Source of the DNA: Paenisporosarcina cavernae
GTDB taxonomy: Bacteria; Bacillota; Bacilli; Bacillales_A; Planococcaceae
DNA: 64,000 nucleotides
Assembly (NCBI RefSeq): GCF_003595195.1
Contig: NZ_CP032418.1
Span: 74,501 to 138,500 of the forward strand
Reading direction: 5' to 3'
Position numbers and translations under genes: made by a program. Shown here one piece after another: positions 1-64,000 of this stretch. How positions within the stretch are numbered: position 1 is the first letter of the stretch; each line of letters starts with the position of its first letter. Under the pieces are notes generated by a model, which was not told the origin of the DNA, made no database searches, and saw nothing but the letters and a program-made list of their open reading frames with translations.

Positions 1-1124
1 ACCATTTTACTGGCACCACTTCTCCTTTTGATGTGGAGCGATTGATGAGTATTATGCAAAGCTGGGAAATTCGTGATTTACGGCAAGAACCGCAGCTCAC
101 AAACGATGCGATGAACGAAGTGTCAAAAGCACCGAATCGTTTTACAATGTTCTTCCAAGCGGATTTACCGTTCTTAAGCTTTGATGACATCGTGCCTTTT
201 GCACCGAGTCAATTACCTGAAACAGGCTTTAATCGAATCGTCGTTGATTGGAATCGGTCGACAAGTGGCGAGATGAATATACGGTTTATTAGCAGTGAGA
301 CAGGACTAAACTACAGTGCCAAAGCGTCGAAAATTGATGGTCAAGAATTCGATCAACGCGTGATTGCATCCGCAGTGGAATTTGCGAAGTACACAGAAAT
401 TCCGCGTTCGGAAAGTCTGTCTTTCTTCTTACCCATCAATAATGTCGAAGCGATCAATTACACGTACATCTTAAAAGAAGTGAACCCGCAGAAATTCCGA
501 GATGCACTTTTTAATGATCCGAATTTAGTTCGTCGAAGTTCGGTTGGCTTATATAACGACGAGTATTCAGATGACTCTGCGCTGATGAATGTCGATTTAC
601 TCGAACGCTCGTTTAACTACGGCTATCCTTCTGCTGAACCGATGCAACCGGGAGTTCCATCTAAGTTAATTGAAGATAGCATGGATTTCATGAACGAGCA
701 TGGAGGTTGGACGGATGACTTCCGACTCGTCCATGTCCAAGCATCCAACCAGCTCGTGGAGTATCAGCTGTATTTACTCGGCTATCCGGTATACAGTGAC
801 ATGATGCCGACCAAAATCAGCACGTACTGGGGTAACGGTCGTTTATATCGCTACGTTCGACCGTACTACCAATTAGATGTATCCGTACCTTCTGCGACGG
901 ATATTACGTCACTGCCGTCTGGTACAGAAACCGTGAAGAAACTATCTGCAACAAAAGATCTCGATTTATCGGCAATTGACGAAGTGCAAATTGGCTACTA
1001 CTTAACGCGTGACGATGAAAACCGAATTTTAACGCTTCAGCCATCATGGTTCACGATTACAAATGGCAGCTGGACCCGTCTGACCCATGAAAATCCGGGA
1101 GGTGCGACGTTTGGATTGGAATAA
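1..1124 (+). CDS. yycH: YycH, regulator of WalK (5' end cut off by the window)
   Basis: This is the C-terminal part of YycH, a membrane-anchored extracytoplasmic protein. With YycI it binds the sensor kinase WalK and tunes the essential WalRK cell-wall two-component system. The reading frame is open from base 3 without an initiation signal, so the N-terminal anchor lies outside the window. The visible part is soluble, rich in aromatic and polar residues and without membrane segments, as expected of the external domain. The identification rests mainly on order: it is followed directly by yycI, walJ and htrA, the usual wal operon arrangement in Bacillales. Its stop lies 14 nt inside the start of yycI, indicating translational coupling. 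Confidence 0.9.
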   Translation, partial: HFTGTTSPFDVERLMSIMQSWEIRDLRQEPQLTNDAMNEVSKAPNRFTMFFQADLPFLSFDDIVPFAPSQLPETGFNRIVVDWNRSTSGEMNIRFISSETGLNYSAKASKIDGQEFDQRVIASAVEFAKYTEIPRSESLSFFLPINNVEAINYTYILKEVNPQKFRDALFNDPNLVRRSSVGLYNDEYSDDSALMNVDLLERSFNYGYPSAEPMQPGVPSKLIEDSMDFMNEHGGWTDDFRLVHVQASNQLVEYQLYLLGYPVYSDMMPTKISTYWGNGRLYRYVRPYYQLDVSVPSATDITSLPSGTETVKKLSATKDLDLSAIDEVQIGYYLTRDDENRILTLQPSWFTITNGSWTRLTHENPGGATFGLE

Positions 1125-1899
1125 AACAAAAACCATTTTCATCATCGTCTTCTCGATTTTAAATATTTTCTTATACATTTTGTATTTAAATCGTTACAAC
1201 GATGCACAAGGCGTCGAGCCCCTTGGGGAAGCGTCAGTATCGGAACGATTAAAAGCGGATAACATTAAGCTTCTTCCTACGACCGATCAGACGAAAGAAG
1301 AGTCGTACGTTTCTGGGACCGTCCATACGTTTACCGAAGAAGATGTGGAATCGTTTGAAGATACCACGTTTCAAATTGTCGAAAACACGAAAGTGCTTGC
1401 AGAGCTTTCCAAACCGTACGCGATGAATGATCTTCAAAGTAAAGCACAATGGGATGCCTTTCTCGATGAACACGTGTACCGAGGATCTAGCTACGGGCTA
1501 TGGAATGTGGACACCGAAGCACGATCCGCTACTTTCTTTCAACACACCGGTGGTCGCCCATTATTTTATAACCAAAATGCGACACTTGTTGTGTATTGGA
1601 ATGAAAAGAAAGAAGTCATTCGCTATGATCAAACAGCTTTTGACGATTTAGAAAAGTTCCCAGAAACTGAGGAACTCATCACCCAAGATCGCGCGATATC
1701 GACACTTTATTCCCAAAACAAGCTCGTGCCCGATTCCGCGATCACCGAAGTAAACCTTGGACTATCCACACTTGTCCAACTACCAGAAACGCAAGTGTTT
1801 GCCCCAACATGGCAAGTCAAGGTAGAATTAGAGGATGGAACCATCCATAACTTTTTCGTCAACGCAGTACAAGGCGGAATTATTGAATTTGAGGAGTAG
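1111..1899 (+). CDS. yycI: YycI, regulator of WalK
   Basis: YycI is a single-pass membrane protein that works with YycH to restrain WalK autokinase activity. The protein begins [11 protein letters not shown], the usual YycI start, followed at once by a hydrophobic anchor (about residues 8-25) and an external domain ending in EFEE. I chose TTG at 1111 because GGGAGG lies 8 nt upstream and the resulting N terminus matches the family; a longer in-frame start at 1087 would add nine charged residues before the anchor. It overlaps the end of yycH by 14 nt and is 5 nt from walJ, so yycH, yycI and walJ are one transcript. Confidence 0.92.
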
Positions 1900-1904
1900 G
1901 TAGT

Positions 1905-2693
1905 ATGCGTTTTAGTGTTTTAGCAAGCGGTAGTTCAGGAAATGCCATCTTTGTTGAAAATGATGAGCATTCGTTTCTGATTGACGCTGGGTTAAGCGGC
2001 AAGAAAATGGACGGGCTTTTTGCCTCCATAGATCGAAGCATGAAGAACCTGACTGGAATACTTGTGACGCATGAACATAGTGATCATATTAAAGGGTTAG
2101 GTGTCGTGGCGCGGAAGTACAACGTGCCGATTTACGCGAACGCCAAAACATGGATGGCAATGGATTCCCAACTAGGTACGTTGCCACTCGATCAGAAATT
2201 CCATTTCGATATGGAAACAACCAAATCATTTGGCTCGATTAATATACAATCGTTTTCCGTTTCGCATGACGCAGCGGATCCGATGTTTTATGTCTTTGAA
2301 GAAAATGGTCGCAAGCTATCTCTTATCACCGATACTGGTTATGTTAGTGACCGCATGAAAGGTCACATTAGTGGATCGGATGCTTACGTGTTTGAAAGTA
2401 ACCACGATGTCAGCATGCTGCAAATGGGCAGATATCCGTGGTCCGTTAAACGTCGAATTTTAAGCGACGTTGGACATGTATCAAACGAAGACGCAGCTAT
2501 CGCGATGAGTGAAGTGATGGAAGAAAAACCAACACGCATTTACTTGTCGCATTTAAGTAAAGACAACAACATGAAAGACCTCGCGCGTATGAGCGTTACG
2601 CAAACACTTCGTTCGTGTGGCATCATCGCCGGTGAGTACGTCGATTTATATGATACTGACGCCGAAACACCTACTGAATTAGTACCAGTTTAA
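1905..2693 (+). CDS. walJ: WalJ/YycJ, metallo-beta-lactamase-fold exonuclease
   Basis: WalJ is a cytoplasmic metallo-beta-lactamase-fold nuclease of the wal operon; homologues have been described as 5'-to-3' exonucleases linked to mismatch repair and to coordination of replication with division. The protein is 262 aa, the usual length. The metal-binding signature THEHSDH sits at residues 55-61, followed by further conserved His and Asp (SHDA, TDTG and a C-terminal SHLS). It is the last gene before a strong terminator at 2692-2719, so it closes the wal transcription unit. The downstream htrA has its own promoter region. Confidence 0.93.
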
Positions 2694-2719
2694 CCTTGTC
2701 CACGTGACAAGGTTTTTTT
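2692..2719 (+). terminator. Rho-independent terminator of the wal operon
   Basis: A perfect stem (AACCTTGTC with GACAAGGTT) around a 5-nt loop is followed by a run of seven T. It starts immediately at the walJ stop codon and separates walJ from htrA. Confidence 0.9.
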
Positions 2720-2888
2720 CTTTTTGGAATGTAGTGCCTCTTTCGTGTTTCTGGCTGTGTGACAGCAGACATCCTCTAACTAGGTTGGAGTAAATTCATG
2801 AAAGCACTGCGTTATTCTAATGTGGATCGATAGAGGAATAGAATAGAGAGAATGAAAAAGAATTCTTACGGCTGCTGTATAAACAAGA

Positions 2889-2934
2889 AATTTCAACTTT
2901 TTTCAAAGTTTTAACCTATTTTCATCTGATTTTA
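2889..2934 (+). promoter_or_regulatory. Phased TTTTCA/TTTTAA repeats upstream of htrA
   Basis: Five TTT(T)CA or TTTTAA elements start at about 2889, 2899, 2908, 2918 and 2929, so they recur every 9-11 bases, one helical turn. A TATAGAT-like -10 element follows near 2952. In Bacillus subtilis the htrA and htrB promoters carry TTTTCA-type octamers recognised by CssR of the CssRS secretion-stress system; assigning that role here is inference from position and motif. Confidence 0.5.
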
Positions 2935-2986
2935 ATGTTCGTGGGGTAGATTATAGATAGAACCTCAAACGAAAGGAATGAGCCCT

Positions 2987-4198
2987 ATGGGATATTACGA
3001 TAATCATACACCTGGGACAGAACAAGTTCGGGTCGTAAATAAGGGAAGTAAAGCTGGATATTTTTTTACCGGATTAATCGGTGTTTTAATTGGAGCACTA
3101 ATTGTCTGGATGCTTGTACCGTCACTCGGTAATGTTATGCCAGGAAATACAGGTGTTTTAAAAAGTACGAATGCGAAGCAAGAATCTGTTCAATTAAGTG
3201 CAGATATTACAACAGATGTCACGACCGCGGTTGAAACGGCGAAAGACGCAGTTGTCGGTGTGACGAATTTACAAAGCTCTCGAGATATCTTTAATCCAAG
3301 CTCAGAAGCACAAGCTGCCGGAACAGGATCAGGAGTCATTTATAAAAAATCGGATGGCAAAGCGTATGTCGTGACAAACAACCACGTCGTCCAAGACTCG
3401 GATCAATTAGAAGTAACATTATCCGATGGCACAAAAATCGAAGCGAAATTACTAGGAACAGATATCTGGACAGACCTAGCCGTACTTGAAATGGACGCGA
3501 AAAATGTCAAAAGCGTTATTGAATTTGGCGATTCAGAATCGTTAAAACAAGGTGAAACCGTTATTGCAATCGGTAATCCACTCGGACTTGAATTTTCTGG
3601 ATCGGTAACAACTGGTGTAGTCTCGGGGAAAGACCGTGCCATTCCAGTCGACTTAAACGGAGATAACCAAATTGACTGGCAAGCAGAAGTACTACAAACC
3701 GATGCTGCGATTAATCCAGGAAATAGTGGTGGTGCACTCGTTAACTTAGCAGGACAACTCGTTGGTATTAACTCCATGAAGATTGCGCAAAACGAAGTAG
3801 AGGGTATGGGACTTGCCATTCCAGTAGATAGTGCAATTCCAATCATCGAAGACTTAGAGTCATTTGGAGAAGTAAAACGACCAACAATGGGTGTTACATT
3901 AGTGGATGTGATGAACGTATCCGCTATGGCGCAACGCGAAGTTCTACAATTACCAGAAGAAGTGAAAAGCGGTGTCGTCATTGATCAAGTAGTCGAAGGC
4001 TCACCAGCTGGAAAAGCGGGACTTAAACAGTATGACGTCATTGTCGAAATGGACGGCGAGAAAATTGAAGACAGTATCGCTCTACGTAAACACTTATATA
4101 GTGACAAAGAAGTTGGAGACAACATGACCATGAAAATTTACCGCAAAGGTGAATTGATGGAAGTGGAATTGAAACTTACAGATAATACGGCGTTATAA
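2987..4198 (+). CDS. htrA: HtrA/DegP-like membrane-anchored serine protease
   Basis: HtrA is an envelope quality-control serine protease that degrades misfolded secreted proteins. It has an N-terminal cytoplasmic tail, one membrane anchor (about residues 25-47), a trypsin-like domain and one C-terminal PDZ domain. The catalytic triad is visible as His in TNNHVV (residue 133), Asp in TDLAVL (164) and Ser in GNSGGA (247). I chose ATG 2987 because AAAGGA lies 9 nt upstream; the ATG at 2978 directly abuts that ribosome site. It follows walJ but has its own regulatory region with phased TTTTCA elements, and a terminator at 4243-4284 ends the unit. Confidence 0.95.
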   Translation: MGYYDNHTPGTEQVRVVNKGSKAGYFFTGLIGVLIGALIVWMLVPSLGNVMPGNTGVLKSTNAKQESVQLSADITTDVTTAVETAKDAVVGVTNLQSSRDIFNPSSEAQAAGTGSGVIYKKSDGKAYVVTNNHVVQDSDQLEVTLSDGTKIEAKLLGTDIWTDLAVLEMDAKNVKSVIEFGDSESLKQGETVIAIGNPLGLEFSGSVTTGVVSGKDRAIPVDLNGDNQIDWQAEVLQTDAAINPGNSGGALVNLAGQLVGINSMKIAQNEVEGMGLAIPVDSAIPIIEDLESFGEVKRPTMGVTLVDVMNVSAMAQREVLQLPEEVKSGVVIDQVVEGSPAGKAGLKQYDVIVEMDGEKIEDSIALRKHLYSDKEVGDNMTMKIYRKGELMEVELKLTDNTAL

Positions 4199-4242
4199 AC
4201 GACATGTGGATAACTTATCTCGTTTACAAATCCGTAACATGG

Positions 4243-4284
4243 CGAGTGGAGAGGGACAACAGTCCCTTTTCCGCTCGTTTTTTC
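4243..4284 (+). terminator. Terminator after htrA
   Basis: A G/C-rich stem pairs CGAG...GGGAC with GTCCC...CTCG around an ACAA loop and is followed by TTTTTTC. It lies 45 nt after the htrA stop. Confidence 0.88.
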
Positions 4285-4357
4285 TTTGTTACAATAAGTT
4301 GTGGATAAGTAACTGTAATTTGTGTATAACTATGTGGAAAGATTCGGAGGAGTAAAA

Positions 4358-4522
4358 ATGGAATTCAAATGTTGTTTAGCCCATGTGGATACAGGGATTG
4401 ACCGATTTGTCGCAAATGAAAAAACGTTCCCAATCCTAACAGAACTTTCAGAACAAGAAAAGTTGTCCACAACGTGCGAATTTTGTGAAGAGCCCGCAAC
4501 ATATTTAGTAGCGAACGAATGA
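4358..4522 (+). CDS. Small CxxH/CxxC zinc-binding-type protein (BA_5709 family)
   Basis: This is a 54-aa cytoplasmic protein with two metal-ligand pairs, CCLAH near the N terminus and CEFC near residue 40. It matches the conserved small CxxH/CxxC family found between htrA and rlmH in many Bacillales; its function is unknown. I chose ATG 4358 because GGAGGAG sits just upstream; the longer in-frame start at 4322 has no ribosome site and overlaps a DnaA-like box. It lies between a terminator and rlmH, within the DnaA-box cluster, and may be cotranscribed with rlmH, which starts 89 nt downstream. Confidence 0.85.
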   Translation: MEFKCCLAHVDTGIDRFVANEKTFPILTELSEQEKLSTTCEFCEEPATYLVANE

Positions 4523-4611
4523 TCGGCCACTATATATAGATTCGGCTTGTGGATATGTTGATAAACTCTGTGGATAGCTTGTTTGTAAATTTAATGTAAA
4601 GGGGATAACCT

Positions 4612-5091
4612 GTGAATATCACCATTATCACCGTTGGAAAATTAAAAGAAAAATACTTAAAAATGGGCATCGACGAATACGTCAAACGACTCGGTTCCTA
4701 TGCCAAAATGGATCTTATTGAAGTACCTGATGAAAAAGCCCCGGAAAATCTTAGCGAAGCCGACATGCTACTCGTCAAACGTAAAGAAGGCGAACGCATC
4801 CTGGCAAAAATCGCACCCGATGCTCACGTCATCGCCCTCGCCATCAATGGAAAAATGAAATCATCCGAACAACTAGCAGAAGACATCAACCAACTCATGA
4901 CTTACGGCAAAAGCAAAATCACCTTCGTCATCGGAGGATCGTTGGGGCTAAGTGAAGAAGTGTTAAAAAGATCGAATGAGCAACTGTCGTTTGGGAAAAT
5001 GACATTACCGCATCAATTGATGAAATTGGTATTGGTGGAGCAGGTGTATCGAGCGTTTCGGATTATAAAGGGAGAACCTTATCATAAATAA
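4612..5091 (+). CDS. rlmH: RlmH, 23S rRNA pseudouridine-1915 N3-methyltransferase
   Basis: RlmH is a SPOUT-family methyltransferase that methylates pseudouridine 1915 of 23S rRNA on assembled 70S ribosomes. The protein is 159 aa, exactly family length. It carries the SPOUT knot region ([13 protein letters not shown], about residues 104-116) and the conserved C terminus [13 protein letters not shown]. The start is GTG 4612, preceded by AAGGGGATAACCT. Its 3' end is the equivalent of the staphylococcal orfX site where SCC elements insert, and here it is followed by an AT-rich accessory stretch. No ccr recombinase was found. Confidence 0.97.
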
Positions 5092-5319
5092 AAATCCGGA
5101 TTCCAGTGCAAGAAGATTTATATGTAAATTTACAAAATATTTTCATGTGCTGGATCGTGGATTTGAGGCACGACAGAAAAAAGTAATTTAATTCGGATGA
5201 GTAAAATTCTTCAAAAATTATTGCCTATCTAGTAGATATATTAATAAGTAAAAAGTTTCACGCAAAACAAATTTTAATGTTGAAATGACAATGATTGTAC
5301 CTATCATTTTACCTTGCCT

Positions 5320-5622
5320 TCACTCGATTAACGTGATATCAAATTTCATGTTATCTAGATGCCAAACATCCGCATCCGTATTCGAGTACACAATGACTTC
5401 CACTTTTTGTCCTTCCTCATAGCCATATAAAGATGCAACAGGTATTTCGTACGTGGCTAAATTCCCTCCACTAGCTGGAGTTCCTTCAATGAGCAACATT
5501 TCTTCTTCTTGAATGACTTCCTTTATCGTCCCGTTGATTCGAAAATCTTCGGTGAAGGAAGTAGAAGTGCATCCTGAAACTGTGACACTAAGAAGTAGGA
5601 GAAGTATATACGATAATTTCAT
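5320..5622 (-). CDS. Small lipoprotein with a possible OB-like domain
   Basis: This is a 100-aa predicted lipoprotein. A short hydrophobic signal ends in the lipobox VSGC, giving Cys18 as the lipidated residue. The mature part is about 80 residues, mainly predicted beta strand (NGTIKEV, MLLIEG, KVEVIVY), a pattern resembling the small DUF3221-type OB folds; that similarity is only suggestive. The ATG at 5622 has GGAG 10 nt upstream. It lies next to a dead acetyltransferase gene in the accessory region after rlmH, 17 nt downstream of that pseudogene's stop on the same strand. No specific function can be assigned. Confidence 0.6.
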   Translation of the reverse strand: MKLSYILLLLLSVTVSGCTSTSFTEDFRINGTIKEVIQEEEMLLIEGTPASGGNLATYEIPVASLYGYEEGQKVEVIVYSNTDADVWHLDNMKFDITLIE

Positions 5623-5639
5623 TTAAAGGAGTCTCCAAT

Positions 5640-6145
5640 CTAGTAAATTCCAGCATAGGACCAGTGATATTTTTGACCAGTTTGGTGTGTGACTTTGAAA
5701 CCCACTTTCTCAAGTACTCTTTTAGAAGCGGCATTATCAAGATCACAAGTTGCCACAATCGATTGCACATCGGCAAATTTATTGCCCAATTGCACAAAGC
5801 CTTGCCCATCTCTGTCGCATAACCATTACCCTCGTATTCTGGTACAATGCTATATCCAAGGTTCATTTCTCCTGCATCATTTGGTCCACCTTTAAACCCC
5901 ATATCGCCGATAATCGTATTCGTTCGTTTAAGAATAATAAGACCTTCCCACTCATTTTCTTCAGGAAAATTCTTGAATCGTTCAATCTTATAAGGAAAGA
6001 ATTGTTTGTATACGTCAAGAGGATACCCCGGTACAATCTCATAAGGAACTAATTAAATTAAATCAGGATGTTTCGTTAAAAAAGCTTCCATTATCTCCGA
6101 CTTAAAGGTAATTAATTTCAATCTTTCTGTTTCTATATTAAGCAC
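5640..6145 (-). pseudogene. GNAT acetyltransferase (RimJ/RimL type), inactivated
   Basis: Read from GTG 6145 (a GGGGGG ribosome site lies upstream) the frame begins VLNIETERLKLI, then meets an in-frame TAA right after KHPDLI. It resumes as LVPYEIVPGYPLDVY and reaches GNAT motif A (YEGNGYATEMGK). One base is then missing near 5797-5803. The correct frame continues as FVQLGNKFADVQSIV, then CDLDNAASKRVLEKVGFK, and stops at 5640. Two independent lesions, a nonsense codon and a -1 shift, make this a genuine pseudogene. In full it would be about 168 aa, a typical ribosomal-protein or antibiotic-type N-acetyltransferase. Confidence 0.85.
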
Positions 6146-6370
6146 TTTCAATTCCCCCCAAAAAAGGTAATCATATTTTTGAATGGTTGTAAATTTCTGA
6201 AAAATGAAACAATCAGGTTTTTATGTGTTACCATTAATTGTAAAGTTAAAAGATTATTTTTAAAAATAAATTTCACAAATGATTCGGTTATTTATAAAAT
6301 TTTTTTATTAATATTTATTGTGAATTTGAACTTATACGAAGCAGTAGGTAATAGAAAGGAAGTAAACGTA

Positions 6371-7191
6371 GTGTTTTTTTCATTCTTTAAGAAGAAAACG
6401 AAAGATAGTACGAATAACGAATTTAATAAGAAATCTATTCCGACTAAAAAGAAAAATAGTGTAAGTGCATCAAGAAAAGGTGAATTAGGAGAATACAAAA
6501 TTGATATTCAGTTAGATCAGCTACCTGCTCCTACTAAACACTTATCAGACATCATGGTGAAAAATCCAAAATCGCTTTCAGGATTTTCTCAGATTGATCA
6601 CGTTGTTATTACAACTCACGCAATATTTGTAATCGAGACGAAAAATTATCAAGGCACAATATATGGAGCGAAAGAACGAAAAGAGTGGTCGGTAAACGGT
6701 AAATTTAAAATGATGAATCCTTTTTCCAAAACTATGGCCACATTCAAATTTTGAAGCAACTACAGGGCAATAAATATAATGAGAGATTCATCTCGATGGT
6801 CTCATTCACGAAACGATGTACTTTTAAAGTTGAAGACGATATGAGAAAAATAACTTCAAGTGACTTACTGGTTTACGATGTGGAACTCTCTGAATTTATT
6901 AATAGAAAAATGAATGTCTTAAAATTTCAAAAAGAGATAGAACCTCTGACCATTGGAGAAATTGAAGAAATTTCAACAACAATTAAACAAGCCAACATAG
7001 AGGACATAAGCGAAAGAGAATTACATAATACCGCGATTCAAAATCGCAATATTAAGAGAGAAGATATGAAGTTTACATGTGTCATTTGTAATAAAAACGT
7101 TACTCAAAAAGTAGCGGCTTTTTGTGAGTCTAATAAAAAATTCCAAGGTAAGATTTATTGCTTTGAGCATCAAAAGTTGCTTTCAAAATAA
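6371..7191 (+). pseudogene. NERD-domain nuclease-related protein, frameshifted
   Basis: The gene starts at GTG 6371 (MFFSFFKKK), with AAAGGAAG about 7 nt upstream; the open frame back to 6179 has no ribosome site. The N-terminal part is a NERD domain, a restriction-endonuclease-like fold: KGELGE, then QIDHV and IETKN supply the expected E, D and ExK residues. At 6721-6725 a run of five T puts the frame into a stop at 6754. Restoring one T gives FFQNYGHIQILKQL and continues in frame to 7191. The C terminus has a zinc-ribbon-like cluster (CVIC...CFEH). Intact length would be about 273 aa. It sits just upstream of the SLATT-RT operon, on the same strand. Confidence 0.8.
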
Positions 7192-7241
7192 AGTTTTTTT
7201 GTTTTCTGAGATTAATCTACAATATAAATTAAAAAAACTTT
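7190..7241. repeat. AT-rich 11-bp inverted repeat
   Basis: AAAGTTTTTTT at 7190-7200 is the exact reverse complement of AAAAAAACTTT at 7231-7241, with a 30-nt loop. It lies at the NERD gene stop and may act as a weak terminator or an AT hairpin before the SLATT-RT operon. Confidence 0.6.
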
Positions 7242-7296
7242 CGTAAATGTATGAACTACAATAATAGTTTATTAGAATCGCGTACGAACTAAATTT

Positions 7297-7305
7297 TGTT
7301 ATAAT
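7297..7305 (+). promoter_or_regulatory. Extended -10 promoter of the SLATT-RT operon
   Basis: TGTTATAAT is a perfect extended -10 element (TGnTATAAT) placed 30 nt before the SLATT start codon. No good -35 hexamer was seen, which is usual for extended -10 promoters. Confidence 0.6.
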
Positions 7306-7335
7306 TATTAAAAAAAGGTAATAATAGGTGTCCTA

Positions 7336-7962
7336 ATGTCCAAAATAATTGATTATAGAGATATTGACTTAAAATCAGAAGTTATTAAAAAAATTAATAG
7401 TTTTAACAAAACTAGAAATAATCGCATTGAAATGAGCAAAAGACTTAATAATTATAGTGACAAATGGAAATTTATATTTTTCTTTTTAAACCTTGAGGCT
7501 GTATTTTTTATACTTTTGTCACTTGGGGGAGAATCTTTAAATATCTTCTTTGGACAAAGTAATTTCGCATTAATCTCAGGGGGATTTTCGATTTATGTAA
7601 TCTTGCTTCAATATTATATTAGTGAATTAAATTACAGAGAAAGAGCTTTAAAATCACATTCTCACCAACTAGAAATTGAAGATCAAATACTAAAATTGAA
7701 GAGCATTTTAATAGACTTAAAATGCAATAAAGAAAATAAAAATTATGAAGAGAGAAAGAGTTATTTTTTAACAATTATGGAGAATTATCAGCTTATATTA
7801 AAAAACAATGAAAACCATGAGTCTATAGACAACATAAAAAGACTCTCAAGAGATAATGAAAAGATTAAAGTATTAGACTATACTACTGACAATATTTTGT
7901 TAAGTTTCAATAAAATATTCATTTTTATTCCCATTCTTATTTTGGTAATAATAGTATGGTAA
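7336..7962 (+). CDS. SLATT-domain membrane effector (SLATT_5-like)
   Basis: This 208-aa protein has two closely spaced membrane helices (about residues 46-64 and 77-95), a long charged helical region with YRERALKSHSHQLE just after the second helix, and a third hydrophobic helix at the extreme C terminus (190-208). This is the layout of SLATT proteins, predicted pore-forming 2TM effectors of nucleotide- and nucleic-acid-triggered immunity described by Burroughs and colleagues. The SLATT subgroup with an extra C-terminal helix is known to pair with reverse transcriptases. Its last codons overlap the RT start by 7 nt (ATGGTAA), so the two are translationally coupled. GC is strikingly low. Confidence is high for the membrane architecture, moderate for the SLATT name. 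Confidence 0.72.
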   Translation: MSKIIDYRDIDLKSEVIKKINSFNKTRNNRIEMSKRLNNYSDKWKFIFFFLNLEAVFFILLSLGGESLNIFFGQSNFALISGGFSIYVILLQYYISELNYRERALKSHSHQLEIEDQILKLKSILIDLKCNKENKNYEERKSYFLTIMENYQLILKNNENHESIDNIKRLSRDNEKIKVLDYTTDNILLSFNKIFIFIPILILVIIVW

Positions 7963-9401
7963 TTAGAGAGAAACTAGATATTAGTTTATTAACGATATCT
8001 TATATTAAAGCCTTATCCCAAAAAAAAATTTATAATATTCAATCGATATCTTTAAAAAATCTTTTTTTCTATAGCTCGGATAAATCAATTAAACAAGAAC
8101 TTGATAAAAATGTTCATAATTTCTTTAAGCACAATGAAATTATATTAGCTCGTGATTTTCTTTTTAAAAATGATTCGTTTACACCGAGAAGTATGTACCT
8201 AATTAGTCCAATTTATTATGCATATTATACAAAATTAGTATTTAATGTATCTCTAAAATTAAAAAGACATGACACAGAGATTGTTAATTTTTCAACTAAT
8301 CATATGGAAACATTTTATTCAGGAATTTTAGAATTTACAAATCATAAAGATAAAATTGATAATAATGCTATCTTTAATAAAAGTTACAATCTTTTTCGAC
8401 AAGAAAGAGAAAAATATTTTGATAAACATGTCATTAAGGTAGATATTAAAGATTTTTTTAATTCGATTTCAACAAAAATATTAATAAACAAATTAAAAAA
8501 TCGTATTGGTGAATGCTATGAAGTGACTGAATTAGAGAAATTTTTCTTATATTGTGATTTTAACACTTTACCACAATTTCACTATTCAATTGCTTCGTCA
8601 TTACTCTCACAAATTTACCTGTTAGATTTTGATGAAAAACTTTCGTTACTATTGCAAGAAAATAAATTGAATTTAATACGCTTCGTTGATGATATGTATA
8701 TTTACAAAAAATCAGGAGAGTACAAATTGAATGAAGTAAATAATCTAGTAGACAATATCAACTCATTACTTTGGTTTGACGGATTGGTGTTAAATTCCTC
8801 TAAAACGAAATTGCTTAAGCCAGAACAAAATGAAGAAAGTTTTAAATTGATTGACATCGTTTCAATGAATGAAACAAGTTATTCGAGTGAAAAATTAATT
8901 GATGATAAAGCTAATGAAGTAATAAATAGTGGCGGGCTGGTAGAATTTATAAGTATATTAAACGAAATGTATAAGAAAGACGGAATTTATATCCAAGAAT
9001 ATCTAAAATTATTAGATAAATATCTTTCAGTTAACGGTGGAGACAGTAATAAAGTCTTATCAAATATTATCTTTACAGAAAAATGGAAAAGATTAAATTA
9101 TAGAGATTTACTTTTAATTTCTAAAAAATGGAATTATATTTTTTTTAATCCATCACAATTCACTGTTTTATATATATTAGTAAATCGTTATTTGGAGAAT
9201 AAAAAAATTGTGGATGGAAGTAACATCAAACGTGTATTAAGTTATATGTATAAAAAGGATCAATTAAAATTTAGAGACTCTATGGTTGTCATAGGATATT
9301 TATTTCAAAATAGAAAAAAAAATAAAAATCTTCTAAAAAAAGTAGAATATTTAAATAAAGACTATGTAGATTTCATAAATAAGTATTTGAAAAAACTTTA
9401 A
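7956..9401 (+). CDS. Reverse transcriptase of the Abi/UG (DRT-like) type, paired with SLATT
   Basis: A 481-aa protein with an RT core. Motif A is VDIKDFFNSI (residues 162-171, catalytic Asp163). A motif-B-like segment begins LPQ at 205 and continues to IYLLDFDEKL. Motif C is FVDD (243-246). LNSSKTKLL resembles motif D. Motif B lacks the QG and SP of group II intron and retron enzymes, and no maturase, X or integrase domain follows. Residues 300-481 are predicted all-helical, like the alpha-repeat tails of AbiA/AbiK and UG-group defence RTs. ATG 7956 overlaps the SLATT stop. In a 60-base line inside the gene (8041-8100) only 14 bases are G or C. A phage-defence role is inference from family and pairing. 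Confidence 0.85.
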   Translation: MVIREKLDISLLTISYIKALSQKKIYNIQSISLKNLFFYSSDKSIKQELDKNVHNFFKHNEIILARDFLFKNDSFTPRSMYLISPIYYAYYTKLVFNVSLKLKRHDTEIVNFSTNHMETFYSGILEFTNHKDKIDNNAIFNKSYNLFRQEREKYFDKHVIKVDIKDFFNSISTKILINKLKNRIGECYEVTELEKFFLYCDFNTLPQFHYSIASSLLSQIYLLDFDEKLSLLLQENKLNLIRFVDDMYIYKKSGEYKLNEVNNLVDNINSLLWFDGLVLNSSKTKLLKPEQNEESFKLIDIVSMNETSYSSEKLIDDKANEVINSGGLVEFISILNEMYKKDGIYIQEYLKLLDKYLSVNGGDSNKVLSNIIFTEKWKRLNYRDLLLISKKWNYIFFNPSQFTVLYILVNRYLENKKIVDGSNIKRVLSYMYKKDQLKFRDSMVVIGYLFQNRKKNKNLLKKVEYLNKDYVDFINKYLKKL

Positions 9402-9420
9402 ATACCAAAGAAAAAATTTA

Positions 9421-9540
9421 ATGGAAGAAAGTAACTCTAGTCAATTCAAATCAAACGGTGAGCAAATCAATATTTACATAGTAAGCGCCACTAAAGATAT
9501 GAACAAAATTTTTGACGAATATATATATAGAGAAATTTAA
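9421..9540 (+). CDS. Short orphan ORF or gene remnant after the RT
   Basis: A 39-codon frame (MEESNSSQ...DEYIYREI) starts 19 nt after the RT stop. It has no convincing ribosome site. After its TAA the same frame runs a further 16 codons to 9591, which suggests a decayed C-terminal fragment rather than a designed small protein. I do not recognise it. It is reported because it fills the space between the RT gene and the terminator at 9627-9675, where RT-associated non-coding RNA could also lie. Confidence 0.25.
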   Translation: MEESNSSQFKSNGEQINIYIVSATKDMNKIFDEYIYREI

Positions 9541-9626
9541 GTAAATTTGAAGGAAATGGAAGGAATCAGATTAGAAATGAATTTTTTATGAGCCCATCTT
9601 TTTTAGATAAGAGTTTTTCAAATGTC

Positions 9627-9675
9627 AAAGCCCTGCAATTATGTTGACCATTCAACATCTTTACAGGGCTTTTTT
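9627..9675 (+). terminator. Terminator between the RT operon and the ABC importer
   Basis: AAAGCCCTG pairs with CAGGGCTTT, with an inner stem ATGTTGA/TCAACAT, followed by a T-run on the plus strand. It ends plus-strand transcription from the RT side and may also serve the converging importer operon, whose last stop codon is at 9677. Confidence 0.85.
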
Positions 9676-9676
9676 C

Positions 9677-10483
9677 TTATGCATGATAATTTAACTTTCT
9701 TAAAAGCACTTTCTCCAAATTCTCCACCATTTTATACATTATGGTCGCCATAATGACGATTATACATAGTGCTAAAAACACGAGGTTGAAGTTGAAGATT
9801 TGGAAACCTGAGATGATTAAGTAGCCGAGACCTTGTGAAGAGACTAAGAATTCTCCTACGATAACGCCAACCCATGACAACCCTACATTGACCTTTAGCG
9901 TAGAGATAATAGATGGTACGGAGGCTGGCAAGATAACGTGTTGAAATGTTTGCATTCGACTTGCTTGAAAGAGCTCCATCACTTTCACATAGTTTTTATT
10001 AACTTGTTGAAAAGCGGAGAAGATCACGATGGTGGAGATGACGACTGAGATTAAGACTCCCATGACGAGTACGGAAAAGATGGTCGGGCCAAAGATGACG
10101 AGGATTATAGGTCCAATCGCTACTTTTGGCATTGCGTTGAGTACGACTAAATAGGGGTCTAACACTTTTGCTGCTGTGTGCGAGGACCACAATCCAAAGG
10201 CAAATAATGTACCAAGTAGGGTCCCGAGAATGAAGCCAATGATGGTTTCAAAAAGTGTCACTAGAACATGAACATATAATGTACCATCCACTATTTTCGA
10301 CACAAACAATTTCGAGACGGCTAATGGACTACTAAAGATTAATGGATCTAGTAGTCGGTAATGCGTAGTAATTTCCCATGTAGCAAAGAGTGCAACGAGT
10401 AAAAAGAGTTGGAGAAATTGAATGCGTTTTCGTTCTTGTTTTTGCGATTGTCGAAAATTTTCATGTAACGTTTTCATATCCAT
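9677..10483 (-). CDS. ABC importer permease (SsuC/ThiX type)
   Basis: This is a membrane permease of the taurine/nitrate/sulfonate/pyrimidine-precursor class, about 268 aa with some six membrane helices. It begins with a cytoplasmic charged stretch (KTLHENFRQSQKQERKR). A central segment, GEFLVSSQGLGYLI, corresponds to the loop that docks on the ATPase. I chose ATG 10483 because AAGGAG lies about 10 nt upstream; the frame is open to 10549 but that start would lie deep inside the ATPase gene. It overlaps the ATPase gene end by 23 nt, indicating coupling. It is last in a three-gene operon (binding protein, ATPase, permease). The substrate cannot be read from sequence. Confidence 0.88.
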   Translation of the reverse strand: MDMKTLHENFRQSQKQERKRIQFLQLFLLVALFATWEITTHYRLLDPLIFSSPLAVSKLFVSKIVDGTLYVHVLVTLFETIIGFILGTLLGTLFAFGLWSSHTAAKVLDPYLVVLNAMPKVAIGPIILVIFGPTIFSVLVMGVLISVVISTIVIFSAFQQVNKNYVKVMELFQASRMQTFQHVILPASVPSIISTLKVNVGLSWVGVIVGEFLVSSQGLGYLIISGFQIFNFNLVFLALCIIVIMATIMYKMVENLEKVLLRKLNYHA

Positions 10484-11216
10484 TCGCTTCGAGCTCCTTC
10501 CAAATAGTTTGGAATAAAGGCTGAAACAAGGGGGAATTTCTGGCTTCAAAAGGAGCTAGATTCCGAATTTCTTCCGGTATATCAAAGACTTTTAAAATGG
10601 TACCTGGGCGGTTACTAAATAGATACACTCGGTCACTCATCGCAATTGCTTCTGCGATATCATGTGTTACGAGAATGGCAGTCTTCTCGAGTTGTTGGAT
10701 TGTCTTTGCGACAAAATTCTCGAGGAGTAATTTGGTATAAAAATCGAGAGCCGAAAAAGGTTCATCTAATAGGAGTAACCGTGGTTGTACGGCAAGTGTA
10801 CGTGCAAGAGAAATGCGTTGACGCATGCCGCCGGAAAGCTGTGCAGGGTAAAAGTTAGCGGTATGGGTGAGTTGAAAGCGACGCAGTAAATCGTCGACGA
10901 TTTCTGTGTCTTCTCGGTTTTGTAGACGTAAGCCAAGGAGAATATTTTCCTTGATCGTTTTCCATGGAAACAAGTAATCCTGTTGTAGCATATACCCAAT
11001 CTCAGATGGTGAGATTTGTTGTGTGAGTCTGCCAGAAGTAGGTTTGATTAAATTTGCAATGATGGAGAGAAGGGTCGATTTTCCACACCCACTTGGACCG
11101 ATGAAAGAAATGAAATCTCCTTCCTCTATGGAAAATGAAACATCTTCAAGAGCGACGGTATAACCTTCTTCGGAAAAAAAGATATGTTGAAGAGATGATG
11201 CTTCAATTAGACGCAC
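10461..11216 (-). CDS. ABC importer ATPase (SsuB/TauB type)
   Basis: This is the cytoplasmic ATPase of the importer. It shows Walker A GPSGCGKST, a Q-loop (MLQQDYLFPW), the signature LSGGMRQR, Walker B LLLLDEPFSALD and a switch His (VTHDIAEA). Its 251 aa are normal for this class. The start is GTG 11216, whose first base lies 1 nt beyond the binding-protein stop codon. It sits between the binding-protein gene and the permease gene and shares their transcript. The QDYLFPW Q-loop is typical of nitrate, sulfonate, taurine and HMP importers. Confidence 0.9.
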   Translation of the reverse strand: MRLIEASSLQHIFFSEEGYTVALEDVSFSIEEGDFISFIGPSGCGKSTLLSIIANLIKPTSGRLTQQISPSEIGYMLQQDYLFPWKTIKENILLGLRLQNREDTEIVDDLLRRFQLTHTANFYPAQLSGGMRQRISLARTLAVQPRLLLLDEPFSALDFYTKLLLENFVAKTIQQLEKTAILVTHDIAEAIAMSDRVYLFSNRPGTILKVFDIPEEIRNLAPFEARNSPLFQPLFQTIWKELEANGYENVT

Positions 11217-11217
11217 A

Positions 11218-12201
11218 TTACTTCACAACCTCTTCTGCAAAGGTTCGATTTACTAATTTGGTGTAGTCTGGATCTGTTTCAAGTTTATTCGCTTCTTTCA
11301 TTACTTGTAACAAATTCTCAAATTCATTTTCATCAATGATTGGATCCTTTGCATAGGACGCTTGGTCACGATAACGCTCGACTACTTTTTCAATAAGCGC
11401 TAAATCGGTGTCTTCAAAGTAAGGTGCAATCGCTTTTGCGACCTCTGTCGCGGAACTTTCGTATACCCAGTTTTGAGCTTTATAAAGAGCGCGTGTAAAA
11501 CCTTCTATCAGCTCTTTATCACCTAGCGTACTTTCCTTCGTCATAAAGACTGTATAAGGAATTGCCCCAAGTTCTTCTCCAAAAGAAGCCACAACGGTTC
11601 CCATTCCTTGTTCTTCAAAAATGCTAGCGGTTGGTTCGAAAAGTTGAACAAAATCCCCTGTACCAGATGCAAAGGCATTTGGAATATTGGCGAAATCCAC
11701 ATTTTGAATAAGCGTTAAATCTTCTTGCGGATTGATGCCGTTATTTTTCAGTACGAACTCACCAGCCATTTGGGGCATTCCGCCTGCACGTTGTCCTAAA
11801 AATGTTGTCCCTTTTAACATGTTCCAATCAAAGTTTTCAACCTTTTCACGTGAAACTAAAAAAGTACCGTCTGTTTGCGTTAATTGAGCAAAATTGACCA
11901 CCGGATCATTTGGGTTTTGGCCAGCCACATAAATAGACGTTTCCGCACCGATTAACGCGATATCGACCCCGTCAGATAAGAGGGCAGTCATTGTTTTGTC
12001 TCCGCCGGGTATGGTGGTCACGTCGATCGCTAATCCTTCCTCTTCAAAAAAGCCCTTCTCAATACCGGCATATAAAGGCGCGTAGAAAATCGAACGTGCT
12101 ACTTCGCCAAGTTGAACTTCCTTCACTTCTTCTTTCCCACAAGCACTTAACATTAAAATCATAGCGATTAAACCTACCGTGCCTTTCCATTTCACTTTCA
12201 T
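11218..12201 (-). CDS. Substrate-binding lipoprotein, NMT1/SsuA-like
   Basis: This lipoprotein captures the substrate of the importer. A signal peptide with lipobox LSAC is lipidated at about residue 20. The NMT1/THI5-like periplasmic-binding fold follows: SIFYAPLYAGIEKGFFEEEG, then VDIALIGAETS and NVDFANIPNAF. I chose ATG 12201 because GGAGAGAAGG lies directly upstream and a signal peptide follows; the open frame extends to 12339 but yields a charged extension before the signal. The family covers sulfonates, nitrate, taurine, riboflavin and thiamine precursors. No TPP riboswitch or other recognised element is visible in the 148 nt upstream, so the substrate stays open. Confidence 0.88.
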   Translation of the reverse strand: MKVKWKGTVGLIAMILMLSACGKEEVKEVQLGEVARSIFYAPLYAGIEKGFFEEEGLAIDVTTIPGGDKTMTALLSDGVDIALIGAETSIYVAGQNPNDPVVNFAQLTQTDGTFLVSREKVENFDWNMLKGTTFLGQRAGGMPQMAGEFVLKNNGINPQEDLTLIQNVDFANIPNAFASGTGDFVQLFEPTASIFEEQGMGTVVASFGEELGAIPYTVFMTKESTLGDKELIEGFTRALYKAQNWVYESSATEVAKAIAPYFEDTDLALIEKVVERYRDQASYAKDPIIDENEFENLLQVMKEANKLETDPDYTKLVNRTFAEEVVK

Positions 12202-12349
12202 GTACCTTCTCTCCTTATGATATGTACTAGCGTATGCCAGGCACGTGAAATTGGTGTTTGACCCAAAAGGGTAGTGAAAAGTTCTATTTTTACGAATGGT
12301 AGCATTATCAGAGCTTGTTTTTAAAATTACCCAAAACAAATTCTACTTA

Positions 12350-13084
12350 CTAACACTGACTAAAAATAAGCGGGAACTGTTTTACAATGGCAGCGGTAAT
12401 AGTGTCTGACATCCCCAGAGCCTGTTCTTGAATTGTGTCATATTCGGCAATCCCTTTTTGATAGTCTTTATTCATCATCAACACAGCTTCCATTTTTGTT
12501 AACTGTAAGTGGCGGTAAAACATCGTGCGAAATTCACTTTCCGAAATGAAAGGATTAATGTGATGTAAGAAAGAAGCGACTTGATCCGCATTGAGATACC
12601 AGTTTGTTTCGGCAGTAGTAGCTTCCTGTTCATTCCCCTCTAGAGCGGCCTTCACAAGATCACCAGCTATTTCTAAGTGCTCTCGAATTAATGCACTGTA
12701 CATATCTGCGATTTGATCTCCATATAAAGGTCTCAGTAAATTTCCCATGTCTGTAGCATTTTGAAGCAACCGAGCAGTTACCATGTCAACATCAGGTAGG
12801 TTAAATACCATACTGATAATTGTCATTCTCGTCCACGCAACGTGCTCTTCCCAAAGACTACGCATGTTTTCTTTTAGCTCTACCTCGGCTGCGCATAAAC
12901 ATTTGCTAGAACTTAAGGAAATGGGTAAATAAATCATTTGCCCAACATATAAAGCACAAGGATTTACTCTAGGATTTACCGCGACAATATCATGCACGGA
13001 AAGATTATATCGCTGTGCTAACTCCCAGTAAGTATCTCCGGGTTGGATGGTATAACTAGAAACATTCATCGAGTGATGAAGCAT
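12350..13084 (-). CDS. LysM protein with a helical C-terminal domain
   Basis: The protein has one N-terminal LysM module (SYTIQPGDTYWELAQRYN, then VNPRVNPCALYVGQMIYLP) and a helical domain of about 180 residues. The latter includes LWEEHVAWTRMTIISMVFNLPD and LLQNATDMG. Similar proteins in bacilli carry the same C-terminal domain, sometimes mislabelled acetylglutamate kinase; its function is unknown. LysM binds peptidoglycan, but no signal peptide is visible, so it may act in the spore or mother cell. I chose ATG 13084 because AAGGAG lies 9-10 nt upstream; upstream in-frame ATGs lack one. It is divergent from the ABC exporter genes. Confidence 0.75.
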   Translation of the reverse strand: MLHHSMNVSSYTIQPGDTYWELAQRYNLSVHDIVAVNPRVNPCALYVGQMIYLPISLSSSKCLCAAEVELKENMRSLWEEHVAWTRMTIISMVFNLPDVDMVTARLLQNATDMGNLLRPLYGDQIADMYSALIREHLEIAGDLVKAALEGNEQEATTAETNWYLNADQVASFLHHINPFISESEFRTMFYRHLQLTKMEAVLMMNKDYQKGIAEYDTIQEQALGMSDTITAAIVKQFPLIFSQC

Positions 13085-13239
13085 ATTAATTTCTACTCCT
13101 TCTTCATGAACTTTCATGTGCGCATGCACTTCACCCTACAATGTATTCAACGAAGTAGTTTTCGGTGTTAGTAGCGAAATAAAAGACGTATAAAGAAATA
13201 AAAAAGCTAATTAAAAGAATCTTCACCTTAAATATACAT

Positions 13240-13268
13240 TTGAATTTGAAAAATTCTGATTTTATAAC
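13240..13268 (+). promoter_or_regulatory. Sigma-A-type promoter of the ABC exporter pair
   Basis: TTGAAT (13240-13245), a 17-nt spacer and TATAAC (13263-13268) lie 44 nt before the ATPase start codon. Confidence 0.6.
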
Positions 13269-13312
13269 ATCCAAATGTTGGAATGATGGTACACTTATTA
13301 GGGGGGATAAAT

Positions 13313-14113
13313 ATGACTGAATTTAAAGAGAAAGTACTATCATTAGATAATCTAACGATGAAATATGACAATAAAATTGTACTAAATGGCATAAATCTAG
13401 ATGTGCATCAAGGTGAGATAATTGGCTATATTGGACCAAACGGCGCAGGGAAAAGCACGACGGTTAAAATCATGCTAGGTCTTGTGGAAGGATATCGAGG
13501 AACGGTAGAGATTTTCGGACAAGATATTGCTAATGGAGACATTTCGTATAAGAAAAAAATCGGCTATGTTCCGGAGAATGCAGAGTTATATGAAACACTT
13601 ACACCACGAGAGTATCTAACCTTTTCTGGAGAATTATATGGACTTGACCGCAAAGTGGCAGAAGAAAAAGCACATGAGTTAATGAAAAATTTTGAGTTAG
13701 ATCACGTGTTTGATAGCCGTATTTCCTCCTTTTCCAAAGGAATGAAACAAAAAGTGCTCATTATATCGAGTCTATTGCATGATCCAGTGTTATTATTTTT
13801 CGATGAACCACTTAGTGGTCTCGATGCAAACAGTATGTTAGTAGTGAAAGAAATGATTGCTCTACTTGCTGCACAAGGAAAAACCATTTTTTACTCTTCA
13901 CACATTATGGATGTAGTCGAGAAGATTAGTACACGAATCATTTTATTAGTGAACGGGAATGTTGTAGCAGATGGAACGTTCGCAGAGCTAGTCTCGAAAA
14001 GTGAACAAGGATCATTAGAAGAAATATTTAATCAGTTAACTGGTTTTAATGATCACCAGCAGATTGCCGAGCGTCTTGTTCGTACAATGGCTGGAGGAAG
14101 TAAGCATGAATGA
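13313..14113 (+). CDS. ABC transporter ATPase
   Basis: This is the ATPase subunit of an ABC-2-type exporter. Walker A is GPNGAGKSTT, the signature is FSKGMKQK, Walker B is VLLFFDEPLSGLD and the switch His is in SSHIMDVVEK. I chose ATG 13313 because GGGGGG lies 6-8 nt upstream; the frame is open to 13283. The last codons overlap the permease start by 8 nt. The signature has K where G is usual in LSGGQ, a variation seen in this exporter class. The substrate is unknown; lantibiotic or drug efflux are possibilities, not conclusions. Confidence 0.88.
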   Translation: MTEFKEKVLSLDNLTMKYDNKIVLNGINLDVHQGEIIGYIGPNGAGKSTTVKIMLGLVEGYRGTVEIFGQDIANGDISYKKKIGYVPENAELYETLTPREYLTFSGELYGLDRKVAEEKAHELMKNFELDHVFDSRISSFSKGMKQKVLIISSLLHDPVLLFFDEPLSGLDANSMLVVKEMIALLAAQGKTIFYSSHIMDVVEKISTRIILLVNGNVVADGTFAELVSKSEQGSLEEIFNQLTGFNDHQQIAERLVRTMAGGSKHE

Positions 14114-15737
14114 TTTTCGAGTGCTGAGAATAATGGATGTTTTTCGAAAATTATTTTTGATAATGGGCATTGACTACGATATCATGCGTAAAATTCTTCA
14201 AATGAAGCTAGTCATGGATGACAGACGTGTTCCGACTATTTTTGAAGGGGAAAAAAGCGAGAAAGAGTCAAAAAACTTTATCAAATCTCTAGGCGTTTAT
14301 GCACTTTACGGCCTTATTTTAATTCCCTTTATTGTTCTCCAAGCGAATTATATGATTTCGTTAAGTTTTGTTTTTGGGATTACTCTATTTATTTTACTGA
14401 CGACAATGATTTCGGATTATTCCAGTGTCTTACTTGATTTACGGGATAAAACAATGTTAAACACCAAACCAGTGAATAACCGAACAATCCAAGCGGCAAA
14501 AACCATCCACATCTTTCTTTATATCGTCGCTATAACAGGTGCTTTCGTTGGTATTCCTGTGGTTGTTAGTCTATTCAGGCATGGTCCAATCTTTGCGAGT
14601 ATCTTTCTTACTGCTTTGATGCTTATCAGTTTGTTTGTGATAGTACTTACAGCTTTTCTATATTTACTTGTCTTGAAATTCTTTGATGGTGAAAGATTAA
14701 AGGACATTATTAACTACACGCAAATTATTCTAAGTGTTGGCGTGTTTTTAGGATATCAATTGATTAGTAGGTCGTTTAATTTCTCTGATGCAGGTTTTAA
14801 CTATCAATTTGATTGGTGGAATTTGTTTATACCAGCTTTTTGGTTTGCAGCTCCATTTGAATGGCTTTTGGGTGGCAACACTTCCAATGAAATTAAGTTG
14901 CTATCCGCATTCGCGGTGATCATTCCATTACTATCTATCGTTGTATATGTGAAAATGATGGCGTCATTTGAAAAAAATATTCAAAAGTTAGCGGCACATT
15001 CTACTACTAGCAAGAAAAAAATTAGAAGTTTGAACGATTTATTGACACCTATAGTGAATCGTTCAAAAGAGGAACGAGCACTGTACCGTTTCGCATCATT
15101 CATGATGGAGAAAGATAGAGATTTCAAATTGAAAGCTTATCCTGGCGTTGCATTGACACTTTTTATTCCGTTAATCTTTATTGCGAATGAAATGAGTTTT
15201 CGGACATTAGAAGGAGTGTCAGAAGGGAAAGGGTTTCTAATCATTTACATCAGTAACTTTCTGATGACGTCTATCATTTCGTTCCTTCAATTTTCAGGGA
15301 ATTATCGAGCAAGCTGGATCTTCCAAACGGTTCCTTTGGAACGCGTGACGACCATATATAATGCGACGTATAAGGCATTTCTTACGAAATTTTACTTGCC
15401 GATATTTCTAGTATTAAGTATCTGCTTTACGTGGATATTTTCTGTTTCCGTCATACCACATCTGATAATTGCATTTCTTTCAGGGATTGCTCAACTAATT
15501 TTGGTCTATCGATTATCGGACAATGAACGTTTTCCGTTTTCTCGATCATTTAAAACGATGAAAGAAGACAACACAGCGAAAACATTGCTTCTTTCCTTAT
15601 TAATCGGTCCATTTGTTATCGTGCATTACATAATTCTTGCAGTTCCATACGGAGTTCCAATCTATTTGAGCTTGTTAGTAGTATTAGTAGTTGTAGGATG
15701 GAAAGGCACTTTCTCAGCACTTAGAACAGCGAGGTAA
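14106..15737 (+). CDS. ABC-2-like exporter permease
   Basis: This is a 543-aa integral membrane protein paired with the ATPase just upstream (8-nt overlap, GGAGGAAG ribosome site). It starts with a cytoplasmic segment of about 60 residues. About ten to twelve hydrophobic helices follow, in two blocks separated by a charged loop at about residues 285-340 (HSTTSKKKIRSLNDLL). Large permeases of this kind accompany single ATPases in Bacillales. I find no recognisable substrate motif. The frame is open upstream to 14049, but only ATG 14106 has a ribosome site and a sensible overlap. Confidence 0.8.
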   Translation: MNDFRVLRIMDVFRKLFLIMGIDYDIMRKILQMKLVMDDRRVPTIFEGEKSEKESKNFIKSLGVYALYGLILIPFIVLQANYMISLSFVFGITLFILLTTMISDYSSVLLDLRDKTMLNTKPVNNRTIQAAKTIHIFLYIVAITGAFVGIPVVVSLFRHGPIFASIFLTALMLISLFVIVLTAFLYLLVLKFFDGERLKDIINYTQIILSVGVFLGYQLISRSFNFSDAGFNYQFDWWNLFIPAFWFAAPFEWLLGGNTSNEIKLLSAFAVIIPLLSIVVYVKMMASFEKNIQKLAAHSTTSKKKIRSLNDLLTPIVNRSKEERALYRFASFMMEKDRDFKLKAYPGVALTLFIPLIFIANEMSFRTLEGVSEGKGFLIIYISNFLMTSIISFLQFSGNYRASWIFQTVPLERVTTIYNATYKAFLTKFYLPIFLVLSICFTWIFSVSVIPHLIIAFLSGIAQLILVYRLSDNERFPFSRSFKTMKEDNTAKTLLLSLLIGPFVIVHYIILAVPYGVPIYLSLLVVLVVVGWKGTFSALRTAR

Positions 15738-15779
15738 AGAACCGGAAAAAAGACGATAAGAGATACGAGGGAGAAGGAC

Positions 15780-15929
15780 ATGTTTGGATTTTGGAAGAAA
15801 TCTTGTGCAATCTGTAAAAGGAAAGTAGAACCTTTACGTATGTTTCGAAATGACAAAGGGGAAGTGCTGAAGGTTTGTTTAGCATGCAGTGAGTATGCAG
15901 AGAGACGAGCTTATAAAAAAGTGCTGTGA
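15780..15929 (+). CDS. 49-aa double-CxxC zinc-ribbon protein
   Basis: This small gene lies 43 nt after the permease. It starts at ATG 15780 with GGGAGAAGG about 3-9 nt upstream. The protein MFGFWKKSCAIC...VCLACSEYAERR has two CxxC pairs about 24 residues apart, the pattern of a zinc ribbon, with a basic C terminus. It could bind nucleic acid or be a small metal-binding adaptor. It may be the last gene of the exporter operon; no terminator is seen between them. Confidence 0.65.
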   Translation: MFGFWKKSCAICKRKVEPLRMFRNDKGEVLKVCLACSEYAERRAYKKVL

Positions 15930-15991
15930 GAATGGAAATTATTTTGAGAGAAAGAACAAATAAAAAATGGAAGATTGAATAGGAGAGGTAA

Positions 15992-16243
15992 ATGATGAAG
16001 ACAAATCTAAAATCTCTTGTTTCTCTGGCTTTCGGTGTATTATCTATCCTAACGCCATTGGTCGGAATAATTTTTGGATTTGTTGGTATTACGTTTGCGA
16101 ATCAATGTATAAAAGAGGTCAAGGAACGCGAGGAAATTGGAAAAGAATATGCAGATATTGCTAAAAAATTAAGTGTCATCGGGATTATCATTCAGATAGT
16201 AAGAATATTTATTGCGTTAGTAAGTTTGAGCACTTTATATTAA
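15992..16243 (+). CDS. Small two-helix membrane protein (DUF4190-like)
   Basis: An 83-aa protein with a hydrophobic pair near residues 8-36 and a third hydrophobic stretch near 61-80. A charged segment (KEVKEREEIGKEYADIAKK) lies between them. The arrangement resembles DUF4190-type small membrane proteins of unknown function. AGGAGAGG lies 3-6 nt before ATG 15992; the next codon is also ATG and could be used. It is separated from the 49-aa protein gene by 62 nt. Confidence 0.6.
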   Translation: MMKTNLKSLVSLAFGVLSILTPLVGIIFGFVGITFANQCIKEVKEREEIGKEYADIAKKLSVIGIIIQIVRIFIALVSLSTLY

Positions 16244-16350
16244 GGAAATCCAGAGAAATTTGTAAGAAACCCCGTTGAAGGCAAATAGAAACTTTCACTG
16301 TTTTTTTCTTGAACTTGCAGCACTTAATTTAAATGTAACTGATACAAACT

Positions 16351-16395
16351 AAAAAGCTGCTCTCCATGATTTTTCCATCACGAAAGGGCAGCTCA
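16351..16395 (-). terminator. Terminator after terC
   Basis: On the minus strand GAGCTGC pairs with GCAGC and the stem is followed by TTTTT. It lies directly after the terC stop codon at 16399. Confidence 0.82.
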
Positions 16396-16398
16396 TTT

Positions 16399-17076
16399 TT
16401 ATGAAGCAATTACTTCTTTTTGCTTTCTTTTGTTGACGAGATTACCTAATCCAACAATTAATAAAACAAAAGCAATGGGGATAATATATTCCAATACTGG
16501 CCAAGTGCGTTCTACAAACAGATGACCATATTTATCATCGACCATCATTTTACCAGCGGTATAGGCAATGATTGCCGATCCAATCCACACGAGTAACGGA
16601 TATTTATCCATTAAATTCATGATAAGTTGGCTACCAAAAATAATGAGTGGCACGCTTATAGCTAGTCCAATGACAATTAAGACAATGCTTCCTTCTGCAG
16701 CGCCTGCAATTGCTAGTACATTATCCAAACTCATCACTAAGTCAGCAAAAATAATCGTACGAATCGCTCCAAAAAGCGAGGTAGAGGAGTGTAAATCCGG
16801 ATCGTCATTCGCCGATTTGATTAAATCAAACGCGATATACAGCAATAACAGTCCGCCAATAATCTCGACAAAAGGAATTTCTAACAGATAGACTGCTGCA
16901 AAGGTAAGTACCACTCGCAGTCCCAAAGCACCAATTGTTCCAATGAAAATGGCTTTTTTTCGTTTATCTTCCGATAATTTCCTACTAGCAAGCGCAATAA
17001 CTACTGCATTATCGCCACTTAGTACGATATTAATCAATACAATTTCGAGTAATATTCCGAAGAAATGTGCGTCCAT
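16399..17076 (-). CDS. TerC-family membrane protein (YjbE/MeeY-like)
   Basis: This is a 225-aa integral membrane protein of the TerC family with about seven helices. The family signature residues are visible: the first helix carries LSGDNAVVIALA and a later one DLVMSLDNVLAIAG, each with a membrane-embedded Asp typical of cation handling. B. subtilis relatives export manganese or assist metalation of secreted enzymes. No yybP-ykoY manganese riboswitch could be recognised in the 188 nt upstream, which also contain the divergent promoter of the GAF-GGDEF gene. ATG 17076 is the natural start, directly before the first helix. Confidence 0.88.
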   Translation of the reverse strand: MDAHFFGILLEIVLINIVLSGDNAVVIALASRKLSEDKRKKAIFIGTIGALGLRVVLTFAAVYLLEIPFVEIIGGLLLLYIAFDLIKSANDDPDLHSSTSLFGAIRTIIFADLVMSLDNVLAIAGAAEGSIVLIVIGLAISVPLIIFGSQLIMNLMDKYPLLVWIGSAIIAYTAGKMMVDDKYGHLFVERTWPVLEYIIPIAFVLLIVGLGNLVNKRKQKEVIAS

Positions 17077-17264
17077 TTAGTCAACTTCTTTCGATTTTGT
17101 TCTGTATCTCCTATCCCATCATACTCTTCCTGAAAAATCTTTCAAGCTATTGAAAATCAAAGAGAGCTGCGAAAACCGGAAAGTGCATCTTTCATTCTCA
17201 AGTAGAATTGCTCTCTATTCAAACGTAAATATATGGTAAAATTCATGTAACGAGGTGATTTGGG

Positions 17265-18209
17265 ATGGTAGCTTTACAAGAGTTGAAGATGTATCGAAAT
17301 TTTGATGAGCTTGCTAGTGATGTGTTAGAACTTGCGAAAGAAATTTTGCCGGATAAATTGATTTATTTAACTTCATTTAGTGAAAACCAACAAATTATTC
17401 TTAAAATGTCGGATGGGAATACGAAGATTTTGTTGTCGGAAGGACAAGTAATTCCAATTCATGAAACGGTATGTAATCGAATTGATTTTGAAAAAAGACA
17501 GCCTTTAGTGTTTCCGGATATTTCAAAGGACACGTGTCCAGTGGATCTACGAACTATCATGAAAGAAGCAAAGATACATTCGTATTTGGGAATTCCTATT
17601 GCGTTACTTAATGGAGAGAATTTTGGGACATTATGTGTTGCGCATCATGAAGTAAGCGAGTTTGACGACAAGAGTATCGCGCTACTTCAAAAAATCGCAA
17701 GGATGTTTTCGTATTATTTGGATTTGGAGCGAGTGGCGTTTAAAGACTCATTAACCAACTTATACAATCGACACTATCTTTCTAAACATTTCGAGGACTA
17801 TTCGAAAAATGGAGGAATGATTTTCTTTCTCGATCTAGATGGCTTTAAAAAAGTAAATGATGTCCATGGACATGATGTTGGAGACCGTGTGTTGAAAGAA
17901 GTTGCGGCAAAACTCCATCAGTTTGTAGAAAATGAGAAAGAATGTTTTGCTGTTCGGTTGGGTGGAGATGAGTTCATCGTGCATTTCTCTCACATTACGA
18001 GCGAAGAAGAAATGAAAAATCGAGCAGAAAAAGTGTTAGGCGTGTTAAGTGAGTGGGAGTCGGGATTTCCGCTCTCTACGAGTATTGGCATTGCACATTA
18101 TTCACCCAACAGCACGATTTCTTTACATGATGTGTTGAAACGTGCGGATAATGCACTTTATCTAGCTAAAGCAGCAGGGAAGAATAGGTATCAAGTAGCT
18201 TGTTTATAA
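17265..18209 (+). CDS. GAF-GGDEF diguanylate cyclase
   Basis: This 314-aa cytoplasmic protein makes c-di-GMP. Residues about 10-155 form a GAF sensor domain and 160-314 a GGDEF domain. The catalytic motif RLGGDEF is intact, and DSLTNLYNR opens the cyclase domain as in active enzymes. No RxxD inhibitory site is evident just before it. There is no transmembrane segment, so it senses a soluble ligand or redox state. A GAGGTG ribosome site precedes ATG 17265. It is monocistronic and converges with the ArsR gene, with a long hairpin between them. Confidence 0.92.
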   Translation: MVALQELKMYRNFDELASDVLELAKEILPDKLIYLTSFSENQQIILKMSDGNTKILLSEGQVIPIHETVCNRIDFEKRQPLVFPDISKDTCPVDLRTIMKEAKIHSYLGIPIALLNGENFGTLCVAHHEVSEFDDKSIALLQKIARMFSYYLDLERVAFKDSLTNLYNRHYLSKHFEDYSKNGGMIFFLDLDGFKKVNDVHGHDVGDRVLKEVAAKLHQFVENEKECFAVRLGGDEFIVHFSHITSEEEMKNRAEKVLGVLSEWESGFPLSTSIGIAHYSPNSTISLHDVLKRADNALYLAKAAGKNRYQVACL

Positions 18210-18211
18210 TG

Positions 18212-18285
18212 CCAGTGTCAGAAACTAACATGATTATTTAAACAAAACCATCTGTTTAAACTTTCATAAATGTTTCATGCACTGG
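18212..18285. repeat. Long interrupted hairpin between convergent genes
   Basis: Four nested arm pairs line up: CCAGTG/CACTGG, GAAAC/GTTTC, ATGA/TCAT and TTTAAACA/TGTTTAAA. There is no T-run. The inner arms are the TGTTTAA half-sites also found in the operator of the neighbouring SDR-ArsR operon, but in inverted relative orientation. Confidence 0.6.
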
Positions 18286-18316
18286 CACTGGAAGTTAAAC
18301 TAATTCCATTCGAACT

Positions 18317-18622
18317 CTATAAAATACAATCCTCTTCCACGATGTGTATTAATTCTTTTAGTTGTTCAACACTTGCTTCAAGGGATAGAGAGTAATATCT
18401 CTGCGTTCCTTTTTTCTCCATTTGTACGAGTCCGTTGTCTTTTAATATCTTTAAGTGATGGGAGACAGCAGGTCTTGTTAAAACGGATTGATCTGCAATT
18501 TCATTGACGCTTAGTGTGTCATGTTCTGCCAACAACAAGATGATGTCTTGTCTTGCTGGATCGGCAAATGTTTGAAAGAGTGGAATACACGCTCTAAATA
18601 CGTCTATTGCTGGTTGAGCCAT
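18317..18622 (-). CDS. ArsR-family winged-helix repressor
   Basis: This 101-aa transcription factor has the ArsR winged-helix fold: FADPARQDIILLL, then SVNEIADQSVLTRPAVSHHLKIL (recognition helix) and the wing QMEKKGTQRYYSL. It lacks the CxC metal site of the arsenic and cadmium sensors, so its inducer is probably not a heavy metal. GAGGTG precedes ATG 18622. It follows the SDR gene by 22 nt in one operon and most likely represses that operon through the palindrome at 19431-19454. Confidence 0.88.
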   Translation of the reverse strand: MAQPAIDVFRACIPLFQTFADPARQDIILLLAEHDTLSVNEIADQSVLTRPAVSHHLKILKDNGLVQMEKKGTQRYYSLSLEASVEQLKELIHIVEEDCIL

Positions 18623-18644
18623 TCTTAGTCACCTCAAATGATTA

Positions 18645-19409
18645 TTATTTTTCTCCGGCTACATACTTCGCAACTTTGGCACCGACACTTCGAGGTAAGA
18701 ATTTAGCGACAGTGGCTCCAATTTTGTTCGAGCTTCCCGTAATGATGACACGCTTTCCTTTTTGCATGCCTTCATATCCTAGAGTGGCAACTGTAGGTGC
18801 TTCCATGGCACTGCTAAACATTTTCGTTTTTTCCACATTTGCGACAGCACCAAAATTGGTTTTAGTAGCGCCAGGACAAAGTGTTGTAACAGTTACTCCC
18901 GTGTCTTTCAGTTCTTCCACCAGTGCTTCTGAGAAGGAAAGGACGTATGCTTTCGTCGCATAATAGACGGCCATCAAAGGACCTGGTTGAAAAGCTGCAG
19001 TGCTCGCAACGTTCATTATTTTTCCTGATTTTTGACGAATCATCTGCGGTAAGAAAGCATGTGTTAACTCGGTAAGCGCGGAAATGTTTAAGTGAATCAT
19101 TTCTAGTTGCTTTTCAATATTTAACTCTTCGAACTTACCTAACAAACCAAATCCTGCATTATTTACTAAGGCATTAACATGAAGCCCTTTACTGTTGATG
19201 TCGTTAACCACTGCTCTCACGGAACCAGGTTGCGATAGATCCGCAGAAATCGTCGTAACGCTTATATGCGGAAACTCTGATTTGATCGCTTCTAATTTTT
19301 CTTCATTTCGAGCGACTAAAATGAGGTCATAGTTATCTTTCGCAAATAATTGAACAAATTCATAGCCTAACCCGCTTGTAGCACCTGTAATTAAGGCAGT
19401 TTGTTTCAT
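18645..19409 (-). CDS. Short-chain dehydrogenase/reductase
   Basis: A 254-aa classical SDR using NAD(P)H. The cofactor motif GATSGLGYE lies at about residues 8-16, NNAGFG at about 88, and the catalytic YxxxK is YYATK. The preceding catalytic Ser is in NVASTAAF. The oxidoreductase substrate is unknown; related bacillar proteins are DltE-like. Ribosome site AGGAGGAACATAA precedes ATG 19409. It is the first gene of an operon with arsR and is controlled by the palindromic operator just upstream. Confidence 0.88.
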   Translation of the reverse strand: MKQTALITGATSGLGYEFVQLFAKDNYDLILVARNEEKLEAIKSEFPHISVTTISADLSQPGSVRAVVNDINSKGLHVNALVNNAGFGLLGKFEELNIEKQLEMIHLNISALTELTHAFLPQMIRQKSGKIMNVASTAAFQPGPLMAVYYATKAYVLSFSEALVEELKDTGVTVTTLCPGATKTNFGAVANVEKTKMFSSAMEAPTVATLGYEGMQKGKRVIITGSSNKIGATVAKFLPRSVGAKVAKYVAGEK

Positions 19410-19430
19410 TTATGTTCCTCCTAAATGTTA

Positions 19431-19481
19431 ATATGTTTAAGTGTTTAAACATATGATGATTGATAAAAGAGAGATTGTCAA
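19431..19481 (-). promoter_or_regulatory. Promoter and palindromic operator of the SDR-arsR operon
   Basis: On the minus strand TTGACA (19481-19476) is followed, after 17 nt, by a weak -10 region (19458-19453). The perfect palindrome ATATGTTTAA-N4-TTAAACATAT (19454-19431) begins at the -10 edge and covers the probable start site. This is the layout expected for repression by the ArsR protein of the same operon. Confidence 0.72.
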
Positions 19482-19483
19482 TA

Positions 19484-19512
19484 AGAAAACCCCTCATCCA
19501 GTAGATGAGGGG
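19484..19512 (-). terminator. Terminator after dbpA
   Basis: CCCCTCATC pairs perfectly with GATGAGGGG around CAGTA; read on the minus strand it is followed by TTTTC. It ends dbpA transcription 15 nt after the stop codon. Confidence 0.88.
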
Positions 19513-19527
19513 CGGCGTCACGATACG

Positions 19528-20973
19528 TTATTTATGTGCTTTGCTTACTTTCAATTTCTTCCCTTTAATCGTCATGTTCTCCATGGCTTCAATTACTAGA
19601 GAACCTTTGCCATTCAAAATATCGACGTAGGACATGTTGTCGAGAATTTTGATAATGCCAATGTCTTCAGCGGTCACACCAGGAATATTCGTGATTGTTC
19701 CAACGAAGTCGACGGCACGAATCTTTTTCTTTTTCCCGCCACTAAAGTGAAGTTTCATAATGTCTTGGTTAATTCGAGCAGTACGGTTATTTTTCACTGC
19801 TCGTCTTCGATTTACTTTCTCGTTAAAATCGGCTGTTCCTTTTGCGACGTCTTCCGGACTTGGTGCATCGCTCACTTCAAGGGTAAAGCCAATATAATTC
19901 TCAATCGCTCGCATGAACTTGTCTTCGTATGGTGTTTTGAACGTGATTGCTTTTCCTTTATTCCCAGCACGACCGGTACGACCAGTACGATGGACATAAC
20001 TCTCTTTTTCCATCGGCACGTCGTAGTTGACGACAAGGCTCACATTATCGATATCGATTCCTCTTGCTGCAACGTCCGTCGCAACTAAATAACGGAAGTT
20101 GCCCATTTTGAAGCCTTCCATAATGGCAAAGCGATCCTCTTGCTCAAGCCCTCCGTGTAATCGTTCACACGTGTAGCCTGCATCTTCTAGTTCCGCATAC
20201 ACCGTATCGACATTTTCTTTTGTGCGACAAAAGATTAAACAGCTATCCGGATTCTCCACAACGGTGACATTTTTAAGTAATGACATCTTGTGCTCTTCTT
20301 TTACTTCCATTAGAACATGTTCAATTGTATCCGCCGTCACGCCAGTTGACTCCACCTCGACGTGAATTGGATCGTTCATATAGCGGTGGCAAAGACTTTC
20401 AATATCTGTTGGTAACGTCGCAGAAAATAACATCGTGACGCGTGCACTCGGTAGCTCACGTATAATTCCTTCTACTTCTTCTAAAAAGCCTCGGTTTAAC
20501 ATTTCGTCTGCTTCGTCAATAATAAGATACTTGATATCATCTAGCACGAGTGTCTCGCGATCAATGTGGTCCTTCACTCGCCCAGGAGTTCCCACCACAA
20601 TATGCGTTTTCTGTTTCAATTCATCTTTTTGTTTTGCGAACGGTTCTTTCCCGTAAAGAGCGAGTGCGTTTAGTCGTTTGAATCGACCGATATTCGTCAT
20701 ATCATCGCGCACTTGAACCGCAAGTTCTCTCGTTGGTGTCAGCACGAGGACTTGAGGATTCTTTACATCCCAAGCGATTAAATGAGCAACTGGAATACCA
20801 AAAGCGGCAGTTTTCCCACTCCCCGTTTGTGCTTTGACAACTAAATCTAGATTCTCTATTGCTAGTGGAATCACCTTTTGTTGGACTTCCGTTGGCGTAT
20901 TGTATCTTAAAACGGAGAGAGCTCGAGTGATTTCCTCACTTAATGGATAATCGTTAAACGTTTTTGTATTCAT
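19528..20973 (-). CDS. dbpA: DbpA/YxiN-like DEAD-box RNA helicase
   Basis: This ATP-dependent RNA helicase acts in 50S ribosome assembly. It contains all DEAD-box motifs: [25 protein letters not shown] and [10 protein letters not shown]. The C-terminal domain (about residues 405-481; [10 protein letters not shown], then SYVDILNG) is the DbpA/YxiN RNA-binding domain that recognises hairpin 92 of 23S rRNA. At 481 aa it matches YxiN. It is transcribed alone, with a clean terminator. Confidence is high because both the helicase core and the specific RNA-binding tail are present. Confidence 0.95.
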
Positions 20974-21189
20974 GTTATAACCTCATTTGCTGGTTTTTCG
21001 TCCTATGGATAGAATTCTCGGCTAAAAAGTATTGTATGCATGTTCTGATTAAAGTTCATTATACGTGAAAAGAGGAGAGGAAGTTGGTTTTCTTTTCGTG
21101 TAGTAGAAAATCATTCATTTTGGCAAAGTAGGACATGCTACAATGAGAAAAGATAACTTTTTTTGGAAATAATGATAGGTGGAGGAAGT

Positions 21190-21828
21190 ATGGCAAAACT
21201 AATTTTACAATTAATAGGACCTACAATTATGATACTGATTGGTTTAATCGTACTGAAAAATGTGCCCATTACATTTGGTTTATTTTACGGATGGTTAGCC
21301 GTTTTTTCGTTTTACCATCACAAGAAAAAACCTTCACCAAAATGGGGAAGTACACAGAAATCGGTTCTTCTTGGAATCATAAGTGGGTTACTCTGTCTCA
21401 TTTCCATTTACGGCTCGGTCTATTTACTGCAGGAATCCGTGTTTGATTTGTCCGAGCTGAAAGAACTGCTGGTGGAGTGGAATTTTACTGGTTCAATGGT
21501 CATTTGGCTCGTGCTCTTTTTGATTTTCATTAATCCGATATTAGAAGAGCTTTACTGGCGGGATTACATGTTTGGAAAGCTAGTAAGCAAAGTTGGAGCA
21601 GGAAAATCTATTACAATAACCGCTTTTTTCTATAGCTTGTACCACTTGTTGTCTGTCTATTTTCTTTTTAGTTTTCCATTCAACTTCATTGCAGTAGTGG
21701 CTGTTTTTATTGCGGGAATCATGTGGGGGTACTTTCGATTTAAAACAAACTCTATTGTGGCGCCAATATTTAGTCACGCAATCGCCGATTTAGGTATCAT
21801 GCTTGTGTACCTTCATTTTGTGATGTAA
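21190..21828 (+). CDS. CPBP-family intramembrane metalloprotease
   Basis: A polytopic protein of about 212 aa with around six membrane helices. The CPBP (Abi, Rce1-like) signature is present: EELYWRDY supplies the paired Glu and the Arg, and FSHAIAD plus SLYHLL supply His residues. Such proteases act on prenylated or small-peptide substrates, and bacterial members often give self-immunity to bacteriocins; the role here is unknown. I chose ATG 21190 because GGAGG sits close upstream; the frame is open from TTG 21163 without a ribosome site. An extended -10 (TGCTACAAT) lies at about 21136-21144. Confidence 0.82.
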   Translation: MAKLILQLIGPTIMILIGLIVLKNVPITFGLFYGWLAVFSFYHHKKKPSPKWGSTQKSVLLGIISGLLCLISIYGSVYLLQESVFDLSELKELLVEWNFTGSMVIWLVLFLIFINPILEELYWRDYMFGKLVSKVGAGKSITITAFFYSLYHLLSVYFLFSFPFNFIAVVAVFIAGIMWGYFRFKTNSIVAPIFSHAIADLGIMLVYLHFVM

Positions 21829-21843
21829 GAAGTATTTTTACAC

Positions 21844-21886
21844 GAAAAGAGCACGTTGTCTCTTCATGAGGTAACGTGCTCTTATG
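21844..21886. terminator. Bidirectional terminator between CPBP gene and anti-sigma gene
   Basis: AGAGCACGTT at 21848-21857 pairs perfectly with AACGTGCTCT at 21873-21882; T-rich tracts are short on both sides. It lies between two converging genes. Confidence 0.75.
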
Positions 21887-21888
21887 TC

Positions 21889-22554
21889 TCATTGCAATTT
21901 AAGCGATCCTTCATCCTCCGTGTCCTCACTCATAGAGCGAAGAATCGAAAATCGATTCGCAGGTATTTTTTTATGAATAAACCCATGCATAGAAAGAGAT
22001 TGCTCTTTCGTGTTCACCATATCTGGTTGGAAGAGATTATTCGGCACAATCAATTCTTTATTAAGGTGCGCTCCAGGTTTTATTTCATCGGGCAATTCTA
22101 TTTCTACTTTGAACGGGTTTTCCTTTTGTCCGTTTGGCAGTTTAATATCATAACTTAAAAACAATTCACCATCCAAAATAGGATACATAGAAGTATTCTG
22201 TATTTCGATCGTATATGTAGTGACATGATCAGGCAATTCGGTTCGATCTGTAACAGTTAGTTGCACATTATTTAGTTCATCCAAATAGTTGATCTCGCTG
22301 CTTGACTCGCTCGGAGGATTAGCAGAGAGAGAATCTTGCACATTCCATTCGGAAATAAATGATTTCCCAAAAAAGACGATTAAAACGGTGACAAACGATA
22401 GAACGACCCAGTAGGTAGGCTGAAAACGCATGGAACGTTTGTCTATTTTCTGTATAGAATCAAACACATTATTTTTCTCGTTTGCACTAAAGGAAACGTG
22501 TTCGTTTACGTATCGTTTCAGTTTTGTCGAAACATCTTTATCAAATGGATCCAT
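21889..22554 (-). CDS. Single-pass membrane protein, probable anti-sigma factor
   Basis: A 221-aa protein whose first 50 residues are cytoplasmic. One membrane helix follows (about residues 47-66, YWVVLSFVTVLIVFFG), then a 150-aa external domain rich in beta strand. Its position immediately downstream of, and overlapping by 14 nt, an ECF sigma gene is the standard arrangement for a cognate anti-sigma factor. No zinc-binding HxxxCxxC motif is visible, so it is not a ZAS-type anti-sigma. I chose ATG 22554 because AAGGA lies 9 nt upstream; the ATG at 22563 abuts it. Confidence 0.7.
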   Translation of the reverse strand: MDPFDKDVSTKLKRYVNEHVSFSANEKNNVFDSIQKIDKRSMRFQPTYWVVLSFVTVLIVFFGKSFISEWNVQDSLSANPPSESSSEINYLDELNNVQLTVTDRTELPDHVTTYTIEIQNTSMYPILDGELFLSYDIKLPNGQKENPFKVEIELPDEIKPGAHLNKELIVPNNLFQPDMVNTKEQSLSMHGFIHKKIPANRFSILRSMSEDTEDEGSLKLQ

Positions 22555-23080
22555 CGCGCTCATTCCTTTCTAGTTTCTTATGTAACGCTTCTTTTGCACG
22601 AAGTAATCGTGACTTAATCGTATTAATACTAAGGCTTAATATCTTACTAATTTCGTTCATGGTCATATCCTCATAATAATGGAGAATAAGGACTTCTTTG
22701 TATTTTGGAGACAACTGCGAGATAAACTCGATGAGCTCACCGTCTTGCTGATATGAATGATCGTAAGACATTAGTACTAGCTCTGGTACTGATTTTCGGT
22801 AATAAATATTTCTGAAACTCCATCTTTTCTTATAATCTTTGCATTTATTAATCGTTATTCGAATTAGCCAAGTTTTGTAGGAGGAATCTCCTTTAAAAGT
22901 ATGTAATTGATGAAAGCACGTGATAAAAACCTCTTGCATAATATCTTCACTCTCTGTTAAATCATTCAAATACAAAAAGGCAATTCTTTTCAGATCATCG
23001 CCATACTCATGCATCAATTCGGATAAGATTTCCTCTCGCTTTTCTTTTGCCATGACCCCTGCAACACTCAAATTCTCCAT
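22541..23080 (-). CDS. ECF RNA polymerase sigma factor
   Basis: A 179-aa sigma-70 family member of the ECF type. Region 2 holds IAFLYLNDLTESEDIMQEVFI and TWLIRITINKCKD, and region 4 holds LSPKYKEVLILHYYEDMTMNEIS followed by a helix-turn-helix (LSINTIKSRLLRAKEAL). It is not obviously SigM, SigV, SigW or SigX. The frame starts at ATG 23080 with AGGTGG 7 nt upstream. Its partner membrane gene overlaps its end. A clear autoregulatory ECF promoter was not found by eye in the upstream 200 nt. Confidence 0.9.
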   Translation of the reverse strand: MENLSVAGVMAKEKREEILSELMHEYGDDLKRIAFLYLNDLTESEDIMQEVFITCFHQLHTFKGDSSYKTWLIRITINKCKDYKKRWSFRNIYYRKSVPELVLMSYDHSYQQDGELIEFISQLSPKYKEVLILHYYEDMTMNEISKILSLSINTIKSRLLRAKEALHKKLERNERDGSI

Positions 23081-23548
23081 TTCTTTACCACCTTCTTACC
23101 AATTAGACGATTCCCAAGTTGGAAATGACCCGTCATAACGAAATTTCTTCTAGATTTTTTTTTTCGTTCCTAAAAGAATTGAAACTCGCTGTTCTATGTA
23201 TTCCTTTGGAAAACATATCGTGAATTTGTATTCGTCTTGCCAAAATGGTCGCATCTTTATGGCAGTATAACCTGGATCGTGAAAAGGAGGAATTCTTTTT
23301 AAGAAAATTAATTTTTATAAAATGGGAAGGAATTTGCGCGTTTTAATGTGTCTATTTACTATATGCGTATAAAAAAATAGACTTTTGCTAAACATAAGAA
23401 TGAATCAATTTCATTTAAATGCCATAGTTTTTGTATATGCACTTTCTTTGTATCTAATAAGAGAAACGATACGAGCAAAGTCTTACTACAACGTAAACTA
23501 AGGTGAAAAATGAAGACGATAAAAATTTACATTCAGAGGAGTTTTGGT
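23081..23548. other. 468-nt intergenic region between sigma gene and DUF378 gene
   Basis: This divergent intergenic region holds AT-rich stretches. A hairpin (GTCTATTT at 23350-23357 pairing with AAATAGAC at 23375-23382) is followed by TTTT on the plus strand. I see no plausible gene or known RNA in it. Promoters of both neighbours must lie here, but none is strong enough to name. Confidence 0.5.
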
Positions 23549-23854
23549 ATGAGCATTGTTTCACGAATTGCGTTAGCACTACTTATTGTTGGGGGACTAA
23601 ATTGGGGCTTAATCGGATTATTTCAATATGACTTAGTCGCGTCCATTTTTGGTGGACAAGATTCTTTCTTATCTCGATTGGTCTATGATTTGGTGGGATT
23701 AAGTGCACTCGTTTGTTTAGGGTTATTATTTAAACCGAGTGCCGAATTGGAAACGTCAAGAAGAGGTCAAACACGCTATTCCAATCCTAATTTACAAACA
23801 GAATTCGCAGAAGAATTTTATTTAGATAAGGATCAAATGAGAGAGAAGAAATAA
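23549..23854 (+). CDS. DUF378 family small membrane protein (YuzA-like)
   Basis: A 101-aa protein with two membrane helices (SRIALALLIVGGLNWGLIGLF and VYDLVGLSALVCLGLLF) and the family hallmark GGLNWGLIG. DUF378 proteins are widespread in Bacilli; function unknown. A 30-residue charged tail extends beyond the usual end of the family. AGGAG lies 8 nt before ATG 23549; the frame is open to 23510 without ribosome signals. Confidence 0.88.
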   Translation: MSIVSRIALALLIVGGLNWGLIGLFQYDLVASIFGGQDSFLSRLVYDLVGLSALVCLGLLFKPSAELETSRRGQTRYSNPNLQTEFAEEFYLDKDQMREKK

Positions 23855-24032
23855 GGCTGGAGAGAAATGACTTTTAGTAATAGTTGAATTCGTTAATCTA
23901 GAAATCAGCTGGATTAAATGTAATGAGGGAAAACAAGCATCCGAACGATACGTCGAAATTCTGTTAAGAAAATCGACATTGTTCGGATTTTTGTATCTAA
24001 GTATACAACTATTTTCTCAATACACACCAACA

Positions 24033-24491
24033 TCATGAAGGGCTATACGTGTACATAGCGAATGTTCCCCAGTACTCGGTCGTTTGTAGCGAAGGGTAGG
24101 TCGAGTTAAAGTGAATGAGAATGGGGGAGTAATCCAAAAAAGAGTGGACTCGGAAAAATTTCCGATCGCCATAACGAATTGCTTGTAAAGCAAGTGGAAG
24201 TTCCCGTCGAAAGACAGCATTTCGTATGGATGCCATAGGTAAATTAAATTGAGCATCAATCTCCAAATATACATGATACACATAATGATCATTGACTAAT
24301 TTCCATTCACCAAGTACTTCATCTCTCATCTGCGTAATTTTATCCTCTGCAAATCGAAACCCTATTGTTAAAAACAATTCTGCCGTGATATCCGAATGTG
24401 TCAATGTATAATGCCTAGGAATGATTGGCTGTGTCGGCGTCACACCATCTCTATATTCGACGAAAAGTTTATCGGGGTTAAACGTACTCAA
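24033..24491 (-). CDS. Staygreen-family protein
   Basis: This 152-aa soluble protein resembles the Staygreen (SGR) family: FNPDKLFVEYRDGVTPTQPI, then PRHYTLTHSD, LFLTIG and DEVLGEWK. In plants SGR is the Mg-dechelatase that starts chlorophyll breakdown; short bacterial homologues occur in non-photosynthetic Firmicutes and some have been shown to dechelate chlorophyll in vitro, with unknown natural roles. The gene is isolated between intergenic repeats and the DUF378 gene, and no porphyrin genes are nearby. The start at ATG 24491 has AAAAGGTAGGAAG upstream. Confidence 0.75.
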   Translation of the reverse strand: MSTFNPDKLFVEYRDGVTPTQPIIPRHYTLTHSDITAELFLTIGFRFAEDKITQMRDEVLGEWKLVNDHYVYHVYLEIDAQFNLPMASIRNAVFRRELPLALQAIRYGDRKFFRVHSFLDYSPILIHFNSTYPSLQTTEYWGTFAMYTYSPS

Positions 24492-24556
24492 GTAAACACT
24501 TCCTACCTTTTTTCTAGATAGTATGATTCGCTTGCGTTAGCTATTCATCCCTACTC

Positions 24557-24659
24557 GTAAACGATCGATTCTCAGACGTGGACGACCGATACTAGGAGTA
24601 GGCATCGATTCTTTGGGGTAGGCGATCGATTTTGGGGCGTAGGCGATCAATTCTCCTTA
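24557..24659. repeat. Array of five 20-21-nt degenerate repeats (GTAGGCGATCGATTCT type)
   Basis: Units start at 24557, 24578, 24598, 24618 and 24639, a period of 20-21 nt. The shared core is GTAGGCGATCGATTCT with up to four changes per unit. It lies between the staygreen gene and sstT. There are no unique spacers between repeats as in CRISPR. Confidence 0.8.
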
Positions 24660-24693
24660 AAATTTCAACAATCCATTCCCATATTGAAAAACG

Positions 24694-24735
24694 AAACCCA
24701 AGGTCTTCGCGATAACTTGCGAGTACCTTGGGTTT
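24694..24735 (-). terminator. Terminator after sstT
   Basis: AAACCCAAGGT pairs with ACCTTGGGTTT around a 20-nt loop; on the minus strand a T-rich tract (CGTTTTTC) follows. It lies 24 nt after the sstT stop. Confidence 0.85.
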
Positions 24736-24758
24736 ATTCTCTTTAAATGAAGTCATTT

Positions 24759-25985
24759 TTAGATATCAATTTTTTTGCCATCTTTACGCCATTCTCGGAA
24801 TTCTGCAGCTGCAGTAAAGAGAACGTCTGTAGAGGAATTGAGTGCTGTTTCAAAGGAGTCTTGAAGTACTCCGATGATAAATCCGACTGCCACGATTTGC
24901 ATGGCGATGTCGTTTGGAATACCGAAAAGACTTGCGGCAAGTGGAATTAAGAGTAGTGATCCACCTGCAACCCCGGAAGCTCCGGCAGCACTGACTGCCG
25001 CAAGTACACTTAGAATAATGGCGGTCGCAAAGTCGACTTGGATGTCTAATGTGTGAACCGCGGCAAGCGTCATGACGGAAATCGTCACAGCAGCTCCGGC
25101 CATATTAATCGTTGCTCCTAACGGAATGGACACAGAGTAAGAATCTTTATGTAACCCTAACTCTTCACAAATTTTCATGTTCACGGGAATGTTTGCGGCT
25201 GAACTTCTTGTGAAGAATGCCGTGATTCCACTATCTTTTAAGCATTTAACTACTAGCGGATACGGATTTTGACGAATGAATAAATACACAATAAGTGGAT
25301 TCACTACTAACGCAATGATGACCATGCATCCGAGTAACACGAGTAAAAGTTTTCCGTACCCAAGTAGTGATTCTAGTCCATTTGCGGTGATGGACTCAAA
25401 TACTAATCCTAAAATTCCAAGTGGTGCAAACTTTATAATCCACGTTACGATAGTGGAAATGGCATCGGCAATATTTGCAATACCGGTTTTTGTAGTTTCT
25501 GCTGCATGCTTTAACGCAAGTCCGATTAGAACAGCCCATGCTAGAATTCCGATATAGTTAGCATTCATTAGGGCGTGAACGGGGTTATCGACCACGTTGA
25601 GGAGTAAATTTTTTAACACTTCCACAACACCACCAGGAGCTACAAGTTCCTCTGCTCCTTCTGTTAGTGTCAAGCTGACGGGGAATAAAAAGCTCACGAC
25701 CACTGCCACAAGTGCTGCGACAAACGTTCCAACGAAATAGAGGCCAATGATTGTCTTCATGTTTGTTTTTTGCCCTTGTTTATGTTGCGCGATGGCAGAA
25801 ATGACAAGGAATAATACTAAAATTGGAGCGACTGCTTTCAACGCACCAACAAATAACGTTCCAAAAAGAGCGACTGGTTTTGCAATGTCTGGAATCGTGA
25901 CTGCAAGTACAATTCCGATAATCAGACCGAGCACGATTTGTTTGACTAAACTAATTGAGTTCCATTTTGACAGTAAACGCTTCAT
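24759..25985 (-). CDS. sstT: SstT, Na+-coupled serine/threonine symporter
   Basis: This 408-aa member of the dicarboxylate/amino-acid:cation symporter (DAACS) family has about eight helices and two re-entrant hairpins. Conserved stretches include [12 protein letters not shown] (substrate hairpin) and [10 protein letters not shown] (the sodium/NMAG-like site), which fit SstT better than glutamate carriers. Its probable role is sodium-driven uptake of serine and threonine. I chose ATG 25985 because GGAGG lies 8 nt upstream; the longer frame to 26021 adds residues before the first helix with no ribosome site. Confidence 0.9.
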
Positions 25986-26197
25986 GGTGTAATCCTCCTC
26001 CAATAGTAAGATTGTCTGCATTTTCCGAGCTGTTCAATGGAGAAATACATGAGACATAATTTTTAGTAGTATATCGACTTTACACGCTTCTGACAATAGG
26101 AATTTTTGGAGTACGCTTGGAGCAAAGGAATGAAACGACAACGAGTACCTGTATCTTCATTCATTCACAAAAGAGGCATTCATTTTGGGCAATGAAA

Positions 26198-26238
26198 CAC
26201 CCTAAGCTATGTCCAACACGAGTTGGAAACTTAGGGTG
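26198..26238 (-). terminator. Terminator after the ABC-2 exporter operon
   Basis: CACCCTAAG pairs with CTTAGGGTG, with inner CCAAC/GTTGG; a weak T-rich tail (TTTCATT) follows on the minus strand. Confidence 0.7.
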
Positions 26239-26243
26239 AGGCG

Positions 26244-27272
26244 TTAAAGTTCTCTAAATTTCTTTAAGACGCGGGTGTTGAGAAGAATTAAAACAGTTGT
26301 GTAAACGAGAAGTCCGACAAGATATCCCCAAATGCCAGCAATTCCTTCTCCATAGACCATTACTTCTTTTATCGCAGTGGCACCATAAAAGATCGGCATC
26401 GTGTATGCTAAATAACCAAGATGGAACGGGATTAAATCGAGCGGAATTAATCCAGAGAAAAAGACTTGCGGAATAATCGTAAATGGAATCATTTGGACTA
26501 CTTGTAACTCCGAGTCAGCAAAGACGGAAATAGTCGCTCCGAAGGATACGGCCGTCACGGCTAATAACACCATCGTTAAGACAACCCATCCGATATTGCC
26601 AGCTAGTGATAAGTTCAGGACATAAATGGCGTATACCACGAGTAAGACACTCTGAATAATGGCGAAAACTCCGTATCCCATGATGTACCCGAGAATGACC
26701 TCTAGACGTTTGATCGGCGTCATTAATAGCCTCTCGAGTGTCCCTCCTGTTCGTTCTCGAACAAGTGCCATCGCAGATATGATAAATACTAAGAAAAAAG
26801 AGAATAATGCGAGAAATACATAGCCTAGATTGTCAAAAGTCGACTGCTCTTCATTCCCAAAAAGAAACGTACGCTTGAGATTCGCCGAAGGACTGACCTT
26901 ACTTAGAGCTTGTTGAATCGTTTGCAGCGTTTGTGTTGCTTTCGTTGATGGTTCCACAAGCGAAATGGTACCTTCTGTTGGAGAAGAAAGCGTCAGTACT
27001 GCATCGACTTGATCATATTGTTGGAGATACGTTTCTGGCGAGTTTGCTTCATCACTCGAAATCGATTCAATCGTGAGCGCTTCGTTCTGTAAGGCTTCCA
27101 CGAGTTTTGCTGGAGTAGTAGACGTGTCGATCGCGACAATAGGGATATAGTCAGAGTCACTTAATAAGAAATAGACGAGCGTTAAGATGAGCAGTGGCGC
27201 AAACAAAATCATCATAATACTCCGTTTGTCATTAAGGGTCTGAAGAATGACACGCTTCGCTAAATGGATCAT
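26244..27272 (-). CDS. ABC-2 type exporter permease (YhgE/NodJ-like fold)
   Basis: A 342-aa permease: one N-terminal helix (MMILFAPLLILTLVYFLL), an external domain of about 130 residues (IPIVAIDTSTTPAKLVEAL), then five helices that include the ABC-2 hallmark ERTGGTLERLLMTPI. Proteins of this layout export drugs, lipids or polysaccharides. Its start overlaps the ATPase stop by 4 nt, so it is coupled to that gene. Substrate unknown. Confidence 0.85.
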   Translation of the reverse strand: MIHLAKRVILQTLNDKRSIMMILFAPLLILTLVYFLLSDSDYIPIVAIDTSTTPAKLVEALQNEALTIESISSDEANSPETYLQQYDQVDAVLTLSSPTEGTISLVEPSTKATQTLQTIQQALSKVSPSANLKRTFLFGNEEQSTFDNLGYVFLALFSFFLVFIISAMALVRERTGGTLERLLMTPIKRLEVILGYIMGYGVFAIIQSVLLVVYAIYVLNLSLAGNIGWVVLTMVLLAVTAVSFGATISVFADSELQVVQMIPFTIIPQVFFSGLIPLDLIPFHLGYLAYTMPIFYGATAIKEVMVYGEGIAGIWGYLVGLLVYTTVLILLNTRVLKKFREL

Positions 27273-28000
27273 GTGACATTCCCTGCTTTCTGGTGCGAGG
27301 CAGCGGATAAAAACAGTTCTTCTATTCGACCATTTTCCGTTTTCTCCACTAACTCCGTTACACTTCCATATTCGATTAACGACCCGTTGTAAATTAATGC
27401 AGCGACGTCACATTCCAACACTTCCTCCATGACATGGGTGGAAATAATGATCGTTGTGCCGGAGTTTTTAAATGCTTGAAACTGTTGCCAAATGGTTCGA
27501 CGAAGAACCGGATCGATTCCTACTGTGGGTTCATCTAAAAACAGAAAGTCTGGTTCGTGTAATAGCGCGATCGCTAGGGATAATCGTTTTTTCATGCCCC
27601 CGGAGTAATGTTTCACCAATTTTTTTCTGTCAGCAGTTAGCTCCACCAATTGTAAGACGTGTTCGATTCGAGCTGCTAGATGTGATTTTTCCATCGCATA
27701 TAAGCCACTAAAAAAGTGTAAATTCGCTTCTGCAGATAAATCTGGATAAAGCGCATCGTTTTGTGGCATAAAACCAATCTTTTTCAGTAGTTCCATATTT
27801 GGCATTTTCGTTTCCGCAAACGAAACAGATCCCTCGTCCGCGTGCGTTGCGCCGATGATTAACCGAATTAACGTCGTTTTTCCAGATCCAGATGGACCGA
27901 GAAAACAAGTGATGTTGCCACTCGGAATGGTCAGCGAAATATCCTGAATAACAGGAACTTTGTCAAAACTCTTATGAACGTGCGATACGGTTATATCCAT
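27269..28000 (-). CDS. ABC-2 exporter ATPase
   Basis: A 243-aa ATPase of the drug-export class. Walker A GPSGSGKTT, signature YSGGMKKRLSLA, Walker B FLFLDEPTVGIDP, switch His in STHVMEE. I chose ATG 28000 since AAGGAGG lies 8 nt upstream; the frame is open to 28111, but that would run into the YCII gene. It is followed by the permease with a 4-nt overlap and preceded by the YCII gene on the same strand (gap 70 nt). Confidence 0.9.
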   Translation of the reverse strand: MDITVSHVHKSFDKVPVIQDISLTIPSGNITCFLGPSGSGKTTLIRLIIGATHADEGSVSFAETKMPNMELLKKIGFMPQNDALYPDLSAEANLHFFSGLYAMEKSHLAARIEHVLQLVELTADRKKLVKHYSGGMKKRLSLAIALLHEPDFLFLDEPTVGIDPVLRRTIWQQFQAFKNSGTTIIISTHVMEEVLECDVAALIYNGSLIEYGSVTELVEKTENGRIEELFLSAASHQKAGNVT

Positions 28001-28070
28001 AAATGGACCTCCTTGAAATGGACTAAATGGTGCATGTATTCTTACAGTCGGATCCGAGAATTCAAGAGAG

Positions 28071-28424
28071 TTATTCGTGCACTTGTCGTACTTCAATTTG
28101 TCCTTCTCCATCGCCTTGGGGATCCGGCATTTTCATAGCCCACTTAAGCGCTTCTTCTCTCGAATCCACGTCCAGTAAAATAAACCCTGCGACAATGTCG
28201 CTTGGATTTTCGAATGGCCCTTCCGTTCGAACTGGTTCCGCTCCTGGTGAAGGATAGGAAATCTTCACGCCGTTCGAACTTGGATAGAGACCTTTTGCCA
28301 TTACTCGAACCCCGGCAGCAACTAATTCCCGGTTGTATTTGGTCATAGCCTCTTGTAATTCTGCGCTTGGAAAATTCCCTGCTTCTGCATTTTTTGAGGC
28401 TTTCACCAGTATCATAAAAAGCAT
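28071..28424 (-). CDS. YCII-related (DGPF domain) protein
   Basis: A 117-aa cytoplasmic protein of the YCII/DGPF family. It opens MLFMILVKASKN and contains GPFENPSDIVAGFILLDVDSREEALKWA, where the usual DGPF reads EGPF. Family members bind small ligands as dimers; some are in sigma-factor operons. Function unknown here. I chose ATG 28424 because GGAG lies 8 nt upstream; the frame is open to 28445. It may share a promoter with the GNAT gene upstream. Confidence 0.82.
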   Translation of the reverse strand: MLFMILVKASKNAEAGNFPSAELQEAMTKYNRELVAAGVRVMAKGLYPSSNGVKISYPSPGAEPVRTEGPFENPSDIVAGFILLDVDSREEALKWAMKMPDPQGDGEGQIEVRQVHE

Positions 28425-28449
28425 CGAACATTCTCCTCTCTTCAATGGA

Positions 28450-28893
28450 TTAAAATGTGTATCGAGATACTTGCTCGTTTTCTATAAGTAAGCCGTTGAC
28501 TTCACGAAAACCGGCTTTTTCATATAGTTGTTTGGCGACCTCATTTTCGGGTTCGTACGATAACGTAATCGTTGAATGGTGGGCTTCTTTTTGCTTGCGA
28601 ATATCTTCAATGATAAGCTTTAACGCTTCTTTTCCGTATCCTTTTCCTTGATGGTGTTGGTCAATCATCATGCGGTAAATCCAGTACGACTGATCTTTTT
28701 CGTCTATTCCGAAGAGAGTAAAACCAACCATTTCATCCTCCGCAAAAATACCTTTCGCTTGGAAATGGTCCAGAAAATTTAATTGGGCAAGTGACACCAC
28801 GTTTCGTGCTACAAATGTAAGCTGGTCGTCTCTTACCTGTAAGGAAATTGCTTTTAGCCAATTATGTTTTGTGATAGTTTCAAGATATAGCAT
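28450..28893 (-). CDS. GNAT acetyltransferase, BltD/PaiA-like
   Basis: A 147-aa N-acetyltransferase. The acetyl-CoA pyrophosphate loop is the QGKGYGKEAL segment at about residues 83-92; ENEVAKQLYEKAGF is the conserved beta5-alpha4 region. Relatives in B. subtilis acetylate spermidine and spermine, so polyamine control is plausible but unproven. A second member of the same subfamily is encoded at 57333-57779. GGAGCTCGG precedes ATG 28893. Confidence 0.85.
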   Translation of the reverse strand: MLYLETITKHNWLKAISLQVRDDQLTFVARNVVSLAQLNFLDHFQAKGIFAEDEMVGFTLFGIDEKDQSYWIYRMMIDQHHQGKGYGKEALKLIIEDIRKQKEAHHSTITLSYEPENEVAKQLYEKAGFREVNGLLIENEQVSRYTF

Positions 28894-29063
28894 GATTCCG
28901 AGCTCCTTTAATCTATAAACGTAGCGAAAGTACTTTTGTAGGTATATTCTGTTTTTTGGTAGAAAAGACCTCCTTTTATTTTGAAAAAAGGTGTACCGGG
29001 CCTTACTCGCGAATCTTATAACGAATTACCGTGTTCAGCATTTTATAAAAGAGGAGATTTCAC

Positions 29064-29549
29064 ATGAAAAAAACAGGTACTTTCTTTCTATCCATCATCC
29101 TTGCAACTAGTTTGGCTGCGTGTAATGAAGAATCGACGATGTACGGAGATGTTTTTGATTACAAAGATTCGTATGTGGGGGATAACAGTTCTGTCGTCGC
29201 AATTGTCAAGACGATGCCGGGCAATGAATCGGTTGATCAAATTGCGTTAGAAACAAATGAAAAACCATATGGGATCGAGATTTCCTATAAGGAAGAAGAT
29301 ACGTTTTTGGATGAACATAAACGAGGAGAAATCATGGTTTCGAATGCAACATATCTGTATACATTAGTAAAAAATGTCGAGATCATCACGTTTGTTTTTC
29401 CAGAAAAGGAATACCAATTGTCTAGACAAGAGGTGGAAGAATGGTATGGCCAAGAGTTAAGCGAGGTGGAAACAGAAGACCAACTTCAAACGCTTATGGA
29501 AGAAAAACTAGAGAATGAGAATGCGATTTCCGAGTTAATTCCACAATAG
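29064..29549 (+). CDS. Lipoprotein with DUF4825-like domain
   Basis: A 161-aa predicted lipoprotein, lipobox LAAC at residues 17-20. The mature part (YKDSYVGDNSSVVAIVKTMPG, then PYGIEISYKE) resembles DUF4825, which is often attached to membrane anchors in Firmicutes and may interact with envelope signalling. The C-terminal third is acidic (LSEVETEDQLQTLMEEK). GAGGAG lies about 7 nt before ATG 29064. Alone on the plus strand, with no terminator recognised directly after it. Confidence 0.65.
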   Translation: MKKTGTFFLSIILATSLAACNEESTMYGDVFDYKDSYVGDNSSVVAIVKTMPGNESVDQIALETNEKPYGIEISYKEEDTFLDEHKRGEIMVSNATYLYTLVKNVEIITFVFPEKEYQLSRQEVEEWYGQELSEVETEDQLQTLMEEKLENENAISELIPQ

Positions 29550-29668
29550 CGGTAGTCCGATAGGGAGTAAATGAGGGTTGGATACAGAATTTCAAGTGAT
29601 CCAAGCGAGGATTACCACAAAATTTGCATACACTAAAGAAGGTTGCAACTATGTATCCTTCATTCCAT

Positions 29669-29793
29669 AAAAAAAGCGGACCTACTAGAAATTACTCCCA
29701 CATTTGTTTGTGTAGAGTCTAGTCGGTACCGCTTCTATATGCTATAATTACTTAGTTATGTTCTATAATTTAAATTAGTTTATATGTATCCTT
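29669..29793 (-). ncRNA. Candidate small RNA divergent from helD
   Basis: A perfect sigma-A promoter on the minus strand (TTGACA, 17 nt, TATAAT; 29828-29800) points at a strong intrinsic terminator. The stem AAGCGG-TACC-ACTAGA...TCTAGT-GGT-CCGCTT spans 29734-29674, with inner CTC/GAG and CACA/TGTG pairs, and is followed by seven U (29675-29669). The transcript would be about 125 nt. No start codon with a ribosome site is found in it, so it looks non-coding. It overlaps the helD promoter region on the other strand. Prediction from sequence only. Confidence 0.6.
29740..29748 (+). promoter_or_regulatory. Extended -10 element, probable helD promoter
   Basis: TGCTATAAT matches the extended -10 consensus TGnTATAAT and lies about 119 nt before the helD start codon. 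A second TATAAT occurs at 29764-29769 within the inverted repeat. Confidence 0.5.
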
Positions 29794-29799
29794 ATTTTA

Positions 29800-29828
29800 A
29801 TTATAGAACAAAATTCCGGAGGTGTCAA
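29800..29828 (-). promoter_or_regulatory. Consensus sigma-A promoter on the minus strand upstream of helD
   Basis: TTGACA (29828-29823), 17-nt spacer, TATAAT (29805-29800): both hexamers match the consensus exactly. It drives transcription away from helD. Its -10 is one arm of an 11-bp inverted repeat (29760-29770 and 29799-29809). Confidence 0.72.
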
Positions 29829-29866
29829 ACATATTCTCTTCCGAGAATGAAAAAAGGGGTGGCGTA

Positions 29867-32167
29867 ATGGAGTCCAATCTACTTTTAGAACAACAGCGCG
29901 TGAGGGAAATGATGAAATTCATTCAACTGGAGATCGCGAAGCTGGAGGGAGATACCACTAAGCTGAAAGAAGATGTCATTCACATTCGAAAACATTTTTG
30001 GGATGAAGTGAGAGTGAGTACTGATTCGTTTGATGATTATATGGAAACGATTATCGGTCTACGACAAGAAGCGCAAGCATTGGCGATTCGTCAATCCACT
30101 CATCGACATGCAGGGGAACGGTTAGATGCATTAAAACGTCTACAACATATTCCTTACTTTGGTCGTATCGATTTTAAAGAGGAAGGGACGGATCAAACGG
30201 AGCCGATTTATATTGGTGTGGCGACGTTAACGGATCCATCCGGAGAAGATTTTCTTATTTACGATTGGCGTGCACCGATTGCGAGTGTTTACTATGATTA
30301 TGAACCTGGACCTGCGATGTACCGAATCCCGGACGGTGGGAACATTCAAGGAGAATTAGAAAAGAAGTGGCAATATATTATTCGTGATGGAGAGCTCGTG
30401 TCCATGTTTGATGCGGGAGTCACCATTGGCGATGAAGTACTGCAACAAGTGCTTGGTCAAGGAACGGATAAACAGATGCAATCGATTGTAGCGACGATTC
30501 AACAGGAACAAAATAGAGCCATTCGCCATGACAAAGGGAAATTGCTCATTGTGATGGGGGCAGCTGGTAGTGGAAAAACATCTGTTGCGATGCAGCGAAT
30601 TGCGTATCTTCTATATAAATACCGAGATACGGTCACGAGTGATCAAATCTTGCTCTTTTCACCTAACCCGATGTTTAGTAGCTATGTTTCGAATGTTCTT
30701 CCAGAGCTTGGGGAAGAAAATATGCAACAAGCGACATTTCAAGAGTACATGCGAGATCGTATTGACGAACAATTTAAGATGGAAACGCCGTTTGCTCAAT
30801 TAGAATATGTGCTGACTAAACGCGATTCTCCAAATTACCCTGTTAGAATCGCAGGGATGAAGTGGAAAGCATCCGTCGCATGCTTTGACTATATTCAAGA
30901 AGCGATTACCCGATTCGGAACAGAAGGAATGGCGTTCCGAGATATCCGTTTCCGTGGAAGAATACTGGTGAATAAAGACCAAATTGCGAAACGGTTTTAT
31001 TCACAGGAGTCGACGATGCGATTTGCGAATCGCTTAGAAGAAGTGCGGTTATGGTTGGAGAGTAAACTCAAAGGATTTGCGCAGAATGAACGGCAAAAAC
31101 CGTGGGTGCAAGAAGCGGTAGATTCCTTAGATAATGCGCAGTTTTACGAAGCTCAAGTCGCACTTGCGAAGCAAAAAGGGCTACGTGGGGATGACGTGTC
31201 AGACGTCGAAGTGGATGAGAAGGATCTTGCCAGATTAATTGTGCAGCGGCGAATGAACCCAGTTGTAAAGGCAGTGCATTCCTATGATTTCGTGGACTGG
31301 ACCGGCCTTTATTGTCAATTATTTGATGTCCAATCTAATGGGAATGTGACGTTGCCAAAAGAATGGAAAGCGATTGGAGCGATGACAAAGAAAACGCTTG
31401 ATCGTGGACATATTTTTTACGAAGATGCAACACCGTTCATTTATTTAAAAGAAGCCATGCTTGGATTTGCATCAAACCGTTCGATTAAGCATGTCGTGGT
31501 AGATGAAGCGCAGGATTATTCACCGTTTCAATTTGCATTTTTAAAGCAGTTATTTCCCTCTGCGAGAATGACGGTGTTAGGCGACTTTAATCAGTCGATT
31601 TTTTCTCATTCACAAGATTCGAATGAATTTTCGTTATTGACTACGCTTTTTGGCGAAGAAGAGACGTCAAGTATTCACTTAGCGAAAAGCTATCGCTCGA
31701 CCAAACCAATTGTAGAATTCACAAAACGACTTGTCCCGAATTCTTACCCTATCGTGCCATTTGAGCGTGATGGAAAAGAACCAGTGGTAGAAGAGTTTAC
31801 GTCGAAAACTACGCTTCATGCAAAAATTGTGGCGAAAGTGAACCAGTGGAAAGAACAAGGATTCACGAGTATCGCCATCATTTGCCAATCAGCGAAAGAA
31901 AGAAAAGACGTTTCAAGCGTACTAGGAGAAACGATGGATCATGTGTTGATCACAACAAAGTCTAACGAATACGAAGAAGGTGTCGTTGTCATACCTTCTT
32001 ATTTAGCGAAAGGCATAGAGTTTGAAGCGGTTATTGTCTATAATGCATCCGATAAAGTGTATGGAGACGAAAGCTTACGTCGAACGCTTTATACGGTGTG
32101 CACTCGTGCAATGCATGAGCTTATTGTGTTTAGTTTAGGACCGAAAAGTCACTTTTTAGAAGAATAA
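29867..32167 (+). CDS. helD: HelD, RNA polymerase recycling helicase-like ATPase
   Basis: HelD is a superfamily 1 helicase-like protein that binds core RNA polymerase and releases stalled enzyme using ATP; some relatives confer rifamycin tolerance. The 766-aa protein starts with a coiled-coil arm (LLLEQQRVREMMKFIQLEIAKLEG), then SF1 motifs: Walker A GAAGSGKTS, VVDEAQDYSPFQ (Walker B), LGDFNQSI and C-terminal TVCTRAMHEL. I chose ATG 29867, with GGGGTGG just upstream; the frame is open from GTG 29822, which has GGAG only two bases before it. The leader region holds an inverted repeat and a divergent sRNA candidate. Confidence 0.92.
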   Translation: MESNLLLEQQRVREMMKFIQLEIAKLEGDTTKLKEDVIHIRKHFWDEVRVSTDSFDDYMETIIGLRQEAQALAIRQSTHRHAGERLDALKRLQHIPYFGRIDFKEEGTDQTEPIYIGVATLTDPSGEDFLIYDWRAPIASVYYDYEPGPAMYRIPDGGNIQGELEKKWQYIIRDGELVSMFDAGVTIGDEVLQQVLGQGTDKQMQSIVATIQQEQNRAIRHDKGKLLIVMGAAGSGKTSVAMQRIAYLLYKYRDTVTSDQILLFSPNPMFSSYVSNVLPELGEENMQQATFQEYMRDRIDEQFKMETPFAQLEYVLTKRDSPNYPVRIAGMKWKASVACFDYIQEAITRFGTEGMAFRDIRFRGRILVNKDQIAKRFYSQESTMRFANRLEEVRLWLESKLKGFAQNERQKPWVQEAVDSLDNAQFYEAQVALAKQKGLRGDDVSDVEVDEKDLARLIVQRRMNPVVKAVHSYDFVDWTGLYCQLFDVQSNGNVTLPKEWKAIGAMTKKTLDRGHIFYEDATPFIYLKEAMLGFASNRSIKHVVVDEAQDYSPFQFAFLKQLFPSARMTVLGDFNQSIFSHSQDSNEFSLLTTLFGEEETSSIHLAKSYRSTKPIVEFTKRLVPNSYPIVPFERDGKEPVVEEFTSKTTLHAKIVAKVNQWKEQGFTSIAIICQSAKERKDVSSVLGETMDHVLITTKSNEYEEGVVVIPSYLAKGIEFEAVIVYNASDKVYGDESLRRTLYTVCTRAMHELIVFSLGPKSHFLEE

Positions 32168-32177
32168 AGGAATAGAT

Positions 32178-32226
32178 GCTAGCTCTCTTAAGCGTTTAAA
32201 TGCGCAAGCGGGCTAGCTTTTCTTTT
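32178..32226 (+). terminator. Terminator after helD
   Basis: GCTAGC pairs with GCTAGC (inner CTTaaGCG with GCGcAAG), then TTTTCTTTT. It lies 11 nt after the helD stop. Confidence 0.88.
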
Positions 32227-32241
32227 GGAAATAAAGTATGG

Positions 32242-32261
32242 CGTTTTCGCGAGCGAAAACG
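32242..32261. repeat. CGTTTTCGC hairpin
   Basis: CGTTTTCGC and GCGAAAACG form a perfect 9-bp palindrome with a GA centre. A similar CGTTTTCG...CGAAAACG hairpin occurs twice in the duplication after hisC. Confidence 0.6.
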
Positions 32262-32337
32262 GTCCACTTGGAAGTAGGGGTTCTCAGGGTAAGTGGGGAT
32301 TTCTAGTAAGCACATCCAAAAAGTAATACAAATGGCG

Positions 32338-32434
32338 TTCTATTGGCGCGAATCCGAGCTCTATAAGCGGGACGCATCTTCCTATAAGGGCGAATTTCCG
32401 TCTATAAGCGCAAAACCCGATTCTATCAGCGCAA
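32338..32434. repeat. Array of five 21-nt repeats, TTCTATnnGCGC orientation
   Basis: The CTAT cores start at 32340, 32361, 32382, 32402 and 32423, giving a period of 20-21 nt; the unit is TTCTATAAGCGCAAA with changes. It is the reverse complement of the array at 36692-36807, and the two bracket the MarR-ABC operon. It ends 22 nt before the marR promoter. Confidence 0.8.
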
Positions 32435-32456
32435 AGAGTTTACTAACGTTTTTGTA

Positions 32457-32506
32457 TTGACAGAAAGCGAGTATAGGAGTAATTTATCTAATAGTGTTAG
32501 ATAAAT
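32457..32506 (+). promoter_or_regulatory. marR-ABC promoter with palindromic operator
   Basis: TTGACA (32457-32462), 17 nt, TAATTT (32480-32485). A perfect 10-bp inverted repeat ATTTATCTAA-N5-TTAGATAAAT (32482-32506) overlaps the -10 and covers the start site, as expected for MarR autorepression. The ribosome site GGAGG follows. Confidence 0.8.
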
Positions 32507-32521
32507 ATTGGAGGACGTAGA

Positions 32522-32944
32522 ATGAATTATTCGAAGCTTGCTGAAGAGTTAATGGAGTCAATGATTCGCGTGCGGAAATTGTCGTTAAATAAGCAACTTG
32601 ATAACGTGTCATTTGGGGAACGGAAGATTCTTGCCTATTTGCACTATCACAATAATGGAGCGACTTCTGGTGAACTGAGTGAAAAACTGGATCTTACGAC
32701 GCCGCGAGTAGCTTCCACGTTAAAAAGCTTGGAGAAAAAAGCATTTATTAAACGAGTGCAAGATCCATCAGATAAGCGTGTGGTGATTGTTACTGTGACG
32801 AAAGAAGGTCGAGAATTTGTGAAACGAGAGCGAGAGGAAGCGCAAACGGCACTTTCTTACTTGTTGCAAGAACTCGGGGAAGAGGATTCAAAAGATTTCA
32901 CGCGCATTATGAAGCGTATAGCGACAATAAAAGAATCGAGATAA
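32522..32944 (+). CDS. MarR-family repressor
   Basis: A 140-aa winged-helix regulator. GATSGELSEKLDLTTPRVASTLKSLEKKAFI forms the recognition region and DPSDKRVVIVTVT the beta wing with the conserved DxRD-like Asp-Lys-Arg. It is first in an operon with two ABC exporter genes and is preceded by a palindrome over its -10 element. It most likely represses its own operon until a drug-like ligand binds. GGAGG is 6-8 nt before ATG 32522. Confidence 0.92.
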   Translation: MNYSKLAEELMESMIRVRKLSLNKQLDNVSFGERKILAYLHYHNNGATSGELSEKLDLTTPRVASTLKSLEKKAFIKRVQDPSDKRVVIVTVTKEGREFVKREREEAQTALSYLLQELGEEDSKDFTRIMKRIATIKESR

Positions 32945-33012
32945 AACACCTTGAGTTTGGAATAAGTGGGGAGTGCTTCTCAACTAGACAAAGAGAAAGT
33001 GGGAAAACGAAA

Positions 33013-34767
33013 ATGCTGAAATTGTTATCGTATTTGCAGCGCAAAGAATGGACATTTATCGCCTTTAGTGTGATGTTCATCGTGCTACAAGTGTGGCTAG
33101 ATTTAAAACTTCCAGATTATATGTTCAAAATTACGATGCTTGTTCAAACGCCTGGAAGTGAAACGGGGGAAGTGCTAGATCAAGGGGTATTCATGCTCTT
33201 ATGTGCAATCGGTAGTATGGCAGCTGCGATTGTGACGAGCTTTTTTGCAGCTCAAGTAGCGGCTGGTTTTTCGTTGCGATTGCGCCGACTCGTGTTTGAC
33301 CGAACGTTAAGTTTTTCGATGGAGGAAATGAATCGATTCTCTACACCAAGTCTTATCACACGTTCGACGAATGATATTACGCAAGTGCAGTTACTCATTG
33401 CCACAGGGCTTCAAGTAATTGTGAAAGCACCGATTTTAGCGGTGTGGGCGATTTTTAAAATTACCGGTAAGAGCTGGGAGTGGAGTGCGGCTACTGGTGT
33501 GGCGGTTGCGCTTCTTATCGCAGTGTTACTCGTCATCGTGCTTGTCGCTTTACCGAAATTCCGAATTATTCAAACGCTTACCGATAATTTGAACCGTGTA
33601 ACTCGGGAGAATTTGTCTGGAATTCGTGTCGTACATGCCTATAATGCGGAAGGCTTTGAAGAACAAAAATTCGAAGTGGCAAATGAGGAATTGACACGCA
33701 CGAATTTGTTTACGATGCGCACAATGGCGATCCTTATGCCGACGATAGGCTTCATCATGTCGGGAATTAGTCTCGCGATTTACTGGATTGGAGCGTTTTT
33801 GATTCAAGCAGCGTCAGGACCAGAAAAACTGACGATTTTCTCGAATATGGTCGTCTTCTCTTCCTATGCAATGCAAGTAATTATGGCATTTATGATGCTG
33901 TCGATTATTTTCATTTTACTTCCACGTGCAGCGGTCTCCGCAAAACGTATCCAAGAAGTATTAGCAACAAAAGCAATGATTTTACCTGGGAATGAAGTGC
34001 AAGGTAAGCCCGGCATAAAAGGAAAAGTAGAGTTTCACAATGTGACGTTCCGTTACCCAGATGCAGCAGAAGCGATTTTAGAAAATATTAGTTTTACTGC
34101 CTCGTTAGGTGAAACGGTCGCGATCATTGGGTCAACAGGCAGTGGGAAGAGTACGCTCGTCAATTTAATTCCTCGCTTTTTCGACGTAACAGAAGGAGAG
34201 ATACTAGTTGACGGAGTAGATGTCCGGAACTATACGAAAGAGGCCCTTCATTCCAAAATAGGGTTTGTCTCACAAAAAGCGGAGTTATTCTCTGGTTCTG
34301 TGAAATCAAACGTGGCATTTGGCGATACATCGATTGAAGAAGATATGCTGAAAAAAGCGCTGGAAATTGCGCAAGCAGCTGACTTTGTAGAAAAAATGGA
34401 AGAGCGCTATGAAGCGCCTATTTCTCAAAGTGGAACGAATTTGTCGGGTGGGCAAAAGCAGCGTCTGTCAATTGCGAGAGCGATTTACAAGCAACCTGAA
34501 ATTTATGTATTTGATGATTCGTTTTCCGCGCTCGATTATAAAACGGATCGTGTATTGCGTTCGTTGTTGAAGCAAGAAATTTCAGATGCGACGTCGATTA
34601 TTGTGGCACAACGAATTGGAACGATTAAAGACGCGGACCGAATTTTAGTATTAGATGAAGGAAAACTTGTCGGCACCGGAACACACGAGGAATTAATGGA
34701 AACGTGTGACGTGTATCAAGAGATTGCATATTCGCAATTGTCGAAGGAGGAGCTCGCAAATGGCTAG
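33013..34767 (+). CDS. Heterodimeric ABC multidrug exporter subunit, BmrC/YheI-like
   Basis: A 584-aa half-transporter: six helices (residues 1-310) followed by an ATPase domain. Walker A is GSTGSGKST and the signature LSGGQKQR. After Walker B the usual catalytic Glu is Asp (YVFDDSFSALD), so this subunit forms the degenerate ATP site, as in BmrC of B. subtilis. Partner of the next gene, whose start overlaps its end. Efflux of drugs or lipids is inferred from the BmrCD-type layout and the upstream MarR gene. ATG 33013 is preceded by a weak AAAGTGGG site. Confidence 0.9.
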   Translation: MLKLLSYLQRKEWTFIAFSVMFIVLQVWLDLKLPDYMFKITMLVQTPGSETGEVLDQGVFMLLCAIGSMAAAIVTSFFAAQVAAGFSLRLRRLVFDRTLSFSMEEMNRFSTPSLITRSTNDITQVQLLIATGLQVIVKAPILAVWAIFKITGKSWEWSAATGVAVALLIAVLLVIVLVALPKFRIIQTLTDNLNRVTRENLSGIRVVHAYNAEGFEEQKFEVANEELTRTNLFTMRTMAILMPTIGFIMSGISLAIYWIGAFLIQAASGPEKLTIFSNMVVFSSYAMQVIMAFMMLSIIFILLPRAAVSAKRIQEVLATKAMILPGNEVQGKPGIKGKVEFHNVTFRYPDAAEAILENISFTASLGETVAIIGSTGSGKSTLVNLIPRFFDVTEGEILVDGVDVRNYTKEALHSKIGFVSQKAELFSGSVKSNVAFGDTSIEEDMLKKALEIAQAADFVEKMEERYEAPISQSGTNLSGGQKQRLSIARAIYKQPEIYVFDDSFSALDYKTDRVLRSLLKQEISDATSIIVAQRIGTIKDADRILVLDEGKLVGTGTHEELMETCDVYQEIAYSQLSKEELANG

Positions 34768-36547
34768 AAAAAAACGAAGCAAACCCGATAAACAACAAAC
34801 CAATTTTAAAGAGCCGATGCTTCGACTTCTTGCGTATTGCCGGGACTACTTAGCTTGGATCATCACTGCACTTGTACTGGCAATGGCGGGAGCGATATTT
34901 AATATTATCGGACCTGAATTACTCCGTGAAATTACCGATTTAATCACAGAAGGTTTGGGTTCGTCGATCGATTTAGATGCGGTGATGCGCGTTGCGGTTA
35001 TTTTAGCGAGCTTGTATGTGCTTGGTTTTGTGTTCAACTATTTACAAGGCTTTATCATGGCGACCGTCACGCAGCGAGTATCCAAAAAGTTGCGAACGAA
35101 TATCTCTGGAAAAATTAATCGCCTACCCCTTCGTTATTTCGACCGGAATAGCACTGGGGATGTGTTGAGTCGCGTCACGAATGACGTCGATTTAATCAGT
35201 CAAACCATGAACCAAAGCTTGAGTTCACTCGTGGCAGCTGGCACGATGTTTCTTGGATCACTCATTATGATGTTCTATACAAACTGGATTATGGCAATTT
35301 CTGCCGTATTGTCGACTATTATTGGGTTTGGATTAATGACGGCAATTATTGCGAAATCCCAGAAGTTTTTCCGTCAACAGCAGCAAGAGCTCGGAAATAT
35401 TAATGGACAAATTGAAGAAATTTATACTGGTCACACAACAGTAAAAGCATACAATGGGGAAAACCTAGCAACAGATGATTTTAATGCGATCAACACGCGA
35501 CTATATGACAGTGCCTGGAAATCGCAATTCATTTCTGGGTTAATGATGCCTCTTATGATGTTTGTCGGAAACTTCGGCTATGTTGTCGTCAGTGTTGTCG
35601 GTGCCGTTCTTGCGACAAATGGCAAAATCTCCTTTGGGGTCATCGTTGCCTTTATGCTATACATCCGCTTATTTACACAACCGCTTTCTCAGCTAGCTCA
35701 AGTAGCAACCAATTTACAAGGGACAGCTGCTGCAAGTGAACGTGTATTTGAGTTCTTACATGAAGAAGAATTAGAAGTTGAACACCAAAAAACAACGCAA
35801 CTTACACCAGAAAATGTACGAGGAGATATCGCATTCCATCATGTGCAATTTGGTTATGAACCGGAATCGAACGTCATCCAAGATTTTTCATTCGAAGCAA
35901 AAGCGGGTCAAAAAGTAGCAATAGTTGGTCCTACGGGAGCAGGGAAAACCACGCTGATCAATTTACTCATGCGCTTTTATGAAGTGACAGATGGGGAAAT
36001 TTTGATCGATGGCGTGCCAACGAGTGCCATTACACGAGATAATTTGCATGAATTATTCTGTATGGTGCTGCAAGATACTTGGTTGTTTGAAGGGACCATT
36101 CGAGACAATATTAAGTACAATCAACAAAACGTTACAGATGAAGATGTCGAAGCGGCTTGTCGAGCTGTCGGTCTACACCATTTCATCCATACCTTGCCGA
36201 ACGGCTATGACACGATCTTAGACGACCAAGCGAATTTATCCGCAGGTCAAAAACAGTTGATCACGATTGCACGTGCGATGGTAGAAGACGCGCCGTTCTT
36301 AATCCTCGATGAAGCGACAAGCTCCGTTGATACACGCACAGAAGTGCTCATTCAACAAGCGATGGACCGTTTAACCGTCGGGAAAACATCATTTGTTATT
36401 GCCCACCGACTTTCGACGATCAAAAATGCAGATGTCATTTTAGTCATGCGAGACGGAGATGTGGTCGAAAGTGGCACACACGACGAACTATTAGCGCAAA
36501 ACGGTTTCTACGCTGATTTGTATAATAGTCAATTTGATGTCGCATAA
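34760..36547 (+). CDS. Heterodimeric ABC multidrug exporter subunit, BmrD/YheH-like
   Basis: A 595-aa half-transporter with six helices and an ATPase domain. Walker A is GPTGAGKTT, the signature reads LSAGQKQL, and Walker B LILDEATSSVD keeps the catalytic Glu; the switch region IAHRLSTIKNAD is intact. It supplies the hydrolytic Glu and, with its degenerate partner, forms one canonical and one non-canonical site. I chose ATG 34760 (GGAGG 9 nt upstream), which overlaps the first subunit gene by 8 nt. A terminator follows at 36558. Confidence 0.92.
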   Translation: MARKKRSKPDKQQTNFKEPMLRLLAYCRDYLAWIITALVLAMAGAIFNIIGPELLREITDLITEGLGSSIDLDAVMRVAVILASLYVLGFVFNYLQGFIMATVTQRVSKKLRTNISGKINRLPLRYFDRNSTGDVLSRVTNDVDLISQTMNQSLSSLVAAGTMFLGSLIMMFYTNWIMAISAVLSTIIGFGLMTAIIAKSQKFFRQQQQELGNINGQIEEIYTGHTTVKAYNGENLATDDFNAINTRLYDSAWKSQFISGLMMPLMMFVGNFGYVVVSVVGAVLATNGKISFGVIVAFMLYIRLFTQPLSQLAQVATNLQGTAAASERVFEFLHEEELEVEHQKTTQLTPENVRGDIAFHHVQFGYEPESNVIQDFSFEAKAGQKVAIVGPTGAGKTTLINLLMRFYEVTDGEILIDGVPTSAITRDNLHELFCMVLQDTWLFEGTIRDNIKYNQQNVTDEDVEAACRAVGLHHFIHTLPNGYDTILDDQANLSAGQKQLITIARAMVEDAPFLILDEATSSVDTRTEVLIQQAMDRLTVGKTSFVIAHRLSTIKNADVILVMRDGDVVESGTHDELLAQNGFYADLYNSQFDVA

Positions 36548-36557
36548 AAAGTTGTTT

Positions 36558-36600
36558 CAGCCAGGTATTCTTTTCCATGAAAAGATACTTGGCTGTTTTT
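36558..36600 (+). terminator. Terminator of the MarR-ABC operon
   Basis: CAGCCAgGTAT...TTTTC pairs with GAAAAgATACtTGGCTG; a run of five T follows. Confidence 0.9.
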
Positions 36601-36691
36601 GTAACTAAATTGCTTATTGTGGTGTTATAGGTTGAACGGATCGAGGAGATCAGTTAGCGGTTTAGAGGAATGAACTGCAATGATTGATACG

Positions 36692-36807
36692 CGCCAATAG
36701 AATTGGCAAAACCGCCGATAGAAATCCGATTTGCGCTGATAGAATTCATTTTGCGCCAATAGAAGGTAGAGCTGCGCTGATAGAACGGTGTTTCGCGCTT
36801 ATAGGGA
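36692..36807. repeat. Array of six 21-nt repeats, GCGCnnATAGAA orientation
   Basis: Units start at 36692, 36713, 36734, 36754, 36775 and 36796, a period of 20-21 nt (two helical turns); core GCGCTGATAGAA or GCGCCAATAGAA. It is the inverted counterpart of the array at 32338-32434. Around it, 36601-36691 and 36808-36999 hold nothing else I can recognise. Confidence 0.85.
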
Positions 36808-36999
36808 GTCTTTTATAGTGTTATTATGATGCTGGTAATAAAATTCACTTATCATCTGGATGGGAAAATGCATCGTATTTAACGGAAGCGTTACATTCTA
36901 TAAGCTCATGTTGAATATACGCTGTTCTAATTGTCATACCCAACGGAGCTTGCATCGGAATGAAGCTGTTTCGTTTCTACACGAAGCTGTCATCAAACC

Positions 37000-37038
37000 T
37001 TAATCCTACCCTTACATAAGGTTAACACTAGATTTACA
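37000..37038 (+). promoter_or_regulatory. Pho box (PhoP-binding repeats) upstream of the PhoX-like gene
   Basis: Four hexamers TTAATC, CTTACA, TTAACA and TTTACA start at 37000, 37011, 37022 and 37033, separated by exactly 5 nt each. The B. subtilis PhoP consensus is TT(A/C/T)A(C/T)A repeated with about 5-nt spacing. A weak -10 lies in 37049-37066. Confidence 0.75.
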
Positions 37039-37093
37039 TTCGTTTGGTTAAATCAAATCGTAAGCATTCCAACTCACAGGAGGTAGTACGAGG

Positions 37094-39004
37094 ATGAATA
37101 AGAACAAACGAGTGAAAACTGGAGTTACCGCAGCATTAGCATTGGCCATCTCTGTCCCTGCATGGGCACCTGCCGAAGCGTTTTCCCCTAAACACATGAA
37201 AGTGGAGTCGGTACAATTTAATGGGATGGAATCACCAAAGACAATTGACGAAATGGTTCAAACTTACACAACTGCTACAGTGGATGTAACATACTCGAAT
37301 GGTAAAGTTACATCGTATCCTTTATCTTATCAATCTCTCTTTAAATCCGAAGACAAAGTAGCTACTGTAAACGGAGAAAAAATTCCTGCTGGTACGCCAA
37401 TTGATGTAAATGGTCAGCCAATTAAAGATCCTAGCAGCCCAACTGGAGATTACTTTGTTTCCGATGCGCCAGATTCAAATAGTGTATTAAATCCAATTGG
37501 TGGAAAACTCTATATGGTGACACATTATGAATACCAAACAATCGACAAAGCTGGAAATTCAGCATATGGACTAGTTCCCGCATCCATGTCGCTAACCACA
37601 TTAAATCAATCGAAAAAAACCGGTGAATTGACACCGAAGAACGTGCAAAAAATCGATTTCTCCGAAGTTAATGGTCTTTGGATTCCTTGTAATGGATCGC
37701 TTTCCCCGTGGAACACACATCTAGGATCGGAAGAATACGAACCAGATGCACGAGCTTATTTAGATCCTACTTCGACGACAAGAAGCCAAGTTGATACCTT
37801 TGGTAAGTTGTATTTTGGAGAGGAAGACAAAGCGAACCCTTATTTTTACGGCTACATTCCAGAGATTTCAATCAACAAAAAAGGGGAATCATCTGTTGTT
37901 AAACATTACAGCACAGGTAGATTCTCGCATGAAATGACAAAAGTAATGCCTGATAACCGTACGTTGTATTTTGGAGATGATGGAAGTCAAACTGCGATGT
38001 TTATGTATGTTGCAGACAGAGAAAAAGATTTGTCAGCAGGTACATTATACGCAGCGAAGTTCCATCAAACAGGAACGAAGACAGGCGGTTCAGGAGACTT
38101 GGAATGGATTAAATTAAGTCATAGTACGGATAAAGAAGTAAAAGCTATCATAGATAGTGGAATAACCTTCGAAGATATATTTGAAAGTTCGGATGTTCCA
38201 AAAGAAGGATTTACTGCGATTAAAACATACGCAAATAATGGAAAAGTCGAATATCTTAAGCTGAAACCAGGACAAGAAAAAGCAGCTGCACTGTTGGAAT
38301 CACGTCGTTATGCAGCACTGTTAGGAGCTACGACGGAATTTAATAAGATGGAAGGTCTAGCGTTAAATGCACAGGATCATGCCTTATATATGGCAATTGC
38401 AGATCAGAGTAAAGGGATGGAAAAAGACCTTACTGGAAAGGATCCAGTGGATGATATACAATTGCCGAAACTCAAATCTGGTGTAACGTACCAGCTAAAT
38501 CTGCTAGGGAACCAAAAGGATCGCAAAGGCGCGCTAATCCAGAGTGATTATGTGGCGAAATCCATGAAGGGACTATTAGTAGGGGAAGATTTAAAAGCTC
38601 CAGATGCTTATGGGAATACTGCGAATGTAGATAAAATCGCCAATCCAGATAATTTAAGTTATTCCGATGCAATGAATACATTATTTATTGGAGAAGATAG
38701 CAGTGCGCATACGAACAACTTTGTGTGGGCGTATAATCTGGAAACGAAAGAACTTGACCGTATATTATCAACACCTGTTGGAGCGGAATCTACTGGTTTA
38801 TTTGCCGCAGATGATCGAAAAGGATTTTCATATATCTTCAGTAATTTCCAACATCCAGGAGATGAAGTGGCTGGGAAAACCATCACTGCTGTTGACAAAA
38901 ATGCGTTACTGGAAGCAGTAGATGAACAAATAGGTATAAACCAAACAGGTGGAGTTGGATATATTTCTGGATTACCATCGCTTCGTAACACAGAAAAAAA
39001 GTAA
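37094..39004 (+). CDS. PhoX-like secreted phosphatase (DUF839 family)
   Basis: A 636-aa secreted protein of the PhoX/DUF839 family, calcium- and iron-dependent alkaline phosphatases. A Sec-type signal peptide ends in AEA (about residue 29); there is no twin-arginine motif, unlike many Gram-negative PhoX. The segment WIPCNGSLSPWNTHLGSEEYEPDAR corresponds to the conserved metal-site region (GGxTPWGTxLTxEE in typical PhoX), with Glu residues retained. Later repeats with GEDSSAHTNNFVWAYN fit the propeller. The Pho box upstream makes phosphate starvation the likely inducer. AGGAGG precedes ATG 37094 by 10 nt. Confidence 0.82.
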   Translation: MNKNKRVKTGVTAALALAISVPAWAPAEAFSPKHMKVESVQFNGMESPKTIDEMVQTYTTATVDVTYSNGKVTSYPLSYQSLFKSEDKVATVNGEKIPAGTPIDVNGQPIKDPSSPTGDYFVSDAPDSNSVLNPIGGKLYMVTHYEYQTIDKAGNSAYGLVPASMSLTTLNQSKKTGELTPKNVQKIDFSEVNGLWIPCNGSLSPWNTHLGSEEYEPDARAYLDPTSTTRSQVDTFGKLYFGEEDKANPYFYGYIPEISINKKGESSVVKHYSTGRFSHEMTKVMPDNRTLYFGDDGSQTAMFMYVADREKDLSAGTLYAAKFHQTGTKTGGSGDLEWIKLSHSTDKEVKAIIDSGITFEDIFESSDVPKEGFTAIKTYANNGKVEYLKLKPGQEKAAALLESRRYAALLGATTEFNKMEGLALNAQDHALYMAIADQSKGMEKDLTGKDPVDDIQLPKLKSGVTYQLNLLGNQKDRKGALIQSDYVAKSMKGLLVGEDLKAPDAYGNTANVDKIANPDNLSYSDAMNTLFIGEDSSAHTNNFVWAYNLETKELDRILSTPVGAESTGLFAADDRKGFSYIFSNFQHPGDEVAGKTITAVDKNALLEAVDEQIGINQTGGVGYISGLPSLRNTEKK

Positions 39005-39023
39005 CACTATAAATGAATGAACT

Positions 39024-39088
39024 GCCAGCCTCTAGAAGGAAAGCGCAACGTATGTTGCGGCTCCCCTCCGGTGGCTGGTACTATTTTT
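39024..39088 (+). terminator. Terminator after the PhoX-like gene
   Basis: GCCAGCC pairs with GGCTGGT, with an inner CGCAAC/GTTGCG stem, then ACTATTTTT. It lies about 20 nt after the stop codon. Confidence 0.8.
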
Positions 39089-39137
39089 CCTCTACTTGCT
39101 TACTGGCGTTGGGGGAGTACGAAAGAGGTGGACAAAT

Positions 39138-39581
39138 TTGATAAAAAAAATAGTGGATAACAAAAAAGATTATGTGGATTTACTACTACTTGCGGATGAA
39201 TCGGAGACGATGATTGGACGCTATTTAGATCGGGGCGATATGTTCGTCTTGGAAGAAGACAGCGTTAAATGTATCGCGGTCGTGACGGATGAAGGAAATG
39301 GTGTTGTGGAATTAAAAAATCTTGCCACAACTCCTTCCGCTCAGCGAAAAGGCTATGGCAAGAAAATGGTTCAATTTCTAATGAACTATTTCGCTGAAAA
39401 AGCGGATGTTATGCGAGTAGGAACCGGTGATAGTCCTCTTACCATTCCTTTTTATGAAGCATGTGGCTTCGAGTATTCTCATCAAATCAATAACTTTTTC
39501 ACGGATCATTACCCGGAACCTATTTTTGAAAACGGAAAGCAGCTCGTTCATATGATCGTGATGGAGAAGCGGTTACGATAA
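39138..39581 (+). CDS. GNAT acetyltransferase (YvbK-like)
   Basis: A 147-aa GNAT enzyme. It opens MIKKIVDNKKDYVDLLLLADES, the usual start of this subfamily. The acetyl-CoA loop is QRKGYGKKM and the C-terminal PFYEACGFEYSH matches the family. Start TTG 39138 is chosen because GAGGTGG lies 6-7 nt upstream; the frame is open to 39096 without support. It converges with trpA, with only 9 nt between their stop codons. Confidence 0.82.
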   Translation: MIKKIVDNKKDYVDLLLLADESETMIGRYLDRGDMFVLEEDSVKCIAVVTDEGNGVVELKNLATTPSAQRKGYGKKMVQFLMNYFAEKADVMRVGTGDSPLTIPFYEACGFEYSHQINNFFTDHYPEPIFENGKQLVHMIVMEKRLR

Positions 39582-39590
39582 ACAAGCTAT

Positions 39591-40385
39591 TCATCCTTTC
39601 ATTTCAACTCGCCCTTTTACAGCATCTATCAACTCCGTAATCGTTTGCTCATCATTTTCTTGCAGTGCTTCAATGATTTTACTTCCGACAATTACGCCGT
39701 CTGCATAGTGACTTAGTTCCCGAACTTGCGCTGGTGTAGAGATGCCAAACCCAGTGAGGACTGGAACAGGGCTGACTTTCTTTAGCATTGCGACATGATC
39801 CGCCAAATTTTCGTGGAACGTTTCTTTCGCACCTGTGATGCCCGTAACAGTCACGGCGTATAAGAAACCTTCCGATGCTTTGGCAATTCGTTCCATACGA
39901 TCTACTGGACTCGTTAGTGTGACTAATTGGATAAGTGCAATCGAAAAGACTCGTAGTTCGTCGTGCAGGAAGTCGGATTCTTCTAAAGGTAAATCAGGAA
40001 CGATGACTCCACTAATGCCAGACTCATGGCAATCTTGTGCAAATTCACGAAGTCCGTATTGAAGGACCGGATTGAGATAGGTCATGATGACGAGTGGGAT
40101 TTGAACGTCGGCGCGAATTTTTCGTACTTCCTGTAAAACATGCTTTAATGTGATGCCGTTTTCAAGCGCTCTTTTTCCGGCTGCTTGAATCGTTGGACCA
40201 TCTGCCACTGGGTCTGAGAAAGGTATTCCTAGTTCGACGGCAGTTGCACCAGCTTTTTGGAATAAAAGAAGTTCTTCTTTTAAGCGATCGAGTCCTCTGT
40301 CTCCAGCCATCATATACGGAACGAATGCCCGATTCCCATTTTCTACTTGGCTTTCAATTGCTCGTTGTAACACGTGTTTAGTCAT
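39591..40385 (-). CDS. trpA: Tryptophan synthase alpha subunit
   Basis: TrpA cleaves indole-3-glycerol phosphate to indole, which is channelled to TrpB. This 264-aa TIM barrel shows the catalytic Glu in [15 protein letters not shown], Asp in the same segment, and phosphate-binding GFGIS plus [12 protein letters not shown] 40385 has GGAGG 8 nt upstream; the longer GTG start at 40394 abuts that site. It is last in the trpDCFBA operon and overlaps trpB by 8 nt. Confidence 0.95.
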
Positions 40386-41586
40386 GGCTTCCACCTCCTA
40401 GTGCATCTCGCACTGTCACCACATCTTTATCTCCTCTACCAGATAAACAAACGACCACAAGTTGATCGGATGGCATTTCTTTTGCCATTTCCGCTGCGTG
40501 AATAATAGCATGGGCAGATTCTAAAGCAGGAATGATCCCTTCTGTTTGAGCAAGTAGTTGCACGCCATCTAGTGCTTCTTTGTCTGTCACAGAGGTATAG
40601 GTAACACGGTTAATTTCTTGTAAGTAACTGTGCTCCGGACCAATCCCAGGATAATCTAACCCAGCAGATATGGAATGTGCTTCTTGTATTTGACCTGCTT
40701 CATCTTGCAGTAAATGCATCATCGCTCCGTGTAATACGCCGACTGAACCTTTTGTCAGAGTTGCAGCATGTTTATCTGTGTGGACCCCTTTACCCGCTGC
40801 TTCCACGCCAACCAATTTTACGTCTTCATCTTCAATAAATGGAAAGAACATTCCCATTGCATTGCTGCCTCCACCGATGCAGGCGACAATCGCATCAGGT
40901 AAACGTCCTTCTTTTTCTTGTATTTGTCTCCGGGTTTCGTCTCCTATAATTCGCTGAAAGTCCCGCACCATTTTCGGGAAAGGATGAGGTCCTAGAACGG
41001 AACCGATAATGTAGTGGGTGTCTTCTACATGGGATACCCAATAACGCAGTGCTTCATTGACCGCGTCCTTTAACGTCCCACTTCCTTGATCCACGCTAAT
41101 TACTTTGGCTCCGAGTAACTCCATTCGAAACACATTCAATTGTTGGCGTTCAATATCTTCTTTCCCCATGAAGACCACACATTCTAAGTCGAGCAAAGCG
41201 CAAACAGTTGCTGTCGCAACACCGTGTTGACCTGCTCCTGTTTCGGCGACAATTTTCCGTTTCCCCATTCGAACAGCGAGTAGCGCTTGGCCAATGGTGT
41301 TATTGATCTTATGTGCACCAGTGTGATTTAAATCTTCTCGTTTCAAGTAGATTTTCGCTCCACCCATTTTGCGCGTTAGTCGTTCTGCATAATACAATGG
41401 ATTTTCTCGTCCGATGTAATCCCGCAAATAGTACGACAGTTCCTTCTTAAACGCGTCGTCTTTTATGGCATCTTCATATGCAGCTTCTAGCTCAATGACT
41501 GCTTGCATCAGTGTTTCGGGAATAAAACGGCCACCATAGTTACCGAAATGTCCTTTTTCATCTGGTTGATTGTATAACTTCACCAT
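40378..41586 (-). CDS. trpB: Tryptophan synthase beta subunit
   Basis: TrpB condenses indole with serine using PLP. The 402-aa protein has the PLP lysine in [18 protein letters not shown], the Gly-rich GGGSNAMG phosphate clamp and a C-terminal LSGRGDKD. I chose ATG 41586 with AAGGAG 8 nt upstream; the ATG at 41592 lies only 2 nt from it. It starts 3 nt inside the trpF stop region, so the operon is tightly coupled. Confidence 0.96.
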
Positions 41587-41588
41587 TC

Positions 41589-42203
41589 TCATCTCTCCTT
41601 ATCTAGTACTGCTTGAACAAACGCATGAATTTTCGTTGTGTCCTTTCGTTTACTCGTCTCTACTCCGCTCGATACATCGACCATATATGGTTGGATTTTT
41701 TGGACGGCTTCTCGCACATTGTCTGCGTGTAATCCGCCAGCTAAAATCACTTTTTCTTTTGGAATTGATTCATTCGCTAAGATGTTCCAATCAAAAGCCT
41801 TTCCTGACCCACCACGATACGTCGTTCCAGGAGTGTCGAACAAATAGAAGTCCGACGGGTAGTTCAATGCTCGTTGCACATCTTCTTGCGAAGAAATCGA
41901 GAACGCTTTAATGACGGGAACACGAAGCGATTCCACAAATTCGATTGATTCATCACCGTGCAACTGCGCATAGTCCAGTGGTATTTCATTTGCATACTCC
42001 TCAATGGTATGTAAATCTTCATTCACAAAAACACCGATCACTAAAATATGGGAAGGAATTTCTGCGATTAAATTTTTTGCTTGCGAAAGGGTAATTTGAC
42101 GTGAACTATTCGCAAAAACAAACCCAATTGCATCGGCTCCAGCTTCTACCGCTGCACGGACGTGCTCTGCTTCTTTGAGTCCGCAAATTTTTACCATGGT
42201 CAT
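41589..42203 (-). CDS. trpF: Phosphoribosylanthranilate isomerase
   Basis: TrpF isomerises N-(5'-phosphoribosyl)-anthranilate to CdRP, the third step of the tryptophan branch. The 204-aa TIM barrel begins [12 protein letters not shown], with catalytic Cys in KICG, and has [18 protein letters not shown] and [14 protein letters not shown], all family hallmarks. It overlaps trpC by 4 nt (ATGA). Confidence 0.95.
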
Positions 42204-42991
42204 TGTTCGGTACCTATTGGTACTTGTAAGGATCGTACCGTTTGCTTGACATTTGCAGTTGTCATTAACGTTTCGCCAACTAAAAGGGCTTTCACACCAG
42301 CGGATGCAACACGTGTCGCATCTGCTGTAGATCGGATACCGCTCTCGCTAATGAAGACAACATCAGAGGGCAAAGGAACGTGACCTGCTATGTCTTCCGT
42401 CGTCTGTAAATCAACTTGAAACGTGGTTAAGTCTCGATTATTGATGCCGATTAATTGGGCTGATAGTGCGAGTGCCCGGGTTAACTCTTGCGTGGAATGC
42501 ACTTCTACAAGTACTTCTAGTCCTAGAGAAACGGCATAGGCATGTAAGTCTCGAAATGTTTCATCGTCAAGTGCGGCGACAATTAGTAAAATAACGGAAG
42601 CTCCGGCTAAATAAGCGCGATCAATTTGCGACGTATGGATGATAAAGTCTTTGCACAGAACAGGAATGGAAACGTTAGACGCAACTAATCGTAGGTCTTC
42701 AATCGAACCGTGAAAAAACTGTTCATCTGTTAAAACAGAAATCGCGGAAGCTCCAGCCGCTTCGTAAGACTGTGCTTGCTGGAGCGGATCGATATGTTCG
42801 TTTATGGCTCCCTTTGACGGAGAAGCGCGTTTTATTTCCGCAATAATCTGAAGCTCTTTCGCCTTGAGTAATTGTTGGTATAAAGACGGTTTCTTTATGC
42901 CTACTTTCAATGGGAGCTCCGCATATATAGGCGATTCGTACGTTCGGATTTCTTGTTGTTTCACCGCTAAAATACGTTCTAAAATGTTCAT
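42200..42991 (-). CDS. trpC: Indole-3-glycerol phosphate synthase
   Basis: TrpC closes the indole ring from CdRP. The 263-aa TIM barrel has IAEIKRASPSKG (catalytic Lys), VLCKDFIIHTSQI, and ISESGIRSTADATRVAS for the phosphate site. GGAGG lies 7 nt before ATG 42991; the start overlaps the trpD stop by 4 nt. Confidence 0.96.
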   Translation of the reverse strand: MNILERILAVKQQEIRTYESPIYAELPLKVGIKKPSLYQQLLKAKELQIIAEIKRASPSKGAINEHIDPLQQAQSYEAAGASAISVLTDEQFFHGSIEDLRLVASNVSIPVLCKDFIIHTSQIDRAYLAGASVILLIVAALDDETFRDLHAYAVSLGLEVLVEVHSTQELTRALALSAQLIGINNRDLTTFQVDLQTTEDIAGHVPLPSDVVFISESGIRSTADATRVASAGVKALLVGETLMTTANVKQTVRSLQVPIGTEQ

Positions 42992-44019
42992 CCTTTTACC
43001 TCCAAAAGTTGCCGATGGTTACTGTAAGTAATCACTTGCTGTAACGACTGCAATGCATTTCCGGATTGAATACTTTTTCTCGCTTGATGAATTCCTTCTG
43101 AAATAGTGGTGCTTACTCCCGCTGCGAACAAAGCGATGCCTGCGTTTAATAACACCGTATCGTAATAAGGGGAGGGTTCGCCTTGCAACACGCTTCGTAA
43201 AATGGCGGCATTTTCGTTGGCATCTCCACCGCGAATTGCGTCAAGAGGCGTGACTGGTAAACCAACCTCTTCCGGGTGAAGGGTGAACGACATCGTCTTG
43301 CCGTTTTCCATGAGAACGAGATGATTCGTTCCTGCAAGCGAGGCTTCGTCTAAACCGTCTGGACCTGTTACGAGTACCGCGCGATTTCTCCCTAACTGAT
43401 GAGCTACTTTTGCTAATTGTGTTAAACGGCGTTTGTCGTAAACACCGATTAATTGCGACGAAAGGTTGATGGGATTCGTTAATGGTCCGATTAAGTTAAA
43501 AATACTGGCTTTACCGAGTGATTTTCGTACTTCTTGCACACGTTTTAACATGGGATGTACATGGGGTGCGAACAAAAAAGCGATATTCGCTTCTTTGATC
43601 AAGTGGTTGATTTCTTTTGGATGAAAATCGAGTGCAATACCGAGTGCTTCCAAAACATCTGCACTTCCAGTGGATCCAGAAATTTTCCGGTTACCGTGCT
43701 TCGCCACTTTCAACCCAGTACCAGCTAAAACGAATGAAACGGTTGTACTGACATTAAACGTATTGGCACCATCTCCACCTGTACCGCACGTATCAAATAT
43801 CGTCTTCGACTCGAGGGGAATTTGCACCGCATTTTCCTTCAGTACACGAACTAACGTGGTAATTTCGTCGACGGTTTCCCCTTTTTTGGTTAACGCAACG
43901 AGAAATTCGGCGATGTCTTCTTTTGGGGTGGTAGGGAAAACTAGTTGTTCCGCTGCTTGTCGCATATCGAATTCAGTTAACGACATACCGCAAGTCACTT
44001 TTTCTATAAACTCTCTCAT
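42988..44019 (-). CDS. trpD: Anthranilate phosphoribosyltransferase
   Basis: TrpD joins anthranilate and PRPP. The 343-aa enzyme has the PRPP-binding motif DTCGTGGDGANTFNVST and KHGNRKISGSTGSADVLEALG, as in all TrpD. I chose ATG 44019 because GAGGAGAG lies upstream; the open frame runs back through the T-box terminator to 44118 and cannot be coding. It is the first gene of the operon: trpE and trpG, which normally precede it, are absent from this locus. Confidence 0.95.
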   Translation of the reverse strand: MREFIEKVTCGMSLTEFDMRQAAEQLVFPTTPKEDIAEFLVALTKKGETVDEITTLVRVLKENAVQIPLESKTIFDTCGTGGDGANTFNVSTTVSFVLAGTGLKVAKHGNRKISGSTGSADVLEALGIALDFHPKEINHLIKEANIAFLFAPHVHPMLKRVQEVRKSLGKASIFNLIGPLTNPINLSSQLIGVYDKRRLTQLAKVAHQLGRNRAVLVTGPDGLDEASLAGTNHLVLMENGKTMSFTLHPEEVGLPVTPLDAIRGGDANENAAILRSVLQGEPSPYYDTVLLNAGIALFAAGVSTTISEGIHQARKSIQSGNALQSLQQVITYSNHRQLLEVKG

Positions 44020-44054
44020 CTTCAACTCTCCTCTGCTCGGACACCGCAAAACGC

Positions 44055-44380
44055 AAAAAAGTCCCCTGCAAATGAACAAATTGTTCATCTGCAGAGGACG
44101 GAAATACCGCGGTGCCACCTCATTTAAAAGCGTTTATCGCTTTCACTTGATGATCGATAACGGGGATCAGCCGTTTTCCCATACTCTATTCTGGGAAACT
44201 CTCCAAAGTCCATTCACGTCACGCCATCTATCAGCTTCCACCAACCGCTGACTCTCTATAAGAATGACCTTACGCTACTACTCTTTGTCGTCGATTTCTC
44301 TGCTCGTCTAAACTCTGCTCATCTGTTCTTCAGGCGATGTCGCTCCCGACACCTTCTGCCATAATCCCGAACAAAAAAGT
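44055..44380 (-). promoter_or_regulatory. T-box riboswitch, tryptophan-specific, controlling trpDCFBA
   Basis: The leader shows the universal T-box sequence AGGTGGCACCGCGG (44120-44107), a terminator hairpin with the stem GTCC...GGAC and TTTTTT (to 44055), and a stem I with the GGTTGGTGGAAGC region. The specifier lies in GTGAATGGACTTTGG, giving UGG (44212-44210), the tryptophan codon. Uncharged tRNA-Trp should stabilise the antiterminator and switch the operon on. The rest of 44020-44564 holds only the promoter and 3' ends. Confidence 0.93.
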
Positions 44381-44387
44381 TGTTTCC

Positions 44388-44416
44388 ATCTTATAACCGT
44401 GTGGAATATCTGTCAA
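44388..44416 (-). promoter_or_regulatory. trp operon promoter
   Basis: TTGACA (44416-44411), 17-nt spacer, TAAGAT (44393-44388); transcription would start near 44381, the 5' end of the T-box leader. Confidence 0.8.
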
Positions 44417-44564
44417 GCTCTTTAGATAGCTGGCGTTGTATGTAAGAACTCCTCAGTTTTTACGCTTGAGTTAAATACCAACTGGAATTCTTTCAAAGCT
44501 AATGACGAATATAAGCAAAAAATCAATTCAATAGCTAGGTACAGAAGAATGGAATCTAACTATA

Positions 44565-45220
44565 TTACATGGCATGTTTAACACCCTTTTTAATTAGCCA
44601 CTGATTGGCAGGATAACTCGTTAAAAAGCCTAATATCATGGCAATTTGCATCATAAACCAATAGGTAGGTTCAGTTGGATCTAATGGGTTAGGGAATAAT
44701 ACATAATGTACAATGGCCATCCACCCAAACATTCCGATTTCAAATGCAAATAGAGAGAAAGAATCAGCTTTCACAGCTTGCCATAAAGCATGGGTTTTCC
44801 CCTTTTGTTTATTCATCGGATAAATCGAAAAAAATTGAAAAAGGATACCAAATACATAAGCTAAGACAAACTCAACCGTATAATGAGCAAACAACGTAGA
44901 GCCAACAATTGTTAAACCACTCATCACGACTATTGGCACACCGATAACATCACCGACTGTACAACCGGCAGAACAATGGCTGGTCGATACAAATACTTTT
45001 GCTGCATGACTTCGGTGATCATCAATGGATATATTTTTTGCTTTCACTCGTCCCCATTTGAAATAAGTCCAAAGAGCAAACGGTCCAAAAAACCAGCCGT
45101 TAATCGGCCACACCACATTCATTATCGCCATTTTCTGAGAATGCATGATGACATCCGCCATGATGAGAATAGACGATAAAATCCCAATACCTAAAAAATT
45201 GATGAAACAGTTGTTAACAT
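44565..45220 (-). pseudogene. DUF4396 membrane protein, frameshifted near its start
   Basis: The main frame (to 45161) encodes a DUF4396 protein with about five helices and the metal-ligand-like motif SHCSAGCTVGD. Its natural start, ATG 45220, has AAGGA 7 nt upstream but stops after MLTTVSSIF because the A-run at 45193-45198 (T-run in the gene) has six bases. With seven, the frame continues FLGIGILSSILIMADVIMHSQ into the main frame and restores the missing first helix. DUF4396 proteins are of unknown function. Either a slippage mutation, phase variation or a read error. Confidence 0.7.
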
Positions 45221-45491
45221 CAGATCATCCTTTCTATTCGTCGGGGTACTTATATATAAATACTCATTAAGAAAAGAGGTAATCGTTTATTCATTGAGAA
45301 GATGGAGGTTGCGAAATAACGATCATGCTATTTCAAATGTAGAAAAAGAATGAACAGTACATTAAATCGAATAGCAACTGAAGAGATCATTTTGTAATGG
45401 ATTGACCATAAATTTAATCCTACTTGGTATAGGTGTAGTTTTCAGAATCACCAACTGAAAAGTACGAACAGAAAAAGGCATTAAAAGGACT

Positions 45492-45737
45492 TTAACCACC
45501 AATGCCTTTTGCTAATAAAAGGAAGCCTGCAAATACGAGAATAATTCCGTTTCCTAAGACTCCTATTGTGATGGAAAACCATTGTTTCGAAAGGATAGCG
45601 AATATAATTCCGAGTATGGAAAGAATACTGAAAGCACTAATGATGAAGGTTAAACTAGCATCTGGTCCTTTTGTCATGAAAAAGATGACTACACTAATGA
45701 TGATCATTGAAACGGAAAGTAGTCCATATTTGTTCAC
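45492..45737 (-). CDS. Small three-helix membrane protein
   Basis: An 81-aa hydrophobic protein: LLSVSMIIISVVIFFM, LTFIISAFSILSILGIIFAIL and IGVLGNGIILVFAGFLLLA. I do not recognise a family. AAAGG lies 9 nt before GTG 45737; the in-frame ATG 45746 directly abuts that site and is less likely. The 271 nt between it and the DUF4396 gene show no gene. Confidence 0.55.
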   Translation of the reverse strand: MNKYGLLSVSMIIISVVIFFMTKGPDASLTFIISAFSILSILGIIFAILSKQWFSITIGVLGNGIILVFAGFLLLAKGIGG

Positions 45738-45852
45738 GTTATTCATCCTTTCATTGCCCAAAAAGCGGGTGTATGGAAATTCTGCTACACTAAGCTTACC
45801 ATAACGCAATAAGGAAAAAAGGGATTTTTATGGAAACCAAGGGGGATGTAAT

Positions 45853-46674
45853 TTGGCAATAATTTTGGAAAAAGGAACATTCAAGGCGACGGGAGCTACA
45901 GTATATTACGAAGTGAAAGGTGCTGGCGAGAATGTGTTCATGATTCATGCTGGCATTGCAGATTCTCGCATGTGGGATGCTGAATTTGAAGAACTGACGA
46001 AAAACTATCGAGTCGCTCGCATCGACATCCCAGGATTTGGAGATAGTGACTTTTTACGTGGAGCTTTCTCGTTCACGAAAGTCTTTCAGGAAGTACTGGA
46101 TTTTCTTCAAATGGAAAAGGTGCACATAATCGCGGCATCTTACGGAGGAAAACTTGCGATTGATTTTTGTTTGGAACATTCCGCACGATGTAAAAGTCTC
46201 GTGCTAATTTCTCCTGCATTAAGTGGGTGGGAACACTCCGAGTTTTTACAAAATTACGGTGCAAAAGAAGATCAATTGCTAGAAGAAGGTCGATTGGAAG
46301 AAGCGGCTCTTCTTAATTATGAAACTTGGATTGTTCGTGGTCGTGAGAAGCAGGAGGTTTCCGAAAATCTTCAGAAACTCATTCTAGAGATGCAAATGAC
46401 GGCATTTTTAAAAGAAGAACCAACAAGGATTGATCTCATTCGAGCGGAAGACCACGTAAACAAGTTAGGAAAATTGTCGCTTCAGGTACTTGTCTTAATC
46501 GGGGAACTAGATGTACCTGATTTTCAGGAAATCGCCGACTTCATTTGCGAGGAGGCGCCTAATGCGGCGAAAATAATGGTGCCTAACGCTGCACATCTTG
46601 CTAACTTAGAAGCACCAACGTTTGTGCTTCAAACGATCAAGACATTTTTGCAAAAGGAAACCTCACGAAAGTAA
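45853..46674 (+). CDS. Alpha/beta hydrolase
   Basis: A 273-aa alpha/beta hydrolase. The nucleophile elbow is AASYGG (Ser near residue 96); VMIHAG-like FMIHAGIADS is the oxyanion strand, ELDVPD supplies the acid and NAAHLANLE the catalytic His. The substrate is unknown; such proteins are commonly esterases or haloperoxidase-like. Start TTG 45853 with AAGGGGG upstream. It is followed 14 nt later by hisJ, so both may be cotranscribed. Confidence 0.85.
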   Translation: MAIILEKGTFKATGATVYYEVKGAGENVFMIHAGIADSRMWDAEFEELTKNYRVARIDIPGFGDSDFLRGAFSFTKVFQEVLDFLQMEKVHIIAASYGGKLAIDFCLEHSARCKSLVLISPALSGWEHSEFLQNYGAKEDQLLEEGRLEEAALLNYETWIVRGREKQEVSENLQKLILEMQMTAFLKEEPTRIDLIRAEDHVNKLGKLSLQVLVLIGELDVPDFQEIADFICEEAPNAAKIMVPNAAHLANLEAPTFVLQTIKTFLQKETSRK

Positions 46675-46688
46675 GGAGAAGATGCTAG

Positions 46689-47480
46689 ATGATACGAGAT
46701 GGTCACGTTCACACGCATTATTGTCCGCACGGAACGAACGATCCCATGCGACAGTATGTAGAACGAGCACTCGCTCTTGGCTACCACGAAATTACATTTA
46801 CAGAACACGCACCGCTTCCAGAAGGTTTTGTTGACCCCGTGCCGAAGCAAGATAGCGCGATGGATCACTCCGACCTCGAATTTTACGTATCGGAGGTAGA
46901 AGCGTTAAAAGCAGAATTCGCGGAACGCATTAAAGTGAATGTTGGTTTAGAAGTCGATTTTATCGAAGGTTTCGAGAAGGAAACGACGATGTTGTTGAAT
47001 GAAATCGGTCCTCGTTTAGATGACGCGATTCTGTCCGTTCACTTTCTCCGGAATGCCGAGTCCTACGACTGTATCGATTATAGTCCGGATGTGTTCGGTG
47101 AACTTGTCTCGAAATACGGCTCTGTCGATTCTGTGTATGCACGATATTTTGCTACTGTGAAGAAATCGATCGAAGCAGACGTAGGAAATTTTAAGCCTAA
47201 GCGTATCGGACACATAACACTTGTACACAAATTTCAACAAAAATTTGCGCCTTCTCGGTCATTTGAACACGAACTGCTCGATCTTCTTGCGCTTGTTCAA
47301 GCAAAAGGCTATGAACTCGATTACAACGGAGCTGGCTTACTGAAACCATTATGCCGGGAAACGTATCCACCGCTATGGGTTATAAAAGAAGCAAAACGAT
47401 TGGGTATTCCGCTCGTTTACGGTTCAGATGCGCACCAAGTAAGTGCCATGCATTTCGGTGTAGAGTCGATTGATTTATAA
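46689..47480 (+). CDS. hisJ: Histidinol-phosphatase, PHP type
   Basis: HisJ removes phosphate from L-histidinol phosphate, the penultimate step before HisD. The 263-aa protein has PHP-domain metal ligands HVHTHYCPHG at the N terminus, FTEHAPLP, and C-terminal SDAHQ. The his operon downstream lacks any other histidinol phosphatase, which supports the call. AAGGAG lies 9 nt before ATG 46689. A terminator follows directly. Confidence 0.93.
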   Translation: MIRDGHVHTHYCPHGTNDPMRQYVERALALGYHEITFTEHAPLPEGFVDPVPKQDSAMDHSDLEFYVSEVEALKAEFAERIKVNVGLEVDFIEGFEKETTMLLNEIGPRLDDAILSVHFLRNAESYDCIDYSPDVFGELVSKYGSVDSVYARYFATVKKSIEADVGNFKPKRIGHITLVHKFQQKFAPSRSFEHELLDLLALVQAKGYELDYNGAGLLKPLCRETYPPLWVIKEAKRLGIPLVYGSDAHQVSAMHFGVESIDL

Positions 47481-47498
47481 AATACGATTAACAGTGAA

Positions 47499-47526
47499 AG
47501 ACTTGTCCTAGGACAGGTCTTTTTTC
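47499..47526 (+). terminator. Terminator after hisJ
   Basis: AGACTTGTCC pairs with GGACAGGTCT around a TA turn, followed by a T-run. Confidence 0.9.
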
Positions 47527-47663
47527 AATCCACCGAAAAGAGAGGCAGGATTTTTACTGTGAATATCCTAAAAAGTATCTCGAAAAGACGTCTATAAACG
47601 CACATTACGAGGTACACATGATGATAGTCAGTTGCAAACGTTCTTTCAAAGAGTGTTTTCTAG

Positions 47664-47692
47664 TTGACGAAGAAGGCTTTCCACGGTACACT
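47664..47692 (+). promoter_or_regulatory. Promoter of the his operon
   Basis: TTGACG (47664-47669), 17 nt, TACACT (47687-47692), 79 nt before hisZ. No T-box or other riboswitch is recognised in the leader. Confidence 0.65.
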
Positions 47693-47770
47693 TCTAATTA
47701 TGATTTTAACACTCTACCACTCTAGTGAACTAAAGTGAAAAACAGAAGTTTAGAAAGGACGAGGCGTTAC

Positions 47771-48946
47771 ATGAGTGACTTATTTATGTTCGAGAAACCG
47801 GTCGGGTTTCGCGATACATTGCCAAAAATGGTGGACGCCAAAAATAACGTGCGTTCGGTATTGCAACGTGAAATTACACGGTGGGGCTATCAGTTTATCG
47901 AAACCCCAACGGTTGAATATTTTGAAACGGTAGGTTCGGCGTCAGCGATTTCGGATCATCAATTGTTTAAGCTTCTCGATCATCAAGGACATACGCTCGT
48001 GTTACGTCCCGATATGACGACACCGATTGCGAGATTGTCCGCGTCGAAAATGCGCAGCGATCATCCGCAACGTTTGGCGTATTCGACGAATGTATTTCGT
48101 GCACAACAAAAAGAAGGCGGCAGATTAGCGGAGTTCGAACAAATCGGCGTGGAACTCATTGGAGATGAGTCGGTAAGTGCCGACGCGGAAGTAATCGCGT
48201 TAATGGTAACCGCGCTTAAAGATGCGGGGATTCACGATTTTCAAGTGTCGATTGGCCACATGGGATTTTTACACGCTGTTTTCTATCAAATACTAGGCAC
48301 GACGGAACGTGTCGAGAAGGCAACGACGTTTTTGCTAGAGAAAAATTACGTCGGATACCGAGAGCATGTCGCGAGTCTTACTTTATCATCGATTGATAAA
48401 CAACGCTTGTATGACTTTTTGCAGCTAAGAGGAACCACGCAGTTGATGGAGGATGCAACTGCTATTATGGAACAAAATGAAGGCAATAATGCACTCGAGC
48501 AGCTTCGTAAATTGTGGGAAACGCTCGTTGATTACGGCGTCCAAGATGTGATTAAATTCGATTTATCGCTCGTGAGCCACATGAGTTATTATTCCGGTAT
48601 TTTGTTTGAAGTCTACACCGATCGCGTGGGATTTCCGATTGGAAATGGCGGAAGATACGATACTCTTTTAAAGAAATTTGGAAATCCAACAGAAGCAACA
48701 GGCTTTGCGCTTCGTTTGGACTCTTTAGTAGAAGCAGCGGGCACACTTGCCAATACGACGTCGCCAATTTGTGTGTTATTTAGCGAAGAACAACGAGCTG
48801 CCGCGATTTCTTTGGCGAATGAAAAGCGGAGCGAGGGACATTCTGTCATTTTGCAAGACATTCAAGGTGTGAAAGAAATGGATGCTTTCACGGCACAATA
48901 TGATGAAATTGTGGTGCTAGTGGGAAAGTCAGGAGGGAGAAAATAA
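47771..48946 (+). CDS. hisZ: HisZ, regulatory subunit of ATP phosphoribosyltransferase
   Basis: HisZ is a HisRS-like protein without synthetase function that forms the active octamer with short-form HisG. The 391-aa protein shows histidyl-tRNA-synthetase-like motifs ([37 protein letters not shown]) and lacks the anticodon-binding domain. I chose ATG 47771, with GAGGCGTTAC upstream; the frame is open to 47735. It begins the nine-gene his operon. Confidence 0.94.
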
Positions 48947-48947
48947 C

Positions 48948-49604
48948 GTGACAAAAACGTTAACGATTGCCATGCCAAAAGGGCGGATTTTTGACGAAGC
49001 AGTTCAGTTGCTTCGCGCAGCAGGCTACTCCCTTCCTCCGGAGTTTGACGATTCCAGAAAGCTTATTTTAGAGGTAGAAGAAGAAAATTTCCGATTTATT
49101 CTCGCTAAACCGATGGACGTTGCGACCTATGTGGAATATGGTGTGGCGGATATTGGAATTGCAGGGAAAGATGTACTACTCGAGGAAGAACGTGACGTGT
49201 ATGAGTTGCTCGATTTGATGATTAGCGACTGCTACTTAGCCGTTGCCGGATTGCCAAATACCGAAATGTCCGCTGTCGCACCAAAAATTGCGACAAAATA
49301 TCCAGGTATTGCCGCAGCGTATTTCCGAGAACAAGGCGAACAAGTCGAAATCATAAAATTGAATGGCTCTATTGAACTCGCACCACTCATTGGATTGGCA
49401 GATCGAATTGTCGATATTGTTTCTAGCGGCAGAACGCTGAAAGAAAATGGTCTCGTGGAATATGAACGTATTCAAGACATTACATCGCGCTTAATCGTCA
49501 ATCCGGTCAGTTACCGGATGTATGATGATCGTATTCAAGAATTAGTGGAGCGTTTAAGCCAAACTCTTTCCAAAGCGGAAACGGGAATTGGGAAGCTTTC
49601 GTGA
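48948..49604 (+). CDS. hisG: ATP phosphoribosyltransferase, short form
   Basis: HisG catalyses the first step of histidine synthesis, ATP plus PRPP. At 218 aa it is the short HisZ-dependent form lacking the C-terminal histidine-binding domain. [11 protein letters not shown] opens it and [13 protein letters not shown] is the PRPP-binding motif. Start GTG 48948 with AGGAGGG upstream, 1 nt after the hisZ stop. Confidence 0.96.
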
Positions 49605-49649
49605 AAAAACCCATTAAATATGTCTACATATAGAGAAAGGGGTAGCGCT

Positions 49650-50921
49650 GTGAAAATCCAACGTATCAACGAAGAAATATCGCTTTCTCGCTCGGTAGAT
49701 TCTGGCACAGAAGAGCAACGAGCCATTGTCCAATCGATCATCGAGGACGTAAAAACGCAAGGGGACGAAGCGGTCCGAAAGTATACGGAAGCGTTTGATG
49801 GGATTCACTTAGAGCAATTTGCTGTGTCGCAAGAAGAAATCAACGTAGCGTACACACAAATAGACACGGAAATGATTGCAATTATACAAGAAGCAAGAGA
49901 TAACATTCGTGACTATCACGAGCATCAACTGAAAGCATCGTGGATGACGACAAACGAGAATGGCACGATTTTAGGGCAAAAAGTAACCGCACTTGATTCC
50001 GTTGGCTTGTATGTTCCTGGTGGAACAGCTGCGTACCCATCTTCTGTGTTAATGAATGCAGTGCCAGCTTCCGTTGCGGGTGTGGAGCGAATTGTAATGG
50101 TCTCTCCACCAGATAAGAATGGCATGATTCCTCCTGCAGTGCTTGTTGCGGCGAATGAAGCAGGAATTACGGAAATCTATAAAATGGGTGGCGCACAAGC
50201 AATTGCCGCACTTGCGTATGGTACTGAATCAGTCAAACGCGTGGATAAAATCGTTGGACCAGGAAATATTTTCGTCGCCTTAGCAAAACGAGAAGTGTTC
50301 GGAGATGTTGCAATTGACATGATTGCTGGTCCTAGTGAAATTACGGTGCTCGCAGACGATTCTGCAAACGCCAACGAAGTTGCAGCCGACTTACTATCTC
50401 AAGCAGAGCACGACGAGCGTGCAGTGAGCATTTTAGTGACGACATCAGAATCACTCGCAAATGCAGTCGCTGACGAAGTAACGCGCCAGTTAGAATTGCT
50501 CCCACGCAAAGAAATTGCGGCGCAGTCCATTGCGACGTACGGGGCGATTTATATCGCAGGTTCGATGGAACAAGCAATTGAAGTTGTAAACCAACTTGCA
50601 CCGGAGCATCTAGAAATCATGACAGCCAATCCATTCGACCTTCTCGGGAAAATAAAACATGCAGGTGCTATTTTCTTAGGTCGGTTTAGTGCAGAGCCAG
50701 TAGGTGATTACTTTGCAGGCACGAACCATGTCTTGCCGACAAATGGTACTGCGCGATTTTCTAGCCCGCTAAGTGTAGAGGACTTTCAAAAGAAATCGAG
50801 TGTCATTTTTTATTCCCAACAAGCGTTTGAGAAAAATGCGAAGAAAATCGCAGCATTTGCACGACTGGAAGGGTTAGAAGCACATGCACGAGCGATAGAA
50901 GAAAGAGGGGCGAACAAATGA
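49650..50921 (+). CDS. hisD: Histidinol dehydrogenase
   Basis: HisD oxidises histidinol to histidine in two NAD+-dependent steps. The 423-aa enzyme has [36 protein letters not shown] and [11 protein letters not shown], with the zinc-ligand Gln and His in SQAEHD. Start GTG 49650 is chosen because AAAGGGG lies 7 nt upstream; the open frame to 49620 has no ribosome site. It overlaps hisB by 4 nt. Confidence 0.96.
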
Positions 50922-51505
50922 GTAGAGAAGGAACGATTAAACGAATCACAAATGAGACGCAAATTGAGCTGACGTTAAACGTCGACGGCTCGGGTACATC
51001 GAAACTTGAAACAGGCGTTCCTTTTTTAAATCACATGTTGGATTTGTTTGCAAAACACGGACAATTTGACTTATCCGTTCAGGCAACTGGCGACACGGAG
51101 ATTGACGATCACCATACAACGGAAGACATTGCGATTTGTTTAGGCCAAGCGCTAAAAGACGCGCTCGGCGATAAGCGTGGGATTAAACGCTACGGCAACG
51201 CATTCGTACCAATGGATGAAACCCTTGCACACGTCACAATTGACTTAAGTAACCGACCGTATTACGTACAAAATGCGACGATTCCTTCTCCAAAAGTCGG
51301 CAACTTCGATACGGAATTGGTGCACGAATTTATGAGCAAATTAGCGATCGAAGCCCGCATGAATCTGCATATTAACGTGTCTTATGGTTCGAATACGCAC
51401 CATATTATAGAGGCGATGTTTAAGGCATTGGCGAGAGCACTAGATGAGGCGACGACAATTGATCCGCGAGTTAAAGGAGTGCCGTCGACGAAAGGAATGT
51501 TATAA
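50918..51505 (+). CDS. hisB: Imidazoleglycerol-phosphate dehydratase
   Basis: HisB dehydrates imidazoleglycerol phosphate. The 195-aa, single-function form has the metal-binding repeats HHTTEDIAI and [15 protein letters not shown], and DHHTTEDI near residue 62. No N-terminal phosphatase domain is present, consistent with the separate hisJ. It overlaps hisD by 4 nt and abuts hisH. Confidence 0.97.
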
Positions 51506-52138
51506 GTGATTGGAATTATCGACTATGGAATGGGGAATTTGTTCAGCGTGGCTAAAGCGTTAGAGCGAATTGGCGTAAAGTACGTTGTAACGGACGATCA
51601 ACGCGTCCTGCAAGAAATGGACGGACTTATATTACCAGGTGTGGGGTCCTTTAAAGATGCGATGTCTTTGTTGAATAAAACAGGGCTAACCGAGACCGTT
51701 CATGCATATGTCGCAAGTGGCAAGCCACTACTTGGGATATGCCTCGGGATGCAGTTATTGTTTGAAAGCAGTGAAGAAAATGGTCAAACGGAAGGATTGA
51801 ACCTTTTACCTGGTCATGTGAAGAAGTTTTCTGGAAAGACAAAAAATGGCGAATTCTTCAAAGTTCCACATATGGGGTGGAACAAGCTCTCGTTTCGTCA
51901 CAAGTCACCCATTTTCGATGGGATTTCCGAAGACTATGTGTACTTCGTTCATTCCTATTATGTCGAGACAGATATGCCTGATGTTGTATTAGCAAGTTGT
52001 ACGTATGAAGACGTAGTGCCTGCCATTGTCGGTCGAGACAATGTGTGGGGGATGCAATTCCATCCAGAAAAAAGTGGGGATGTTGGCATGCAGCTACTCA
52101 CAAACTTTACCAACTTCGTTGAAAAAGGAGGAGTGTAA
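51506..52138 (+). CDS. hisH: Imidazole glycerol phosphate synthase, glutaminase subunit
   Basis: HisH hydrolyses glutamine and channels ammonia to HisF. The 210-aa class I amidotransferase has the Cys nucleophile in [11 protein letters not shown] and the His-Glu pair in GMQFHPEKS. Start GTG 51506 begins right after the hisB stop. Confidence 0.96.
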
Positions 52139-52139
52139 C

Positions 52140-52871
52140 TTGAGTTTTCAACTGTATCCCGCAATCGACATGCGGAACGGAAAATGTGTCAGACTCCTTC
52201 AAGGGGATTACGCAAAGGAAACAATATACGGCGATAGCCCGTTTGATATGGCAATGCAATTTGCAAATAACGGGGCAACGTGGATTCATATGGTCGACTT
52301 AGATGGTGCGCGAGATGGCAAACGAGTGAATGATGGATTTGTCATACAAGCGGCAAACGACTTACAAGCCAACATTCAAATTGGTGGAGGGATTCGCACG
52401 GAACAAGACATCGTGCATTACTTAGATCAAGGAATCGCTCGAGTCATTTTAGGGAGTGTGGCCATCGAAAATCCTGTATTTGCAAAAGAAATGCTGCGGA
52501 AATACGGCAACCAATTAGCCATTGGATTAGATGCAAAAGATGGGTTCGTAGCGACACATGGTTGGGTAACGACCTCTAGTGTGAAGGCGATTGACGTGGC
52601 AAAAGAATTTGCAGAAGCAGGAACGGAAACGTTCATTTTTACGGATATCGCAACGGACGGGATGCTTTCTGGACCTAATGAGCAAGCGGTAGTAGAACTT
52701 GCCCATGCGACAGGAAAAAATGTCATTGCATCTGGAGGAGTAAGTGGTCTGCATGATTTACACTCCTTACAAAAGCGGCAAGAAGATGGAGTGGTTGGCG
52801 TAATTGTCGGAAAAGCGTTATACGAGGAGAAATTTACGTTAGCCCAGGCATTAAGTGAGGTGCAGTCATAA
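52140..52871 (+). CDS. hisA: ProFAR isomerase (HisA)
   Basis: HisA opens the ribose ring of ProFAR. The 243-aa TIM barrel starts [19 protein letters not shown] (TTG 52140) with GGAGG 8 nt upstream. [11 protein letters not shown] and [13 protein letters not shown] carry the phosphate and catalytic residues; [10 protein letters not shown] closes it. The frame is open to 52026, inside hisH, but that start has no support. Confidence 0.95.
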
Positions 52872-52872
52872 C

Positions 52873-53631
52873 ATGCTGACAAAACGAATTATTCCCTGTC
52901 TAGACGTAAAAGATGGACGCGTCGTCAAAGGCGTTCAATTTGTGAAGCTGAAAGATGCAGGAGATCCAGTTGAACTAGCAAAAGTGTATGACGCACAAGG
53001 AGCGGACGAGCTGGTATTTTTAGATATTTCCGCGACACACGAAGAAAGAAAGACGCTCATCGATGTAGTCGAACGAGTGGCGTCAGAACTTGCGATTCCG
53101 TTTACAGTTGGTGGAGGTATTAATTCGCTAAAAGATATGAAGCAAGTATTACGAGCTGGCGCAGACAAAGTATCCTTGAATTCGGCAGCGGTAAAAAATC
53201 CAGCGCTCATTCAACAAGGTGCAGATTTTTTTGGCTCCCAGTGCATCGTTGTGGCGATTGATGCGAAGTATGATTTAGAGGCAAAAGCGTTTCGGGTGTA
53301 CACACACGGTGGACGAACTCCCACTGAGTGGCTCGTCTTAGACTGGGTAAAAGAAGCTGTTCGACGCGGGGCAGGAGAAATCTTGCTCACGAGTATGGAC
53401 CAAGATGGCGAAAAAAGCGGCTTTCAGCTGGAGCTGACAAAAGCGGTAAGTGAAGCAGTAAATGTGCCAGTCATTGCCTCCGGTGGGGCTGGTAACGCAG
53501 AACATTTTCGAGAAGCATTTGTGAAAGGATCAGCCGATGCAGCACTTGCAGCATCAATATTTCATTACCAAGAAACGTCTGTTGCGCAAGTAAAAGCGTA
53601 TTTGCGAGAAAAAGGAGTGAATGTCAGGTGA
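52873..53631 (+). CDS. hisF: Imidazole glycerol phosphate synthase, cyclase subunit
   Basis: HisF forms IGP and AICAR from PRFAR and ammonia. The 252-aa TIM barrel begins [20 protein letters not shown], with both catalytic Asp (CLDV and SMDQDG) present and IASGGAGN for phosphate binding. It starts 1 nt after hisA and overlaps hisI by 4 nt. Confidence 0.97.
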
Positions 53632-54278
53632 ACATAGAGGACTTAACGTTTGACGTGAATGGGCTACTACCTGCCGTTGTACAAGATGCCGCAACGAAGG
53701 AAGTGCTGACAGTTGCTTACATGAACAAAGAATCGTTAGAAAAAACACTTCAAACGAACGAAACGTGGTTTTATAGCCGCTCGAGAAAGGAACTGTGGCA
53801 CAAAGGTGCAACTAGTGGCAACACGCAAACGATTGTCGACATCGTCGTCGATTGCGATGCGGACGCGCTTGTCGTTCTCGTGAAACCCGCAGGACCTGCT
53901 TGCCACACGGGAGCAAGAAGTTGTTTCTCACGCAGTTTGTTGCGTGAAAACGATGGAAATGAAACCTCGAATGATCCACCAGAGACGCACGAACAGATTT
54001 TAACCACACTTCAAGAAGTGATCCGACAACGTGAAATCGAACGTCCAGAAGGAGCATATACGACGTATTTATTTGAAAAAGGCGTCGATAAAATCTTGAA
54101 AAAAGTGGGAGAAGAAGCGTCCGAAGTCATCATTGCGGCAAAAAACCGCGACAAAGAAGAGGTAAAGTGGGAAACGGCCGATTTACTGTACCACGTGCTT
54201 GTTTTATTACAAGAACAACAAGTGCCGTTTGAAGAAGTGCTAGCGGTGCTGGCGCAACGACACAACGAATCGGCGTGA
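53628..54278 (+). CDS. hisI: Bifunctional phosphoribosyl-AMP cyclohydrolase / PRA-PH
   Basis: This fused HisIE acts at steps two and three of the pathway. Residues 1-115 are the HisI cyclohydrolase ([24 protein letters not shown], then [21 protein letters not shown] with zinc Cys). Residues 118-216 are the HisE pyrophosphohydrolase ([20 protein letters not shown]). Start GTG 53628 overlaps the hisF stop by 4 nt. Confidence 0.96.
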
Positions 54279-54299
54279 CATGGGAAGGAAGTTGGAACG

Positions 54300-55448
54300 A
54301 TGGAAAATCGAATCGAAACGTCTGTACGAAAAGAACTCGCGACGATGCAAAGCTACTCTCCAGGAAAACCGATTTGGGAGTTGCAAAAGGAATACGGAAT
54401 AGAGGAAGTGATCAAGCTTTCTTCTAATGAAAACGCGCTTGGAGCTTCCCCTGCGGCAAAAGATGCCATCGCGCAGTATGTCGCCTCCATTCACCGCTAT
54501 CCAGATGCCCATACGTCGCTTCTTCGCGATGCAATAAGCTCGGTGTATGACGTGGAACGGGACAACATCATTATTGGAAATGGCGCAGATGAAATCATTA
54601 AGTTAATCTCGGAGACGTTTTTAACGAGTGGTGATGAAGTCATCGTGCCGACCCCTTCCTTTAGCGAATACGATTTCGGCGCAAACTTAATGGGAGCAAC
54701 GGTTGTGAAAGTGCCCCTCACAGAAACGTTTGAATACGATTTAACCGCGGTGAAAAAAGCGATAACAGAAAAGACAAAACTCATTTACTTATGCTCCCCA
54801 AACAACCCAACAGGAACGTACATTACACGCGAAGCTCTCGAGACCTTTTTAGAGGATTTACCAACAAATGTCCTTGTCGTGTTAGACGGAGCATACGCGC
54901 AATATGCAGACGCGAATGATTTTACAGACGGAATCGATTTGATTGGGAATAAACAACCAGTGATCGTCATCCAGACATTCTCCAAAGTATACGGATTAGC
55001 TGGACTACGCGTAGGATTTGGAATCGCATCAAACGAAATCATTCAGTACCTTCATAAAGTTCGCGAACCATTCAATGTCAACTCCCTCGCCCAAGCTGCC
55101 GCAGTTGCTGCCCTTGAAGACGAGGAGCATTTAAACGCTTCGAAGCAATTGGTAGTGGAAGGACGGAAAGAGTTGTACCAGGCATTCGAGCAACTCGGTT
55201 TAAGCTACACCGAAAGCATGGCTAATTTTGTGTTCGTAAATGTTGGTGTCGATGCGACTGACGTGTATGAAAAGCTACTACGAAAAGGGATCATCGTGCG
55301 AAATGGCTCAGTCTGGAATTTGCTGACGCACTTACGAGTCACCATCGGAACGCCAGAAGAGAACTTACGCTTTATAAAAGCGCTGGGAGAGTGTTTAGAG
55401 GAAGTGAGACCTGTCGATCAGCGCGAAAATCGTGCAAGTTTCAGGTGA
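54300..55448 (+). CDS. hisC: Histidinol-phosphate aminotransferase
   Basis: HisC is the PLP aminotransferase that makes histidinol phosphate. The 382-aa enzyme has KLSSNENALGASP, YLCSPNNPTGTY and the PLP Lys in QTFSKVYGLAGLRVG. Its last 13 residues (VRPVDQRENRASF...) are encoded by the first units of the 21-nt repeat family, so the tail is probably an acquired extension. It is the last gene of the his operon here, whereas in B. subtilis hisC sits by trp. Confidence 0.95.
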   Translation: MENRIETSVRKELATMQSYSPGKPIWELQKEYGIEEVIKLSSNENALGASPAAKDAIAQYVASIHRYPDAHTSLLRDAISSVYDVERDNIIIGNGADEIIKLISETFLTSGDEVIVPTPSFSEYDFGANLMGATVVKVPLTETFEYDLTAVKKAITEKTKLIYLCSPNNPTGTYITREALETFLEDLPTNVLVVLDGAYAQYADANDFTDGIDLIGNKQPVIVIQTFSKVYGLAGLRVGFGIASNEIIQYLHKVREPFNVNSLAQAAAVAALEDEEHLNASKQLVVEGRKELYQAFEQLGLSYTESMANFVFVNVGVDATDVYEKLLRKGIIVRNGSVWNLLTHLRVTIGTPEENLRFIKALGECLEEVRPVDQRENRASFR

Positions 55449-55839
55449 AAACGTGCAACTTTGACCTCCAAACATGCAAGTTTGGGAAATATCCTGTCAA
55501 TAAACGTTAAAAACGTGCAAACAGCCATTTTCTTCCAATAAAAGAGAACGTTTTCGCAGACGAAAACGCACATCTTCAAAAAGAATTGGTGCGTTTTGAC
55601 TCGCAAAACGTTCTTACTCGGGAGACCTGTCGATTAGCGCGAAAATCGTGCAAGTTTCAGGTGAAAACGTGCAACTTTGACCTTCAAACATGCAAGTTTG
55701 GGAAATATCCTGTCAACAAACGTGAAAAACGTGCAAACAGCCATTTTCTTCCAATCAAAAAGAACGTTTTCGCAGACGAAAACGCACATCATCAATAAGG
55801 ATCAGTGCGTTTTGCCGCGTAAAACGTTCTTCAGCGTGC
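55408..55839. repeat. 216-bp tandem duplication built of 21-nt repeats
   Basis: Copy 1 (55408-55623) includes the last codons of hisC, and copy 2 (55624-55839) follows directly; in the first 150 nt they differ at only a few positions. Inside each copy, units of the type CGTGCAAGTTTC recur every 20-21 nt (55410, 55431, 55452, 55473, 55494, 55514). Each copy also carries a CGTTTTCG/CGAAAACG hairpin. No gene lies in 55449-55845. Confidence 0.92.
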
Positions 55840-55845
55840 AATCTG

Positions 55846-56502
55846 TTAGTTGCTATTTACAGCGATTTCTAATGCTTCAAGCGGATCGTCCGTTTTTACA
55901 TAGAGTTGTTTTAAGGTCTTTCCTACTTGCCACTGAATACTTGTTTCAGGATGTTGATTAAATCCCGTTACGCGAATGACTCCTACTTTGTCAGGAGCAG
56001 GCAAATAGTTCTTTTCTAAGTAGTCCACCATCGCTTTCGCTACATCTTGCCCTTTTTCATAGCCAGGAAGCGCATATTCTGGGTCATTTGGATAATCAAT
56101 TTGTATCGTCCAATTGCCTTCTTTCCACGTGATGTAGTCGTGTCCGGCTGCGCCTTCTTCCCACGCTTTTATGCCGTGACCAAGATCCAGATTTGTTTCG
56201 TCAAATGATTGTATTTCACCCATCGCGTCGATGGCTTCTTGCTCGGTCGCGTATGTCGTTTCTTTTAGTGGATTGGACGTCGCTTGTTCTCCAGTGTCTG
56301 CTGACGAGCTATCATTTTCTGCCTGTTCTCCAGAGTCCACATTCGACGCATCATCTTCTGTCGGCAGTGGTGGAGATTCGACTTCTGCTTGATCTTGATT
56401 CACATTCGTATCTGTATCTGTTGCGGTAGAATCATCCTCCTGGCAACCCACGAGAACGACTGACATGATGACGGTTGATAAAACAATGAAAAGATTTTTC
56501 AT
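55846..56502 (-). CDS. Acidic lipoprotein of unknown function
   Basis: A 218-aa lipoprotein, lipobox VLVGC. A Ser/Asp/Glu-rich linker (about residues 22-85: STATDTDTNVNQDQAEVES) is followed by a folded domain with YITWKEGNWTIQIDYPNDPEY and IRVTGFNQHPETSIQWQVG. The domain may be involved in cell-surface binding; I cannot name a family. I chose ATG 56502 with GAGGTG upstream; the frame is open from GTG 56511. It ends just after the 216-bp duplication. Confidence 0.7.
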   Translation of the reverse strand: MKNLFIVLSTVIMSVVLVGCQEDDSTATDTDTNVNQDQAEVESPPLPTEDDASNVDSGEQAENDSSSADTGEQATSNPLKETTYATEQEAIDAMGEIQSFDETNLDLGHGIKAWEEGAAGHDYITWKEGNWTIQIDYPNDPEYALPGYEKGQDVAKAMVDYLEKNYLPAPDKVGVIRVTGFNQHPETSIQWQVGKTLKQLYVKTDDPLEALEIAVNSN

Positions 56503-56560
56503 CCTACTCACCTCTTCTTTATTTTTTCCCTAAACGAACACCGTAAAACGACTTGATCAC

Positions 56561-57094
56561 TTATTCCATATATTCCGGAAACAACTTATTTTTTGTGAAG
56601 AAAGAGGACAACTCCCGGTTAAATGCCTTCGATTCATTCGCAAAAGCATTTGCATTACTTAAATTTGCCTCAGTGGGATCGTTTAAATACGCGCGTAACG
56701 CGATTATTTCTTCCTCCGCAATCTTCACCCCATAACGAAGTGTTGATGCAAGTTCATCATCTTTCTCTCCACCATAGGTGTCAATTTGAATTCCGGTCAT
56801 CAATGTCTCATACTGATCGATTTGTTCGGTGAAACTCTCTACTCTCTTCGAATCGTCCGTAAAAGGCGTCTCCATTTTATAAATTTCCACGAGTTGATCA
56901 CTAATGTCCATATATGTATGATCTTCAAAAAGCCCCCACGACTCATCGTATAATTCAGGCGAAACAATTCCTTCTTGAACGCCAATAGGATACATCGACA
57001 AATCTTCTTGTTTCGTATTTTCTACTTTTTCGTTACAGCCTACTAAACCAAGTAGTAACGTTATTCCAAGGAAAATTCCGATTCCTTTTTTCAT
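56561..57094 (-). CDS. Lipoprotein of unknown function
   Basis: A 177-aa predicted lipoprotein, lipobox LVGC (about residue 20). The mature part is mainly helical (ISDQLVEIYKMETPFT, DQYETLMTGIQI, KIAEEEIIALRAYLND). No family recognised. It lies 58 nt upstream of the other lipoprotein gene on the same strand, so the two may be cotranscribed. A GGGGGAAGTGAC region precedes ATG 57094. Confidence 0.7.
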   Translation of the reverse strand: MKKGIGIFLGITLLLGLVGCNEKVENTKQEDLSMYPIGVQEGIVSPELYDESWGLFEDHTYMDISDQLVEIYKMETPFTDDSKRVESFTEQIDQYETLMTGIQIDTYGGEKDDELASTLRYGVKIAEEEIIALRAYLNDPTEANLSNANAFANESKAFNRELSSFFTKNKLFPEYME

Positions 57095-57332
57095 GTCACT
57101 TCCCCCTTATTCTTTCTTATAAGAACGCAATAAGTTTAAAAAAGTTACATATTTTTGGAAATTATTAAAGGGAAATGAAAAATTAATTTCAAACGTCCAA
57201 CCAGCAACCCAATATTTCCATTTATATCATGAATCTATTCTTCCAACGCGACAAATTTAATGAGAAAATTAGAAGTGGATACGAACAATGACAGCACGCT
57301 CGGTACACGCTATGTAAAGGAGAGATAGAATA

Positions 57333-57779
57333 ATGGTCACGTTAAAAAAAGTAGATGAATCGAATTATCGTGCAGTCCTTGCACTCACAACAGATGACTC
57401 TCAGTCAGATTTCGTTGCTTCCAATGCGATTTCCCTCGCGCAGGCATGGGTGTTTTATGACAAGGCAAGACCGTTTGCGATTGTAAATGAAGAGACGATA
57501 GTCGGATTTATCATGTTTGACTATTTAAAAGAAGCGCGAGAAGTAGAAATTTGGCGCTTGATGATTGGCACGGAATTTCAAGGCAAAGGATACGGAAAGC
57601 AAGCGTTAGTAGCGGCAATCGAGTTGTTGAAAAACGAAAACAAATTCGATCGCGTTCAAATAAATTATGTGAAAGAAAATGCAGGTGCGAAGCATTTGTA
57701 TCAAAAACTCGGATTTGAAGAAACAGGCGAGATGGAAGGAAACGAAGTCGTCATGAAGTTGACGCTTGCATCTAGTTAA
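57333..57779 (+). CDS. GNAT acetyltransferase, BltD/PaiA-like
   Basis: A 148-aa GNAT enzyme of the same subfamily as the one at 28450-28893 (shared layout: FVASNAISLAQAWVFYDKA, FQGKGYGKQALVAAI, NAGAKHLYQKLGFEETG). The substrate may be a polyamine or another amine; not shown. AAGGAGAG lies about 8 nt before ATG 57333. Confidence 0.85.
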   Translation: MVTLKKVDESNYRAVLALTTDDSQSDFVASNAISLAQAWVFYDKARPFAIVNEETIVGFIMFDYLKEAREVEIWRLMIGTEFQGKGYGKQALVAAIELLKNENKFDRVQINYVKENAGAKHLYQKLGFEETGEMEGNEVVMKLTLASS

Positions 57780-57818
57780 TCTCCTCGCAATACATAGGGA
57801 CAAAGTAAGGAGCAAACT

Positions 57819-59231
57819 ATGGAGAACAAAGATTTAATCGCATTGCAATCACATGTAACTCTTCTTCGATCAGAGGGCAAATACTTAGAAACGATTGAAA
57901 GTGCCTATGATTTACTCGATAAAGGCATCACCTATCACGATCGTAAATCGATACTGACTGCGCACATTAATACAGCAGCTTCCTATTATTGTCTTGGAGC
58001 CATTGAAGAGGCTTTTCATTCCATCGAAGCGTATGACGAAGTTTGCCAGCAAGATGGGGATGAGGCAGATTGGCTCAATCTCTATAACATTTTGTTTTTG
58101 CTATATGAGTTTACGAAAGATTATTCAAATGCGAAGAAGACGTTAGAAAAGTCGATCGCCATTGGAACAAAACTGGAGAAATTCAATATAGTGAGTAACG
58201 GCTATAGCAATCTGAGTCATCTGTATATGGAAGAAACGAATTTTGACGAAGCACTTCATTGCGCCGAAAAAGGACTTGCAGCGGCTACATTACATACCCC
58301 GAAAAGTCCTGTACTATCGCTTCGCGTACAGTTAAATTGGTCGAAAGCACAAATTGGATTAGGCAATCTAGAAGAGGCAAAGAAACGTATCGACGAAATG
58401 ATTCGTGCCGAGTATTTGTCTTCATTCCCACGAGAGAAAGCGCAGTGTTACGACTTACTTGGCCTGTGGCAATCCAAAATGGGGAACTATGTAGAAGCAA
58501 TGGAAGCTTACACGAACGCGAAAGAAATCGCCGAAAGCTATCACGACGTCCATTTACTGAAAACGATTCAAGAAGCGCGCTGTAACTTGTGCGATTTGAT
58601 CGGCGACACAGAACAAGGCTATTTCATTCAAAAAGAATATATTGAGTTGCTAAACGAAATTTCGTCGCGAGAACTAGCGCTGGCTGCGCAAAAACTGGAG
58701 GTAAAACACCGGATTGCAGGGATGGAAAAAAACGCGACAATCGACTTTTTAACGGGTATTTACAATCGTCAATACTTAGAAAAAACGGTGGATCAGCGAC
58801 TTCAAGCGGTTACGGGGAATGAAGTACTTTCTTGTCTGGCGTTCGATATCGACAACTTTAAAGCGATTAACGATGCTTTTGGACATGTGTACGGGGATAC
58901 CGTCATTCAAATGGTGAGTGACGCCATTAATTCTTGTCTGACAGATCAAGCGCTATTTGGAAGATATGGTGGCGATGAATTTGTCGTGATTGTTTCAGGG
59001 TCTGCAAGTGAACAGGGAATGGGAACTGCGACCGAGATGGAAAAACAAGTGAAGAATTTACAAGTAATTAAAGACGGGAAGATTGTCACCGTCGAAATCA
59101 GTATCGGGATTTCCGATTCCAACAATTTATCAGAACGCTCGTTTCAAGAGCTGTTTCACCAAGCAGATCTCGCACTGTACGAAGCGAAAAAGAATGGTAA
59201 AAATCAAATTTGTGTTACCTCACTGGTCTAA
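57819..59231 (+). CDS. TPR-repeat GGDEF diguanylate cyclase
   Basis: A 470-aa soluble protein. Residues 1-280 are tandem tetratricopeptide repeats (for example AHINTAASYYCLGAIEEAF and NGYSNLSHLYMEETNFDEAL); residues 300-470 are a GGDEF domain with RYGGDEFVV and DFLTGIYNRQYLEK intact, so it is likely an active c-di-GMP synthase. TPRs suggest control through a protein or peptide partner. AAGGAG lies 7-8 nt before ATG 57819. Confidence 0.9.
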   Translation: MENKDLIALQSHVTLLRSEGKYLETIESAYDLLDKGITYHDRKSILTAHINTAASYYCLGAIEEAFHSIEAYDEVCQQDGDEADWLNLYNILFLLYEFTKDYSNAKKTLEKSIAIGTKLEKFNIVSNGYSNLSHLYMEETNFDEALHCAEKGLAAATLHTPKSPVLSLRVQLNWSKAQIGLGNLEEAKKRIDEMIRAEYLSSFPREKAQCYDLLGLWQSKMGNYVEAMEAYTNAKEIAESYHDVHLLKTIQEARCNLCDLIGDTEQGYFIQKEYIELLNEISSRELALAAQKLEVKHRIAGMEKNATIDFLTGIYNRQYLEKTVDQRLQAVTGNEVLSCLAFDIDNFKAINDAFGHVYGDTVIQMVSDAINSCLTDQALFGRYGGDEFVVIVSGSASEQGMGTATEMEKQVKNLQVIKDGKIVTVEISIGISDSNNLSERSFQELFHQADLALYEAKKNGKNQICVTSLV

Positions 59232-59242
59232 TCAGCATACCT

Positions 59243-59288
59243 CCCTCCTATTTTCCGAAAATTCGGTAAGATAGGAGGGTTATTCATT
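59243..59288 (+). terminator. Terminator after the TPR-GGDEF gene
   Basis: CCCTCCTAT pairs with ATAGGAGGG, with inner CCGAA/TTCGG, then TTATTCATTTTC. Confidence 0.8.
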
Positions 59289-59404
59289 TTCTTCTACTGA
59301 AGTCAGCGTTATAATCGATATCATAAGCAGAACGAAACACTCGTCATTCTCCGCACATTGCCAGCCATTTTCCCCATCCTTTTGCTTTGCAAATCATTTC
59401 TAGT

Positions 59405-59419
59405 TTAGTATAATTCTAA
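59405..59419. promoter_or_regulatory. PerR box upstream of katG
   Basis: TTAGTATAATTCTAA is a 7-1-7 inverted repeat matching 11 of 14 defined positions of the Bacillus PerR box TTATAATnATTATAA. It lies 97 nt before the katG start. A second palindrome, TTTGATtATCAAA, occurs nearer the gene. Confidence 0.6.
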
Positions 59420-59485
59420 AGTAAGAATGACTATTTCTATTTAGAATCCTTGTCATTACGGTAATAAGTTCTTTTGTAAGAATAG

Positions 59486-61747
<2,262 letters not shown>

Positions 61748-61756
61748 GTACTACAC

Positions 61757-61795
61757 AAAAATCCTGGTTCGCAATTACGCGGGCCAGGATTTTTA
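61757..61795 (+). terminator. Terminator after katG
   Basis: AAAAATCCTGG pairs with CCAGGATTTTT; bidirectional in form. Confidence 0.88.
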
Positions 61796-61938
61796 GCGTT
61801 AAATATTAATATGTATCGCAAAAAAATAGTAGAAATCATGCGCTATCAGCGCAACCGTCCGTCTTCATTTTACCCATCACCTAGGTAATGAATTTCGTCG
61901 CCTTCTTTTCACGCTAGAAAAATAAATGCTCCAATAGA

Positions 61939-61976
61939 AAAAATCTTACAAGCCGTCACACTTGTAAGATTTTTTT
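61939..61976. terminator. Bidirectional terminator at the DUF3307 gene end
   Basis: AATCTTACAAG pairs with CTTGTAAGATT, with A and T runs on both sides. It abuts the stop codon of the minus-strand DUF3307 gene. Confidence 0.85.
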
Positions 61977-62319
61977 AGAGGAAATAATGAAGAAGTACTG
62001 CAAGGACGATAAGGTGAAAAACTTGATCTGTCACGACAAATAGCCATTTTTCAGTCGTGTTTTGCATCACCACCCGATTCCACCACATGTTAAATGTTCG
62101 TCGATCGAGGAGCATGTGAGAGAGAAATAGCAATCCGATGGCTATGAAGCTCCAATCGATACTTCCCCAAATACCGACTAGGACCACCGCTAATGTATAC
62201 ACCGAACAATGGACGACTAATGCGCCCCAATGCGTTGCTTTATTTTTTGCCATCCAAGACGTTTGGAGGAGAAAATCTCCGATTAAATGACCGATAAATA
62301 AGTATGCAAATGGTGTCAT
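61975..62319 (-). CDS. DUF3307 family membrane protein
   Basis: A 114-aa protein with about four membrane helices. The N-terminal GHLIGDFLLQTSWMAKNK and the following HWGALVVHCSVYT, then SHMLLDRR, are the DUF3307 signature, with conserved His and Asp that suggest a membrane metal or hydrolase-like site. Function unknown. AAAGAGGTGCACG precedes ATG 62319. Transcribed alone, divergent from the GAF-HD-GYP gene. Confidence 0.82.
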   Translation of the reverse strand: MTPFAYLFIGHLIGDFLLQTSWMAKNKATHWGALVVHCSVYTLAVVLVGIWGSIDWSFIAIGLLFLSHMLLDRRTFNMWWNRVVMQNTTEKWLFVVTDQVFHLIVLAVLLHYFL

Positions 62320-62472
62320 CGTGCACCTCTTTCCATTTATAAATAAGCGATGTGTGAAAATTTCATTACAATGAGCAAAATTTCGTTAATTTATGAGAAG
62401 ATTCTATATTAAATGTAGCACATACATGCTAGAATAACAGTACAAATTTCGTGCATCGAAGGGATAATGAAC

Positions 62473-63558
62473 ATGGATAAATTAGCAAAAATATTTCACT
62501 CGATTGCCATTATCTCCGGCGAGAGCGATTTAGATGTCGTCTTAGTAGAATTAGCACAACTTGGTAAAGAACTCGCACAAGCAGATAGATGCACCGTCTG
62601 GTTGTATGATGCTAAAACGGATGAAAATTGGACGCTTGTTGCGCAAGAAGTAGATGAGATCCGCGTGCCAGCAAGGAGCGGATTTATTGGCAAGGCCATT
62701 CAAAGTGGGAAAACGATTGTCATCGAAGACGCGTATAACGACCCACGCTTCAACCAAGAAGTGGACCGTCAAACTGGTTATCACACCCGGACCATTTTAA
62801 CCGTTCCGTTTCAAAATACAGAAGGCGCTTATTTCGGTGCTTTCCAAGCCATTAATAAACGTCCGGAAGGCACACCTTTTACGGAAGAAGACGTCCATTT
62901 AATCACACTAGCTGCAACATATGCTGGAAAAGCAATTGAAGCGAAGCTACTCCAAAATGAGTTATTAAAAACGCAAGCGGAAATGATTGAAGTGCTCGGT
63001 CAAATAGGAGAGAGTCGTTCAAAAGAGACAAGCAACCATGTTCGTCGTGTGGCGATGTATTCCTATGAGCTCGCCAAACTCGCTGGTATTCCAGAAAGAG
63101 AAAGTGAATTGCTCCGGATTGTTTCTCCCATGCACGACATTGGGAAAGTCGCCACGCCTGATGCGATTTTACTGAAGCCTGGTAAACTCACACCGGAAGA
63201 ATTTGCGACGATGAAAGAACATGCGAGCATTGGGTACGAAGTATTTCGTCACTCCGAACGTGAATTATTAAAAACCGCCGCTATTATTGCCCATCAACAC
63301 CATGAACGTTGGGACGGAAATGGGTATCCGAATCAGCTAAAAGGAAAAGAAATTCATATGTTTGGTCGCATTACGGCGATTGCAGATGTCTTCGATGCGC
63401 TTAGCTCCGTTCGTGTGTACAAAACTGCATGGCCAGATGACGACATTATCGCGTATTTCACTGAACAAGGTGGGCATCAATTCGACCCAGTGTTGACCAC
63501 GTTATTTTTAACCAATTTTGAGAAGTTCGCGATCATTCGAAAAACATACGCGGATTAG
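62473..63558 (+). CDS. GAF-HD-GYP cyclic-di-GMP phosphodiesterase
   Basis: A 361-aa cytoplasmic protein. Residues about 10-160 are a GAF domain (CTVWLYDAKTDENW, RSGFIGKAIQSGKT). The C-terminal domain is HD-GYP: MHDIGKVATPDAILLKPGKL holds the HD pair and HHERWDGNGYP the GYP, so the phosphodiesterase site appears complete. It should degrade c-di-GMP and counterbalance the two GGDEF proteins. I chose ATG 62473 with AAGGG 9 nt upstream; ATG 62467 is closer than usual. Confidence 0.93.
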   Translation: MDKLAKIFHSIAIISGESDLDVVLVELAQLGKELAQADRCTVWLYDAKTDENWTLVAQEVDEIRVPARSGFIGKAIQSGKTIVIEDAYNDPRFNQEVDRQTGYHTRTILTVPFQNTEGAYFGAFQAINKRPEGTPFTEEDVHLITLAATYAGKAIEAKLLQNELLKTQAEMIEVLGQIGESRSKETSNHVRRVAMYSYELAKLAGIPERESELLRIVSPMHDIGKVATPDAILLKPGKLTPEEFATMKEHASIGYEVFRHSERELLKTAAIIAHQHHERWDGNGYPNQLKGKEIHMFGRITAIADVFDALSSVRVYKTAWPDDDIIAYFTEQGGHQFDPVLTTLFLTNFEKFAIIRKTYAD

Positions 63559-63571
63559 TAGGAGAGTCCTG

Positions 63572-64000
63572 ATGACAAACATAATCGAACTCGAACAAGA
63601 ACAAACAATTCACCTCCCGCTGTCGAGTGCTTGGGATTTATTGACTGACTCCAATCATTTTAACCATGTCGCGGGATTATTCCCTGTGACATTTTCGGAC
63701 TTTCAAACGGACCAATCGCTCCATCGCCAAGCGACCGCAAAAGCACTTGGCTTTATTCCGGTCAAATGGCGGGAGCATGCCTTCACGTGGGTCAAAAATC
63801 AGTGGTTTGAAATTGAACGAATTTACGATAAAAGCCCTGTTGATCGTGCGGTTTGGAAAGTTTCCCTCTTTCCAGTGAACGCCACCTCCACGTCCATTCG
63901 AGTAAATGGCCATTTCACGTATAAAAATGCGCTCGGAAAAATCGCGTTACAAAAAGTGATTATTCCGCAGCTTCTTGGATTTTTCCCCTATGCAGAAGCA
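63572..64000 (+). CDS. Truncated gene: SRPBCC/START-like N-terminal domain, possibly of a nucleotide cyclase
   Basis: The frame opens at ATG 63572, with GGAGAG 6-7 nt upstream and 13 nt after the HD-GYP stop, and runs off the window. The visible 143 residues begin TNIIELEQEQTIHLPLSSAW, followed by DLLTDSNHFNHVAGLFPVTF; later come GFIPVKWREHAF and FTYKNALGKIALQKVI. The pattern is SRPBCC/START-like and resembles the N-terminal region of DUF5939-type adenylate cyclases. Coupling to the HD-GYP gene supports a signalling role, but the catalytic part is not visible. Confidence 0.55.
   Translation, partial: MTNIIELEQEQTIHLPLSSAWDLLTDSNHFNHVAGLFPVTFSDFQTDQSLHRQATAKALGFIPVKWREHAFTWVKNQWFEIERIYDKSPVDRAVWKVSLFPVNATSTSIRVNGHFTYKNALGKIALQKVIIPQLLGFFPYAEA

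Follow-up and report, generated by a model that had tools for sequence, protein, structure and literature searches.

A putative rifampicin alarm with an unusual sense promoter upstream of helD in Paenisporosarcina cavernae

Why should a perfect promoter lie directly ahead of helD on the opposite strand, where there is no gene for it to serve? The question is raised by a stretch of 64,000 nucleotides of Paenisporosarcina cavernae DNA, analysed here as a whole (hereafter, the window), in which helD is preceded by a plus-strand gene with a DUF4825 domain (29064–29549). The initial annotation described, in the intergenic region, a minus-strand promoter with perfect hexamers at 17-nt spacing, an RNA of ~125 nt, a strong intrinsic terminator with seven U, and no minus-strand gene in the vicinity. 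Each of these observations is borne out (Table 1): the minus-strand TTGACA-17-TATAAT (29828–29800) matches the consensus at 12 of 12 positions, and the predicted RNA ends in a hairpin of -27.7 kcal/mol that runs into the U tract. The antisense promoter is without a nearby minus-strand gene to serve, because the next one, which encodes a GNAT acetyltransferase (28893–28450), starts ~780 nt past the terminator.

Table 1. Features in and around the region upstream of helD (positions refer to the window)
Feature	Position	Strand	Basis and remarks
Antisense promoter -35, TTGACA	29823..29828	-	Sequence and promoter scans
Antisense promoter -10, TATAAT, 17-nt spacer	29800..29805	-	Sequence and scans
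Predicted sense (helD) promoter, extended -10 TGCTATAAT	29740..29748	+	Pair scan; predicted start G at 29755
Sense -35 position, degenerate TAGTCG (3/6)	29720..29725	+	Inside terminator stem
Predicted antisense RNA, ~123–125 nt	29669..29793	-	Sequence and scans; predicted start 29793–29791 (AAGG), end at the U run
Intrinsic terminator, hairpin 29735–29673 into U7 29675–29669	29669..29735	-	Fold and scan of relatives
helD (HelD_BACSU type), 766 aa	29867..32167	+	NF041464, 1021.5 bits (cut-off 419); ATG at 29867
Imperfect palindrome, 23-nt arms, 87% complementary	29756..29813		Lies in the interval separating the two predicted starts and extends over the antisense -10

No site in the 64-kb window other than the antisense promoter reaches 11 of 12 consensus matches (scan with spacers of 16–19), and dinucleotide shuffling of the entire window, repeated 20 times, produced two perfect sites in total. 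The simple scan of positions 27000–34000 would fit a promoter and terminator brought together by chance and without function, as promoter-like (11) and terminator-like (6) sites are no more frequent there than in shuffled sequence (14.6 and 6.4, respectively). This explanation is scarcely credible, given the rarity in shuffles of both a perfect promoter and a promoter pair of the quality described below, and given that 63 non-redundant loci carry the pair at the same position ahead of helD.

With the predicted helD promoter on one side and the helD gene on the other, the minus-strand promoter points at the former; the two promoters are therefore convergent, and not divergent as first annotated. 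Sequence places both no more than 300 bp ahead of the gene, the start codon of which was fixed by comparison with relatives. When transcription starts are placed 7 nt after each -10, the predicted start-to-start distance is 39 bp (37 bp if the antisense start is assigned to the first G). With a score of 23 (next place 19), this convergent pair ranks first in the window, and none as good was present in 20 shuffled windows. Under a strict rule, defined as TG before the sense -10 together with an antisense TTGAC, and applied with a low minimum score, weaker pairs are picked up at two other places in the window (scores 16–18). Counted from the sequence only, consensus matches are 12/12 for the antisense promoter vs. 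9/12 plus TG for the sense promoter, and the antisense promoter is predicted to be the stronger of the pair.

An antisense promoter spotted by eye in raw sequence fits a drug-sensing circuit published in January 2026 (Sudzinova et al., Nucleic Acids Res. 2026, PMC12802891). As reported there, helD of B. subtilis is under two convergent promoters, the antisense promoter being the stronger and repressing helD by transcriptional interference; sub-inhibitory rifampicin relieves this repression, the level of the antisense RNA drops with the drug, and mutation of the antisense -10 renders a helD reporter highly active in drug-free conditions, with loss of rifampicin induction (PMC12802891). The same account gives starts 39 bp apart (induction is lost when 17 bp are removed from this distance), an in vivo antisense RNA of ~90 nt (~94 nt, plus a longer one, in vitro), GTP as the initiating nucleotide at both promoters, and similar sites ahead of 18,798 genes in 11,591 assemblies (PMC12802891). 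In B. subtilis, protection by HelD has also been demonstrated in published work. HelD classes and isoforms are treated elsewhere (PMC8655204). The literature matches listed include no second primary account of the circuit, and one of 2026 on rifampicin phosphorylation (PMC13099321) may mention it.

The gene downstream of the pair in the window is a class I helD, which is one of the two genes (class I helD or pps) looked for behind such an alarm, and the predicted starts are at the ~39-bp distance. The window element is very probably a helD rifampicin alarm, with a presumably weaker sense promoter facing a convergent antisense promoter of perfect consensus, and the alarm would be expected to operate in this organism. 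Without drug, polymerases from the antisense promoter would traverse the sense promoter and end at the hairpin ~125 nt on, and this antisense traffic would keep helD low. At low rifampicin, drug-bound polymerase would most likely stall at the busier antisense promoter, by which interference would stop; drug-free polymerase could then leave the sense promoter, so that HelD would be made and RNA polymerase protected. The "new control layer" proposed in the initial annotation is not new in principle, having already been published (PMC12802891), and it is in its sense promoter that the window copy is unusual.

Conservation of the pair was assessed across 85 class I helD loci, comprising 55 loci and 30 more from overlapping sets. 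A convergent pair was identified in 81 of these (absent in L068, L083, L084, and L100), and removal of near-duplicates reduced the 81 to 63 non-redundant loci. All 81 pair loci pass the strict rule, vs. 15 of 1260 shuffled upstream regions. Consensus hexamers and TG are favoured in the pair search and the distance is restricted, so that the conservation of these features is partly by construction; this applies to the antisense -35, which is TTGAC plus one base in 63/63 loci, and to the predicted start distance of 36–43 bp (37–39 bp in 56 loci; 33–46 bp allowed). In three loci (L036, L073, and L079) the best pair was 54–58 bp apart, and the usual pair was obtained when the distance was limited to 35–45 bp. 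Two further features were no part of the search: all 63 loci have G at the predicted sense start, and the antisense start region is G-rich across them. An addition to the published work is that the same layout precedes helD both in the searched family and in named Bacilli, among them Peribacillus, Anoxybacillus, and Ureibacillus. Another is that the 19-bp antisense spacer is not general: the spacer is 17 in 45 loci (the window has 17), 18 in 16, and 19 in only 2. In what the B. subtilis authors say of the 19-bp spacer, its role is a matter of speculation (PMC12802891).

The minus-strand RNA could instead be a small RNA, trans-acting or cis-antisense, that regulates through its sequence. It is short, has its own promoter, and is strongly terminated, with a hairpin that none of 200 shuffles equals in stability (z -5.27); this hairpin was not in the output of a consensus terminator scan, probably because loops were limited to 3–8. 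Sequence and folding predict here that the antisense RNA is short and stops at an intrinsic terminator, and terminator-like hairpins are enriched among relatives. Within 260 nt on the antisense strand, terminator-like hairpins of -15 kcal/mol or below are present in 35/63 loci vs. 17/378 shuffles, and at a laxer -9 kcal/mol in 45/63 loci vs. 97/378 shuffles; none was found at the laxer threshold in the other 18 loci. These hairpins differ between loci in sequence and position; in the window the strongest one starts 58 nt into the transcript, as against 87 or later in the 34 remaining loci that reach -15 kcal/mol or below. The conservation check suggested by the initial annotation therefore gives a divided result, by which the promoter is kept, and the hairpin is enriched but constant neither in its sequence nor in its distance.

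It is this inconstancy that counts against regulation through the RNA sequence, together with the low conservation of the antisense RNA past approximately +80 (0–0.5 bits per position, mostly ≤0.3, across the 63 loci) and the lack of any nucleotide match to the 169-bp region in 20 other genomes. Rfam 15 gave no match in the region at gathering thresholds, and when E values up to 1 were allowed, only SpF19 was hit, with a score no better than chance (18.6 bits vs. a gathering threshold of 60; E 0.93). On these grounds a trans-acting small RNA was rejected, and we consider the small-RNA explanation in either form very unlikely. Because the antisense RNA sequence is poorly conserved beyond the promoters and has no credible Rfam or nucleotide match, the effector is likely to be the act of transcription itself. 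Of the small RNA and the transcriptional-interference switch offered as options at the outset, it is the latter that the conserved pair at orthologues and the B. subtilis experiments (PMC12802891) support.

Several other elements of the sequence were noted. The 58-bp palindrome listed in Table 1 would put a long hairpin near the 5′ end of the helD mRNA. Across the 63 loci, the stretch between the predicted starts folds with z ≤ -2 in 17, the arms mostly starting at +1, and the mean z is -0.9, with many loci lacking a hairpin; the window's own stretch has a z of 0.8, and its palindrome extends beyond the inter-start stretch. A 5′ hairpin of the helD mRNA was thus set aside as a general element. 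A six-codon frame (MKKGVA, 29847–29867), without a clear ribosome-binding site before it, has a TAA stop that overlaps the helD ATG. Elsewhere in the window, a T-box leader is present on the minus strand (44091–44300; 142.3 bits).

The sense promoter sets the window apart from its relatives. The terminator stem overlaps the sense -35 position, at which the window alone among the 63 loci has as few as 3/6 consensus matches (4/6 in 13 loci, 5/6 in 49); it is also alone in having TATAAT as the sense -10, which is TAAATT in 40 loci. Both oddities could point to a relic, in which the pair is decaying and helD is transcribed from the extended -10 promoter without a useful response to rifampicin; a sense -10 of this strength could escape interference. 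However, decay would not predict a perfect antisense promoter, kept spacing, and a strong terminator nearby, and we regard a relic as unlikely. Under the preferred reading, that of a helD rifampicin alarm, the terminator appears to have moved into the sense promoter, for which the consensus extended -10 would compensate. Because its -35 is degenerate, the sense promoter may act unlike the slow-escape promoter of B. subtilis. The window thereby offers a natural test of the promoter property behind the alarm: if it is still rifampicin-responsive, a -35-dependent, slow-escape sense promoter would not be required, and strong antisense traffic would be enough.

The distribution of the pair among HelD genes was followed in 20 further upstream regions, of which 8 were selected from HelD proteins 51–55% identical to that of the window, and 12 belong to a divergent isoform at 41–44% identity. 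The pair is present in 8/8 of the former. For the divergent isoform, 0/14 loci pass the strict rule; these 14 (L113–L124, with L083 and L084 at 43–44%) represent every locus found at 41–44% identity, and include L116, the upstream region of which is cut by a contig end (464 bases). The lax score of 19 at L114 equals that of its best shuffle, and this locus has neither the TG nor the antisense TTGAC. Because all 14 loci are without the dual promoter by the strict rule, the divergent isoform is probably regulated differently. HelD-like paralogues (29–32% identity, including one from the genome of the window) likewise yielded 0/8 under the strict rule, fragments such as L011, L017, and L018 having been left out of this set. 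A candidate dual promoter at three paralogues (L008–L010) was rejected: best scores of 18–20 fall near one position, shuffle maxima are 19–20, and the antisense hexamer lies over the start codon region of the paralogue, in a layout that the other five of the eight do not share. The paralogue in the window's genome (L012; contig 1, 364706–366700) encodes a further HelD-like protein of 32% identity and is not preceded by the dual promoter; loci related to it have a conserved start-codon region in common, some with a possible extended -10 promoter, and a closer paralogue alignment took in 5 of the 8 loci.

As judged from upstream sequences, the circuit goes with one HelD isoform, except at two orthologue loci, L068 (only 292 upstream bases covered) and L100, where the pair is missing. 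This is a further addition to the published work, as the circuit is tied to that isoform and not to the divergent isoform or the paralogues examined. A more elaborate proposal, which we advance tentatively and at less than even confidence, is that the window holds a re-engineered alarm, in which a terminator stem takes the place of the sense -35 and a perfect extended -10 compensates, and that the circuit marks one HelD isoform (at least 51% identity, with the two exceptions) as drug-inducible, the divergent isoform and paralogues being without it. As for pps, the PPDK_N domain, which we take Pps to carry, was used as a proxy. Because a search of the window's genome for this domain was negative (the same search was positive in 13/14 control genomes, B. 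subtilis included), pps, the second B. subtilis alarm gene, appears to be absent.

Among known systems, the actinobacterial rifampicin-associated element is likewise situated ahead of rifampicin-protecting genes, helD included; compared by description only, it is a 19-bp palindrome overlapping the sense promoter (PMC12802891). The B. subtilis Ppps/Panti-pps pair is reported to work by convergent promoters in the same way, ahead of a gene for rifampicin resistance (PMC12802891); helD is the only one of the two B. subtilis alarm genes that turned up in the window's genome. The closest counterpart is B. subtilis PhelD/Panti-helD, from which the window differs in having an antisense promoter of perfect consensus with a spacer of 17 rather than 19, a sense promoter without a recognisable -35, a terminator stem over the sense -35 position, and 112 nt, rather than 98, between the predicted sense start and the ATG (PMC12802891). 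In common with PhelD/Panti-helD, the window has a class I helD downstream of convergent promoters, ~39 bp between starts, a predicted sense start at G with an antisense start rich in G, and a short, terminated antisense RNA (~90–94 nt in B. subtilis, ~125 nt as predicted for the window; PMC12802891).
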